From the NCBI GenBank assembly GCA_004335835.1, contig RWJK01000214.1, positions 119,088-183,087 of the forward strand: a stretch of 64,000 bases of DNA. Reading direction: 5' to 3'. This DNA comes from Scenedesmus sp. ARA3 (Eukaryota; Chlorophyta; Chlorophyceae; Sphaeropleales; Scenedesmaceae). Shown here piece after piece: positions 1 through 64,000 of the stretch (the first letter of the stretch is position 1; each line of letters starts with the position of its first letter). The notes beneath the pieces are model-generated. The model did not search any database, was not told the DNA's origin, and saw nothing but the letters and a program-made list of their open reading frames with translations. Made by a program: the position numbers and the translations under genes.

Positions 1-25
1 GTCTGCTGTGCCAGCCAGTCCTCAC

Positions 26-1436
26 CCAGCGGCACAGTGCCATGCACCATGACCTGCAGCCCTACTGGCGATGGCGCTGCGATGCCCTTGGACTGCAGGT
101 GCTCAAACACACCCTGCAGCACATGGCGGCAGCACAACTTAGTACTTATACATAGCATGCAGTGTGTTGAGCAGAGCCAGCAGCAAAGCATGTGTAACCA
201 GCTGCATGAACCTGCTTTCTAACCTGAACCGTCAAGGTCATGCACACCCCAGGCAAGCTGCTCCTGCAAAGCAACACTGCATATGCTGCCACCCTGCCAC
301 GCCGTTTGCAGCCATGCATGTCATGCACTGCTAGGAGCATGCGTGATGTTCCGTGCACTGCTGTCCTGCCCACAAGCTACATGTGGCACCCACGCCCTAC
401 CTTGTATGCTGAGAGGAAGTAGTTGGCCCATGTGTGCTTTGCCACATCCACTGGCTGCGGGCAGCGCAGATGTTTAAACAGCAGACAGCATGATGCAGCT
501 GAGGCGCATGCACACATATCGCATACATGCAACCCTGCCTGCTCTGCGCCACAAGCTAGCCAACATTTGCAAGCGCATGGCATGACCTCAGATGAGTCAC
601 AGACTGCCGCTGTTCTGTACCAGCGTTCATTGCAGCAACTAAAGGAGAGACGCTATGCAGCATTAGCGCCCAAGGAATGCTGCTGCTGTTGCTGATGCCT
701 GGCTCTCGCATACATGCCTGTGCTGGGTCTGTGCCGAACTCAATCTCTGGGTACTGCTCCGCTTCTAGGTTTGCGACCACCAGCTTGTCACCACCCCGTC
801 GGATGGCGACAATGGTGTCCTGCAGCAGCACAGGGAGACATGCACTAACAGATAGCACGGCATATCCGGCTGCTGCGCACCAATGCTAAAGCAATCAATC
901 AGCATGGTAGCACTGGCCTGTGGTGGTTTGAGGTTGTGCGTCTGCTGCTCGCACTGTGCATGCATACTGAAAGGGCACTACATGCATGCAGAGCTGCTGC
1001 ACTGCTGATGCAAGCTGTTGCTGGACCAGCACGCACCTGGCGGATAGCCATAGGCAGAACTCCGTAACCTTCATAATCAATGTGCTCGCCAATCAAGTTG
1101 ACGCGGCCTGAAAGAGACACAGCACCTTGGTTGAAGACTTGCACCCATTGATCAATACAGATGCAACTGCAACTGTGTCTGAAGGCATCCGTGGCTGCAT
1201 TCAATGCTCACCTGGAGCCCTAGCATATATCTCTGGTGCCTGGCCGTATTTCTCTCTGAACGCAGCTGCCAACCGCTGATAGCGAGACGTTGCCTCGACA
1301 GCACCTGCCAAACATCCAGGTTAGTGACTACCTCATGAACCGCCTTGCCAAACCAATATCATGTAGTGCTTTGATTACCTTCTAGGCCATAAATGGCCTC
1401 GATCTCCTCCACTTCTGGAATAGGCAGGGAGGCCAT
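26..1436 (-). CDS. GALK: Galactokinase copy A, GAL1/GALK type (5' part, 3' end beyond left edge)
   Basis: Phosphorylates galactose to galactose-1-phosphate with ATP in the cytosol (Leloir pathway entry). Exons read on the minus strand: 1436-1379, 1304-1212, 1107-1037, 819-718, about 454-401 and 113-26; the rest lies left of the window. The start ATG opens [17 protein letters not shown]. The galactokinase signature [20 protein letters not shown] is followed by [22 protein letters not shown], and [16 protein letters not shown] just before the GHMP glycine-rich loop. Order and wording match Arabidopsis GAL1 closely. Exons of 71 and 88 nt are identical in size to those of copy B at 17049-20812. 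The donor after exon 4 is ambiguous: CAG|GCATGT, a GC donor, or CAT|GTATGC, a GT donor; both keep the frame with nearby acceptors. The upstream neighbour is the divergent channel gene at 1974. An N-acetylgalactosamine kinase (GALK2-like) activity cannot be excluded. Confidence 0.9.
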
Positions 1437-1973
1437 CCTAGCTGACTTGCAGTGCACACGTATCAACAGTGCTTATCGGGCGACAGGGTCGATCCAAGCA
1501 ACGTAATGCCTTAGTAGTACGTGTAATCCGACTGATACATACGTTAAGCACGCTGCTAACTTGAAGGATGACATGTCATCAAGAAGGTCAGACGGCCACC
1601 TCTGTTGAGCAGTGCTTGGCAAGTGCAACCTTAGCTTGTTTCCGTGCATCTTTTCGTGTGATAGAAGTTTGCTGAAACGTTGCGCAGTTCGAGCTCGAAG
1701 CAGTGTTGACATCTTTTACATCGACAAACCATGCTAGCTGCTCCACATGCAACAGCTTCTCTGTGCTTTACTTGAAGCTCCGTGCTCTTATCTAGCTCTC
1801 TTGCAATTCAACTTGCTCTTGTGCGTCTCCACAGCTGCCACAGCAGCAGCAACCAACTTTGTACTGCAGCATTACTGTACACACAGTCACGGCACTGCTC
1901 AAGGTCTACAAGCACGTGCAGAGCCAACGAGCTCTGCCAGTAGCTGATTAGGCATTAGCACCTAGGCCACCGC
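1437..1973. promoter_or_regulatory. Divergent intergenic region, galactokinase A / channel
   Basis: 537 bases between the two start codons, so it must hold both 5' UTRs and promoters. I see no ORF with a recognisable domain and no clear TATA box or motif. Confidence 0.4.
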
Positions 1974-4900
1974 ATGCGGTTGGCAGCAGCCAACAGCACC
2001 TGCAGAGGTGCAACCCGAGGTTGCGATGCTGGAGCATCATGCACACTTATGCAGCGTGCTCTGCCCAAATCAGCCATCCGCCAATGCTGCAGCAGGTCAA
2101 CTTGGTCTTGTAGAGCTGCAGCTCCTGGGCCTTCAGAGAGCACTAGCAGTGCAGCAGCAGCAAGCGCTGCTGCAGCAACAGCAGCAGGGGAGGCTGCACC
2201 TCCGGGCGTCGTGCTGGAAGCAAACTTACAGCAGCAACAGCAGCAGTTAGAAACATGTGCTCAGCATGATGAGAGCAACACAGATGGTGCTATCAGCGAG
2301 ATAGGCAGTAGCATTAGCAGCGTCATCGGCAGCAGGAATGGCAGTTCTGTAGACAGGATGAGCATAGGCCTTCTGTATACAGAGGATGACAGCATCAGCA
2401 TAGGCAGCGACTGTCCCAGCAGCACCAGCAGTATCGAGAGGAGTGATAGTAGCAATGTGTATGGCGCAGACGCACAGCCAAACCAAAGTGAATTTGAGGC
2501 AGCACAAAGCAGTGCAGCAGCAATAGAAGAACAGATTGTACAGCCAATTGTTTCATACAGCAGCTTCAGCAGCATAGACGATGAGGTTTCGACCTATGAA
2601 CTAGAAGCAGCTAAGCAAGCAGCTAAACAGAAAGAGGCAGCTATTGCAGCAGCAGCAGGGGCAGCAGCAGCAACAACAGACAAGCCCTGGTGGCCCCCAA
2701 CAGAGTTTGCAGCGCTGCTGGGTCTGGCAGTGGCGTTTGTGATCGCTGGCATCAGCAATGCGCTGCAGTGCAAGCCAGTGCAGCTGAACTACAGGTGTGT
2801 TGGTGCACAGCACCCAACAGCATGCTTGGGCTGCAATGCTCCAACCTTCTGCTTGTACCCAAAGCATGTCATGCTCGCACGCTTCCTGTATCAGCTGGCA
2901 GCAACTGCCACTGCATGGTCAACTCTCTCACATGCCTTCACTGCTTTGCATGTGTTGCTGTTTAAACCTGCAGCCACCAGCGCATCGTGCGGCAGTGCAG
3001 CAGCTGCTGCGGCTCGCCGGCAGTGCAGGCAGCACACCACCAGTACATCGTGCGGCAGCCGCAGCTGCCGCTGCCAGCGCTGCCGCTGCCGCTGCGGCAG
3101 CAGCTGGACCTTGATGCGCTGCCGCCCCCCAGCTACAGGGTGCCGCTGCTGGTGTCGCTGCCGTCAGCAGCAGATGATGGCATCAGCGCCTCGCTGCTGG
3201 CTGCCAAGGACTGGGTGCATGGCAGGTGCGGCAGCTGGCGCAGCCAGAGCAGGGCACATATTGGCCTCGCCTTGTGCCTGTAATGAGACGAACGGCCCAG
3301 CATTTTCGTGTGTGGACCAAGCAGCACGCATGCTGAGCAAATGTGCTTGTTTTGTTCGGAAATCAGAGGGGCCGTGTGTGCGGAGCTGCCGGCTTGTTAC
3401 CTTAATATGTAATCAGTCGACACCCTTGCTGCTCACAGCACTTGTGGTGTCTGCAGTTGAGGCGGAGCTAGCACAACTGGCCCTGCAATATCTCACAACT
3501 TGATGTGATTACTTTGTGCTGTGTGCGGCCCACCTGCTGCCTTGTTGCAGGGTGGCGTACCACCTGCAGCAGCTGGCCACCGCCAACATCAGCACCAAGG
3601 TGGTGGTGCTGTCGCTGTTTGCCACGCCCTTCATCCTGCTGTTCGGCTACATGTACCACAAGGCGGCACACGTCAAGTTTGGCGCAGCCATGTACAAGGC
3701 AAGCACCGCAGTGACAGCAAGCTAGGCTTTGAGCTTGTTGGCGCACAGTTAAGTGCTGTGCCACTGCTGGACCAGCTGGATGTGCAGCATTCCAGAAGAG
3801 GGACGACCAACATGTGCTGTTGCACGTTGCTGCAGCTGGCAGCCTGTGTGGTTCTGTGCAGGCTGCACCACAGCAGGTTACACATGTTGTTGTTGAACTG
3901 TCATTATTGCGGTGCTGCCGTTGCCGCCAGGTGTACGCGCTGCTGTACCGCGTGCCTGGCGTGGGCATCGCCAAGGAGGACAACGTGTACGCCTACATTG
4001 TGGCCAACATGGCCTTCCTGGCCGGACTGTTCACGTTTGCGGGTATCTTAGGTGAGCAGCGGCACCATGCAGCAGGCAGGCTGCTGCGACAGGCGCGGGA
4101 GAGGGGCGTGTAGTTGTGCTAACAGCAGATGTGCTGCGGCACTTGCTGTACATGCAGGCTGAGCAGCACAGGATGTTGGAGGAGACGCTTGCGGCAACTG
4201 ATGTTGGGCATGCTGCTGTGCTGGCCCTGCAGGTATCGTGAGCGATGAGATCAAGATGGGCATCAAGAACAGCCGCAGCGGCAACTACAACATGCGGCTG
4301 TCGGGGCACATCCTCATCCTCAACTGGTGAGGGCCTTGCCTGAGCGGCTGCCACAACTGTTATTTGGGTTGCGGTAATGCCTGCATTTGGGCCACCCGCC
4401 CCATTTGGCCACCTTAGCAGGTCACGCATCCGGTCACCTGTCTGGTGCAGGTTCTGTTGTTGGCTTCACGACATGTGACAGACCGGTACTCTGCTGCTGC
4501 TGCTGCTGCTGCTGTTTGTTGCCTCCTCCATTGCAGGAATGGCAATACAACTTCGCTCCTCAGGCAGATTGCCAGCGCATATGCGGTGAGCAGGCACGCG
4601 CCATGGCTGTCTGTTGCCTGCTTCTGCTCGTGTATCTCATGCTTAGCAGCACTTGACAGCAATTCTGGCCTCCATAGCCCTGCAGCCACACTTTTGTGCC
4701 GATCATAGATAGATAGATAGAGGGGTTGCACGGTGTGTTCATGCGGCATACGCCACCACAGACACTTGGTGTGCTGATCATATGGTTGCTTTGGTTCATG
4801 CGGCGATTGCCACTGCAGGAGGGCGGCATGTTTGACAATGGGCGCTGGCTGCTGACCAACCGGCCGCCTGTGGTGGTGCTGGCTGACAAGAAGAAGGCGC

Positions 4901-7900
4901 AGATGGATGAGGCGGTGCACGAGATGCTGCGGTGCGCACAGATCGTCTGCCTGTGCTGCAGATTCTAACACTGCGTCACATGCACAAGCTGTCTGTCATT
5001 GCGCTCCAAAACACCAGAGCCACATAGCGCACATGCATTCCGGTGTGCCTGGTTGCTGCCCATAACGTTCTTGGGCTGACTGGCATGTACGTCAAGTTGA
5101 CTTGTGGCTCATACAGTGTGCTGCTGCTGCTGCTGTTTGATAATGTGTGTCGCGCAGGGACCGTGGGCTGCACCTGGAGGTGCACACGCGTGAAGGCAAC
5201 CCCTTCAAGCTGTCAGAGCTCAAGAGGGTGAGCTGACCTGCACGCCCCTGCACACAGCAATGGTATACTGACTGGCATATCTATGTTACGTCCGCATTAA
5301 CTTGTGCAGCACATACCGTGATTGTTGGCTGGGCAAGGCAACTGGCAATCTGCCACAGGCACATGGTCGCAGTCACTCCACATCACGTATATGTGGCTGT
5401 CGCTGCAGGTTGCTGCCAGCAAGGCGGGCACCATCATCGTGCTGCACCCCGACTCTGCCAGCTCGCCGCAGAATGCGGAGGCAATCAAGGCCAGCGTGGC
5501 CATGTGCATCACGGCGCTGGGCCCGCAGACCAACCAGCGTGTGGTGGTGCAAGCCACAGGTGCGCCTGCGGCGCCTGCAGCATGCTGAGGCTCACAACAC
5601 CAGCCCAGAATGTTTATGTAGATGGCGCGTTCCTGTGCAATACATCCCCTGTGCAGGCATGTAGCCATCAGCTCAACTGCCGGATCTTATTACATGAAGC
5701 AGTAGTCGCTGTCTGTGGCTCTGCTATAGTGAGTGTGCACATACAGTGGCGTCACCTTGGTGTCATGTGTACCGCTATGCGCCTGCCTGCCTGCCCCGCA
5801 GGCTCCCCCAGTGAAGCTGGTCTGCTGAGCTCGCTGAGCGTGGCCAGCCAGCTGGGCGGCAAGGCAGCCATCCAGTCCATGGAGCTGCCCGACCAGCAGC
5901 TCATGCTGCAGCTGGTGAGCCAGAGCGCGGCGCAGCCGGGCATCCTCACCTGCTGGCTGGACATCCTGGCGCTGGCCAACAACAGCGCGCAGTTTTACGT
6001 GGCGGAGCTGCCCGCGGCGCTGGAGGGCAAGCCCTACGTGGACGTGCGCAGGTGCGGCGGCTGCGGAGGCAGGGACAGGTGCTGCAAGGGATGCAGCATA
6101 GACAGCAGCGCAGCGGCAGCGCCCCAGGATTTCATCGTGTATGCAAGTATCTATTGCCGCACCTGTGCTGTGGCAGGATCCGCGCTAGTGGCTTTGTAGC
6201 TAGCAGTTAGCGCGCGTGCATCATGCAGGGCAGGCGGTGTAGCTTGTCGTGCAGCATATCAATCGTTGTGCAAGTGGTGCGTGGGTGCTGTGCGCTATTT
6301 GTTGCTGGCGCAGGGCGTTTGCGCACGCCGTGCTGTGTGGCTTCCGTCTGCCGAGTGGCGAGGCTGTGATGAACCCTGCGGAGGGCGACGTGCCGCCTGC
6401 AGGGGCGCAGCTCATCTTCCTGGGCAGGGGAGGTGAGCGGGCCGCACAGTGGCGGGCCAGCAGGGCAGCATGCTTCTGTGCTGATTGCTGGGTGGATGCT
6501 GATGGCCACACGCTTGTGGCGTGCAGCACATGAGACATATGCTGTCGAGATTGGCTGCAGCATACACGTCACTCTGCGTTGCATGGCAAGTGCTTCATGT
6601 TTGCTGCGCGCAACTGGCGACTGCTGCTTGCAGGCGCGGGGCACCTCATCGCATCCCCGGGTGACCCAGTGTACGACACTGCTGCCAAGTCAGCGGCAGA
6701 GCGCATGAAGCGGGAGCGCACGTACCGCTCCAAGGTGCGCAACAGCTGCTTGTCTGCAGCTGCAGCACGCGAATCAGGCCACTGCCATGGCGATCACACA
6801 GACAGCCAGACGTCATGCACCACATGCAGCGTCATGATGGGGTAGACAACACAACTCCCATTCGTGCATGTATTTTGCGCCATCACGGGGTTAACGCGCC
6901 TCACCCGCTGCATGCGTGGCTGCCGTGCCTTTGCTGAATGCCTGCAGGCGCGCAGCATCCTGGTGTCCAACTGGCCTGCCGAGGGCATCCCTGAGCTCAT
7001 GGAGGGCTTTGCGCAGTTCACGCCAGCCAACAGCAGCGTGACCTTTGCCATGCAGGGCGAGCCGCACCCGGACTGGCCCACGCGCATCAGCAACTGCCGC
7101 TTCAACTTTGTGGCCGCCAAGCAGCCCACCAGCGTGAAGGTGGGCTGTAAACAGCGTGCACTGCATGCAATGCATGCTGTGCTTTTGGGTGCTGGTGGTC
7201 CTTCCTCGTTAGCCCCAGCTGGTGCGTGAGGGGCGCAGCATCGTGGTCGCTAACTGTATGTAACATTTTTATGACCTGTGCTTTGCATGTATGTATGCCC
7301 GCAGCTGTCTGACATGTACGTACATTGACCGCATGTGCTGGAGTACATCAGGCAACTGTGTGCTGTGGCGTGCTGTTGTTCTGGCGCCTCCAGGTGCTGC
7401 TGGAGGCAGGCATCAAGACTGCTGATGCAGTGGTGCTGGGCAGCGGCTCAGCAGCTGGCGGGGACCTGGAGTCAGACGCGCGCGTGCTGGCAGCCATCCT
7501 GCAGGTGGGCAGCGAAGAGTGCGGCTGCGGCAGCTGCTGGGCCAGCAGTTCACAGCAGGGCGTTGTCTAGTTCTGCAGGCTTGCAGGGGATGCTGCACAG
7601 CTGCATCCGCCTGCCGACTTCAAAGCCACAAGAATGACCTGGCTGTAGGATGCAGGTTGGCGAGGGTGTCGATGCATGTCTGCAACGACATAATTGGCCA
7701 CCTGCAACTGCATGTTCACGCCCAGCATGCAAATCGTAGCATGCATGAGCAGGGCGACCTGGCTCTGATGGGCTGTGGCGCTGTTGGTTGCTGCTGCAGG
7801 TGCAGGATGCTGTGCTGGCCAGTAAGCGCAAGGACACGCCGCACCTGGTGGCACCCATCAAGCGCTACGCCACCAGCAAGCTCGCAGCGCAGTGGCTGGA

Positions 7901-8816
7901 GACGCTGGCGGCAGAGCAGGCGGCAGCCTCGCCAGCAGCCGCAGCAGCTGCTGGAAAGGCAGGCACACCATCAGCAGCAGCAGCAGCAGCAGTGCCAGCA
8001 AGCAAGCCAGGTGGACTGCTCAGCTTGGTGCCGCAGGTGCTGCTGGGCCAGGGATCGCAGAGCAGCCAGCAGCAGCAGCAACAGCAGCAGCCGCCCCCGC
8101 AGCTGGCTGTGATCGACTCGTGTGAGTTCCTGGTGCCTGGTGACGTGATGAGTGCGCTGATGACGCAGGTGGTGGCAGACCCCGCGTACGCAGGCATCAT
8201 GCAGGCGCTGCTGGGCAGCCGTGAGGGCCAGGAGATGTACCTGCGCAACCCTGCCAGTTTCAACCTGCCCACAGGTGGGGCGTTGTGCGCATGCCACACT
8301 GGTGGCAGGTGCTGCCTGGGAGAAGGCCTGCATTGCATGGCATGTTTGATGAGTGCAGGGCAGAGTGCATTGCAGCAACTACTGGCGCAGAGAGTGTTTG
8401 CCAGCGTGGCTCCAGGCTCCAGGTCCACGTTCTTATCTTGCGTACGTCAGCTGCTCATTACTGCTTGCGTCATGTAGGTACAGTCGACCAACATGTTGTG
8501 CCACTCACACACTTGGCAACTTGCTGATGGTGTTTCTGTTTGCGCTGCTGCCTTGGCAGGTGTGCCGCTGTGCTTTGCTGAGGTTGAGGAGGCGGTGCGC
8601 CTCACACGGCAGACGGCCCTCGGCTACATCCGCGGGCGGCACAGCAAGTCGGGCAACTGCAGCCTGGCCAAGAACAAGCAGGCTGCCGCGGGCCAGCGCA
8701 AGGTGGTGCTGGGCCCCGCTGCCAGCCACACCGTGGTGTTCGAGGAGCACGACAGGATCGTGGTGCTGGCGGCAGACTTCAACGTGACCGGCGCTGCCAG
8801 CAGCAACGGGCAGTGA
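1974..8816 (+). CDS. CASTOR/POLLUX (DMI1)-like ion channel
   Basis: Sixteen exons: 1974-2794, 2974-3225, 3551-3698, 3931-4051, 4233-4326, 4537-4585, 4819-4931, 5158-5227, 5409-5559, 5802-6051, 6314-6432, 6634-6734, 6948-7139, 7394-7504, 7800-8274, 8560-8816; they sum to 1107 codons plus stop. Domain order follows plant CASTOR/POLLUX: a Ser/Ala-rich N-terminus, a membrane segment (FAALLGLAVAFVIAGI), a second (VVVLSLFATPFILLFGYMY), a pore region ending FAGILGIVSDEI, then a first RCK-like domain (GHILILNWNGN, TIIVLHPDSASS, CWLDILALANNSAQFYV) and a second (SILVSNWPAEGIPELMEGF, ADAVVLGS). These are cation channels of nuclear or plastid envelopes in plants. The N-terminus could be a transit peptide, but the start is uncertain; Met at 2047 is an alternative. 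The pore lacks the plant ADxGN filter. The intron 3699-3930 uses a GC donor. The acceptor of exon 2 (2974 or 3001) is the least certain boundary. Confidence 0.88.
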
Positions 8817-9925
8817 TGGTTGAGCAGTACTGCTTAGGATGCAGCCTGGGGCGGGACGGGGTGGTCAGCAATGCGTGTACGCGCATCAGCAGCTGGTGCA
8901 TGTGGCAGTGACACAACAGAGATGGTAGCATGTTAGGCAGCAGGGCTTTCCAATTTTGTAGAATTCAAGCATTTGGAGACCAGAAACACCTAATAGTGAG
9001 AAGGGGACGGCCAGATAGTCACTGGCAGCAGCCGGCTGGTTTTTGACCTCAAGATGTTGCCAGGATGATACTGGTATGGAACTGACAAAGGTAGTACCAA
9101 CTGCATATCATGACAGCAGCCAACACACACGTGTACACACTGCACTCACTCCATGCGCTGTTGCTGGTGTGCCCTGTAGTTCAAATTGTCTGCAGCATAT
9201 GCATGGGCTGACAGAGCTGCTGCAGCAGCTTCAGCTGAAGCTTGCTAGTGTTCTGATTGTTGCAACAATAGGTTCATCGACCACCGCTTGATGAGCATCT
9301 TGCTGTTCCAAGATAGTCTCTAAGAGGTGCAGAACTGCCAACTTTGTTGTGCTGTGAATAAAGGCTGTGCACAGCCAATGTGGCTTGCATTGCTTGGCGA
9401 TCTGATAGCATGTGCCAGTTGTCGTGCATCACTTATTCTGCAGTGGCTGCATGCGTGCAATGCTGTCTGATGTGGTTATCAAGGGCTTGTTGGATGATGC
9501 CAGGCTCTCACCAGTGCAACGTTGGTCAAACTCCCCAGGTGGGAGATGGTGCTGAAGCACAGCCGGTGTGCGCGGCGCCGTGCGAGTAGCAACTGCACCC
9601 TGTTCCTGGTTTGTAGGTGCACATTGGCAGCAGACTGCTGGCTGTGTACTTGTGCACTGTTTGCATGCATTCTCTTGATGCGTGATGTGCAGCAGCGAGC
9701 CTCAGCAAGGCATACTTGAAGGTGGCAACACGCCACTTTGGACACCCCTGCACCTGTCATTGTCATGTCTTTTGGGGCTCTGGTGTGCACCGTGACAGTC
9801 GGGCCAGCAACGACTGTAATACCTGATTTCGGGATAATGGACTGAGTTTTGAGTTCTAAGGCTGTCACAAGAGAACCTCAGCTGGTTCCGGTGCTGGTGT
9901 CGGTGATCTGTGATCCCTGCACGCC
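8817..9925. other. Intergenic, channel to TMEM214-like gene
   Basis: 1.1 kb between two genes on the same strand. It should hold the channel 3' UTR and the TMEM214-like promoter. ORFs here on either strand are short and resemble no family. A lone AATAAA lies at 9357. Confidence 0.4.
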
Positions 9926-12900
9926 ATGGACGACGATTGGCATACGGTGCACACTCGCACTAAGGACAAAAAGCAGCGGCAGAAGGAGAAGCAGGAGGAG
10001 AAGCAGGAAGAGCCAGCCAGCAAGGGAGCGTCAACAGCAGCAGACCCGTTTGCGGAGTTTGACAGAGCCTTTGCAGAAAAGGCAGCACAGAAGGAGCAAC
10101 AGCAACGGGACGCTTTTGCAGAGCTTGAAGTGCACGAAGCACCTGCAGCAGCACCAGCAGAACAGGGTGGTGCGGAGGAGGAGTGGGGCAGCAGCGCAGA
10201 TGAGGCTGTGCAGCCCAGCAGTGCTGCCCCCACCCGCCCAGCCAAGAAGCAAAAGCCTAAGCCTGTGCGCAAGCCCAAGCTGACCGTGGCACAAGTAGCA
10301 GCAGGTGGGGCGCGTGGCTGCCATGCAGCACACCAGACAGCAGGGCATGCTCGCAAGTTGACAGCCAGCAGCAGGCCGTGTTGCAGCCACACAGCCGTAG
10401 GTATGGATTACAGCATAGTGTTTATGGCTGCATGCAATGGTCACGCGCGCGCCGTGCTGTTTTTACGCCATTTTGCACACACCATGCATTTAGACTGATG
10501 CTGATCTGCTTGCCTTGCGCTGGTGTGTGTGTTGCAGGGGTTGATGTGGGCAGCCTGTTGCACTGGATGGCTGAGGCGCAGCTGCGGTACAGCACCAACG
10601 AAACAGCACAGGTGAGGTGCTGCCATACCTCATGTGCAGTGCATCATCACACAGCCGCATGATGACCACATGCCACCATCACATGCTCAGCTTTTGGAGC
10701 AATGGGTGGAGGGCGCAGTGTTGATGCAAGATATGTCAGTGCTGCCTCATGCGCAAGGCCAGCATGTGCGGCGCTGGCGGTCTGCAGGTGCATACGCCTG
10801 CGCTGCTCAGCTGCGCCTACCCTGCTCCTACTGCTGCTGCCATCATTTTTGACTCAGTAGCCATGCGGTGGCACAGCAACGCTCCAGATGCCGCTGAGCC
10901 CACACATCTGCTGCCCCCTGTCTGCTGGCATCTGGCTGTAGGTGGAGGCGCTGTCTGACCGGCTGCTGGTGCTGTTCAGGGAGGCTCACTTTGACCTGGG
11001 GGGCCTGCTGGCGGGGCAGCAGGGGCTGCAGCAGGTGAGAGCCTAGCCTCTGCCTGCTGCCTGCTGCCATGCAATGCGCCACTGTCGACACAGATGCTTT
11101 CATACCTTGTGTCTCTGTTGCAGTGTCAGGATGCTGCTCTGTGCCTGCTTGCTCTGCCATTGCGCGTGGCCAGGGTGGCGATCTGCCTATGTATGCAACA
11201 TGCAGCATACATCACAACTGCTTTTGTAGGATGTTCGCAGCCATTGTGGCTGCTTCACACGTAAAGCGCGACGCGATGCTCAATGCATGTGCTGCTCTGG
11301 TGATACCTCATGTGTTGCAACGCTGACACATATCTCGGCCTTGCACGTTGTGCCTTGCAGGCCAGCCAGCAGCCAATCTGCGACATGCCGCACCCACTGA
11401 TGAACGCACTAGCCAGCTTTGTGGCATCAGTGGGTGAGGGCGCGCTGGCTGCAGTCGTGGCACCCCTCACTGCAGCTGTGGTGGCAGACGTGGCGGCAGC
11501 AGCAGCAGCTGGCAGCGGAGGGGCTGCCGCGGCCGCGTCAGCGGGCAAGAGCAAGGCTGGGCTGCTGGTGATGCTGGCTGTCATCCTGCGCACACGGCCC
11601 CAGGTGAGCATGCAATGGGGCAAGGGCTTGACGTCTGCAAGCTGTAATGTACAGACTGCAGCGGCAGCTTGTTGCTTACTGTGTGCATGTGGGCAAGCGC
11701 TTAGCCAGCCTGATGTCAAGCTGCCCAGCATGTCAGGCCTGCCTTTGCGTCGTGGTTAATGTAGCAGCTGGGTATAGCAGCAGGCGATGCACACCAGCTT
11801 GCGCTTCCACACCGGCATTGCTGCTGGTTTTCAACACTTTGACAAATGTTTTGATGTTGCTTTCTTGCAACATGTGCGCTGCGTGCCTTGTCATGCAGGT
11901 GCTGGTGCAGGCGTCTGGCCAGATGCGGGCAGCTGGCGGGCAGTTAAGTGGCCCTGGCAGGCTGCCTGTGCTGCTGTGGGTGATCAACCAGGTGGGCACT
12001 GCAGCAGGCTGTGCATGTGTGCTAACCGACTGCCTTGACTATGTGGCCGGCTCTGACCATCCAGCAGGAGCAGCAGTAGGCATGGGCACAGTGGTTGCAG
12101 GCGAGCCAAGTGTGCTTGCGCATGAAAGCATGTAGCAACAGCAGCTGACCGTAGGTGCGCTGTGTGCCTTGCTGCATGTGCTGATGCGGCATGTGCTGCA
12201 CTGCGTGCAGGCTGCGCTTGCGGAGCCAGCAGTTGGCGTGGCGGTGTGGGTGCGCGTGCTGCTGCCACAGCTGCTGGGCGTGCTGCTGCCACAGCTGCTG
12301 GGCATCAGCAACCTGCCTTCAGCAGCAGCAGCAACAGCAGGCAACCAGAAACACAGCAGTGGCAGCAGCAACAGCAGCAACAGCAGCGGCGCTGCAGCGG
12401 AGCAAGTGAAGCCTCTGGAGGCCTCCCTACAGGGCCCTGCAGTGGACTTTGTGACAGGCCTTCTAGAGGAGCTGGATGTGCCTGTGGGCGATGCAGCAGG
12501 CAGCAGTGCGGGTGGTGTCAAAAGCATCGTAGCAGCAGAGGAGGGTGCTGACGTGGCATGTGAGGATGCTGGGGCAGTGCCAACCGTGCCTGGCGCTGCT
12601 GTGGAGGCGCTGTCAAGGAGCATGGCAGGCAAGCTAGCAGCAGCAACAGCAAGCAGTGCTGAGACCAAGAAGAGTGCAGCTGCACGCGCTGGCGGTGGAA
12701 GTGCTGCTGCTGCGGCTGCTGCTCTGGCCCCGCTGCTGCCAAGCTTGGCTGCTCTTGCTGCTGGCAGCAGCTGCCCGGCGCAGTATGGGGACTGGCTGCT
12801 GCTTGCACTGGAGAGCGCTGCATTGTCTGATGGTGAGCATTGTCACAGGGACTGGCTGACTGCAGCTGTGACACTGCTGATTGTCAGTCTCAATGCTTCA

Positions 12901-14074
12901 CACAGTGGTGAGCAGTGTGGTGCTGCACAGTTGCTGGTGTATCGCTGCAAAGGACAACGTCAAACTCATGATATCTGCTTTGTGTTGCATTGGCAATTGA
13001 CTGACGTTCCTTCTGCTGTTGTCGCTGCTGCTGCTGCTACCAGCTGCTCCTGGCGCTCCTGATGCGCTGGTGATGCGCAGCGCAGCTCATGCGGTGGCAT
13101 GTCTACAGGGCAGGTGAGCAGGGGAGGGCAGAGACGGAAGCAGCAGGAGGCACTCCTACCAAGTGGCAGTACTCCAGCGTGCTCCTCCCAGTATATCCTG
13201 CGTTGCTAGGCAGCTACTTGCAGGGGCTGTGTTGCATGAGGCGGTACCGTATGTCAACTTGTCAGCTGTGCACATGCCCAGGGGTGTGCGAAGGAACCGC
13301 CTGGCAGCAAGTTACTTTCAACACCAGTGATTGCATCCGAACGCAACTGCAACACAAGTGAAGCAGAGTCGCTAACCTGCACCCTCTTCCTCCTTGCTGT
13401 GCTGCTGCAGTGCTGCCTGCTTCTCCTTGTGGGAGTCAAAGCACAAGAGCAGCCTGCGCGGCAGCGCCCGCATCCTGGCGGCACTGCAGCAGCGGCCGGC
13501 GCTGCTGCAGCCCCTGCTCAGCACCCCGAGGGCAGCAGCCTCGCTGCAGCAGCTGCTGGCAGCGCTACCTGCACGGCACCACACCTTCCTGGCTACCAGC
13601 AAGGGAGGCTGGCAGGGTGCATGTGCTAGAGTAGCTGATGATGCGTGCAGCAAGCTTGCCCGGAAGCTGCCCCGCGGCCGTTTCAGGGGCGGTGCAGCAG
13701 CTGCAGGAGGTGGTGGCAGCAGTGTGGCTACTGTGCTGGGCCTTGTTGTGCTGCTAGTTGGACTTGTTGTGGTACTGGGGCTGTATCGGCTTGAGGTGGC
13801 AGGTATAGTGCAGGCGTATGCTGGCAAAGACGCGGCGCAGCAGCTGGATGCTGCTGTGCTGTCGCCGCTTGCTGTGGGGCTGCAGCAGCTGGCGCCGTTT
13901 GTGCAGCAGGCGCAGCAGGCAGCGGCGCCGCTGCTGGAGCCGCTGCGGCCTGTGTTTGCTGCAGTGGGGCAGCAGGTGGAGCGGGCGGTGGCGTATGTGC
14001 AGCAGCAGCTGGACTTGGTTGATGAGGTGGCACACAAGAACCCGGATGTGGACATCTCACTGTTTGAAGACTGA
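9926..14074 (+). CDS. TMEM214-like ER membrane protein
   Basis: Eight exons: 9926-10304, 10538-10611, 10942-11034, 11361-11603, 11899-11991, 12211-12832, 13044-13113, 13411-14074; 745 residues, all phases agree. The N-terminus MDDDWHTVHTR followed by a Lys/Glu-rich charged stretch matches the plant family (At1g23170/At1g70770 type). Family landmarks in order: PICDMPHPLMNALASFVA, KSKAGLLVMLAVILRTRPQ, GRLPVLLWVINQ, VGVAVWVRVLLPQLLG, then a poly-Gln/Ala insert, a small exon ending SAAHAVACLQG, and FSLWESKHKSSLRGSARIL. One hydrophobic span lies near residues 630-655 (VATVLGLVVLLVGLVVVLGL), followed by an amphipathic Gln/Ala-rich tail ending DVDISLFED. Human TMEM214 is an ER protein tied to stress-induced caspase-4 activation and ER docking of vesicles; the algal role is unknown. 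A TGTAA at 14342 is a plausible poly(A) signal, only 48 bases before the UTP11 start. Confidence 0.87.
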
Positions 14075-14341
14075 TTGGGTGTGTCACTGACGTCATGACA
14101 GCTGTGGTTATTGCGTGGGTGATGACAGTGCTGGTCCCCTCCAAGCTGCGGTGTGTTGGTATTGCTGTTTGTGGCACTTGATTCACGTTATGACGTTGTG
14201 GCACCTGTTGTTTCCTTGAGGTTGATACGAGACAGCACGAGAGCCTGCACTCAGTAGCAGCAGCAGCACCATCATCAGCCTGCTAGTAGAACCGCCTGTT
14301 TAGTTTGCATACAGTTTGTATACTGCTGCTTGTTTCAGTTC

Positions 14342-14346
14342 TGTAA
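14342..14346 (+). terminator. Candidate poly(A) signal TGTAA of the TMEM214-like gene
   Basis: TGTAA is the usual chlorophyte near-upstream polyadenylation element. This copy lies 268 bases past the stop of the TMEM214-like gene and just before UTP11, so the first transcript would end almost at the UTP11 start codon. Confidence 0.4.
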
Positions 14347-14389
14347 CAGCGCTGTGGTGGCAGAGGAGGCACTGGCCTAGCCTGCAAGC

Positions 14390-16143
14390 ATGTCGTCGCT
14401 TGCAAACGCTATCAAGCGCAAAACGCACAAGGAGCGCTCACAGCCGTAAGTATGGCTAGGGCCTGCTGTCGAGCGCGACCTTGGCGTGTGCGCTGCAGGC
14501 CATGGTGCTTAAACTGCTGCCCTGCCTGCTTGCTGCTGCCAGGGCTGCTCGACGTAAGTATGGCTTGCTGGAGAAGAAGAAGGACTACTTGCTGCGCGCT
14601 AAGGACTATCACAAAAAGGATAAAACTATCAAGGTAACTATGCAGCTGTGCAGCTTGCCTAGCAGCAGCAGCAGCAGCAGAAGCATGTGCTGCATGCTCT
14701 GGAAGGGCGTAGCAGCAGCTGTTCAAGGCTTGTTCACTAACAATAATTATCTGCTTTTGCTGCTGCAGCACCTGCAAAGTAAAGCTGAGCAGCGCAACCC
14801 AGATGAGTTCTACTTTGCCATGGAGAAGGCGCAGACAAAGGATGGGGTGCACATACAAAGGTATGTTCTGTCAGCAGAGGCCTGCCTGCTGGCGCAATTG
14901 TGCGCTCAATAACAGCAACAGGAACAATACGTTACATATGTGGTAGTGCAGGTGAAACTGCTGTATGGCCTGCACTTGCAACGCTGCAAGCCTGCTGTAC
15001 TTTCCGTGCCAGCTGCATAGCAGCAGCATTGCTGGGCTGACGCAGCCGTTGCTTGTGCCACACACTGCAGGTCCACTGAGGCCAACAAGTACAGCCAGCA
15101 GGAGCTGCTGCTGATGAAGACGCAGGACGCAAAGTACCTGGGGCTGAAGAGCAGAACAGAAGCAGCGGTGAGCCACTGCTCTGCCTGGCCAGCACTGCTG
15201 CTGCCGTGCCTGCAGCTGATCTGTAGCCGATGTTACAATGGGGCTGCCTGCAGCACAGTACATTTGCTAGTTTCAGCAGTGATGGGCTCAGCACCTGCAG
15301 GTATCGCCTGGCCTCTGCTAGCCTTGCATGGATGCTGTCACGTGCTCTGCCTGGTGTTCTGCCCAAGCGCACAGTGTGGGCTCAAGGCAGCCGTTCTGTG
15401 CCGCTGCTGCTTGCTACTGCTAAGGCTAAATTACGCGATTCATTGTTGCTGCCATGTCACCCCTTGTGCATGTCCACAGAAAGCCGAGAAGCTGAAGGAG
15501 AGCCTGCACTTCATAGGCATGGCGCCGCAGAACAAGCACACCGTGTTTGTGGACAGCGCAGCAGAGGCAGCATCCTTCAAGGCGGCGCAGTTCTTCGACA
15601 CGCCTGCGGAGCTGCTGGGGCGAGCCTACAACAGGCCACGCAACGCGCAGCTGCAGCAGCAGCAGGCGGCACCCAGCACGGCGACTGCGGAGCGAGTGGA
15701 GAGGTGTGTGGCTTGTGCAGCAGCAGCAGCAGGAGCAGCAGGCGTCATAGCAGCCGTTGCTGCAGCTGTGTGCTGCTGTCCGCGTCACAAACACAGCAAA
15801 GTGAATCGTTTACCTTATCTCGCTGTATCAACTTCCCCCTGTGCCTCCAGCAGCAGACAACCCGCATGCTGTTGTTGCAGCGCAGCTGTTGCACAGCTTT
15901 CTGGGTCTAAGGCGCTCACTGCCGCTGTCTGCCGTGTCGTTCTGCTGCTGTGTGGCCAGGCGCAAGGCGTCGGCGTACCGGGAGCTGTCGCAGCGGCTGG
16001 AGCGGCAGCAGAAGCTGGCCGGGCTGGCCAGTAAGATGGCTATGGACAAGGAGCTGATGGGCAAGGGCCGCAAGCGCAAGCTGGCCGATGCAGACGGCAG
16101 CAGCCAACCAGTGTACAGGTGGAAGCGGGAGCGCAAGAAGTGA
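14390..16143 (+). CDS. UTP11: U3 snoRNA-associated protein 11 (UTP11)
   Basis: Small-subunit processome component needed for 18S rRNA maturation in the nucleolus. Six exons: 14390-14445, 14543-14633, 14769-14860, 15071-15167, 15480-15703, 15960-16143; 247 residues, close to the 253 of human UTP11. Landmarks in family order: a basic N-terminus ending HKERSQP, GLLEKKKDYLLRAKDYHKK, NPDEFYFAMEKAQTKDGVH, LLMKTQDAKYLGLK, ESLHFIGMAPQNKHTVFVDS, FFDTPAELLGRAYNRPR, and a basic tail ending VYRWKRERKK. The protein is mostly charged and helical. A small Gln/Ala-rich insert (AQLQQQQAAPSTATAERVE) follows the NRPR motif. The start is fixed by the family-typical first exon. A (CAG)n tract begins three bases after the stop. 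Possible TGTAA poly(A) signal at 16648. Confidence 0.95.
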
Positions 16144-16145
16144 GG

Positions 16146-16146
<1 letters not shown>

Positions 16147-16179
<33 letters not shown>

Positions 16180-16206
16180 CAGCAGCAGCAGCAGCAGCAG
16201 GAGCAG
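16147..16206 (+). repeat. Interrupted (CAG)n microsatellite
   Basis: Ten CAG units at 16147-16176, one GAG, seven CAG units at 16180-16200, then GAGCAG. It sits in the UTP11 3' UTR three bases after the stop codon, so it is transcribed but not translated. Confidence 0.9.
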
Positions 16207-17048
16207 GGGTGGAGCGTGCATGGCAGGCGCAACTTTGCGCGCAAGCAAGGCAGGCATGGCAATGCGTGGAGCGTGGCCACCATGGCAGCTTGGTAGCATG
16301 TGCAGCAGCACTTGCAGACGTGGTGGCTTTGCCCGTTTCAGGCCGCGAGTGGCAATGGCTGGTGCGGCTTGCCTGCAGTTGCGCAGGCTGCTGCATCAGT
16401 CAACAGGCACTTACCATTGCGCTGAAGTTGCAGCCGGATGCATGCATACATGACATGTGTGATTGAGCTTCAGGTCAGTGGGGCCAGCAATGTGAAGTGT
16501 ATGGCAAGCAGTGCAGCGGTTGTGGCCTTTTGTGCGGCAGGAGGTGTGCCCTTGTGTTGCAAGTGCCATCATGCCAGTGGCGGTCGCCTGGCCAGAGCCA
16601 AGTCAAACGCAGTGCGCGAGCGCTGTCAGTTCAACTGATGTGCCTTTTGTAACAAACCCATGCCTTTGGTGCTGGTCAGAGCCTTCTTCAAAGTCTTAGA
16701 GTGATGGGACCAGTTAAGCTGCAACCACCTATCCAGGAGCTGGCTTTCAAGTTTAGATGCTGTGATGTACTACATCAGTAATGTGCTTATGCGAATGCCA
16801 CATGCTGCACTGCGCAGTGCTGCAGGATGCTGTGTAAACAACAAAGCACAAGCTGGTGCCGGCTGCGCAGACCTCAAGCTGCCAACGCAGCCTGCTGTGG
16901 ATGCATCACAAGCTGTATGATTCTGGTAGCGAAAAAAAGCTGTATGATTCGCACAGCAAGCTGTGTTGCACGTGCAGCAGCGGCAGCTGCAACACCACAC
17001 CCCAAGCGATGTATATCAAATCCAGGCTATCGCTCTTCGCAACAGAAT
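16207..17048. other. Convergent intergenic region, UTP11 / galactokinase B
   Basis: Holds the two facing 3' UTRs. A short direct repeat of the type GCTGTATGATTC is seen near 16912 and 16939. No gene recognised. Confidence 0.4.
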
Positions 17049-20000
17049 TCACAGCAGCGCCACCTCAGCTCCGCGTGCAGGCACTGTCATGAACAAGCAC
17101 GCCTGCAGCTGTTCTCGTGCTAGCTTGCCAGCCGCCACGGCTGGCTCGTAGAACTGCTGCGCCACTTGCTGCATGAAGGCGGGCGCGCCTGCTGCTGGCA
17201 GCAGCGCCACCACACAGCCGCCCCAGCCGGCACCTGCCAGGCGAAACGCAGCATACACGGGTTGTGGCACAGCACGATGCAGCATGATGTCAGTAGCAGC
17301 ACGCAGTGACCCAATCCTCTGCGAGAACCGCCGTCACACATGGCAGTGCTGACATCTGCAGTCATGAGATAGCTGTCAACGGATGCTGTTGGCAGCACTG
17401 CAGCGGCGAGCTGCATGGCACTGCACACACCTCAGCCTTGGCTAGTGTCTAATTGTATCGCTACAGCAGTTCTTGCCAATAGTTCTTGCTGAATACAGCT
17501 CAGCTGCCGCCTGCAGCAGCAGCCGGCGCTGCTGGGTCCGCACCGGTGAGTCGTGCCCCCAGTGCGCCTGCTGCCCTGGCCGCCCCCACCAGCGCGTCCA
17601 GCTCAGCACAGCTGCACTCATACAGCCCAGCACAGCTGGCGTGGCTGGCGTCCATCAGCGACCCCAGCTGAGACAGCTTGGCAGCATCTGACAGGCTGGC
17701 ATCTGCGCAGACCTGCGCAAACTGCAGCACCCGCTGGGACTCTGAGAAGACGTGCAGAGCGCGCTGCTGCAGGCGCAGTGGTGGGCCGCAGGCAGCTGCA
17801 GCCTGCAGTGGTGGCGGAAGCAGCGCCAGCAGCTCATTGCTGCAGCAACCTAGCAGCTCAGCGACCTGCAGGCACGCACGCACGCAAGCAGCAAATTGGA
17901 TTCATGAATTGCAGAACCTTGTATGTGTATGTGGTGCAGCCTCGTGCCGGTAAATCTGCATGGCTGGTATACATGCTGCCGGCAGCGGAGGAGTTTAGCA
18001 CACCACCAGCATGTTTGGGTTCAGGGCATGACAACGTGTAGGTTGACAGCCCTGTTCAACACCTTGTGGTTCAAGGTTGCTACCTGCATGGCAGCATCCT
18101 GGTCAGTTCACCTGCTGCAGTGTGTAGCTGGCCTGTGGCAGCAGCCGCTCCACAGCCCATTGCAGCTGTGCCTGCGCCTGTGTTGCTGCTGGTGGTGGCT
18201 GCTGGGCAGCAGCAAACTTGAGGAGTGCCGCCTCCACTGCCTTCAATGCATGCACTGCTCTCCAGTCAAACCCTGCGCAGCTGCCCTCGCTGCTGCTGCT
18301 GCTGCTTACGTGGCCCGAGCTGCCACTGGTTGCTGTGCTGTGTGCTGACAGCAGCTTTGCCAGCAGCATGGCTGCCAGGCGGCACTCCAGCACGCGCAAG
18401 TTGAACCTGCAAGAAATCGCACGACAAGTGAGCCGCATACTGCCAATGGCCATGACAACAGCAATGTCCTGTTGCAACATACAGTTTTTGAACATTCAAA
18501 GCAGGTGCTGTCAGCCCTGCGCTGCCTTGCTGGTGACGTTGACGCTGTCGCAGCAGACAAAACTTTGCTGGCAGGCATGAAGCACTGCAGCATGTTGCCA
18601 CATAATCCACCATCACTCCGTCCAGAATAGTGCCAGACGCTTTGAACATTGCACTTTCACATATCAGCAGCGGCATGGATGAAGTGGTGCGCCCACAGGG
18701 CCTGCCTTCCACCTGCTGGCTGCTGTCTCCGCCTTGTGTGACGCTGCCAGGCAGTTGGCAACAACAAAGGCAGCACCCTTAGGCAGGCGCACAGGGCTGG
18801 CGTGCACCTGCGCGTGGCGCGCAAGGCCAGGCGTGGAGCATCAGTTATGTGCACTGCTGGCAGCTGTGTACTTGGCTGCAGCGACTTGTGTGTTGGGCAT
18901 ACACGACAACATGGTTAGCGATGGACGAGCACGACATGCATGCACTGATCATTGCCACTGGCAAAGTGCATCACGCGAAGGACAGGCGCTGCATCGGCTG
19001 GGTGCCTCACTCACAGGGTTGAACTCTACGTGCATGGCCACGCCAGGCTGTGCCATTAGTGACACTGCTTGGTCCATGCCACCCCCCTGCACAGCACAGC
19101 ATGCAGCAATCTGCCTTTTGACTGTGCTGCACGTGCACACAGCCTTTTCGTTCTTCAGCTGTGCCATACCCACAAGCTACTGCTGACCCCGCTGCCTCAA
19201 GAGCTACAACACGCACATGTCTATGCACATGTCATTGATCAGGGCTGCTCCATCAGGCTTCTCGCTGCAATGCAGCGCAATCTGCCCTGCAGCTCAGCAC
19301 AAACTGGCACTGCATTCTGTCTCACAGCCACAACTGCACACAGTCAGCACCGACCTGTGTGCCCACGTATCTCTCACAGCTGCAGGTCAGCTCGGCCACC
19401 TGGGCAGGGCTGGCGGGCACACCCCACAGCGCCAGCAGCGCTAGCGCAGCAGCCACCACAAGCGCAGATGAGCTGGACAAGCCACCACCTGCATGACAGC
19501 AGCCAGGTGCAGATCACAGCACCGCATTGTGATGTGACGACACAGCGGGTGGGTTCTGTAGCCAGACTTGATGTGTGTGTGCAGCTACAGCTTTGCAGTG
19601 TATGCGGTGTAAGCAGCTACAATCTAACCTGATACAGGGACGCAGCAGTGTATCAAGCAGCATTCAGCATGCCGAGCTGCTGCGTGAGTGTTTCTTGGTG
19701 CTGCGCCACAAGCCGGTGCTATCGTGCTGGCAGCAGCCTCACCTGGTGGCACGTCACCTTGCACCAGCAGCAGGATGTTACTGCTGCTGGGTATGGGCTG
19801 CTGCTGGGCAGCAGCAAACTCGCAGCAGCCCTGGTGCATGCATGGAGTTGGGCACAGACTTAGCTGCAGCGCAAGATGGCCGTTGGTGATCAAGAGGTGG
19901 AAGCTGACACGCATCCATGCTGTCAGCTGCAGGATATTCGCAACCCGCTGTGGACAGTGACAAGCAAGCATGCAAGCCACCTGGGTTTAGGTATCTCCAA

Positions 20001-20812
20001 CATGTTGCTGCATCCCATGCAACGTAACTTTAGGCTCCACTAATGTTGCTGTTGAGTCAGACAACTGATGGCTCATCTGCCTGACAAGCTCACCTTGTAT
20101 GCAGCCAGAATGTACCTGAACCAGCCTGGACTGTCAGGTGCAAGCTGGCTGCTGGGGTGCAGCTCCAGCTGGCCAGACGGGTACAGCGGCTGCTGAACAT
20201 TGGCGATACGCATCACTTGCTGCTGCTGTGTATGCTGGCAGTGTGTGCTGTCTGCACCAATAGCGGTCTGTACTCCAGCTCTGCGCGGCTCCCATGCAAT
20301 AGCTGCATGGCAAGACTGCATTGCATGCCATCACAAACCACAAGTGACATCAGGGGCAGTTACTCGCGTCTGTGGCAGCTGGCACACGCATGATTGCCAA
20401 CAGTACAATACACGACGCGTACATCAGCGCAATGTGTGGTGCACGATGTGCAATCTGCACTCAGGCTGCAAAAGCGGCTTGTTGCAGCTAGCTGTGCACC
20501 TGGGTGATGGCCAATGGCATGACTCCATACCCCATGTAGTCAATGTGCTCGCCAATCAGGTTGACGCGGCCTGAGCAGACAGTCAGGCAGCACAGCGTGT
20601 GTCAGCGTGGTCTCATATGCAGCAGTGCAGCTGCACACTGGACACGTGCAGGCAAGCTGGCTGCAGGCACACAAAGCCACTGGGAGCTAGAACAAGCAGA
20701 AAGCTGCCGTTCCTGTTGCATGTTGCCGACCTGGGGCTCTTGCAATTGCAACGGGAGGACAACCATACTGCTGCTGGAACTGATCAGCCAGTTGCTGCTG
20801 GTGTGGGAACAT
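17049..20812 (-). CDS. GALK: Galactokinase copy B, GAL1/GALK type (complete)
   Basis: ATP:galactose 1-phosphotransferase of the GHMP kinase family. Ten exons on the minus strand: 20812-20731, 20570-20500, 20267-20094, 19830-19743, 19488-19355, 19086-19015, 18807-18713, 18406-18112, 17865-17544, 17233-17049; 505 residues, near Arabidopsis GAL1 (about 496). Motifs in order: the galactokinase signature [30 protein letters not shown]; the GHMP ATP loop [32 protein letters not shown], containing the catalytic Asp; VECRL-like [46 protein letters not shown]; and the C-terminal [13 protein letters not shown] Ser/Gly-rich insert ([15 protein letters not shown]) precedes [10 protein letters not shown]. 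The start ATG at 20812 gives a short N-terminus ([11 protein letters not shown]), shorter than in copy A. Its 71 nt and 88 nt exons match copy A, showing duplication. All key GHMP residues are present. Confidence 0.94.
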
Positions 20813-21170
20813 GTGTGTGTGGCCGCGCGGTGTGACAGCGCTGACAGAGCGACCTAGGTCACGATTTTGTGAACTGTCAAAAGAGTGATAGCAGAGGGGG
20901 ACTGGGCAGGGGCAGGCAGATGAGGAAATAGCGGCAGTGTACTGCTAAATGACAGAGAGGGTTGTGCAGGGTTGTGGGTGCTTGTGTCCTGCTTGTGTCA
21001 CAATCAAGCTGGCCTGTGATATCAGTGCTGATACCGACAGAAAAGCAACTTTAAGCAACGCGGTTCACGCTGGCTCGATCTTCTTTCTGTACCGTACGAA
21101 ACATTGCTAAGCAGCCGAGGGCTCCATTGCTTCTCCCGCACTTCTTGTTTCTCCCGGCAATTGCGTGATC
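20813..21170. promoter_or_regulatory. Divergent intergenic region, galactokinase B / small membrane protein
   Basis: 358 bases between two start codons on opposite strands, so probably a shared promoter region. No distinct motif was recognised. Confidence 0.4.
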
Positions 21171-21482
21171 ATGGACAAAGCCAACCCTTTCAAGCTAGGA
21201 CGTGGTGTGAAACTCAGGCCTGCAGAGATTGCTCTCGTGCTGTTCATGGGATTGGTGGTTGGCCTGTTTCTGGGCTACATACTGATGGGGACTGCCCATG
21301 CAATGTTTGACATTGGTGAGTTCCCCTCTATGATTGCGCTACATACCACCAGCCTTGTGCAGCAGCACCAGAAGATGCCATGGGCGTCAGATGCCAAGGC
21401 AACAGAAGTGCTGCTGCTGCGTTGTTGCGGCTGCGGCTGTGTGCTTGCAGGAGCTGAGGAGCACTTCCGACATGATGGCTGA
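21171..21482 (+). CDS. Small single-span membrane protein, 58 residues, family not recognised
   Basis: Two exons, 21171-21315 and 21451-21482, joined in phase 1 with GT-AG borders. The protein begins MDKANPFKLGRGVKLRPAE, has one strong membrane segment IALVLFMGLVVGLFLGYILM (about residues 20-39), and ends in a short polar tail GAEEHFRHDG. The segment has glycines in a GxxxG-like zipper, often a helix-packing motif. The basic N-terminus suggests it stays on the cytosolic, stromal or matrix side. The size would suit an accessory subunit of a membrane complex (respiratory, photosynthetic or translocase), but I cannot name one. It starts 358 bases from galactokinase B, head to head. Evidence is the good start, clean splice sites and compact TM design; expression would need support. 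Confidence 0.55.
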   Translation: MDKANPFKLGRGVKLRPAEIALVLFMGLVVGLFLGYILMGTAHAMFDIGEFPSMIALHTTSLVQQHQKMPWASDAKATEVLLLRCCGCGCVLAGAEEHFRHDG

Positions 21483-22149
21483 CGCAGCAAACATCAAGCT
21501 ACTTGGACCTTGCCGTATTCAATCCGGCCGCTACTGCAGCTGATTACCATGTTCCCCACCAGTCCTCCTGCCCACTAGGCACCAGGCACCCCGCAGTAGG
21601 GGCGCACCCACATGCACCTCCTGCGGAGCCCCTCTGCCCCAGCGGCTGTCTTCCACCGGTGCTGGTGTCATGACGTCACCATGCAAAACAGCAGCAGTTG
21701 CTGGCACGCGATTGTTGCAGCAGATGGCATGTTTCAGCTGCTGCGCCTGCGGGTCTCGTCTGCTGCGCTTGCAGGACTACACAGGCCCAGTATGTAGCAG
21801 CACCAGTTGCTGCAGGTGTATGTCGTAGTGTGGGATGTATCAGCTTTGCATCCTAGCTTTGCATCCTGAATCAGGTGGGAAGGCTTGTGGTGTGCTCGCC
21901 ACTGCCCCGCACCATGCGTGCTCTTCTTGATCATGCCTTGTATCAGTGCAAAGTTTTCTGCCACTGGTGTGGCCTGCAACCCCTTCATACTGATTGGGTG
22001 CTGGACGCGCGCAGCTGCCAAACATGGTCACCAGCACGGTGCTGTTGTGCCCAGTGGCGCAGCACCAGCAGCAGCTGCATGTGGTTGATCACAACCAGCA
22101 TGGCCGTGCAATTGTGCGCCCTACAAACCCAGCACAAGGCACGTGTTAG
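21483..22149. other. Unassigned intergenic sequence
   Basis: 3' UTR of the small membrane protein and sequence leading into the retrotransposon relic. Nothing with a recognisable domain on either strand. Confidence 0.35.
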
Positions 22150-22630
22150 CAGCCGCGGCAGCAGCAGGGGCGGCACGGCCTCATGGCACAGCCAACATTA
22201 TGATTGTGGCAAGTTGAAACATTCCTGCTCTTCGCGTGGTGGCAGCCGGTATGCTGGCAGGCGAGCTGATGGTAATGCAACATGTCCGGCGTGTGGTGCT
22301 GGTGTGGAGTCATTGTCACATTTGTTGTTTGATTGTGCTGCAACGTCTGTGCAAAGAGATGAGATGTTTAATGAGATTAGGGCTTTGTCTGGTTGCGCTG
22401 CAAAATTGCGTAACTTTGTCTAATACAGATGCTGAGGTGAAGGTGAAGCGGTTTTGTTTCAAGTTATGCTTGGGGTTCTGTTAGGTTACTGGTGTCTAGG
22501 TTCATTGCTGACTTTCTTGAAAAGACTTGGGGTGTGCGTAATGCTTGCAAACATGATGGTGTAGTCCCTTTTGTTGCCGCTCCATTGGGGCGCGGGGCCG
22601 ATGGTGTTGATGCTATGGCTTGATGGGTAA
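22150..22630 (+). mobile_element. Non-LTR (LINE-type) retrotransposon 3' relic
   Basis: One frame from about 22210 to 22423 encodes CPACGAGVESLSHLLFDCAA, the C-x2-C...H...C zinc-binding motif found at the end of LINE reverse transcriptase/RNase H ORFs. It then stops. After a frame change the similarity seems to run on (RFIADFLEKTWGVRN, then about 30 residues) to a stop near 22620. The frames are broken and no reverse transcriptase core is visible upstream, so this is a dead, 5'-truncated copy. Codon use is visibly more A/T-rich than in the neighbouring genes. Boundaries are approximate; no clear target-site duplication or poly(A) tail was seen. Confidence 0.6.
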
Positions 22631-23376
22631 CATGATGATGATGCTTTTCGCATCTGGGGCGCGTACGAGCATGTGCTGGCTTGGTTCATGCAGTCAGTGG
22701 GGCTTCTGTCGCACATTGAAGTCCGTGTGATAGTTCACCTTGCTGCTGCCACTGGCATGGCACGCAGATGTCCATCTGGCATGCATACAGGACGGTCAGT
22801 CATGCCATACATTGTATGCAGTGGCAGACAGCCATGAGGCAGGCCAACCATGTACTGGTCGCCAATGTTGCAAAGTCGGTTTTATGTCATGTCGAGCACT
22901 GGAAGCATAGGAGCGGTGTACAACGGTACTTGTTGCGCAGTTACCTTGGTAAAAGTGCCCCAAAGCCATTACAGTGCATACTGGTATACCATCAGCAGGC
23001 CATTGAGAAGATTGCTGCTGCAGTGCACGCACGCTCTGAAGGCTCACTGCTTCACAAATTGGATGCACTACCCAAGAAACACATAATGACGAGGGGTCAG
23101 CCTCGCTGGTTCTGTCAACAAAAAATGGAATTGGCATTGCCAATAGCTCAGTACAAGCAGTCCATCAAGCAGCTGCGACAGAATTGGATTGCAGTTCAAC
23201 CTAGGGCCACAGGGCCATCACAACCCTCCAAAAAGGCTGGACGAACTAGCAACATGGCGCCAACACGCCACCACGGCCGTAGTGCTACGTATAGCCTTCT
23301 GATATCCGCAACCACAACCGACTGTAGGAACTACGGCTGCGCTAGCTGCTCACAGTACTGCTGCAGCGGCACCAGC
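22631..23376. other. Downstream flank of the BTB gene
   Basis: A long plus-strand open frame begins at 22768 but shows no recognisable domain. TTACA at 22969 is TGTAA on the minus strand and could be the poly(A) signal of the BTB gene, about 400 bases past its stop. Confidence 0.35.
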
Positions 23377-26300
23377 TCAGCGCTTGCACGCCGACTGCTC
23401 CTCGGCACCATTCGCACTCATGCGGCGCTTGTGGCCCGCCAAGCTGCCAGCGGCTGCTGCCGTCTCCTCCACAGCCGGGCTGTCACTGACACCAGCTGCC
23501 TGCGCATCGACTGCTTGCTCTGGCTGTGGGTGCGGAGGGCTGCCATGGCCGGCCAGTGCTGCGCACAGCTCATACATGCCGTGGCAGGTGATCCTGCGGC
23601 CACCATACAGCAGCATGTCTGTTGCCACGTCTTCCAGGATGCTGTCCCCGGCCACGCCGCCTTCTGCCAGCAGGCCACCAGACAGCATGGCACCCACGCC
23701 AGTAGGGGTGAACATGCCAGCGTTGCCACCGGCGGCAGCAGCAGGGTGGCCCAGTGCTGCTGCCATCAAGCCATCAGCAGGTCCGGGGGCTCCACCAGCG
23801 CCCAGCAAGCCCAGCGGGCCAGTCTGCAGGCCAGGCGGCAGCCCCGACCCGGCTGCTGCTACAGCCCCGCCAGCAGCAACACCGCCAGCTGCAGCAGCAG
23901 CAGTTGCACCAGGCAGTGCTCCCAGCTGGCTGATGCCTGCGCCCAGCCTGCCATGCACTCGGCCTGGTGGGCCGCCAGCTGCCCCAGCCACTGCCGCAAA
24001 GCTGCCTGTTGCGCCGCCTGCAGCACCCAGTGACGCCAGGATGCTGCTGAACAGCAGGCCTGCCTGCATCTCCCTGGAAGCGGTTGAAGCCGCCGGCGCA
24101 GCTGCAGGTGCCGGCGCACCCGGCTGATCAGCCGGTGCCGCGGCAGACACCGCTGCACCAGCACCTGCGCCTGCACTCCCTGCCACCTCGCTGCCTGCTG
24201 GCCTGCTGTCTTCTGGCACTAGCATGGCAGCTGCCCTGCGCGCCAGGTGCTGCAGCTGCAGCGTCCGCTGCTGGTGCTGATCAGCTGTGAGGAGCACGGG
24301 CAGGCCCTGTGCTAGCTCTGGCAGCTGCACCAGGTCAGACAGCACTGCCTCCAGCTCCAGCTCCCTGCCGGCAGTGCCAAACGCTGCTGCCGCTGCACCC
24401 TCGGCTTCCACTGCCTCACCAGCAGCAGCACCACCCACACCAGCAATGGTGCCTGCAGCAGCTGCAGCTGCAGGGCTGTGGGCGGCCAGCAGCTGCAGCA
24501 AGCCAGGCAGCTGGTTGCCGATGCGCTGCAGCACGCGCAGCAGCTGCTGCTGCCGCTGCACCTGCGTAGGCAGCGGCTCCAGAGCAGCCCTGCTCACACT
24601 GGCCATGCCTAGCAGCTTGCTGATGCCCTTGGCAGTCTGCAGATACTCGCTAGCCGCTTTTGCCGCCGCAGCAGCTGCTGCCGCCTCGTCCACACCAGCA
24701 GGCATTGCACTCAGCGGCAGCCGGTTGGGCACTGCTGCTGGCGCTGTGGCTGCAATGAGCTCCGCGCAAGCTGGCGCCAGCAGCCGCTGGCCAGCTGCCA
24801 CATCACCCTGCTCAATCGCCACCAGGATGCCAACCACATGCTGCCTGGCTGCTGATGCCTCCTCATACAACACAAAGTCCTCCACAAGGGCTCTCTGCAG
24901 TGTCCCAAGTGGGTCAAGCTTTGGCCCAGAGCCTGGCGCTGGTACTGCTAGAGCTGCAGCTGCAGCTGCACTGCCAGCAGCTGCAGCACTGGCCACACCG
25001 CTGTTATCTGGCTGTGCTGCTGCTGCTGCTGCACCTGCTGTTGCAGCATGATCCGAGCTGCTTGTCCCTCCAGCAGCAGCACCAGGGATGCTGAGTGCAA
25101 GCAAGTCCAGCAGCCTCCTTCTGCTGTGCCTGCCAGCTCCCCTGGCTGCTGCCAGACCAGGTGCACCCACTGCCCCTGCCCCTACACCACTCACAACCTC
25201 CCCGAGCAAGTGCTGCATCTGTACATCACCCCTGCTCTGAGCAGCTGCCCTCCCATCCAGTGCTGCCTCTGCTACCTCTGAGAAGCTGCCGCTACCCGGC
25301 TGCCGACTGATCTGCTGCTGCTGCTGCTGTGCTGCTATCCTAAGCTCTAGCTCTGCTTGTGCTAGCTGTGACACAAGTGCATGCGCTGCTCCTGGCAACT
25401 GCTGCTGCTGCTGCTGCTGCTGCTGGGCTTCCACACCATTGTCTGGGATCTGCAGCGCAGGCAGACTAGACTGCCTGCTGATTGCAGCAGAGCCCCATGA
25501 CCCAGAGTGCTGCCCTTCCTGCAGCAGCCGCAGCGTTGGCAATGGCGCGCCTGCGCCTTGCAGGCCCTGTGCTACCGCTGTGGCACCTGGCTGCTGCTGC
25601 TCTACTGCCTGCACTAGCACTGCCTGCGCCTCAGTGCCTGCCAGTGACACCCCAGAGCCCCATGAGGCCCGCGCCTCAGACCTCAGCCGGTGGCTGGATC
25701 TCCTGCTGCCCGCGCTGCTGCCAGACTGCAGCCTGCTGCGCAGCAGATACCTGCCAGCCACCTGGCCGCCTGCTGGGGCGCTGCTGGGGGCTGCAGGGCT
25801 GCCTGGTGCATCCTGCTGGGCTGAGGTGTTCCGGCCAGTGCTGCTAGCCCGCATGCTAGACTGCTCGGCCAATAAGGCGCTTGCAGCTGGGTGCTGCAGT
25901 GGGTGCTGCGTGCTGCTGCTGCTGTGCTCAGCCTGCTCCGCTGCCAGTGCTGCCAGTGCTGCTGCTGCACCTGCTGCAGGGAGAAGCGGCTCGTCGCCTC
26001 CGCTCAGTGGCTCTTCCGAGTGCTCTACTGCTGCTGCTGCTGCTGCGGCGGCGGCTGCCAAGATCACGTCCAGTGACTCGGGCACTGGGACAGGCACTGG
26101 TACAGGCAGCAGCAACTGGCCTGCTGGGGCTTCTGGACCGGCCGGCTCCTGCTGCACTGCCTGCTGCCTTCTGAGGCCAGCCGCAGGGCTAGCAGCAGTA
26201 GCCTCTGCCACTGCTTGAGGTGCAGCTGGCGCTGATGCTGGGATCACTACAGCTGCAGGCCTAGGTGTTGCTGCTGATGCAGGCACCCCCGCTGATGTCG

Positions 26301-28337
26301 CTGGTGTTGCTGTCGCAGCAGCTGCCGCAGGTGCCTGGGTTGCTGTGCTGCACTGCCAGCCACTCGCAAGCAGGCCGTGGGTAGCGGGGAACGCAAAGCG
26401 GCATACGCTATCCATCAACCGCTTGTGGGGTCCCAACACCGGCTGCTTCACTGCAAATGCCATGTGCGGGTGTGCTGCTGCTGCCAAGCTGCTTGACAGC
26501 TGCTGCTGTTCAACCAGGATGGGACTGGCTTCCTGCGCCCGCAAGCTGCCAGCAACAGCAGAGCGGAACTTCTGAAGCTGCTGCCACTCAATGCCTGTCA
26601 GCCTGCCACCCGCTGCAGCAAAAGCCTCAGCATCCACACTGACAACTGGGCCCCCTGCTGCTGGCACGCCGCCAGGCGCTATGTTGTGTGTTGCCGGCAG
26701 CACTGCTGAGCCGTCCGGTGCCAGCTGCCTGTGTATGAGCGGGGGCGCAGTGCTGGCGGCGATCAACTGGATCAGAGAGCTGGTGCCTTCACTTAGCGAT
26801 GCCCATGACGGCCTGGCAGCAGCAGAGATTCGCAGTAATGCTAAGACAAGGTTTGTTTTGTGTGTTGTCCTGCAGGCAAATCTGGTCGGCTGAATCTAAT
26901 GCTGCTGCTGCTGCTGTCACATGGCTGCGGTACCTCTAACAAAGGGATTCGTGACACGCAATTGCACAGTCACATCCTGTGCCAAGCGTCACCATGTTGC
27001 TCTGCCCCTCACCTGCTCTGTGCCAGAGCGACGTGCCTTGCCAGTGCATGCACGCACAGCTGACGCAGCTTCTGTCTCTGCAGCTGCTCGCAGTGCAAGC
27101 ACCAGCCTATGAAGCTGTCCAGCACTGCGTGCCGACGCTCTTTACTCAGCCCTGCACATACAAAGACAGCAAACTCAGCATGCTTGGTAGTTGAGGTTTG
27201 GGCGCTGTCTCTTCCACAGAACAGCTTGGGCAGTTCAGCATGTAAATCAAGCTGTGCAGGAGTCGCAAGCTGCCGCCTCCCCAGCCGTTGCTCACCTTGC
27301 CAGCTCAGCAGCTGCAGCTCCAGCTGCTGCGCAAAGCGGGCCTCACACAGGTCCACCAGCCGCTGCAGGTTGCATGCCAGCGCCACTACGTGCAGCTGTG
27401 GCGTGAGCTCTGCCTGCTGCTGCACATCGTCCAGGTACAGGAACTGCACCAGGCTGTGCAGGCAGGGTCCGTCAGGCACACACGACAGCCGCACCTGCAC
27501 AGCAGCCATCAGCAAGCAAGTTAGCAGCTCAACACGTCTCAACACGTCTGTGCAGCCTGCTGGTCAGGCATCAGCAGGTAACGCTCTACACGTTGCTGGT
27601 GATGAAGGAGGCACTGCCATGGTAGGCGCTGCTGTGGCTGCTGCCGCCCTTGTGCTCACCTGCTCCACCTCTGCTGGCATGGGCTGGCCCTGCAGCACAG
27701 GCAGCCTGCACTGCAGCACCAGCTTGTGAACGCGCTGGCAGCTGCCATCCCCAGCCAGCAGCTGCACGTCAGCAGAGCACAGCCGGCTCTCCCAGACTGG
27801 CTGGAAGCCAGGGCAGGCAGGGCCAGGCCTGAAGCGCTCCGCACTTGCGCGTGACACGCCAGGCACGTCCGGTTTCAGCTCCAGCACCAGGGGTCCGTGG
27901 TAGCGCGCAACCTTGCACACGCCAGGCTCGCAGCGCTCCTGCAAGCAGCAATGGCAACACCTCAAGACTGTCAGACGGCACAATATACGCTGCTGCTTGT
28001 GGGGCTGCCGGAGGTGCTGGCAGCCAATGTTTGGTCTGAGAAGCAATTTTGAGCTTGATGGATTGCTCAAGTGATTGCAGGTGTGCGGGTAAGCAGCAAA
28101 GGGAGACGCTACAGGCTGAGCCCTGACAGCACTGACAACAGCTGGATTCAGGCAGGCTGCTGTGGTCACCTGCAGGATGGTGTCAAGCTCCTGCCTGCTT
28201 TCGACCGATGCCAGCAACACATCGCCGCCCGGCCATCTACAGATGAAGTGAGGCATCCCAAAGTGGCTGCTGCTGACCAAGTGCGTGCCACCTGCAAGCA
28301 CGTGACAATAACCAGTGCTGTCAAGCTGGGTTAGCAT
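23377..28337 (-). CDS. BTB/POZ-domain protein with long low-complexity C-terminus
   Basis: Five exons on the minus strand: 28337-28170, 27938-27660, 27494-27296, 27151-27013, 26812-23377; 1406 residues, all phases agree. The BTB fold spans about residues 110-212: SADVQLLAGDGSCQRVHKLV (the usual D-V and V-H-K of the fold), then HSLVQFLYLDDVQQQAELTP and VVALACNLQRLVDLCEARFA. A short BACK-like helical piece follows (ERRHAVLDSFIGWCLHCEQL). The last exon encodes 1145 residues rich in Ala, Gly, Gln and Pro with a few ordered islands (ELDPLGTL-like LDPLGTLQRALVEDFVLYEE; ATDMLLYGGRRITCHGMYEL) and ends in a basic tail. BTB proteins are often Cullin-3 substrate adaptors; that role here is inference. 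The start is uncertain, since an acceptor-like CTTGCAG follows the first ATG and an upstream first exon is possible. Confidence 0.75.
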
Positions 28338-29044
28338 GCAGCATGAGCCTGCTTAAACATGACAAACAAGACAGAATTTTTAACTGGCGTTTGTTCGTTC
28401 ACAAATTGCAGCTGACTCATGCTCCTGTTGGCGTCCATGACTACTGCTGCTACTGTTCAGTACTGTTCGACAGTTTGTGCTCTCCCGCGCCCAAGCAAGC
28501 AGCTTGCCTCAGCCTATCAACTCTATATCACCTGTATACTCTTCTTAATATTATTAGATTCAGGCATCAAGAATTCGACAGCTCTGTGCTCCACATGGTT
28601 ACGTTTGTTTCGCCCGTGAGCCTCACTGCCTGGACTCTTCTCGGCAGGCTGGTGTAGCTGATATAAGTGCTTTATAAGCAGATCTATAAGCTACTGATGC
28701 CCTACGGGAGTGCGCACAGGCTTGCTCGCTCCAGCGAATGCAGAAACGACAGGCACTACACGGATAACGCAACCTCATTGGGCGAGCTAAACTTCTTGCT
28801 ACACTACTGAAGCTCACATCACAAGCAGAAGAACCTTTGTATAGGATTCGCAGCCACCCGTGGCTGACGCTGCAGCTTGTCAGGGTTTTGATACTGCTTG
28901 TATTGCACAACCGGGTTGATAGCTGTAGCCTGTCCTGTTGTGGTCAGGAGTTGAACGCAAGATTCAAGTGTAGCTGTCTGTTTGATTTGGAAGATCTGGT
29001 ATTCAACGGGCATCGCGAGCAGCCTTGTTGCCCTTCTGCTCCAC
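28338..29044. promoter_or_regulatory. Divergent intergenic region, BTB gene / hydroxylase-GlcNAcT
   Basis: 707 bases between opposite start codons. It includes a more A/T-rich stretch around 28530-28570 and no ORF with a recognisable domain. Probably two promoters or one bidirectional one. Confidence 0.4.
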
Positions 29045-30676
29045 ATGGCAGATCAGTTTGATCTGGCAGCTCTGGCCCTGCTTCCTGACAATGTCAAACG
29101 CAAAATATTTCATAATGTCGGGAAAACTGATACTCACTCACCTCAGCAACAAGTACCGCAGCAGCAACCACAACAAAGGCATGCGCCCGCACGAACTGCA
29201 TCTGTAGCTGGAGAGGCGGTCAGCGCTGTACGAGGCAGAGCAGTGCAGCTGCCTGCAATAGGCAGTGCCGGAGTGTGTGTTGTTGACGATGTGCTGTCTA
29301 TAACAGAAGCACAGGTAGGCTGGACAGCTGCTGTCGCTGCCTGCAGAGCTGTCCGCCAGGCTGCAGAACAGCTGTCACACGCCGGTCACCTGCACAGCTG
29401 CCTGTGCACATGCTCCTCTTGCATTCTCAAGAGTTGCTCTTCTTGCAACTCTTGGGGTGAAATTCAATTTTGAACATACGCTGTTTGTACTGCAGGCAGC
29501 TGCAACAGCACTTGAGGACTGGTTGGCCTCTCATGGCCGCAGGCCAGGCATGGGTGCACACACCTCTGGGGGCCGGTGGCATGATGAGCAGCTGCGTGGT
29601 GATGTCACCAGCTGGGCAAATGAGGGAGAACTCCAGGCGGCAGGCCAGCCATTGCTAGCAGCTGTCCTGCATATGCTGGCATCATTGAGGCCTCAGCTGG
29701 CTCAGCAAGGGTGAGGGACAAAACCACAATCGCTTGCAGCAGCAGCATCAGCACTCGCTCATGCGCTCACCGACAGCAACAGCTACCACAGCACACTGAA
29801 AACGTCCAAGCACTGGAGACCAGCAGGCTTAACTTTCCATTTCTTAGCCTGAAGCATTGCAGGGTGTGCCTGCTGTGTGCAGGTTTGATGTCGGCGGCCG
29901 CATCAGCGTGCAGCTGGCCTGTTACCCTGGCAGGGGTGCCCGCTACGTGCGCCACACTGACGCTTCTGATGCAGTGCCTGGCCGTACAGTGACAGCACTG
30001 CTGTACCTCAACACCAACTGGGATGTGCAGGTGCGAGCGGCAAAGTGTTGGATGCTGCTGTCAGACACTGCATGAAGAGTTCAAATCCAAGTGTTGAGGA
30101 TTTAGTTCGACAGTCCAGGCGCAGTGGGGCAGAACCATAACTGCCTTGGACAAAGAGGGAGCTGCACAACCTGCCAGTCACTGAACTGCTGCTAGCATAA
30201 GTTGAGAAGTAGTTCCGCTCTTGCCTTGGTTTGATTTGTGCAGCGAGATGGGGGCCAGCTGGCGCTATATAACGCGCCCCATGCCAAGCTCAGCAGCACC
30301 AGCGGGACCAGCAGTACGAGCAGCTGCGGCGAGCAGCCTGCTGGCTACCTTGCTGGAGAGCCTGCGCTGCTGGTCGCACCAGTGGCTGGCAGGCTGCTGG
30401 TGTTTGACGCGCGGCTACCGCATGAGGTGCTGCCTGCTCAGCGCCACAGGTACTCCATCAGCGCCTTCTTCTACAAGGCGCAGCAGCAGGGCACAGCAGC
30501 CGCAGAGCCAGCAGCTGCAGAAGCAGCAGGACCAGCTACGCACCCAGCAGACGTACCGCCAGGAGTGGCAGGGCCAGCAGCAGCAGCAGCAGCAGCACCA
30601 GCACCAGCACCAGCACCAGCAGCACAGATCGACTCAGTAGTCAAATCAGCTGGCTGTGAGCACTGCATTGCTGGAA

Positions 30677-30738
<62 letters not shown>

Positions 30739-32711
30739 ACGCAGCCTGGCGCCACCAGCGGCAGCGGTGATGGCATGACATTGCTTCTACCCCGCATCTT
30801 CGTCAGCATCGCTGCTTTCCGTGACGAGGAGTGCCAGTGGACGCTGCGGGATCTGTTCCTGCAAGCCACACACCCGGAGAGAGTGGTTGCTGGTGTGGTG
30901 TGGCAGGTTGACCCGCAAGCAGACCAGGCCTTCACTCGCATGGCAGGCGGGCAGCGCACAGCTCCCTATCAGCAACAGGTGCGGTATCTGAATCATATCT
31001 ACTGCGGTTGGGCGGGTTTGTTGTACTGCAGCTGCTGCAGGCTTTGCTAAGAGGGCGGCGTTGCGTACTGTCATCGCTTCAGGAGGAACGCCCACATTGC
31101 TGTGTTGTCGCTGTCATCACTGCTGCCTCTCCGTCCTGCTTGTCTCAGGTCTTCTTGCTCTCACTGAGCTTGGGTGTGGGCATTTGTGCTGCTGCCCCAG
31201 GTGCGTGAGGTGCGGCTTCATTACAAGGCTGCCACAGGGCCCTGTGCAGCCCGCAGCCTTGCGCAGCAGCTGTGGGCGGGCGAGGAGTTTGTGCTGCAGA
31301 TCGATGCACACATGAGGTGAGCATGTGGTGTTTTGCACCGCATAAAACATGTGTATGCTGCATGGCGCCTGCTGGAGTGCCTTGGTGACTGTTTGAGCAC
31401 ATAACGCGGATTGCATCGTAAAGTGGACGAGCCAGATTTGGTCAAGCCTTGCAGCTGCTTGTCCAAAAGCCGTGTGCCTTATGTTCACGTATGGGGCGAA
31501 TGTGTTTGCTTGTCAAGCGTCTGTTGAGCTCATCCGTGCTGCGTGTGCACTGGATGCAGGTTTGTGCAGGGATGGGATGTCCTGTGCCTGCAGCAGCTGC
31601 AGAAGGCTCAGCAGGCAGCTGGCAGCAGCAGAGTGGTGCTGTCCACCTACCCGCTAGGCTACAGTGGCCAAGGAGCTGCAGCACAGGTGCCCGAGCACGC
31701 GCCTGCCACACTGCTGTGTGCCAAGGGCTTTGACGACTCTGGTTTCCTGCGCGTCATATCTAGGTGAGAGTGTGCCGCAAACATGCACCCCCAGCAGGCC
31801 AGCTGCTGGCGGCAGAAGGGGGGGGGAGGGCGGTGCAGCAGCTGCGCCATTGAACAGAACACCACAGCAGTGAGCAGCCAGTGCCTGCCTGCCTGCACTA
31901 GCTCTTACAGCACGTGCTTGTGCTATGCATGCCATGTGATGCAGAATCGCAAGCTTTGTGAGTGGCTGTGCCATCTGCTGCACTGCAGGACTCTGTGCAC
32001 ACAGCCGCCTGGCCCGCTGCCCAGCTACTTCTGGGCGGCAGGCTTCAGCTTTGCCCCTGCAGCCTGGCTGCTGGAGGTGCCGTACTGCCCGCACCTGCCG
32101 CACCTGTTCTTTGGCGAGGAGGCGTACATGCTGGCGCGCATGGTGACGCGCGGCTGGCAGGTGTGGGCGCCCAGCTTGGCGCTGCTGTTCCACCAGTGGG
32201 AGAGGGGCGAGCGCTCGACAAGCTACCAGGCATCTGGCCAGGTGAGATCTGGCAGGGCCAGGGTTGCCTGTGGCTTGCCGGCTTGCTGCTTTGCATAGAT
32301 AGGTGTCGTGATTCTCGTATGTGTTTGAGAGTATTTGCTGCGGGTGCCTGCGGAAGCATGCAGCGCTACTCATGCACGCTTTGCTGGCCTTGCTGCATGC
32401 AGGTGGATCAGGAGCTGAGGGCAGCCTCACAGGCCAGAGTTCTACAGCTGCTCTGGTCAGGCAGTGAAGGCGCCGCAACTGTTGTATCACCAGGCTACGA
32501 ACAAGAGCCTGCCTCACAAGCAGCAGGGATCAAGCACCCAGGCCAACCACCGTCTGCGGCTGACTGGGCACCTGGTGGCATCTGGGGCCTGGGCACCTCC
32601 AGGACGATGCAGTGGTTTGAATATAGCTGTGGTGTGAAGTTCAAGGAGAAGCTTATTGAGCAGCGTGCACTGTTTGGAGGGCGGGACCCTGGTGTGTTTG
32701 TGACGCTGTGA
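29045..32711 (+). CDS. Fused prolyl 4-hydroxylase / Skp1-hydroxyproline GlcNAc-transferase
   Basis: Eight exons: 29045-29314, 29496-29710, 29883-30030, 30244-30978, 31201-31316, 31560-31763, 31989-32241, 32403-32711; 749 residues, phases all agree. Residues about 90-290 form a HIF-PHD/PhyA-type 2-oxoglutarate/Fe(II) dioxygenase: LACYPGRGARYVRHTD gives iron ligands H186 and D188, GGQLALY follows, and LPHEVLPAQRHRYS gives H271 and the 2-oxoglutarate-binding R280 (spacing 9, as in PHD2). A linker with 18 Ala (358-375) leads to a GT60-type GlcNAc-transferase: IFVSIAAFRDEECQWTLRDL, QIDAHMRF (D491-A-H493, the metal/nucleotide-sugar motif), GWDVLCL, FWAAGFSF, FFGEEAYMLARMVTRGW, and a C-terminus SCGVKFKEKLIEQRALFG. 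In Dictyostelium these two activities, on separate PhyA and Gnt1, modify Skp1 in the cytoplasm in response to oxygen. No signal peptide is seen. One exon (30244-30978) spans hydroxylase, linker and transferase, so the join is not a splicing artefact of my model. Confidence 0.92.
30682..30735 (+). repeat. (GCA)18 tract coding poly-Ala linker
   Basis: Eighteen uninterrupted GCA codons inside exon 4 of the hydroxylase-GlcNAcT fusion. They are read as alanine between the two enzyme domains and are likely length-polymorphic. Confidence 0.9.
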
Positions 32712-33164
32712 TGTGGATGTGCTGCTACCCACCTGGCCTTGCGGGGGTGACCTGGCCAGGTTTGTTTCTAGCAGTGGGTTTCCGTCATCTTCTCAACCGC
32801 CATTTATTTGTGCTCATGTGCTGGTGGCACGTGACAATCGCCAAAGGCCTGGTCTGGCAGTTGCTGTACTGGCAGCGGGCTGTTTTGCCGTGAGAGCGAA
32901 GGCCTGGTGCCAACTGATGTTTGACCAACTAGGGTTTTGTGTGGCATGCTACTCATTGTGTCAGAGAGTGTTCGTGAACAGATTTGACACCCAGGCAAAC
33001 GGTTTCAAAAGTACATGCAGTTCCATGACGACAGGAGACCAAACACAACAACCCCACTCTGTGTTGACGATCGATTTTCATACTGATGTGCTTTCGTCGA
33101 AAGACGAGCCATCATTTTATCAAATCATATCAGTAGCCTGATATTACCCGCATAATTGAGAGTG
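32712..33164. other. Intergenic, hydroxylase-GlcNAcT to LRR gene
   Basis: 453 bases between co-oriented genes: 3' UTR plus the LRR promoter. No gene or clear motif seen. Confidence 0.4.
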
Positions 33165-35618
33165 ATGTTTGCGGGGCTCGAGGCAGACCTGATTTCTTCA
33201 TCTCCTGGTGTTGCTGCCAAGCCAGCTAGAAACAAACGCAAGGATCCAAAGGTGAACCAATGCTTTCATGGTCAGAGACAACTTGAGATGCTTGTGAAGG
33301 TTTAACACATCAGCAGGGCAACCGGTAGCATGCAAACCTTTCAAAACATGTGTATAATTGTAGCAACCCTGCTGGCGTTGAAGTACAGAGAACACTGCTT
33401 GCAGGCACAGTGACAGGGCAATCGCCAACACGTTACTTGTCGTGCAGGTTTGGCTTGCAGGAGAGCTAATTGTGCGGTGTGAGAACCAGGGGCTCACTTC
33501 TTTGCCGCCTCAGCTCTGGCTGAAGACAACGCTGCGCACGCTGGTGCTGACTGGCAATGCCTTGGCGTGCCTGCCACCAGACATACAGCTGTTGAAGGAG
33601 CTGAGGGAACTGCACTTGGGCCACAATCAGCTGGCGCAGCTTCCAGACGAGTTATGCTTGCTGTCGCAGTTGCAGCACCTGGATGTGCAGCACAACCAGT
33701 TGACTGAGGTGCCTGCTGGACTGTGCAGGTGGGTTGGCAGCACACCCAACAGTATAATGTTTGCTATCAACATTATATCATCAAGGCTACAGCTGTAGGA
33801 GGCACAAAGCGTACAATTGAAGTTTGCAGAAACAAGCTTTGTCCACGTGTAATGAAACCTGCCTGAACATGCTCAACTGCTGCTGGACCGGCGCAGGCTG
33901 GTGCACCTGGCTGTTCTCAACCTGGATGGCAACCCCCTGCGCCCAGCACTGCAACAGCTGTGGGGTGCACCAACATCAGGTACCAGCAGTCAGCAGCAGC
34001 CGCCACTTTCAGGCAGGCAGGCAGCAGCTGCAGCAACATCCAGGGTGAAGGACAGCACACAGGCAGTGCTGCAGCACCTGCTGGAGCAGCAGGTGTGTTG
34101 AAATGGCAGCAGACGTGTCTATCTGCTTAAACCATGTTGATACACAAGAGTTACCTGGTTGAAATATTGGTGCCCTTGCCCTGAGCTTGCGTCAAGCTCA
34201 TCAGTAGCGTTAGCTTGACATTCAAAGGGATAACCATGCAAGCCTATAACAAGCACGTGCCATGTTCTGCAACCCCACATCATCGCCATTTATGTCTTGC
34301 TGCAGGACCCCACGACTGTGCTGCAGGTGAAGCAGGCCAAGCTGCAGCTGCTGCAGCAAGCCAGCACCCAGCAGATCCTCAAGCTGCTGCATGTTGCCAA
34401 CCCGGACAGCCTGGCAAACTGTGCCAGCATTGCAACCGGCACAGGGCTCAGCAGCAGCCTGGTCCAGAGGATTCAGCAGGCACAGGCGGCCACTGCAGAA
34501 ATGCAGGCGGCGCTAGCAGCTGTACAGGACATGCAGGGCAGCAGCACACCCACTGGCTTAGAAGCGGGAGGCGCAGCACACGAGCAGTTGTCTTCTGCAC
34601 TGCGGCAGTTTGAGTCGCTTTGCAAGCCTGGTGAGGCCAGTTGTCGGGTACATCTAACAGTGCGCTGGTTGTGCATGCACAGCCTCTGACGAAGACGCAC
34701 CAACTCTGACGTGGCACATGGGCGACTATCAGTTGCCGAGCACTAGCGCACGTCTGCAAGCTCACAAGCGTCGGTCATCAGGCATGCACCGTATCTGGCA
34801 TCCATAGATGTCTGATGCATGCAGGCAGATCACCTACTAGGATGGGCAGATCACCTACTAGCTAGTAGCTTTTACCCAGCTGCGCCCGTATGTTTGCAGG
34901 ACGGCCCAGCGGGCCAGTGTATGCAGCTGCACATGCTATGTGGCGCAACCTGCAGCGGCAGGCGCTGGAGCGAGGCTGGCGGTGCAGCAGCCCTAAGAGC
35001 CCGGCGCCAGCAGCAGCGCCAGCAGAAGATAACGCAGAAGGTAGAGCTACGGACACCGCTCAGCATGATGGTTCTGTCAGGAGCAGCAGCAGCTCACCGC
35101 TAGGTGGCCGGCGCTTTCTCACCGTGCAAGAGCAGACACGCCAGCGCCTGGAGGCTGCTGGGGCTAAGAAGTACCAGGAGTGGGCGGCAGAGAAGCAGCG
35201 TGCAGAGCAGCTGGAGCGGCAGCGCGTGGCGGTGAGTGTCAGGCATGCAGGCTGGCTGCCAGGCTGGACTGTATGCATCAACACTGACACTTTAATGTAC
35301 AGCCAATTGGCTTGCACTTACACATGATCTTGTTCTTTGTGGGCCGCGGCTTGTTCTCTGCAAGTCAACAAGCTGCATCCTGCCATCCACGTGCAGGCGC
35401 TGGCACAGCAGCAGGCGCAATCCAAGGTTCCCGTGGTTGCAAGCAGAGCAGCCAAAGCTGTGGACAACTGTGCCAAGGAGAAGGCATGGCCCAGCAAGGT
35501 TGAGCAGTTTGCGCATGGCACCTTCAGCCTGCCACCCGAGCAGCTAAAGGCCATCATGCGTGCCTACCAGCGGCCGCCACTATTGCAGAGCGAGGGCTCA
35601 GACGAAGGCAGCAGCTGA
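33165..35618 (+). CDS. Leucine-rich-repeat protein (short LRR, coiled C-terminus)
   Basis: Six exons: 33165-33251, 33448-33728, 33897-34092, 34306-34630, 34900-35231, 35397-35618; 480 residues with agreeing phases. A basic start (KPARNKRKDPK) is followed by about five SDS22/LRRC-type repeats: CENQGLTSLPPQLW, LRTLVLTGNALACLPPDI, LRELHLGHNQLAQLPDEL, LQHLDVQHNQLTEVPAGL, LAVLNLDGNPLRPALQQL. After them come Ala/Gln-rich helices (QILKLLHVANPDSLANCASI), a Ser-rich linker, and a charged coiled-coil-like stretch (KKYQEWAAEKQRAEQLERQR). The C-terminus KVEQFAHGTFSLPPEQLKAI is distinctive. No signal peptide or membrane span, so intracellular. It resembles small LRRC57/LRRC40-like proteins in the repeats only; function is unknown and LRRs usually bind a protein partner. 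Confidence 0.82.
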
Positions 35619-35748
35619 ATCAAATAGAACTAGCAGTACATCAGCGTTCTAGCATCACCAGGTCTGCAGGATCTGCATGAGTTGAGTTCAACTTGCTTGT
35701 GTTGTCATGTGACGGTTGACCTTGCTCGGTTGAAGGTTTTCCGTACCT

Positions 35749-35792
35749 TGTAAGATAGCACACAACTGGACGTGATGCTGCTCTGTGTGTAA
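35749..35792 (+). terminator. Two TGTAA poly(A) signals of the LRR gene
   Basis: TGTAA at 35749 and at 35788 lie 131 and 170 bases past the LRR stop. They leave little room before the next gene and argue against the upstream ATG (35804) as the ICME start. Confidence 0.45.
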
Positions 35793-35944
35793 ACGGTTGA
35801 AGCATGCAAACGTTTGGGAATAGAGTCTGCATGCTCGCACTCCACTTGCCAACGAAGCGTACAGTCATTGTTGATGCGCAGTTTAATGCACGCAGCAAAA
35901 GCGCTCATAGTACACTAGTAACGTACGTAAATAAAATTCCCAGG

Positions 35945-38778
35945 ATGCTAGGCTCTGCCAGGGCTGCCACGTTGGTGTTCAGGAGTTCAAGCAGCAGCGA
36001 TGTGGGTGATGGCAGCAGCTACCAGACAGCGAGCAGAAGTAACGCCAGCAGGCGACACAGGAGGTCAAAGTCATGGGCCAGTATGGACAGCCTGGCAGAC
36101 TTGAACATACCGCTAAGTCCAGGCCAGGCACTGGAGAGACTGCTGCTGGAGTCATGGATGGTCGCAGGGTAAGGCAGTGAACAAGTTGTTGTGCTGGAGC
36201 AGCTCATAACCACATATACATACACATTCTAAAACAGTTGCATATGCCAGCTGCACGCAGCTATTGTGTGCATTTGCTAGCCTGGCGCTGTTGTGCAACC
36301 AGCACAGGAGCGGCAGTAACGTCAGCACAAACGATGGGGAGCATGTGCGCCAGTATGCAAATGCAGTGAATGTTCTGCTTGCACGACTCCCACACTGCGT
36401 CGGGTGCTGCTGTTGCAGTCTGGCGCTGAAGCTGTGGTCATACCTGGGGCTCGGCTGGAAGTGGCTGGTGCAAGTGTACAGGCTGGTGCTGTACGCATTG
36501 TTCCTGCTGCCAGGCTTCCTGCAGGTGCGGTGAGGCGCAGCCATAGCAACAGCACACGCACCAGCAAAAGCGTAAGACACTGCTTGAAGCGCTGCTGCTA
36601 ACAGCTAAGGGTGTCTGGTGGGTGGCTTCCATTGTCCTGCAAGCACTTCATGAGCATCTCAACCTGACCATGTTGTGTGGCGTGGCATGCAGATGATCTA
36701 CTACTACTACACATCACCAAGCGTGAAGCGCAGTGTCATCTATGGTAGAAAGGTAAATGCAGTTCAATAAGCATTGTGCACGTTAGGGAGAATGCACAGC
36801 CACAGGTTGTAGGTGTACTTGCAGCAATCCCGCATGCCTTGGTTGGCAATCGCTACACAGCAAGCCGTTGCAGCAGCTAACATCAATTATTGAGCAGCAG
36901 ATCAGCTGGTAGTAACCGCTGGTAGTAATGCAAGCACACAAGCTGCCGCAGCTCTGAAATGTTCTGGACAATGAACAAGCGAAGGTCAGCAACTGCTGGT
37001 TGCCTGCCTTGCTGTGCCTGCAGCCCAGGCAGAGGCTGGACCTGTACGTGCCGAAGAACGCAGAAGCGGGGGAGCTGCCAGTCGTTATCTTTGTCACAGG
37101 TGAGCAAGGTGGCACACCAACTGGACTGGCTTGTGTGCTGGTATGCCCAGCAACAGCAACGTTCATGCAAGTTTTCCGACTTGCAGGAACTTGGAACGCA
37201 GCGTAGTTTGAGTCCACCAAGCATGCCAAGCTTCACCACTACAATAGTATAGTGCACTCACTCTACTGCATGCATGTGATTGACGTGTTGTGCATGCTCC
37301 GCAGGTGGCGCATGGACCATAGGCTACAAGGCCTGGGGTGCGCTGCTGGGCAGGCGGCTGTGTGAGGCAGGCGTGATCGTGGCGTGCCTGGACTACAGGA
37401 ACTTCCCGCAGGTGCGGTTGGCTGCGCTGCCGCTGACACTGTTCTCCGCAGACTGAGGCCTGGCAGCATAAACTGCTGCCTCAGCAGCCCCGCCAACGGT
37501 TCACGGCTTGTCTTGGTCGAACACAGACAGCCAGACGTTGGGTGTTGAACAGGGCTGTCTCTTGCAGTGTGTTTGCGCTTGCAAGCACACTTGTGCACAA
37601 TATCACCACTCCTGCTGACTGCCTGTGCACAGAGCCTGTCGATTACGCATTGTGCACCTGTGTACCTGCAGGGCAGCGCACTGGACATGCTGGAGGACGT
37701 GAACACTGGCATTGCGTGGGTGCTGCGCAAGGTGCAGCGCTACGGCGGCAACCCCGACCAAGTGTGGCTGGTGGGGCAGAGCGCGGGCGGCCAGCTGGCG
37801 ATGCTGGCGCTGCTCAGCCAGGCTGCACAGGTACGCCTGGCCAGCTGGCGGCTGCTGACACATCATTGTCCAGGTTTGTGACGCCAGGGCCTATGTTGCA
37901 GCTGTTTTGACCACATACGGGTGGCTCATGCCTGCTACAGATACTTTTGTATGCTTGCTCGGGTGCCTGATTCTGTTGTTACCGCTGGTGCCCGTCTGTT
38001 GTGCAGGCGGCCACAGGCCAGGCAGTACTGGGTGGTGCGCCGCTGTGGCACCCATCCTGCCTGAGCGGCTTTGTGGGTGTATCTGGCGCGTATGACCTGG
38101 AGGGCCTGGCAGCACACCTGCACAGGCGCGGGCTGTACAAGAACCTGCTGGACACAATCATGAGCATCGATGGCCAGGTGAGGGCCAGGCGTTTTAGTGG
38201 ATGTGGGACTGTCCATACTGAATGGGTAGGACAGGAGGTGGTGGTGCTGCTTTATGGGGCTCCTGTGTGAGGGAATGCTGCGGTTGTACGAGCGGAGGTC
38301 CAGCACCAAGCTGACTGTCCTGAGGTGACCTGGCAATGTGCAGCAGGTTGCTTGCCGTGACTGCGTCTGTGTACCATCACCTGGTTTTAAAGTGATACAG
38401 CTACATGCTGCTGCTGCTCCGCAGGTGGCCTACGAGCTGCTGTCGCCCCTGCACGCTGCGCGCAACCCGCCCCCAAACCTGGCCGCGTTCATGCCGCCGG
38501 TGCTGCTGATGCACGGCACCACCGACAAGTCGGTGCCAGTGGCCAGCAGCCTGCTGCTGAGCGATGCACTCACTGCCGCTGGCGTGGAGAGCTCGGTGCA
38601 GCTGCTGCCCGGCAAGACGCACACAGACCTGCTGCTGGAGGATGCACTGGGTGGCGGCAGGGATGTGCTGTCTGACAGCATCCTGGCGTGCATCACCGGC
38701 AGGGAGGATGTCAGCGACCACCCCAGCATGTGCCCCAAGCTGCTGGTGCGGCTGGCTGGCTGCGTGTGCCCGTTCTGA
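35945..38778 (+). CDS. ICME: Isoprenylcysteine alpha-carbonyl methylesterase (ICME)
   Basis: Removes the methyl ester from prenylated, carboxymethylated C-terminal cysteines; in Arabidopsis it is an ER/Golgi membrane enzyme of the alpha/beta-hydrolase fold. Eight exons: 35945-36168, 36419-36524, 36693-36752, 37024-37099, 37305-37411, 37672-37830, 38007-38177, 38425-38778; 418 residues (Arabidopsis about 427). A Ser-rich N-terminus is followed by a membrane segment ([20 protein letters not shown]), [26 protein letters not shown], the oxyanion loop [27 protein letters not shown], nucleophile GQSAGG (S228), [22 protein letters not shown] (D335) and [15 protein letters not shown] (H367). The last residues [12 protein letters not shown] match the plant terminus. 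The catalytic triad is intact. The open frame extends to an ATG at 35804, but the length and the nearby poly(A) signals favour 35945. Confidence 0.93.
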
Positions 38779-40978
38779 GTGGGCTTGCAGGCAGCGGTGT
38801 TATTCTTGTGTGTATTATGGTGTGTCATTCATTGAGTCGTTCTGACCTGACTGGGGTGCCAAGCACATGGCTGTGCTTGTGTTATGCAGCGTGGCTTGCA
38901 CTGTCCTGCATATGTGAGCTTTGCGTGGGTTGTGTGCTCGACTTGTCTGTTCCTACGCTGCATGTATCATGTGACTGTACAGCACTTCTGCAGGCAGATT
39001 TTGATTTACTGAGGGGGAGGGGTTTGGCAAGCAGGTGACTAGCACCTCTTGCAGCAGCACTTGTTGACATGTCAGCAGGGTTTTGCTACTACGTAAGCAG
39101 CATTCAGCTACATCTTCACAAATGTTCGTTGACTCGCCTTGGCAGGGAAGATGTACTTCGCCTGACCTTTTGGTGCCTGCTGCAACTGCAGGCAGTTCTA
39201 CAGTAGATTTGCTCGGTTTGATCAGTCTTGACGTGGTCTGCTTGATGTCGAGCATGATCATGCAATGTATGAGCTGCGTACCAGCGTCACCTTGTTAGCC
39301 ATCTGCTGCAGCAACCATACAATGCACGATGGCAGCTGCTCCCATTGTTGAGTTGCAGGCTTCAGTTCATGTCACTCGCCTGCAAGAGGCGCTGTGGCTG
39401 TGTCAGAGCTTGATGACATCTTCCAGCACATGTGCTGTACAGGGTGAGACCTGAGCATGTCAGGGCATTACTTGTGCTCTGTCAGACATTGACATGCATA
39501 TGTAAGGCGTGCATGCTGGATGCAAATTAACAGCATAGCATGGTGCTCTCTGCAGCAATGACAGGACCTGCCACATGCGTTTTTTTGGTGGATCACGCAA
39601 CAGTCACATCTGGCTGTGCTGCTGCGGGCGGCTGCTGTCACCTTGCCACGCCAAGCCTCACAGCAACTCACATTGCCATGGCTCTTCTTGGACCATATGA
39701 GAGTAGCCGTGTCATGAAGTGATGGCTGTGCAAGTTGTGGCTGCAAGCCGTGCAATGGCTGCCTGCTGCACCCGCACTCTGGCGCGCACGTGCACAGCAC
39801 GGCAAGGGACACCATGGTGTCTCCTTTATCAGTCGCCCTGACTGTCTTTGCCGAGGCCGAGAACATTCAGTGCCGTTGTTGTCTGTGCCAGTTACGGCTC
39901 CACGCCAATGTTCATCCATTAATGTAGTGTTACCGAGCTTAGCGTGCCGGGTGACATTGCATCACCGTGGTCGTGGTGTGTTGCTGTGTACAACACTTGT
40001 AAAACGTGTTACACGTGCACGTGTGCGTGCTGTTTATGTTCTTGGGGCCCATGTTGACCAGTAGTGCGCGTGCGCTGCTGGCTGCTAAGGTTCAACCTTG
40101 GGCTGTGTGAACACCTATTATACAGAGCTCGCGCATTGGCATGCTGTAACAATTACAATCACAGAAGGTACTGCATGCGGAGCCTCCTTGATGACGAGCT
40201 CGTCATCCCTTCGAGGGGATGCATGCTGGCCTTGGAAACCCAAACCAAAAGCAGCATCGATATCCAGCGATATCGCGGACCACCTCGCCCCACAGGCGTG
40301 CAAGGGGCAAGCCAGCAATGCAGAATGCAGCGCCGTTAACAATAACTGCAGCTGGAGTGGAGATGCAAGAAAAGATAGAAGCTTGCGCAAGTTCTCAGCA
40401 CACAGGTGATGTGATTGCATGTACTGCGCAGTACAACACCGTCTAGTTGGGCCCCATGTAGTGGGCAGCACACCGTGCTGCTATCTGCTGCAAACAGTAG
40501 TCGATTGTGCTGGACACCACACGCTGGCACTGCCAGCGTATTGGCAATACCGAAGCCATTTCCAGCACACAACGTCAGGAGCGGCATTCGCGTCAGCTGT
40601 GACAGAACAAGCCATCAGTCACAAACACATTCACTTATCCATTTTGTGCACCGCCACCCAAACAGCAGAAACCTGCACCATGACACGGCCACCACAGCAG
40701 CAAACACAATTGTTGCCAGCAGTCAATGCCACAAACATGCTGTGTGAAAGCCCGCAAACAAGCGCAGCACGTAGCAACTGCAAAAGTGCACTCCAACCCT
40801 GGGGCCCGAGTTGCACCGTCACCCCAAGGAGCACCAACCCCCTCACCCAGCAATGGCCCCAGCGGACCAGCAGCATCAGGCCATGCCTGGAGTACTGCGT
40901 CAATGACCCAGCAACTGCACCCTAGCCTAATGTACACGGTCAAACTACCTGGTCAAACTAACAGATCACACCAGATCA
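38779..40978. other. Convergent intergenic region, ICME / PurM
   Basis: 2.2 kb holding two facing 3' ends, the longest gene-free stretch in the window. TGTAA at 39501 could end ICME; TTACA at 40153 (TGTAA on minus) is a far candidate for PurM. An inverted-repeat cluster lies at 40190-40221. No domain was recognised in any frame. Confidence 0.4.
40190..40221. repeat. 18-bp perfect palindrome with overlapping hairpin
   Basis: GATGACGAGCTCGTCATC at 40190-40207 is its own reverse complement. Its last bases CATCCC (40204-40209) also pair with GGGATG (40216-40221), so two alternative foldbacks share sequence. Confidence 0.7.
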
Positions 40979-43078
40979 TCACACATATGACACGCCGCTG
41001 CCCTCCACCACCACACCCAGCTCAAACAGCCCTGCATCAACCGCCTTTGCTGCTGCCACCTGGCTGGGATCAACAACCACAACCATACCCACGCCGCAGT
41101 TAAAAGTGCGGCGCATCTCCGCGTCCGAGATGTTGCCGGCCTGCTGCAGCCACTGGAACATGGGCGGCACCTGCCAGGCGCTGGTGCTGATGTTCACGCC
41201 CAGGCCCTTGGGGATGACGCGGGGGATGTTCTCAGTCATGCCGCCACCCGTGATGTGCACCAGGCCCTTCAGGCCCACCTGCAGCAGCAGCAGCAAGGCA
41301 AGGTGAAACAACAAAGGGTTAGCCCACAAGCAATACTATGGATACGGCGTGATAGAAAACAATTGAGCACAGTTACAGCTGCCAGCAATGACAGCGGAAG
41401 GAGGGAGCCACATACACCGTTGCGCAAAGCAGCACAGATGTGGCAGACCAGCAGCAACGCCGCCAAGCAGCAGCTCCCAACGCACCTGCTCATGCAGCGC
41501 CATGACGTGCTTCACGTAGATGACGGTGGGCTCCAGCAGCGCCGCACCCGCGCTGCGGTCCCCGCCCCAAGGCGCAGCATCATGCAGGCTCACGTTGGAC
41601 ACCTCCAGCACCTTGCGCACCAGGCTGAATCCGTTGCTGTGCACGCCGCTGCTGGCCATGCCTAGCACCACATCACCCGCCTTGATGGTCTTGCCGGTGA
41701 TGACCTGGAAAAGCGCAGCAGGGCAGAGAGTAACAGAGCACACAACGGGTGAGCGATGATCAGTCGCGGTCGTGCTGTGCCCGTGGAACGCAGGCGCCTT
41801 CGTTGACCAGGGTGTGTACAGAGAGTGCTGCATGCAAGCATGCATAAGCACAGGCGCGACATACGCTAAGAGCCCTGCTCACAAGCCCTACTTGCCCCGC
41901 ATGTGACTCTGTTGTGCTGCTAGCCACAAGGATGCGCGATAGCAACTGCAGAGTTCGCATGCAGTGCAACGTGCAATAGCAACTGCATTGCGCATGCTGA
42001 TGCACGCCTGTGTGGCAGCTTGCTCGCATGCTTGCTTGCTGGTGCCTCACCTTGTCCTGCTTGACTGCGCCGACAGCAAAGCCGGCCAGGTCGTACTCCC
42101 CTTTCTGGTAGAAGCCGGGCATCTCTGCGGTCTCACCGCCCAGCAGCTGGCAGCCGGACTGCTTGCAGCCGTCCACAATGCCCTTGATCACCTGGAAAGC
42201 GCAGAGCAGAGGAGGGACACATGGCAGGTTAATGCATAGTAGCCGTAATATGCCTGTAGTGTTATATGCGGCGAGGGAAAGGGAGCATCCAGGAGGCACA
42301 GTGACGTGGCTAGGTTTTGATGAAACAGTAAAGCTGCTGTGCAGCACATGTGTCCATGTGCAAGCAAACCAACGTGCACCATGCTGCAAGGGAGGTGCCG
42401 CTGCCGCAACATGCACTGCAGCTGTGGCCTGGCCAATGACACCAGTGAGCAATAGCTTGGATGCACACAGGTGTTTCGTGCCTTGGTCTATACGCCGGCA
42501 GCTACGGTGCACACCATTCCAGCCCAACTCTGTTGCGCATGCATAAACTAGCAGTGTCAAAGGGCCTGTTGGCAAGCAGCACAGCATGCATCTCAAGCCC
42601 ATGTATGTTACTAACCCCTTGACAGCAGGCTCACCTGCTCTGCAGCATCCACATCCAGCGCGCCAGTTGCGTAGTAGTCCAGGAAGAACAGCGGCTGCGC
42701 CCCAGAGGTGATGATGTCGTTCACACTCATGGCCACCAGGTCGATGCCCACTGTGTCGTGCTTGTTCATGTCAAAGGCAAGCTTCAGCTTCGTGCCCACG
42801 CCGTCTGTGCCTGCCACCAGGTAGGAATCACCGAATGGCACCAGGCCACTGAAGCCCCCAATGGTGGGGTTGAGCTTTTGAATGCGCTTCACCAGCTCAT
42901 CGCCGGCATCAATGTCGACACCTGCTGCTTTGTAGCTGAGCCCTTCCTGCGGCGCTGCAGTGACTGCGCAACCCAGCTGCTTGTTTCGAACCCTGCGACT
43001 GCTGACTGCGACCACTGGCCTGCCCAGGGACTGCTTGCAGGAGCAGCGCACCCGCTGAGCCTGCTGTGTAAGCGACAT
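40979..43078 (-). CDS. PUR5: Phosphoribosylformylglycinamidine cyclo-ligase (AIR synthetase)
   Basis: Fifth step of de novo purine synthesis: ATP-dependent ring closure of FGAM to AIR. In plants it acts in plastids. Four exons on the minus strand: 43078-42635, 42191-42051, 41704-41486, 41278-40979; 367 residues. After an N-terminal extension of about 45 residues rich in Arg, Ser and Val, a likely transit peptide, the PurM core runs: [146 protein letters not shown] and [11 protein letters not shown]. All nucleotide- and substrate-loop motifs are present. It is head to head with PEX19, 411 bases apart. Confidence 0.96.
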
Positions 43079-43489
43079 GATGCTGTTGGAAGGGGCAAGG
43101 CGATCAGTGGGCTAGCGGTGACAGAGTGGTGTGCTGCTGCACAGAAGGTTGGCGCCGTGTTTGAGCCCTGTTTATGACAGAAGCTTCATATGGCTGGTGT
43201 AAGCAGTGATCAAGACTATCAGCTACAAGTTTTCGATCATGCGTGCCGTGCGGGACCAGCAACGTGACCACACCTGTTACCCCTGCCTGTTACATGACAA
43301 GGGTTGTTGACATGCGAGCTTTTCAGCGATCTATAATGTCTGACGAATTGCTGAAATAACTAACCAATATTTTCATTGGCCACACGCGTCGTTTTCCACT
43401 TTCAAATTGTTTCGTTGTCCGCATCAGCAGCTGCTGCCGGCCCGTTGCTCATAATCCTCTCGCTGGTGAACTCTTAGCCCAGCAGCAGC
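43079..43489. promoter_or_regulatory. Divergent promoter region, PurM / PEX19
   Basis: 411 bases between opposite start codons. It contains an A/T-richer patch around 43340-43410 and a CCAAT-like ACCAATATT near 43361. No other motif recognised. Confidence 0.4.
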
Positions 43490-45768
43490 ATGAGCCAACT
43501 AGATCGCTTCCTTGATGGTGGGTTTTGTTGTGAAGCTTGGTTATATAAACCAGCTGCTGCTGGTGGAGGTGCTGGTGCTGGCGCTGGTCCTAGTGATGGC
43601 GATTGCTGTGCTGGTGTTGATTTATCCCCCCATGCCTGCTGCTTACAGATGCTCTGGCGGGGTTTGATGACGACGAAGAAGGCTTTCAACATGTTGGCCC
43701 ACCTGCCCGGTAAGGTTGGAACACGTGCAGAGGCTGTAGCACTGCTTGCCTGGTATCTCGAGATAATAGTTGCTGCATGCTGCATGCATGGCAGAAACTG
43801 AGCACACTGTACACAGCAACTCCTTCTCATGTGCTTTACACACGCTGGCCGCATGCATGTGTTGTTGCGCGCAGTGTACTCGTCAACGTTGGTGCACAAG
43901 CAGCAACCAGCAGTGGCTTGGTGCCGCCAGCAGCACCACAGCCTGCAGCACAGCACAGCAGCAGTAGTAGCAGTTACGAGCAAGCAGGCGTTAGTCAAGC
44001 AGTCAGCAGTGCACCAACACCACCAGCAGCAGCAGCAGCAGCAGCAGCAGGCTCACAGGCTAAAGGCTTGCCAAGTTTGCAGTTTGACCCGCTCAAAAGG
44101 AAGAAGAAAGCCAAGCCTGCTGCGGATCCAGCAGCAGCAGCAGTTGGCGCAGCAGGCGATGCTGCCAGACCTGCTCTGACGCCTCAGGTGCAGCAGCTGC
44201 AGGAGGACATGGCTAAGCTCTTCAGTGAGTGGTCACAAGGTGGGTGAGGGGTTACTGACGCTGCAAGGAAAATTGCTCTGCAGCCTGCTTCCTCTACATG
44301 TGCAGACACGCAAACGCTCAGTTTTTTTGTTTACATTTCTATTTGGAGTTTGTTGTGGCAGTGGGTGTTGGTACTGGTACAATCCAGCTGTGCCATAGAA
44401 GTAGGACACAACCTTGGAGCATTGCCACCTGCAGCCAGTGCTGTTGCATCAGGCCCTTCCAGGTCGCAGCATGGCCAACAGAAGCAGCAGCAGGCTGTTG
44501 CCGGTACACTTCATAGTGGCTATAGCGCACTATGCACGGCAGTGCTCTGCACACAAACCTACACGCTACGCAGTGTGCTCACCTTGGCCCTCTGTGTGCT
44601 GCTGTCAATCGTGCAGCAATGCACCCAGAAGCAGATGCGGAGCCAGATGCAGCAGCCGCAACAGCAGCAGCGCACCAGCAGCGGGGCGGCTCCTCGGTGC
44701 TGGCGGCACTGGCAGAGCAGACGCAGCGCACAGTAGAGCAGCAGTCGCGCATGCGCCCGCCGCCTGCAGGGCCCGCAGCAGCAGCAGCGGCAGCAGCAGC
44801 AGCTGGTGGTGGCGGGGAGGAGATGAATGCGATCGTGGATGTTGTGATGCAGCACTTGCTGAGCAAGGACGTGCTGTATCAACCAATGAAGGTGGGCAGC
44901 AGCAGCAGCAGCAGCAGCAGGAGGGACAGTTGACTTGCGGCACGCTGTTGATGTTAGCTACTTACTGACAGATGGTGACAGATGGTGATGTGAAGTAGTG
45001 CGAGGCACGCATGCAGCAGGTCACCTCTTCTGCTTGAGCTGCATGCATAGCACACGCCGCTTGTGCAGCTTATGTCACATGCGCTTCACATGCGTCTGCG
45101 CACACCTGCATCGCCTTCATTCCCACCCCCACAGGAGATCATGGAGAAGTACCCACCCTGGCTGGACAGGCAGGCGGCAGGCGGCAGCAGCAGCAGTGGC
45201 TTGTCTCCTGAGGACCTTGAGCGCTACAAGGCTCAGTATGACTGCATCACGCAACTTGTGGCGGCGTATGAGAGCGAGCCGGGCAACACAGCCAAGATCA
45301 TGGCGCTGCTGCAGGAGGTGCGTGCGGGGAAGGCAGTGGCAGCAGCTGCTGCTGGCGCTGGCTTGGTGCTACGTGGCAGCTCTGTTTCGCAGTTGCTGTG
45401 CGTCAGCTGGGGCATTCGAAACTGTATGTATCAAGCAAGCAGACTTTCAGGCTGTTGAAAGCACCTCGCGCATTACCAGCAGCTGGTGCAGCCAGCGCTG
45501 CCACCACCTGCTCTCAGTCGTGTACCGAACCACTCTGTGCTGGCCTGGCCTGGCCTGCTGCTGCGCGCAGATGCAAGCCTGTGGGGAGCCGCCGGCAGAC
45601 ATCGTGCAGGAGATGAGCAGCGCCATTGCAGCAGACCTGCCGCCAGGCGCTGGCGGGGAGGGCGAGGGCGGCAACCCTGCTGCCGGCATGAATTTGGATG
45701 GGCTGGACTTTGGTGATGTTGACCTGGAGCAGCTGCCGCAGGAGCTGAAGAACTGCCCGGTGCAGTGA
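43490..45768 (+). CDS. PEX19: Peroxin-19, peroxisomal membrane protein import receptor
   Basis: Cytosolic chaperone and receptor that binds peroxisomal membrane proteins and docks on PEX3. Six exons: 43490-43517, 43649-43709, 43875-44239, 44617-44891, 45135-45317, 45571-45768; 369 residues. The start MSQLDRFLDDALAGFDDDEE is the acidic N-terminal PEX3-binding part. A Lys-rich FDPLKRKKKAKP motif and LQEDMAKLFSEW follow, then a poly-Ala insert. The conserved C-terminal cargo-binding domain reads IVDVVMQHLLSKDVLYQPMK, EIMEKYPPWLDRQ, GLSPEDLERYKAQYDCI, YESEPGNTAKIMALLQE, MQACGEPPADIVQEM. The protein ends NCPVQ, so C366-P-V-Q is a CaaX-type prenylation box as in other PEX19 proteins, with Gln favouring farnesyltransferase. 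Between cargo domain and CaaX lies an acidic, Gly-rich linker. Confidence 0.95.
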
Positions 45769-46515
45769 GCAGTGAGGCAGCTGCTGCAGTGAGGCAGCTG
45801 CGGGGGCTGCGCTGCAGTTGTGATGCATGTTGCTGTGCAGCACTGAGCCGTGAAGGCTGCTGCTGCAAGCACGTGGCAGTTGGCTGCTGGTGTGCGCTGC
45901 TGAATGCACAATGGGTACCGGGCAACCGGTTGCTGACATACGTATCTCTGGTTATACACTGGCGCGTCAGCTATAGCCGCTGCTGGCTATGCATTGTTTG
46001 GTATGCGGTGCCGTTGTCCCAATTAGTTTCGACGCTTTGACGGTGGCGGTTTTCGCACTGCGCAATGCGCTTGCTGTAGGAGGTGCGCGTCAGGGGTGTT
46101 GCTCTTCAAGACCGCGCGTGAGTCCACTGCAAATTGAACTCATTCTGGTGGTCGGCCCGATCAGTGTTGCAATGACGTGTAACGAAGGCTCGCAACCAAA
46201 CTCTATGAGCTACAGCAAAGTCAAATGCAGCCACCGGCGTGGCACGCTGCAAGCGTGGCTTGCAGAACTTATGCCACGTGACCTCAAACCTGCTGCTGAG
46301 GATCAGATGTCTCAACAGAGCTGCTGCGCCCGGCCACGATGTATGATGAGTCAGGTTGCAATGTTGCAGCAACGCTGTAAGATCAGTCATGCACAGTCAT
46401 GCACGGCCCCATGCACGACTCACAGTGCCAGCCGCAACCGCGGAGTTGGCGCCAAACCACCTGCTGTGGCATCCTCAGCCTAGAGCCAGCACCGCTGCAG
46501 CAGCTGCAACCATAA
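45769..46515. other. Convergent intergenic region, PEX19 / WDR55
   Basis: 747 bases with two facing 3' UTRs. A repeat of GCAGTGAGGCAGCTGC-type sequence lies right after the PEX19 stop (45765-45800). TGTAA at 46178 and 46377 are possible PEX19 poly(A) signals. No gene seen. Confidence 0.4.
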
Positions 46516-46720
46516 TCACAGCAGGTCAGCAAAGAAGTTGCCTGTCTTGCTGGGCTTGGCCCGACCCTTGCCCATGGCAGTTTTCTCCCGCTTCTTCTTC
46601 CGCTGCCTGCTGCTGCCGCCGCGGCCCTCGTCGTCGCTGCTGTCCCCATCACTGCCATCGCTGCCGCTGTCGTCACTGTCCTCAGCCCGTGGCCGCCGCT
46701 TGCTGCTGCCAGGCTCACTA

Positions 46721-46752
<32 letters not shown>

Positions 46753-48426
46753 GCCGCCAGGGGCTGCATCACCTCCAGCGCCTGCTGCTACTGCTGCTTC
46801 CTCATCCTCTGCTGCAGCGTCATCATCCTCATCATCGTCCTCATCATCATCTTGCAAGATAGACAGGTCCCACAGCTTCACGCATGCGTCATGCGACACA
46901 CTGGCCAGCAGCGACTTATCCGCTGCCATCGCCAGCCTCTCAACCGGCATATCCTCCTCGTGCTCGCCCAGCACCCCCAGCAGCTTGTTCGGCAGGATGC
47001 TGACGATGCGCAGCGCGCCGTCGCTGCTGCCTGTGATCAGTGTGTCCTCGTCATACGTGACGAGAGCGTCAACGGATTCGGGGTGGCCTGGGAATCTGTC
47101 GCTGCAGTCGTTCCAGTAGCCCCAGCTCCAGATGGCCAGCACACCGCTGGTGCTGCCGCACACCACCTTCTTGCCGTTCTTCACAACAGCAACTGTGGTA
47201 ACAGGCAGCAGCGGTTGAGGAGTACAGGAGGCCAGTGCGACGGTCATGCAGCAGCACTGCATGGGAAATGCATCGTTGTAACAACAGCGGAACGGAGGGT
47301 TGTGCTGTGAGGGATCAGAGACTTGCACTGCTGCACTTGACAGGCAGGCGGCATGGTGATAAGCGGCACATGCTTGAGCCCCATTGTGCAGCTGCGCAGC
47401 AGCCACCATCCGCCGCTGCGGCTCTGTTTCGCGCGCGGCACATGCACATGCCTGCCGCGAGACACACATCAGCTGCATGTGGTTCACAACTGCGCCTCAC
47501 ACATGACAAGCAACGTAACAGCCAGTGACAAGTGACAAGTTGAATGCAACCCCAGCGCCTCACCTGACATGAGTTCATCGTCTGCGTCATCCTCGGAGCG
47601 TGCCAGCACCTTGCAGCTGCGCAGGTCGTGCACGCTCAGCGTGCCGTCCCCGCTCACTGCCAGCAGCGCCTGCTGCTTCTCACTAACCGTCAGCCCACTA
47701 ATATAATCGCTATGCTTGTTGTACTTGAGCACATGCTGCTGGCTGCGCAGGTCCCAGATGCACAGCCCGCCGTCCATGTCACCAGCTGCTAGCAATGACG
47801 GCTGCTCAGGAATGCCCAGCAGCCGGTTTATGCCTGCGCTGTGTGCTTTAGTGAGCCGTGTGACTGCCTTGCCACTGGAAGGGTCTAGCTGCAGGATAGA
47901 GCCGGTCTCAAAGCCACAATACAAGTGGCTGCCGTCGCTTGCAAAGCACACAGCCCTGCAGGATGCGGCTTTCTTGCTGTCCCTGCATAGCACCTGCTGC
48001 ACGGAGTAGCTAGTGCTGGCGGCAGGCTGCTGCTCGAGTGCGGCTTCTGAGCCCTGCTGCTGCTGTGCAGGGCCTGCAGGGGCTTGCTGAGCTGTGTATC
48101 TGTGCAGCAGCAGCTGCCCGCTGACCAGCGCTGAGGCAATTAGAGGGTCACTGCTGCTGAAGCAGCAGTCCTGCAAGGCATGACAGGCACCAGCAGCGCA
48201 TGTAACACACATGCAAACACCGACGCCAGCGAGTGTGCTGCATCTAGACAGCAGATAGCCTTGATAGCTGTATATATGGGGATGAGGCATGCCTTCTGCA
48301 GCTGCTGCTGCCAGCCGTCACTGCATGCCAGGCTGCAGCCAGCTGCTGTTGTGGGCATGCATGACACGCTGTACTCACCATAGGCTGGTCTGGCAGCTCT
48401 ATACAGCATGCTGCCTTGCTGCCCAT
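46516..48426 (-). CDS. WDR55: WD-repeat protein WDR55-like
   Basis: Beta-propeller protein; WDR55 family members are nucleolar and needed for rRNA processing, and plant WDR55 also binds DDB1. Three exons on the minus strand: 48426-48379, 48170-47564, 47192-46516; 443 residues. The first exon is only 16 codons (MGSKAACCIELPDQPM) and joins DCCFSSSDPLIASALVSGQL. Repeats include AVCFASDGSHLYCGFETGSI, INRLLGIPEQPSLLAAGDMD, GGLCIWDLRSQQHVLKY, ISGLTVSEKQQALLAVSGDG, TLSVHDLRSCKVL, VAVVKNGKKVVCGSTSGVL, ITGSSDGALRIVSILPNKL and ASVSHDACVKLWDLS. A strongly acidic stretch (Asp/Glu runs), a poly-Ala tract, a Ser/Asp stretch and a Lys-rich tail follow; the last residues are FFADLL, typical of WDR55. Start chosen because it restores the first blade. 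Confidence 0.92.
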
Positions 48427-49182
48427 TGTGGTCACAGAGAGCTTACTGAGAGAGTGGGCTTGGGTCTACTTCAGATGTTTCGAGTGACAGCAGCAGCAGC
48501 AGCAGCAGCAGAAGCAGCAGCAACACTGTAGCTGACAGCAACTCCAGCAACAGGAACTCATTTACAGCGCAATACAGTTTATTACAGATTTCGTAGCGCT
48601 GAGAATGTTGTGGCCCAACTTAAACAGTGCTAGCAGCCTCTAGCAGCAGCTTTCTTGTTGCTGGCCTTACTCTGTCACCTGACTCGATGACTAACAGCAG
48701 CTTGCCTTGACACGGATACTAGGCACGTCCACACCATTACGCTTAGGACTGTGAATATCAAACTTGCCGCTTAAGGTGATGCTTTCGTCGTGTGCGCTAT
48801 TCACTAGCAGTCCCTGCACGGCCGCATTGTCGGAACGAACATCATCGGCCGTCGTGTAATGCAAACTAACAGCGTACAGTTCAAATAAGGCGAACGATTA
48901 ATGCGGGATTGGGCTGATGTACCTCCACTCCCCACAAACATGTGGTGGTGGGCTGGCACAGGTGGGATGTGGCAGCAGTGCAGGGGGGGCTGTTTGTGCT
49001 GCTGCGTACTTGCAGTTCACACCAGCGTTCCATTTTCTGGTTAAACCATGTTATGGGGGGTTGGACACCGTTCTGGCTTCAGCCTGACCCTTCCTGCTAG
49101 TTGCTGACTGTGTTGCTGCTGCTGCTGCTGCCGCTGCCCCACTGCTTGCGCCCTTACATATGCAAACAAATTACCTCTACAG
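48427..49182. promoter_or_regulatory. Divergent region, WDR55 / OPR-like gene
   Basis: 756 bases that must hold the WDR55 promoter and the 5' exon and promoter of the OPR-like gene. A short (CAG)n run lies at about 48489-48515. An ATG at 49048 opens 19 codons, but no convincing donor links it to the next exon. Confidence 0.35.
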
Positions 49183-49509
49183 GGCTGGCTGAAGCCCAGA
49201 ATCACTCCACGGCAGTGGCTTGACCAGCGCTGGCAGCGCCAAGCAGGCGGCAATGACAGTCGCCATAAGCTTGCAGCGGCTGCCATTGACCCGCCGCTGC
49301 TGCCAACACACAGCTTCCTTGTCACACACAACAGCAGTAGCAGCAACAGCATACTGCCATGGGACAGCCTGCTGGTGTCGACTGATCCGCAGCCACGGCT
49401 GGCGGCCAAGCCAGCTCCTTCAAGCCAGGCGCTGCAGCAGCAGCTGCCAGGGTTGGTCAATGGTCACCGGCCGCACCAGAGCAAGCAGGAGCGGCAGCAC
49501 TACAACAAC

Positions 49510-49540
<31 letters not shown>

Positions 49541-49854
49541 GAGCCCATCATGCGTATGCTGCTACAGCCCAGAGTAGCCAGACCATCGAGTTGCATAGCA
49601 CAGCTTCGATCTCTGACAGCAGCAGCAGCAGCAGCAGGCCGCTGAGCAGCGTTGCAGAGTCCCAGCAGCTCATGAAGGACATCAAAGCAGCACGAGCCAT
49701 CGACGAGCTGCAGCAGCTGTACAGCGGCAGCAGCCGCAGCATGGACCTGCTTCACTGCACGTGCATGCTCAACAGGCTGGCACATGCATGGGAGGGCATG
49801 CAGCGCAAGAGCCGGCGGAGCCAGCTGCAGCATAAACACACAACCCTGCCAGGT

Positions 49855-49894
<40 letters not shown>

Positions 49895-52773
49895 GTTTGA
49901 AGCAGCAGAGGATGCAGCTGCAAGCTGTGTCAGCGCTGCAGCTGCTGGAGGCCTTGCTGGCTGACCTGCAGCAGCAGCACCTGGCAGCCGCCAGCCCGCG
50001 CCAGCTCAGCAGCTGCCTGTGGGTGATTGGCAGGTTCAGCAGAGCAGCAGCCAGCAGCGCAGTGCTGCAGCAGGCAGCAGCGGCGCTGCTGCAGCAGCTG
50101 CTTGCACCAGCACCGCCATCAGCAGCAGCAGCGGTGGGTCTGGGGCGAGTCAGCGTGGGTGCCGGTCAAAACGGGCATGGTGCTGCAGCTGCACCCCAGC
50201 AGGGGCTGCCGCTGAATGGCCACAGCGTACACAGGAGCGTCAGTGACACTGCAGTCCATCTGCAGCACCAGCAGCAGCAGCTGATAGGGCAGCAAGGCCA
50301 CTGGCATGATCAGCTGCAGCAGCAGCAGCAGCAGCAGCTGGTGCTGGATGGTGCCAACATGGCTGACCTCGCCAACACGCTGTGGGCCCTGGGCAGGCTG
50401 GCTCAGGTGGGCTGGCGGCACAAGGGGCACAGCAGCGAGTGGGCAGCGCTGACCTGCAGGGCACAGGGCTGCTGGTGCTGCATGTGTAGACCATGTGCTG
50501 AGGAGCGGAAGTGCCACACGATTGCTAGCTGGCACCATAGACCGGCTTGAGCCGACATTGTCTGTTGATTACTCATTCCAGAAGTGTTGTCACTGCGATT
50601 GCCTCTGTGGTGCCTTGGCAGCCACCCTATGACATGGCTGACTGCTGTGCTGCCACCTGCAGGTGCTACCACTGCGCACGCTCTTCCCACAGCAGCAGCA
50701 GCAGCAGTCGCTGGTGCTGCTGGAGCAGGCGTGCTGCCGGCAGCTGCAGCCCACCTCACCTGGCGACGGCCGCTTTGTCGCCAACTGCCTGTATGGCTTT
50801 GCACACCTGGCGCAGCCGGTACCTGACCTCTTTGCAGCGCTGCAGCGCCGCCTTGGCTTCAACTACTGCCAGCAGCTGCAGTCGCAGCACGTGGTGATCG
50901 CCAGCTGGGCACTTGCAAAGCTGGGGCACTATGATCCAGCGCTGACAGCCAGACTGCTGTGGAGGGCAGTGGTGGTGCGCGGGGCGCTGCAGACGCATGG
51001 TGTGGGGCTGCTGCTGTGGTCAGCCGGCAAGCTGGGCCATGCCGCAGACCCCAGGGCAGTGGCGCAGCTGCTGCAGGCGTTCAAGCAGCATGCGGGCAAG
51101 GCACGGGGCAAGGACGTGTCGCTGCTGCTGTATGGCCTGCATAAGCTGGGGCTGCTGCAGCAGCACAGGAGCTGGCTGCTGGGGGGCCTGCTGCAGCTGG
51201 TGCTGCAGCGGCTGCAGGGCATGCAGCCTGCTGGCATTGCCACGCTGCTGAGTGCACTGCTGGAGCTGTCACGATCAGAGGCAGCTGAGCAGCAGCAAGC
51301 AGCGGCAGCAGCAGGGCCCAGGCAAGGCTCAGCATCAGTGCAGCCACAGCTACAGCAGCCTGCCAGTTTGCTCGCCCGGCGTTTGCAGCAGCCAGCTGCA
51401 GCAGCTGCAGGTGTACTTTCACCGCGTGCTGCGGGCGCACGCGAAGCGAACAGCAGTCGGCTGCTTGACCCACGACACATGGCCCCTCTGTATCGGCAGG
51501 TGGCCAGGCACATCGCTGCACAGCTGCAGCACACCACACCCCAAACCCTAGCGTCCATCAGCCTGAGCTTGGCAGGGCTAGGCTACTATGATGCGAGGCT
51601 GTATACTAGGCTTGCAGCAGCACTGGCAGCAGGAGCATCGCCAGAAGTAGGAGCTGGAGTTGCAAGCAGCAAGGAGGAGTGCTATCAGAGGTCGCAGCAG
51701 CAGCAGCAACAACACCAGCAGCAGCTCGCGCCGGATGGGGCACAGCAGCTGCCATATACCACGCAGCAGTGCGTGCAGCTGCTGTGCATGTTTGCACACT
51801 ACCAGCACCCGGCGCCAGCACTGTGGTATGCATTGCTGCCTGGCCTGGTTCAGCATGCAGGGATTGTTGGCAGCAGCAGCAGCAGCAGCCTGCAGCCGCG
51901 CGCAGCGGTGCAGCTACTGGCTGCCAGCACTAGTGCTGGCTGTGCGGGTGATGGTGTTGTATTGCAGGCGCTGCTGCAGCTGGCAGTAGCAGCTCTGCAG
52001 GAGCATGCAGCCTCTCTACAGGTGACAGACTTAGTGCAGCTTGCAGCAGCAGGCACGTGGCTGCTGAATGCAGTGCAGCAGCAGCAGCAGGGAGCGTCAG
52101 CCGATGTTGCTGCGCTGCAGCCGCTGCTGGGTCAGCTTGACAGGCAGCTGCAGCGGCTGCTGCCTCGGCTGGTGTCTGCTGTGCTGTCGCAGCCCCAGCT
52201 GCTGCCGCCGCAGCACTTACCCAAGCTCCTGGGGGCAGCAGCACAGCTGCAGCGCAGCAGCAGCAACCGCACCTCTTCTGCCGCATATGAAGCCAGCGAT
52301 TGTGACACGCAGCTAGTCAGCAACCAACCAAACCAGCAGCAGCAGCAGCAGCAGCATGGGGTGCAGCATGTCGGCCAGCGCCAGCTGTCGCGCCTGTCAG
52401 AGCTGGCAGTGGAGCAGCTGGGCTGCTGGCAGCCGCCTGCACTAGTAGCATTACTAAGCTGCCACACGCAGCCGCCGCTGTTTGACCCGCTGCTGGCTGA
52501 GGCCTATGCAGAGGAGCTGCTGCCTCGGCTGGGCACGATGCCTGTGGCGCTGCTGCTGCAGCTGCTGGCGGTGCTGGCGGCTGCACGCAATGCAGCTGGC
52601 AGCAGCTACAGCCACAGCCAGCTGCTGGCTGCTGCGCTGCGGCAGCTGCATGGCAGGCTGCTGCTGGCTACAGAGCAGCAGCTGGGGGAGGCTGTGCTGC
52701 TGCTGGAGGCGCTGCAGCAGCAGCAGGGGCCGGTGTATAGGGCTGCGGTGCGGCTGTTGGAAGGGTGGGGGGA

Positions 52774-52806
<33 letters not shown>

Positions 52807-52849
52807 ACAGCAGAGTGAGGCGGCTGGTCACGCAGTGCGGATGCGTTAG
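49183..52849 (+). CDS. OPR-like helical-repeat protein (5' end unresolved)
   Basis: Two long exons, 49183-50406 and 50663-52849 (stop TAG), phase 0 throughout, at least 1137 codons. An acceptor-like CTCTACAG precedes 49183, so a first exon is missing from this model; the first in-frame Met is at 49672. The N-terminal part has poly-Gln runs. AARAIDELQQLY...CMLNRLAHAW resembles the start of algal organelle RNA-binding OPR proteins. Then come repeated helix pairs with the OPR-like core LANxLWALxKLG: LSSCLWVIGRFS, LANTLWALGRLAQ, FVANCLYGFAHLAQ, VVIASWALAKLGHYDPAL, VGLLLWSAGKLGHAADP, VSLLLYGLHKLGLL, IATLLSALLELSR, LASISLSLAGLGYYDARL, CVQLLCMFAHYQHPAPAL. OPR proteins stabilise or activate translation of specific organelle mRNAs in chlorophytes. 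The target is unknown. No C-terminal RAP domain was recognised. Confidence 0.78.
49855..49893 (+). repeat. (CAG)13 coding poly-Gln
   Basis: Thirteen CAG codons in frame in the first long exon of the OPR-like gene, read as glutamine. Confidence 0.9.
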
Positions 52850-53802
52850 CAGTGCGCAGGTTGGCGGTGATGTGTGTGACCTGGCTGGCCTAGCGGGTAT
52901 TGCCTTGGTTTGCTTTGGTTTTTTGTGTACAACAGCAGCGTTGGGTCCTGCGCAGCTGCGGACAGTGCCATGCCCTGGCACGGCACGTATGTGTGTGGTA
53001 GTGTACTACTAGTAGCTGTTGTGGCGGCTGACTCGCCTGCGTTGCGCTCTGCGGCAGTATGCTTTCGCCATCTTCTGTTGTGTATTGCTGAGCAGCTCCT
53101 ATGGATAGGTAGCTTTTCTTGCCTCTCAAGTTCTTTCAAGTTTGCCATGGCTCCAGCTGCAAGGCTGAGTCAGCGCAGGCCCGTTCACGGCCAGTGTGTG
53201 CGCACTTGAATACTGGCTTGCAAAGCTGCACTGGGCCCCAGCCGGGCTTGCAATGTATACGGCACCTCTTCACAGTTCCAAGGTGTTGAACAATGTCCCA
53301 CTTTGTAACCTATCCAGTTCTGCACGTCAGGCTCATGTAAGCTGAAGCGAGGCGTTACATTTCACATGGCAAGGCCGCTGCAGATGGCAAGGGCAGTGCC
53401 TACAGGAACAGCCTGAGACATGCCACACACGGTCTGGCATGCACCTCTGCTGAACATCACGCACCAAATACAACGCTGGATACCAAGCTGTGCGTGCAAT
53501 GTCTCAGGCCGCATGCAGCCGCTGCAGCGGCTGTTGTTTGCAATAGCAACGTGTGCTGGACAATGCTGGCCGTCGCTGCCAGCATTAAAGTAGGATGCAC
53601 TGCACTTAAAAGATCCCAGCACTTGAGTACACGCCAACACAGCCCTCCTACCTAAAAGAACAGCCTGCCTTTGGTGGCTGCAAGAAGGTTCCTGCTGGGC
53701 TAGAACTTGCTGCGCCGCTGCCTGCTGCTGGCCAACTCTGCTCGCCCGGCCACCCTCTCAATTCAAGTCATGCAAACATCCACATGCACTTCCTCGAGGC
53801 GT
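52850..53802. other. Convergent intergenic region, OPR-like / CDK7
   Basis: 953 bases of facing 3' UTRs. No recognisable domain in any frame, no RNA gene seen. Confidence 0.4.
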
Positions 53803-54620
53803 TCACCCTGCCGGACTTGCTGTGCCAGCTGCTCTGAGAGCTGCTGCTGCTGCCGACGCTGCTGCTGGGCTGGCTGCTGCTGCTGCGCCAACTGGCGTGC
53901 CTGCCAGCTTGGCGCGCTTGCTGCTGGGCACCTCCCCGCCAGCTGGCGGCGGCCGTGACACCTTGAGGGCCGGCGCTGCAGGGCCCTGCAGTCAAGAGGG
54001 CAGCACACGGCAGCAGCAGAATATGGCCGGCCAGCAGCCAGACAGGCAGGAAGGCAGGCAGAAACAAACTTCCTGTGAGCCTTGCTGCTTTGGTAGACAG
54101 TCACCGCACGGCAGTTCCTGCAAGCCCCTTGGCCCACTGTCCCAGCCAGTGCGGGGTTCTAGTCCACCCTAATCCCTGCAGCACCCGCGCAAGAGAATGC
54201 TGCGCTTTTCACGACCGTCAGCTGCAGGGCATCACTCACCGCCAGCGGGTTGTCCTCTCGCAGGGGCGGCTTGGGCAGCCGCTCAGGTGGGGTGGGCGGT
54301 GGCGCGCCGCTGAAGTAGGGGTGCCGCAGCGCCTCAGCAGCTGCAGGCGGTAGCACAGCAGGCGGCGCAGCAGCAGCTTCGTGGCGTCAGACCATATGCT
54401 TGCGCCACATCAGGCTGCCTCACTGCCATACACCATCAGCAACGTACAGCCCGCACACACAGCTGCAGTCAGCCGCAGCCACCACAGGCAGCGCCCCTGC
54501 TCTGCTGTGTGCTGAATGCCGCCATACCCGCTGCCGGCTGGGCCGCCGCACGGGGTCCAGTGCCGCCACACACTACTCAGCAGCACATGTGCCGGGCAGG
54601 GACATCGCTCTGCTCACATG

Positions 54621-54651
<31 letters not shown>

Positions 54652-57306
54652 GCCTCACCGCTGGGCCTCCTGCCAGGGTCCAGCACCACCACACACTACT
54701 GGAAACAAGTGCTAACCCACGTACTGCTGCTGCTGCTGCCGCCTCACCGCTGGGCCTTCTGTTTGGGTCCAGCGCCACCATGCGCGCCAGCAGCTCTAGT
54801 GCATCGTCAGCAGCGCCGGGGAACTGCTGCCGCAGCGGCAGCGGCGTGACCGGCTGGAACGGCACGTAGTTGGGCAGCGCCTCCACGCCTGGCGGCAGGA
54901 GAAGGACGGTGGGCAGCACATGCAGCTCCGTTTGTTCCGTCTCAAGCGCAGGTCTTGTTGGGGATGGCAGGACATGCACAAAAACAACGGGTACTCCACT
55001 GGGCAGCGATAATGGCATAAACCTTGACAACACAGCTGGCAAGGGTCGCAGCAATCGATAGTTGCCACTGTAAGTTTGCTGCTGCAGGCCTCACCTGGCC
55101 AGTTGTCTTTGGTGGGTGTGCCCAGTGCCTGGAAGATCTTGCCCAGCTGGTCTATGTCTGTCATTCCCGGCAGCCACGGCTTGCGCAGCAGCAGCTCTGC
55201 ACGCAGCAGCAGCAGCAGCAGTCGCACGTGCAGCTCATTGCATGCTACGTGCTTACGGCAGCACGGACAGCAGCTGTTCTGCATGTGGCGGCTTAAGCAG
55301 CTATTCCCAGCAGCTTGGTTCATGGGGTTTGTCCTGAACAAGCCAGGGTGGCAAAGCAACAAAATGTCAGACACACCTGCAGCACACGGCTGCAAGCCCT
55401 CAGCTGGACAGACATGCTGGCATCAGCTGCATTGTGCAGCAGCAACAGCAGCAGCAGTCCCACCTGCAAAAACGCAGCCTGCAGCCCAGATGTCTATGGA
55501 TGCGCCATATGATTGGCTGCCAAACAGCAGCTCAGGCGCCCGGTACCAGCGCGCAAACACCTGGCAGCAGCAGCCGGCAGCAGCAGCAGCAGCAATGGGT
55601 AAGGCCAGAGGTCTGAATGCAGCTCGCTGATACTGAAGTGGGCCGTACGAGGCATTGCAGCAAGCTTGCAAATGGGTGCAGCCAGTGCAGCGCTGCATGA
55701 CACACACGCGCCAAAAGAGGGACACTGCGCTGCTCGCATGTGCTGTCTCGACATGTGCTGCTGCTGCTGTGGCTGCTGCTGCTGCTGCTGCTGCTGCTGC
55801 CGCCAGAAGTTTCAACTGGCGCTGCTGGCTGCTCCACGGGCTGCGGTCCCCGCACCTGTGGCGTGAGCTGCCTGTCTGGGCTGCCGTAGATGCGCGCCAG
55901 GCCAAAGTCGGCCAGCTTGAAGGAGCCTGCAGGACAGCAGGTGGTAGGTCAGTGGCGGCAGTGGCATTGCAGGCATTGATTACTGGTCGGCTGGTGCTGT
56001 CAGGGCCACTGTAACGTGGAGTGGCACCCTCGCACAGGGAATAGGATGCTTCACAGCCTCCACCTGCAGTGCTGAGGTTTGCAGCAGTCTACTGCCACTG
56101 TGTGCTGCATTGCTGCTGCTGCTGCTGCATGGCGACCACGGCAGATCCACCTTGGCCACACATGAGCAGGGCAGCAGCACGGCATACTTAGCGAGCCACA
56201 CAGTGCCAGCTCAAGGCCGGCTGCCCTGATGCTGGCTGCCCAACATGATGCTGCTGCCGCCTCCCACCACTCACCGTCCCGCGAGATGAGCATGTTGTTT
56301 GGCTTCACGTCCCTGTGCAGCACCCAGTGCGCGTGGCAGTCTGCCAGCGCCTTGAGCAGCATCTGCATGTAGGCCTTGACGTCACTTGGGGACAGCAGCA
56401 CGCCCTTGGCCTTGATCAGCGCCTCCAGGTCACTGTCCAGGAACTCCATCACCTGCAGCAGTGTTAAAAAAACAGAAGATTGGCATCAGCGGAAGGTAGC
56501 AAGCGCAGGCAGAAGATCTAGCGGGATGGGTGCAAGGCTGCTGAGCAGCACACAGACAGCAGTTGTGATTACTTGCTCGTTGCTATCATTGAAGCTGATA
56601 TGCAGCTGATTGAAGCTGTCGTGCAGCTGTTCTTTAGATGGGGGCCTGCTGCCGCCGCTGCTGATTTGCCGCAGGTGCTGCAGCCGCTGCCGTTGCTGCC
56701 GTTGCTGCCGCTGCAGCCGCTGCTGATGCTGCTGCTCCTTGCGCTGCGTGGCGCACCATGTTGACCTTGCGCTTGTGTGGGAACACGTCCAGCAGCTCCA
56801 CCACGTACGGAGATTTGATCTCACGCAGCAGCTTGATCTCACGCAGCGATGTCACGTTGATACCCTGCGCATGGCCAGCAGCAGGCAGCAGCAGGCAGTG
56901 GGGCCAGCTGGCAACTGCAAAGCCTGTAGCAGCTGTTTGCAATCAACCCAAATAGCCTAACCACCTGCTGTTGCATCGGATTCAGCTTACTGATGTCGCA
57001 CTGAGGTTCAGAGTGACTGCAGCTGCTACTGGCATTGCCCCTTGCCACTGCTGCTGGTTCATGCCTTGCGGCATGAGGCAGGCGCTTGCCTCTTTTGAGC
57101 CTCCTACATCAATCTTCTTGATTGCCACAATCTTGCCAGTCTGCAACAGAAGCAGCGGCCAGCTATCGTAAGCGCGCGGCATCCAAGGTGCAGCAAACCA
57201 TGCTGCTGCTGTGCTGCAGCTGCAGCCTGACCTCCTTGTGAGTGGCCTTGAAGACGCTGGCGAAGGTGCCACGACCCAACAAGACTCCCTTATCGTAGTT
57301 ATCCAT
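53803..57306 (-). CDS. CDKD: Cyclin-dependent kinase 7 (CDKD, CDK-activating kinase)
   Basis: Ser/Thr kinase of the CAK/TFIIH module that phosphorylates cell-cycle CDKs and the RNA polymerase II tail. Ten exons on the minus strand: 57306-57232, 57140-57090, 56864-56757, 56452-56275, 55926-55856, 55560-55464, 55196-55095, 54888-54748, 54340-54240, 53985-53803; 368 residues. Motifs: [20 protein letters not shown] (Gly loop), VAIKK (K33), [13 protein letters not shown] (cyclin-binding helix, NRTALREI in human CDK7), [22 protein letters not shown] (D126), [20 protein letters not shown] (DFG D144; activation-loop S153 and T159 align with human S164 and T170), [69 protein letters not shown]. The PTPPxxLPxP motif separates CDK7 from other CDKs. 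The C-terminus is Ala-rich with a KRAK basic patch. The intron 57089-56865 has a GC donor. Confidence 0.94.
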
Positions 57307-58201
57307 TGTAGCCTAATTGCTGCCCCGCCAGGGGTTTCTTGGTGCCAGGAGGCCCCACGCGGGCCTCAAGCAGGCAACCCTGACCCTGTGCCTAGCAAAC
57401 TGATGTGCTGAGGCATGGGCTCGGGAACGTGACAGCGACGTTTAAGTACAAAAACACAGTTGCTAGGTCGTTTCACAAGCAGCACTCTGTTGCCAGGTAC
57501 AGCAGCAGCAGCAACAGCAGCAGCAGCAGTAGTACTTAATTTGTCAAGGCATCTACTGACAAACGTGTATTATTCTCATGTGATATTCACAACTAGCACT
57601 TTTGACATTTTTACTTGCATCAAACGGTAAACATACGGTACAAACCAAAACACCAACCTGGTCTTGCTGAGCCCCAACCTGTTTGAAATGCTGGCGCCCT
57701 ATCCACGCGTGAGAGCGTAGATCTGACACTTCGTTGCTGAAGTTTGCAACAGTTTGATTTGCGTAAAACATCTGCTATACATTTGTGTCGACGTGCATGG
57801 CCCTGCTGGGCCTCGAGTGCAGCGCACTGTGCCTGCATTAACACCAGTGAATCAGCTAATCGTGTGTCAATACACCAAGAAAGTGTGGGATCGACGCACC
57901 CAGGCTCCTCATAGACTTAGCCTGGCTGCTTTGTTGCTGTTCGGACAGCAGGTGGAGCTGTCAATGAGGGAGCAGCAGCATCAAAACGCAAAGTGAGCAT
58001 CATAGCAACATGCAAGTTCTCATTACGCTATATTAGCCCTTTTTCATCACTCCTTAGGCTGTCTGTGGCCGGTGTTAGCAGTTGGTGTACTGCTTCTTCT
58101 TCTCATGCTGAGTTCTCACTGCTGCAGAACTGCTCCTTGCTGAAAGTCAGAGAATGGCTTGCCAGCACAGCAGTTGAGTCGTAGCAGCAGTCAACCGCAC
58201 A
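57307..58201. promoter_or_regulatory. Divergent intergenic region, CDK7 / ATXR3-like
   Basis: 895 bases between opposite starts. It includes a (CAG)n-rich stretch at about 57501-57531 and an A/T-richer block at 57540-57640. No domain found in its ORFs. Confidence 0.4.
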
Positions 58202-59746
58202 ATGAGTGGAGACGCGGGTTCTTGGCAGCATCAGACATTGATGCCTGCTGGGCAAGTGCCAAGCTTCCTGCAGCTGTCATTCGACCCGCAGTTGCTGGCA
58301 CGCCCAGCTGCTGCTCAGCCGCAGCAACAGCAGGTGAAGCAGCGGCAACAACCTCATCATCACCTTCAGCAGCAGCAGCAACAGCAATACATAGGCGGTC
58401 AACTGCCCCCGCTGCCACCTCAGCCCACTAGGACAGCACCCCTCGCTGCTGCAGGCCAGCCACAGCAGCCGATAGGGCAGCAGCCATTAGGCAGCAACCT
58501 CGCCCAGCAGCAGCAGCAACTGGCTGCTGCTGCACTAGCTTATGCAGCAGCTGAGGCTGCTCAGCAGCAGTACAACAGTCAACAGCAGCAGCCATACAAC
58601 GGGTATGATCCCCAGCAGTATGCTGCAGGTTATGGCGGCAGTGAGAACGGCGGCAGCTACGGCTACTATGCTGCAGGCGGCAGCAGAGGCGGCAGAGGTG
58701 GTGGCAGGGGCAGGGGCAGGGGGCGGCGTTCCACTAGCTCAGAGCCAGGCACAGGCTCAGAAGCAGAGGCAGATGACGAGCAGCAGCAGCTGCAGCAAGG
58801 GTGGCCCAAGCGCAGGAGGAAGGATGTGGCCCCGCTGGAGGCAGAGGCACGGCTGCTGCTGCTCGGCTTCCTATCAGCTGCAGTGCAGGATGCTGCCGTG
58901 CTGAACCAGTGCCTGCTGACAGCCATGAACCAAGAGGCACAGCAGCAGCAGCAGCAGCAGCAGGGTGCAGCAGCAGGGGATGATGAGGACGGCGAAGGCA
59001 GCAGCAGGATGAGTGCAGTGATGGCGTATCAGCTGGCGCAGAGCTTGGCGAGCAACCTGAGGGGCCGGCCACGGCTGTCTCTGCTGTGGCAGCTGGGCTT
59101 GGACTTCAGCCAAGCACGCAAGTGAGTGGCGTCACACGCAGCCAGCACGTGCCAGCAGCTTTTGCATGTGTGCTGCTGCAGCCTCACCCACAATGTGCAT
59201 ATGGGTAGCTGCAACACACACAGGCAGATGACCTAGTTGTACACGACTCTGCGACGCAGAGTCTGCGAGTCTGCGCATGCTTTGTGTTCATGCCTACCAA
59301 CTCATAACTCCTGCCTGACTGATTGTTCTGCAGTTTGTTGGCTGCCGGCAGCTTGGTCAGCTTGGAGGATGTGCTGCAGGCCTGCGCAGCGGACGGCAGC
59401 GCTGCGCTGGCTGGCTGTGATGATGCTGCTGCTGCTGGGCAGAGCAGGCAGCAGCTGGAGGCGCAGGTGGGCTGGCGGCTGTCTGTGGCTGCCTGAAGCA
59501 CTCCGGCAGGCTTGCTGGTCACTCTATGTGAAGATGTACTGCTGTTATATATGCTGGTCGGTAATCAGCACAGACACACATGCCGTGCGGAGTTGGTGCC
59601 TGCTTGCTGGTGGCACATGGGCACAACCTGCACCGCCTTGACAGCAGCTGGTTGTGCGGTGCACAGCCACGCCAGCGTGCTGCCTGCTGCTGTGTTTGCT
59701 GCACTTGAAATTATGCCTACCTGTCGCACTCTATCATAATAGCAAG

Positions 59747-59781
<35 letters not shown>

Positions 59782-62700
59782 GTGGAGCTGCTGCTGGAGC
59801 TGCTGGCGGACAGTGCGGAGCAGCTGCTGGCTGAGGCGGGGCTCATCCCTGACACGCGCACGCACCTGTCCGGCAAGCCGCTGCCGCAGTGAGTGGGACC
59901 CGGCAGCAGCAGCAGGGAGCAGGGAACCATGCAGTCCAGCAGCAGACAGGGAATGAGCTAAAATACCTCAGCAGCAGCCGGCAGGGAGTCATGCAGCTCA
60001 GCAGCAGCGGGTGCTGGTGCTGCAAAGCGCACTGTCAGCTTGTCTTTCAGCAGGGAGAGATGCCAGCTTTGTTTTACACTAGTAATTGCGATGCATGCAT
60101 TCGCCAGCCCGCACAGCACCAGGGTCATGTGCTGCAGAGTCTTGCTGGGCTGGCAGTGCTGCATGAGGCCCAACGCTCTCTGGCAGTCATGCGTCGCTTG
60201 CTCTGCTGCTGACCTGCGTGCCCTTTCTGCGTCTCCTCCCCTTCCTCCTCATGCAGCTGCATCACCGCCAACAAGGAGCCGTTTGCGCACAAGGCGTGGC
60301 GCAAGACGCCGTACGAGCCGCGGCCCTACGTGGAGCTGCGCGACTACGCCATCACCAGCAACGTGCCAGCAGAGGTGACGCGGGCTGGGCGGGCTGGCAG
60401 CTGGCTGGGCGGCTGGCTGGGCACCTGCAGGGTTGGGGGGTTGGGGGGCTTGTCTCGGTGGCGATCAGGAACAGGGCGGGGGTGTGAACAGCAGTGTTCA
60501 GCAGCACGGATGCATGTGTTGCGATCTTCAAAGCAACGTGCAGCAGCTGTCCTGGTTTTCCCTGTTCGGCTGTTCGGTTATAGAGCAAATACGCATCGCA
60601 CGTGCATTACTGTTAGTACACGCCGTATGCAGCCACCAGCCGCACACGCATGCGCTGCACCGCACACACACCTGGACTCATCAACTCGCCATAACACAAC
60701 ACCGCTAGCTGCACCGCACTATCGCTGCCGCAGGCTCGCGCGCTGCGCTGGAAGCTGACCACGCGGCGCCGTGATGGCGCTGGTGACGGCTTCTGTGACA
60801 AGCACAGCGACCTGTCCCCGGAGCAGCTGGCGCAGCAGGAGCAGCACCTGGTGCAGCAGGTGGGTGGCGGGTGGTGGGCGGTGGGTGGTGGGCGGTGGGA
60901 TGTATTAGAGAGAGGGAAGTTACGTGTGGGTGCTGGCACCATGTAATGTAATGCACCGTGTAATCTAATGCACCGTGCGGAGGGGTGCTGGCGGTGTGTG
61001 ATGCAAGGCTGGGCGCTGGTTACTGGCGCAGCAGGTTTGCACAAGGGTTGATGCTGTACATGCAGCAAAGTGGCAGCAGCACAGAGCTGCGCGGCTGCAG
61101 GCAGCAGCGGCAGGGAATGCTGCGAACTTTGGCGCCGCGAGTTGCGTGAGCTCAACATCGGTGGCTGCACATCCAGCTGATGCCCCGCTGCAGCTGTCGG
61201 TTGATGCGTTCTTGCGTTAATGACCTACGCCACGCCATGCCGCTACGCATGCCTGGCACTGCTGCTGCTGCTGCTGCTGGCCAGGTGCTGCGCCGCGCCG
61301 CGCTGGTGAAGGGGCGTGACGTGCACGAGGTGGACTGCTGGGGCATGGACTGCTACACGCGCCGCAACGTGTTTGATGCGGTCCTGGAGGCGGACGTGTT
61401 CAAGCACCTGCGGGGGGTGGGGCCCAGGGCCCTGGAGCCACATCAGCAGCAGCAGCAGCAGCAGCAGGATGGGCAGAGGCTTGAACAGCTGCAGCAGCAG
61501 CAGGAGCAGCAGCAGCACGGCAGTGAAGCGTCAGCAGGGGCTGACAGCATGCAGGCGATGAAGCAGGAGCATGATGCTCTCAGGGAGCTCAGCTTGCAGC
61601 CGCAACAGCAGCAGCAGCAGCAGGTAAAGCAGGAGCAAAAGCAGCAGGAGGCAGGGACCCCACCGCAACAGCTGTTGCAAGCTGCACAGGCCAGCAACAG
61701 CCAGGGGCTTGAGCAGCTGCAGCTGCAGCAGCAACAGCAGCCTGCCTCAGCCAGGCAGTCTCCTGATGTGCAGGTAGCTCCAGCTGCTGCCAGCAGTGTG
61801 CCTGGCAGCGGGGATGCTGTGGCTGGCGCTGCTGTTGCTGCTGACGGGGAGCGCAGCCGCTGCTCCAGCGAGGTAGGCGCTGCCGGGCAGCCTGTTGTGT
61901 ATGTGCACAGCTTGCTGTTTAACTCGTTGCAGATGCATGCCAGGTATGTAAGTGTGTGCATGGCTGGCCGTGTTGTGTGCATGTGTGGCAGCTGCAGGGC
62001 GCAGCAGCTCAATAGGTCCAATGTACCTGCTATTGGCAATGCTTTCTTGTCACCCTTTCTCTATGCCTGAAGTGCCGTCTAATCTCTGTGTCGTGTTGTC
62101 TCGTGTCGTGTTGCGCGGGGCACGCACAGGTTGCTGCTGGCGGCTGTGCTGGCCAGCCATGCAGCATGGAGGCAGGCCTAGCCAGGCAGCAGCAGCAGCA
62201 TTGCAGGAAGTACAGCCAGGCTGAGGAGGATGCGGTGCATGAGTGAGTGGCTGCGGCTGCGCTGGCAGGAGCTGGCTGCTGCATTGCTGCATGATCTTGA
62301 TGTGTCTTGAGCAGTGTATGGGCAACTGTGCATACAGACACAGGCAGCAGCTAGGCAGCTTGCTCCCCCTTCACCATGCTGTAACCTGTTGTCATCGGCC
62401 CTCTGCTGTTCTTTCTGCCGCAGGTGGATTGACCGGGTGTTCCTGCCAGCCATCAACCAGGCAGGCACGGACGGCTGGGACATTGTGCGTGTGGCAAACG
62501 CCATCAAGGACAGGGCCCAGGCCAGCGGCGACGAGGTGCGGCCCATTTGCAACTGAACACACCTGCGTTTGGATGCTGGCTGCTGTATGCCAGCAGGCCA
62601 GCCTCACCAGCAGCATTGCAGCACAGCGCTTTGCAGGTGGCAATGTACCGTGGACTCCAATTCATCACATCAGCTTCATCACATCACATGTTGGCTGATC

Positions 62701-63743
62701 ACACTCGCATCGGCGTTTGCTGCTTCCCTGCGTGCACTGCGCATTGCCCAACATGCTGCAGACGAGTGCCGCTGCCGCGGAGGCTGTGCTGTGCCAGTGG
62801 GCGGCCAGCGGCTACCCCTGGTTCAGGCTGCACCCCAAGGGCCGCGGCGTGGTGGTGGCGCGCCAGGAGGGCGTGCCCGCCTTCACCTTTGTGGAGGAGT
62901 ACTTTGGGCAGCTGCACACGGGTAAGGCTTCATGCGGGTTTAGGGCTTGGGTCGCTGCTGGCGAGATTGAGGTTCCCAAGCAGTGATGTCAATCGCAACC
63001 TGCAGGAATCTTTATTTGCCCTCAACTCGCGCTCCCGCTTGCACTCACCAGCCTCTGACCATTGTTTATCGCGCTGTTGCGCTGCGCGGTGCGCTGCCGC
63101 GTCAGGCTGGCGCTGGTTTGAGATGCAGGACGCCATCAAGAAGATCACGCAGAAGGAGCTGCCGGACTTCTACAACATCCTGCTGGAGCGGCCCCGCGAC
63201 GACCCTGACGGCTACGACGCGCTGTTTGTGGACGCCGCCTTCATGGGCGCCTTTGCGAGCCGCATGAGCCACAGCTGCACACCCAATTGCCAGGTGGGGC
63301 AGTGGCTTGTGCCTGGTGTGGTTGCATGTGCAGCACGCCCAAGTGCAGGGCGCATGGGAGCATTGCAGCCGTGTGGATGTGCAGTTGCCGTGCTGTGTGC
63401 AAGCGTGTACTGCTTGATTTCAGGCCACAATTCCATGCTGCATATTGCATGCACGGCTTGTTACATCAATCACCTACACTGGAAAATCAGGCACTGTCCT
63501 CACCGCGTGTCACCTTCCCTCCTTGTGCATTGCACCTGCCAGGCCATTGTGGTGAGCTGCGGCGGCAAGCTCACCGTGGCGCTGTACACCATCCGCGCCG
63601 TGGCCCCTGGCGAGGAGCTGACCTTTGACTACAGCAGCGTCACTGAGAGCGAGGAGGAGTTCAAGCAGGCCTTCTGCATGTGCAGCACGCGCGCCTGCAG
63701 GGGCAGCTACCTCTACTACACAGGCAGCAAGGCATACATGCAG
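58202..63743 (+). CDS. ATXR3/SDG2-like SET-domain histone H3K4 methyltransferase (3' end beyond window)
   Basis: ATXR3/SDG2 is the main H3K4 trimethylase of Arabidopsis. Exons: 58202-59121, 59334-59466, 59782-59888, 60257-60374, 60734-60859, 61285-61943, 62207-62242, 62424-62535, 62762-62921, 63106-63293, 63543-63743, then off the edge; 920 codons here with agreeing phases. The N-terminus is Gln/Tyr/Gly-rich with an RGG box (GGRGGGRGRGRGRR). The ATXR3-specific middle follows: ANKEPFAHKAWRKTPYEPRP, RALRWKLTTRRRDG, GFCDKHSDLSPEQL, GRDVHEVDCWGMDCYTRRNV, FDAVLEADVFKHL, poly-Gln insert, SLLFNSLQMHAR, YSQAEEDAVHEWIDRVFLP, WDIVRVANAIKDRA. The SET domain spans about 775-885: KGRGVVVARQEGVPAF, FVEEYFGQ, RWFEMQDAIKKI, DFYNILLERP, RMSHSCTPNC (845-852 core), GEELTFDYSSVTES (Y883). 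Cys-rich CMCSTRACRGSYL follows as the post-SET-like part. Confidence 0.93.
60862..60899 (+). other. Regular six-run G-quadruplex-prone tract in intron
   Basis: Six GGG runs at an exact 7-base period (60862, 60869, 60876, 60883, 60890, 60897) with four-base loops. It begins two bases after the 5' splice site GT of an ATXR3-like intron. Confidence 0.85.
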
Positions 63744-64000
63744 GTGGGCGGGTGCAGGCAGCAATGGGTACATGCGGGTGCATGGGTGCGGCTGCCTGCC
63801 CATGGCCAGGTGCTGCGCATGTCCAGAGTACTTGCATCCGGCTGCCTGGCAACATCTGATGGCCAGGTTTAGTGCATGAGTGTGTCAGCTGTTGCAAAAT
63901 ATTTCACCAGCTGGTGGCCGCCTGCTGCCTACTTAACGGCTTCACCACCATCTCAACTCACCTCGTTGCACGCCACAACTGTGTGCAACTCCCCTCCCCC
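63744..64000. other. Intron of the ATXR3-like gene, truncated by the window edge
   Basis: Starts with a GT donor after KAYMQ. No in-frame continuation of the post-SET region was found before the right edge, so the next exon should lie outside. Confidence 0.5.

What the first reader, a model, noticed from the sequence alone, without database searches (positions are those of the whole stretch)
29045..32711. Prolyl 4-hydroxylase fused to Skp1-type GlcNAc-transferase: two steps of an oxygen-sensing pathway in one protein
The 735-base exon at 30244-30978 encodes, without interruption, the end of the dioxygenase (H271, R280), a poly-Ala linker and the start of a GT60-like transferase. Flanking exons complete both domains with intact catalytic residues (H186/D188/H271/R280; D491/H493). 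In Dictyostelium and Toxoplasma, PhyA hydroxylates a Skp1 proline and a separate Gnt1 adds GlcNAc, tuning SCF ubiquitin ligases to oxygen. A physical fusion predicts substrate channelling and implies that a green alga keeps this cytoplasmic pathway. I cannot tell from memory whether such fusions have been reported elsewhere.
Basis: partly seen in the sequence, partly recalled or inferred. Interest (0 to 1): 0.88.

Follow-up and report, generated by a model that had tools for sequence, protein, structure and literature searches.

The report
Two-in-one oxygen-dependent Skp1-modifying enzyme gene
A green alga encodes, in one protein, an oxygen-dependent prolyl hydroxylase and a sugar transferase of the kind that together modify the ubiquitin-ligase subunit Skp1; such double enzymes are already known from other protists, but many members also share a short F-box-like helix that may be how they grip Skp1.

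Summary
Eight GT-AG exons at 29045-32711 (+) give a 749-residue protein: PHD/EGLN-type prolyl hydroxylase (HxD...H and R intact), Ala/Pro-rich linker, GT60 GlcNAc-transferase; exon 30244-30978 crosses the join. Own-genome searches with each domain return only this locus, plus one Skp1 locus with the target proline. Of 121 proteins in hand, 67 carry both domains (chlorophytes, Closterium, Guillardia, Prymnesium, Nitzschia, oomycetes). [quoted passage not shown]

The possibly new part is N-terminal: LPxxVxxxI, resembling F-box helix 1, precedes the PHD domain in 34 of 57 fused proteins (2.6 expected by shuffling) and in 8 of 9 dictyostelid-type PhyAs, which are unfused. An F-box helix-1 matrix is significant (p<=0.01) in 15 of 58 fused and 7 of 9 dictyostelid-type proteins, against 1 of 83 presumed animal EGLNs and 0 of 12 presumed bacterial PHDs; the window's own copy is not (p 0.17). 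I propose that it docks the enzyme on Skp1; this is untested. PgtA could not be searched; no GT8 gene was found.

The parts
29045..32711 (+). whole gene: 8 exons, 749 aa PHD-GT60 fusion
   Evidence: in-frame GT-AG model; Pfam; relatives with the same architecture
29045..29314 (+). exon 1
29081..29107 (+). LPDNVKRKI (aa 13-21), F-box helix-1-like N-terminal motif
   Evidence: pattern in 34 of 57 fused proteins and 8 of 9 dictyostelid-type PhyAs; F-box matrix, not significant for this copy alone; coordinates
29496..29710 (+). exon 2 (N-terminal half of PHD domain)
29883..30030 (+). exon 3 (PHD core, H186 at 29953-29955, D188 at 29959-29961)
30244..30978 (+). exon 4: end of PHD (H271 at 30421-30423, R280 at 30448-30450), Ala/Pro-rich linker (about aa 290-390), start of GT60 (I396 at 30796-30798)
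31201..31316 (+). exon 5 (GT60, D491 at 31303-31305 and H493 at 31309-31311)
31560..31763 (+). exon 6 (GT60)
31989..32241 (+). exon 7 (GT60, LPHLFFGEE block)
32403..32711 (+). exon 8 (GT60 C-terminus, stop)

Best explanation
The gene encodes a soluble bifunctional Skp1-modifying enzyme. The PHD-type domain uses O2, 2-oxoglutarate and Fe(II) to hydroxylate the proline of the NDFTPEEEEEVRREN segment near the Skp1 C-terminus; the GT60 domain, tethered by a low-complexity linker, then adds alpha-GlcNAc to that hydroxyproline. This makes the first glycan step on Skp1, and hence SCF ubiquitin-ligase composition, depend on oxygen. A short N-terminal F-box-helix-1-like motif on its own tether may dock the enzyme on the F-box-binding face of Skp1. 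Shown here: fusion, domain identity, intact catalytic residues, conservation, presence of Skp1 with the target proline, and conservation and F-box likeness of the motif across part of the family. Inferred: activity on Skp1, reaction order, oxygen dependence in vivo, docking, channelling.
Against: No expression or activity data for this alga. By sequence the window's PHD domain is nearer to animal EGLNs than to DdPhyA. A plant Skp1 (SKP1-like protein 1B) has the same proline segment, so the proline alone is no proof. No GT8 gene was found, so a full Toxoplasma-type glycan is not indicated. PF13640 has 14 further matches elsewhere in the genome (15 in all with this locus), so other 2OG oxygenases exist there, though none matched this PHD domain at E<=0.01.
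Confidence: 0.85

Rival explanations
1. The fusion modifies another cytoplasmic protein, with Skp1 not (or not only) the target.
For: PHDs act on diverse targets (EF-Tu for bacterial PPHD, HIF in animals; PMC7864055); by sequence this PHD is closest to EGLN; later pathway enzymes not found or not tested.
Against: Fusion to GT60 is that of the published Skp1-modifying enzyme; the N-terminal motif is shared with dictyostelid PhyA; Skp1 with the target proline is present.
Confidence: 0.1
2. The two halves are separate genes joined by the gene model.
For: In-frame Met at aa 389 just before GT60; no cDNA for this species.
Against: Uninterrupted exon across the join; 67 of 121 proteins in hand have both domains; P0037 crosses the join.
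Confidence: 0.04
3. The N-terminal LPxxVxxxI segment is not a Skp1 dock but a helix that stabilises the PHD domain or serves another partner.
For: Only about 14 residues, helix 1 alone; no Pfam F-box match for 10 N-terminal peptides; matrix p<=0.01 in only 15 of 58 fused proteins, and 0.17 for the window; 23 of 57 lack the strict pattern; reported Km of full-length PhyAs for Skp1 is high, 350 and 202 uM (PMC7864055).
Against: 1 of 83 presumed EGLNs and 0 of 12 presumed bacterial PHDs at p<=0.01; helix predicted apart from the domain, with 27-35 under pLDDT 50 (P0011); the F-box matrix exceeds all 150 column-permuted ones.
Confidence: 0.45

Closest known systems
Dual-function prolyl 4-hydroxylase/GlcNAc-transferase of a plant pathogen, Pythium ultimum (van der Wel 2019, Glycobiology 29:705; title seen in reference lists only)
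   Same: Hydroxylase and GlcNAc-transferase in one polypeptide, Skp1 as substrate (by the title)
   Different: Oomycete, not green alga; paper and sequence not held, so not compared; Aphanomyces and Achlya relatives were
[quoted passage not shown]
   Same: Same architecture as stated there
   Different: The species list is in a supplement that I could not open, so I cannot say whether this alga's group is in it
Dictyostelium PhyA (6T8M) plus separate Gnt1
   Same: Same two activities; same N-terminal LPxx motif in PhyA; PHD fold
   Different: Two separate proteins; crystal construct 60-284 lacks the motif
Animal EGLN/PHD HIF prolyl hydroxylases
   Same: Oxygenase fold and catalytic residues; best sequence match of the PHD half
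   Different: Act on HIF, many listed ones carry a MYND finger, no GT60; 82 of 83 without a significant F-box-like site
Polypeptide GalNAc-transferases (GT27)
   Different: Secretory enzymes acting on Ser/Thr (recalled); 13% identity in that alignment

Membership tests
PHD/EGLN-type prolyl hydroxylase | HxD...H iron triad and 2OG-binding Arg in a double-stranded beta-helix | tested here: met
   H186, D188, H271, R280 invariant; PF13640 3.3e-16; fold tested on relative P0011 only
GT60 GlcNAc-transferase | PF11397 domain with D-x-H motif | tested here: met
   5.3e-62, above cut-off; D491/H493
Skp1-type subfamily within GT60 | groups with characterised Gnt1 | tested here: inconclusive
   tree places it with fused relatives but holds no characterised Gnt1; the one row named gnt1 (Symbiodinium P0074) lies elsewhere
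PhyA/Gnt1 fusion enzymes | both domains in one open protein, PHD before GT60 | tested here: met
PhyA/Gnt1 fusion enzymes | hydroxylates and GlcNAcylates Skp1 | not testable with these tools
   needs enzyme assay; substrate with target Pro is present
Skp1 modification pathway | Skp1 with the target proline in the same genome | tested here: met
   NDFTPEEEEEVRRENQWAFD-stop, one detected locus
Skp1 modification pathway | PgtA-type GT2-GT74 diglycosyltransferase | not tested
Skp1 modification pathway | Gat1-type GT8 terminal transferase | tested here: inconclusive
   no PF01501 match at E<=0.001 in own genome; exon-by-exon search; Dictyostelium uses a different enzyme
cytoplasmic enzyme | no signal peptide | tested here: inconclusive
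   first residues read by eye show no hydrophobic run; no predictor run
F-box domain | three-helix F-box matching Pfam | tested here: not met
   no F-box family at E<=10 in 10 N-terminal peptides; only a helix-1-like motif

The most novel reading that the evidence does not exclude
Many Skp1 prolyl hydroxylases, fused to Gnt1 or not, from amoebae to green algae, carry an N-terminal mimic of F-box helix 1 that binds the F-box site of Skp1. The oxygen sensor would recognise free Skp1 by posing as an F-box protein, compete with F-box proteins, and modify Skp1 not yet in an SCF complex. It would explain why recognition seems to lie outside the active site.
Probability: 0.45. Interest if true: 0.7.

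Novelty: new member of a known kind. Interest (0 to 1): 0.4.

Why it matters
It documents, base by base, a single-gene version of the first two, oxygen-gated steps of Skp1 modification in a green alga with its substrate in the same genome, and adds a streptophyte, cryptophyte, haptophyte, diatom and oomycetes as carriers. Green algae meet both anoxia and high oxygen, so an oxygen-dependent tag on Skp1 would tie ubiquitin-ligase choice to photosynthesis (inference). If the N-terminal helix is a Skp1 dock, it would answer how this class of oxygen sensor picks its folded substrate, and gives a simple mutation to test it.

Tried and rejected
Rejected: the halves as separate genes (see rivals); GT60 half as a secreted mucin-type enzyme (no hydrophobic N-terminal run seen by eye; no predictor run). 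A direct Pfam match of the motif to F-box failed.

Literature. Searches: (open library only). The widespread fusion IS in print (PMC6437050 section 6; PMC8724618 section 16). For an F-box-like motif in PhyA I found no statement in what I saw: PMC7864055 (abstract, sections 5 and 9, passages), PMC6437050 (section 6, passages), PMC8724618 (section 16, passages), and passages only of PMC9485057, PMC3515798, PMC11570480, PMC12101541, PMC6939170, PMC6235002, PMC4053784, PMC6685633. Other listed papers were not opened. Caveat: PMC6437050 names a region 'H1' beside the catalytic domain in a figure that I cannot see; it could include this segment. Supplements were not available. Not held: PMC6774341, PMC4813455, PMC2873859.

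Limits. The motif pattern was written after seeing it. 10 of 67 fused proteins had under 15 residues before the PHD match and were left out of the 57. 18 of 21 hand-picked green-type proteins match the pattern in their first 60 residues; P0009, P0028, P0045 do not. The F-box matrix used 21 of 30 fetched F-box loci; 9 were dropped for a stop or for lack of P-x-x-[LV] near the start, which favours LP-type F-boxes. Only the best 120 of 778 PHD hits were visible; Toxoplasma and Pythium PhyA were not seen. Dereplication removed little. The 16 rows were chosen as motif carriers. In one search, 14 of 102 rows were dropped first (6 that I judged partial gene models; 8 long-branched or odd ones, including the fused P0070), after I had seen the tree; the unpruned tree needs 9 label changes, at least 5 forced by starred branches. 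P0003 has both Pfam domains in the table but did not match my PHD profile and was not counted as fused.

Full report
What is there. Eight exons at 29045-32711 on the plus strand join in frame, with GT donors and CAG acceptors at all seven introns, to a 749-residue protein. Pfam finds a 2OG-Fe(II) oxygenase domain (PF13640, 3.3e-16, aa 171-288) and the GlcNAc glycosyltransferase domain (PF11397, 5.3e-62), both above their cut-offs. The 735-base exon 30244-30978 carries the end of the oxygenase, the Ala/Pro-rich linker and the beginning of the transferase. H186, D188, H271 and R280 are invariant in an alignment of 21 sequences including the window; D491 and H493 are conserved in at least 90%.

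The genome. PF11397 and this PHD domain match only this locus in the 87-Mb assembly; the broader PF13640 gives 15 matches, one of them here. One Skp1 locus was detected (contig C1035). Its six coding pieces are bounded by splice sites and the last ends NDFTPEEEEEVRRENQWAFD-stop, so the proline that is hydroxylated in Dictyostelium and Toxoplasma is present; joined, they match plant SKP1-like 1B (2.8e-68) and 1A (1.6e-67). F-box-like: 84 matches at E<=0.01, by my count 72 over the cut-off; the control search rang in 1 of 14 genomes, below the cut-off. No GT8 domain, the family of Toxoplasma Gat1, was found. PgtA could not be tested for want of a query.

How widespread. A search with the GT60 half gave 38 proteins, 27 with both PF13640 and PF11397 in the precomputed table. 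A profile search gave 97. Of 121 proteins in hand (120 hits of these two searches and the window), 67 match both of my domain profiles. Named carriers include Scenedesmus, Volvox, Pleodorina, Edaphochlamys, Chlamydomonas eustigma, Trebouxia, Coccomyxa, Parachlorella, Micractinium, the streptophyte Closterium, Guillardia, Prymnesium, Nitzschia, Aphanomyces and Achlya (higher groups recalled). In the GT60 tree of 102 rows the fused label needs 9 changes (shuffled mean 34; starred branches force at least 5), partly from rows inside the green clade that I judge to be partial gene models. After dropping 14 rows, 54 fused against 34 unfused need 4 changes, and one fused clade is not rejected (log-likelihood 3.5 lower, p-AU 0.36); the group was named after seeing the tree. 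One old fusion is possible, not shown.

What is known. [quoted passage not shown] its species table is in a supplement I could not open. A review (PMC8724618, section 16 read) says odd-even pairs of the six Skp1 enzymes are frequently fusion proteins and cites van der Wel et al. [quoted passage not shown] that paper is not held. PMC7864055, which cites it, names Pythium ultimum among organisms whose PHD-type enzyme hydroxylates Skp1. PMC3515798 lists green algae (Chlamydomonas) among organisms with Skp1 pathway-like genes (passage). So the fusion, and its wide spread, are known in kind.

What may be new. Many green-type members begin with a short segment such as LPDNVKRKIF (window), LPDNVRRQIL (Pleodorina) or LPDTVKAQIL (Coccomyxa elongata): 18 of 21 hand-picked ones match the pattern. 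The pattern LPxx[VILMA]xxx[IVLMF] occurs before the PHD match in 34 of 57 fused proteins with at least 15 residues there; shuffles give 2.6. It was written after seeing it. Of 17 other proteins without a GT60 match, 6 have it, among them P0140 of Ectocarpus fasciculatus. Among 16 chosen carriers, mean pairwise identity is 0.41 in aa 11-24 and about 0.1 in aa 25-68.

Is it F-box-like? I built a helix-1 matrix from 21 F-box exons of this alga and scored N-terminal regions against 1000 shuffles each: p<=0.01 in 15 of 58 fused, 7 of 9 dictyostelid-type, 3 of 15 other unfused, 1 of 83 presumed animal EGLN and 0 of 12 presumed bacterial PHD proteins. The window scores 2.1 bits with p 0.17 and Scenedesmus P0001 -1.8 with p 0.59. 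Over 60 N-termini the real matrix gives mean z 1.94 and 15 that beat all 60 shuffles; 150 column-permuted matrices reach at most 0.74 and 8. In the P0011 model the segment lies in a helix (residues 14-25, ten-residue mean pLDDT 68 and 55) followed by a stretch under 50 (27-35), which suits a tethered helix but is low confidence. F-box helices 2 and 3 are absent, and no Pfam F-box match appears.

Reading. F-box helix 1 is one of the parts by which F-box proteins bind the Skp1 C-terminal region (recalled), beside the target proline. Liu et al. found that Skp1 P143A inhibits PhyA, which they take as recognition outside the active site, and crystallised DdPhyA from residue 60 (PMC7864055); in what I saw they do not give the truncated form's kinetics. 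In Toxoplasma, PHYa itself is among the SKP1 interactors (PMC11570480 passage). A docking helix would fit this. The high Km for Skp1 with full-length enzymes (350 and 202 uM) speaks against a tight dock.

Verdict. A well-supported member of a known kind, with one bold and testable addition, the F-box-helix mimic.

Noticed in passing
P0070, residues 298-312: A transcript-derived protein has the domains in reversed order, GT60 first, with the LPPNVSANILSLL motif between them, before the PHD domain.
   Followed up: partly
P0003: Metagenomic protein of 1289 aa with what look like three GT60 repeats (by eye) and a C-terminal 2OG oxygenase, longest contig 70 kb.
   Followed up: no
   Followed up: partly
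P0074: Unfused Symbiodinium natans Gnt1 carries a MYND finger (PF01753), a domain listed on many animal EGLNs; possible domain exchange between the two steps.
   Followed up: no
P0086, P0103: GT60 proteins with a PqqD domain (PF05402), one from a Pseudomonadota MAG, suggesting peptide modification.
   Followed up: no
P0017: A formyltransferase domain (PF00551) in the same protein, between the N-terminal motif and the PHD core; may be a gene-model artefact.
   Followed up: no
window 33382-33795 (+); 15021-16031 (+); 62433-63869 (+); 41763-42770 (-): Frames in the window match leucine-rich repeats, Utp11, a SET domain and an AIR-synthase domain (10 frames scanned); no pathway gene among them.
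   Followed up: partly
window 23380-26895 (-): A 1172-residue stop-to-stop frame without Pfam match at E<=0.001.
   Followed up: no
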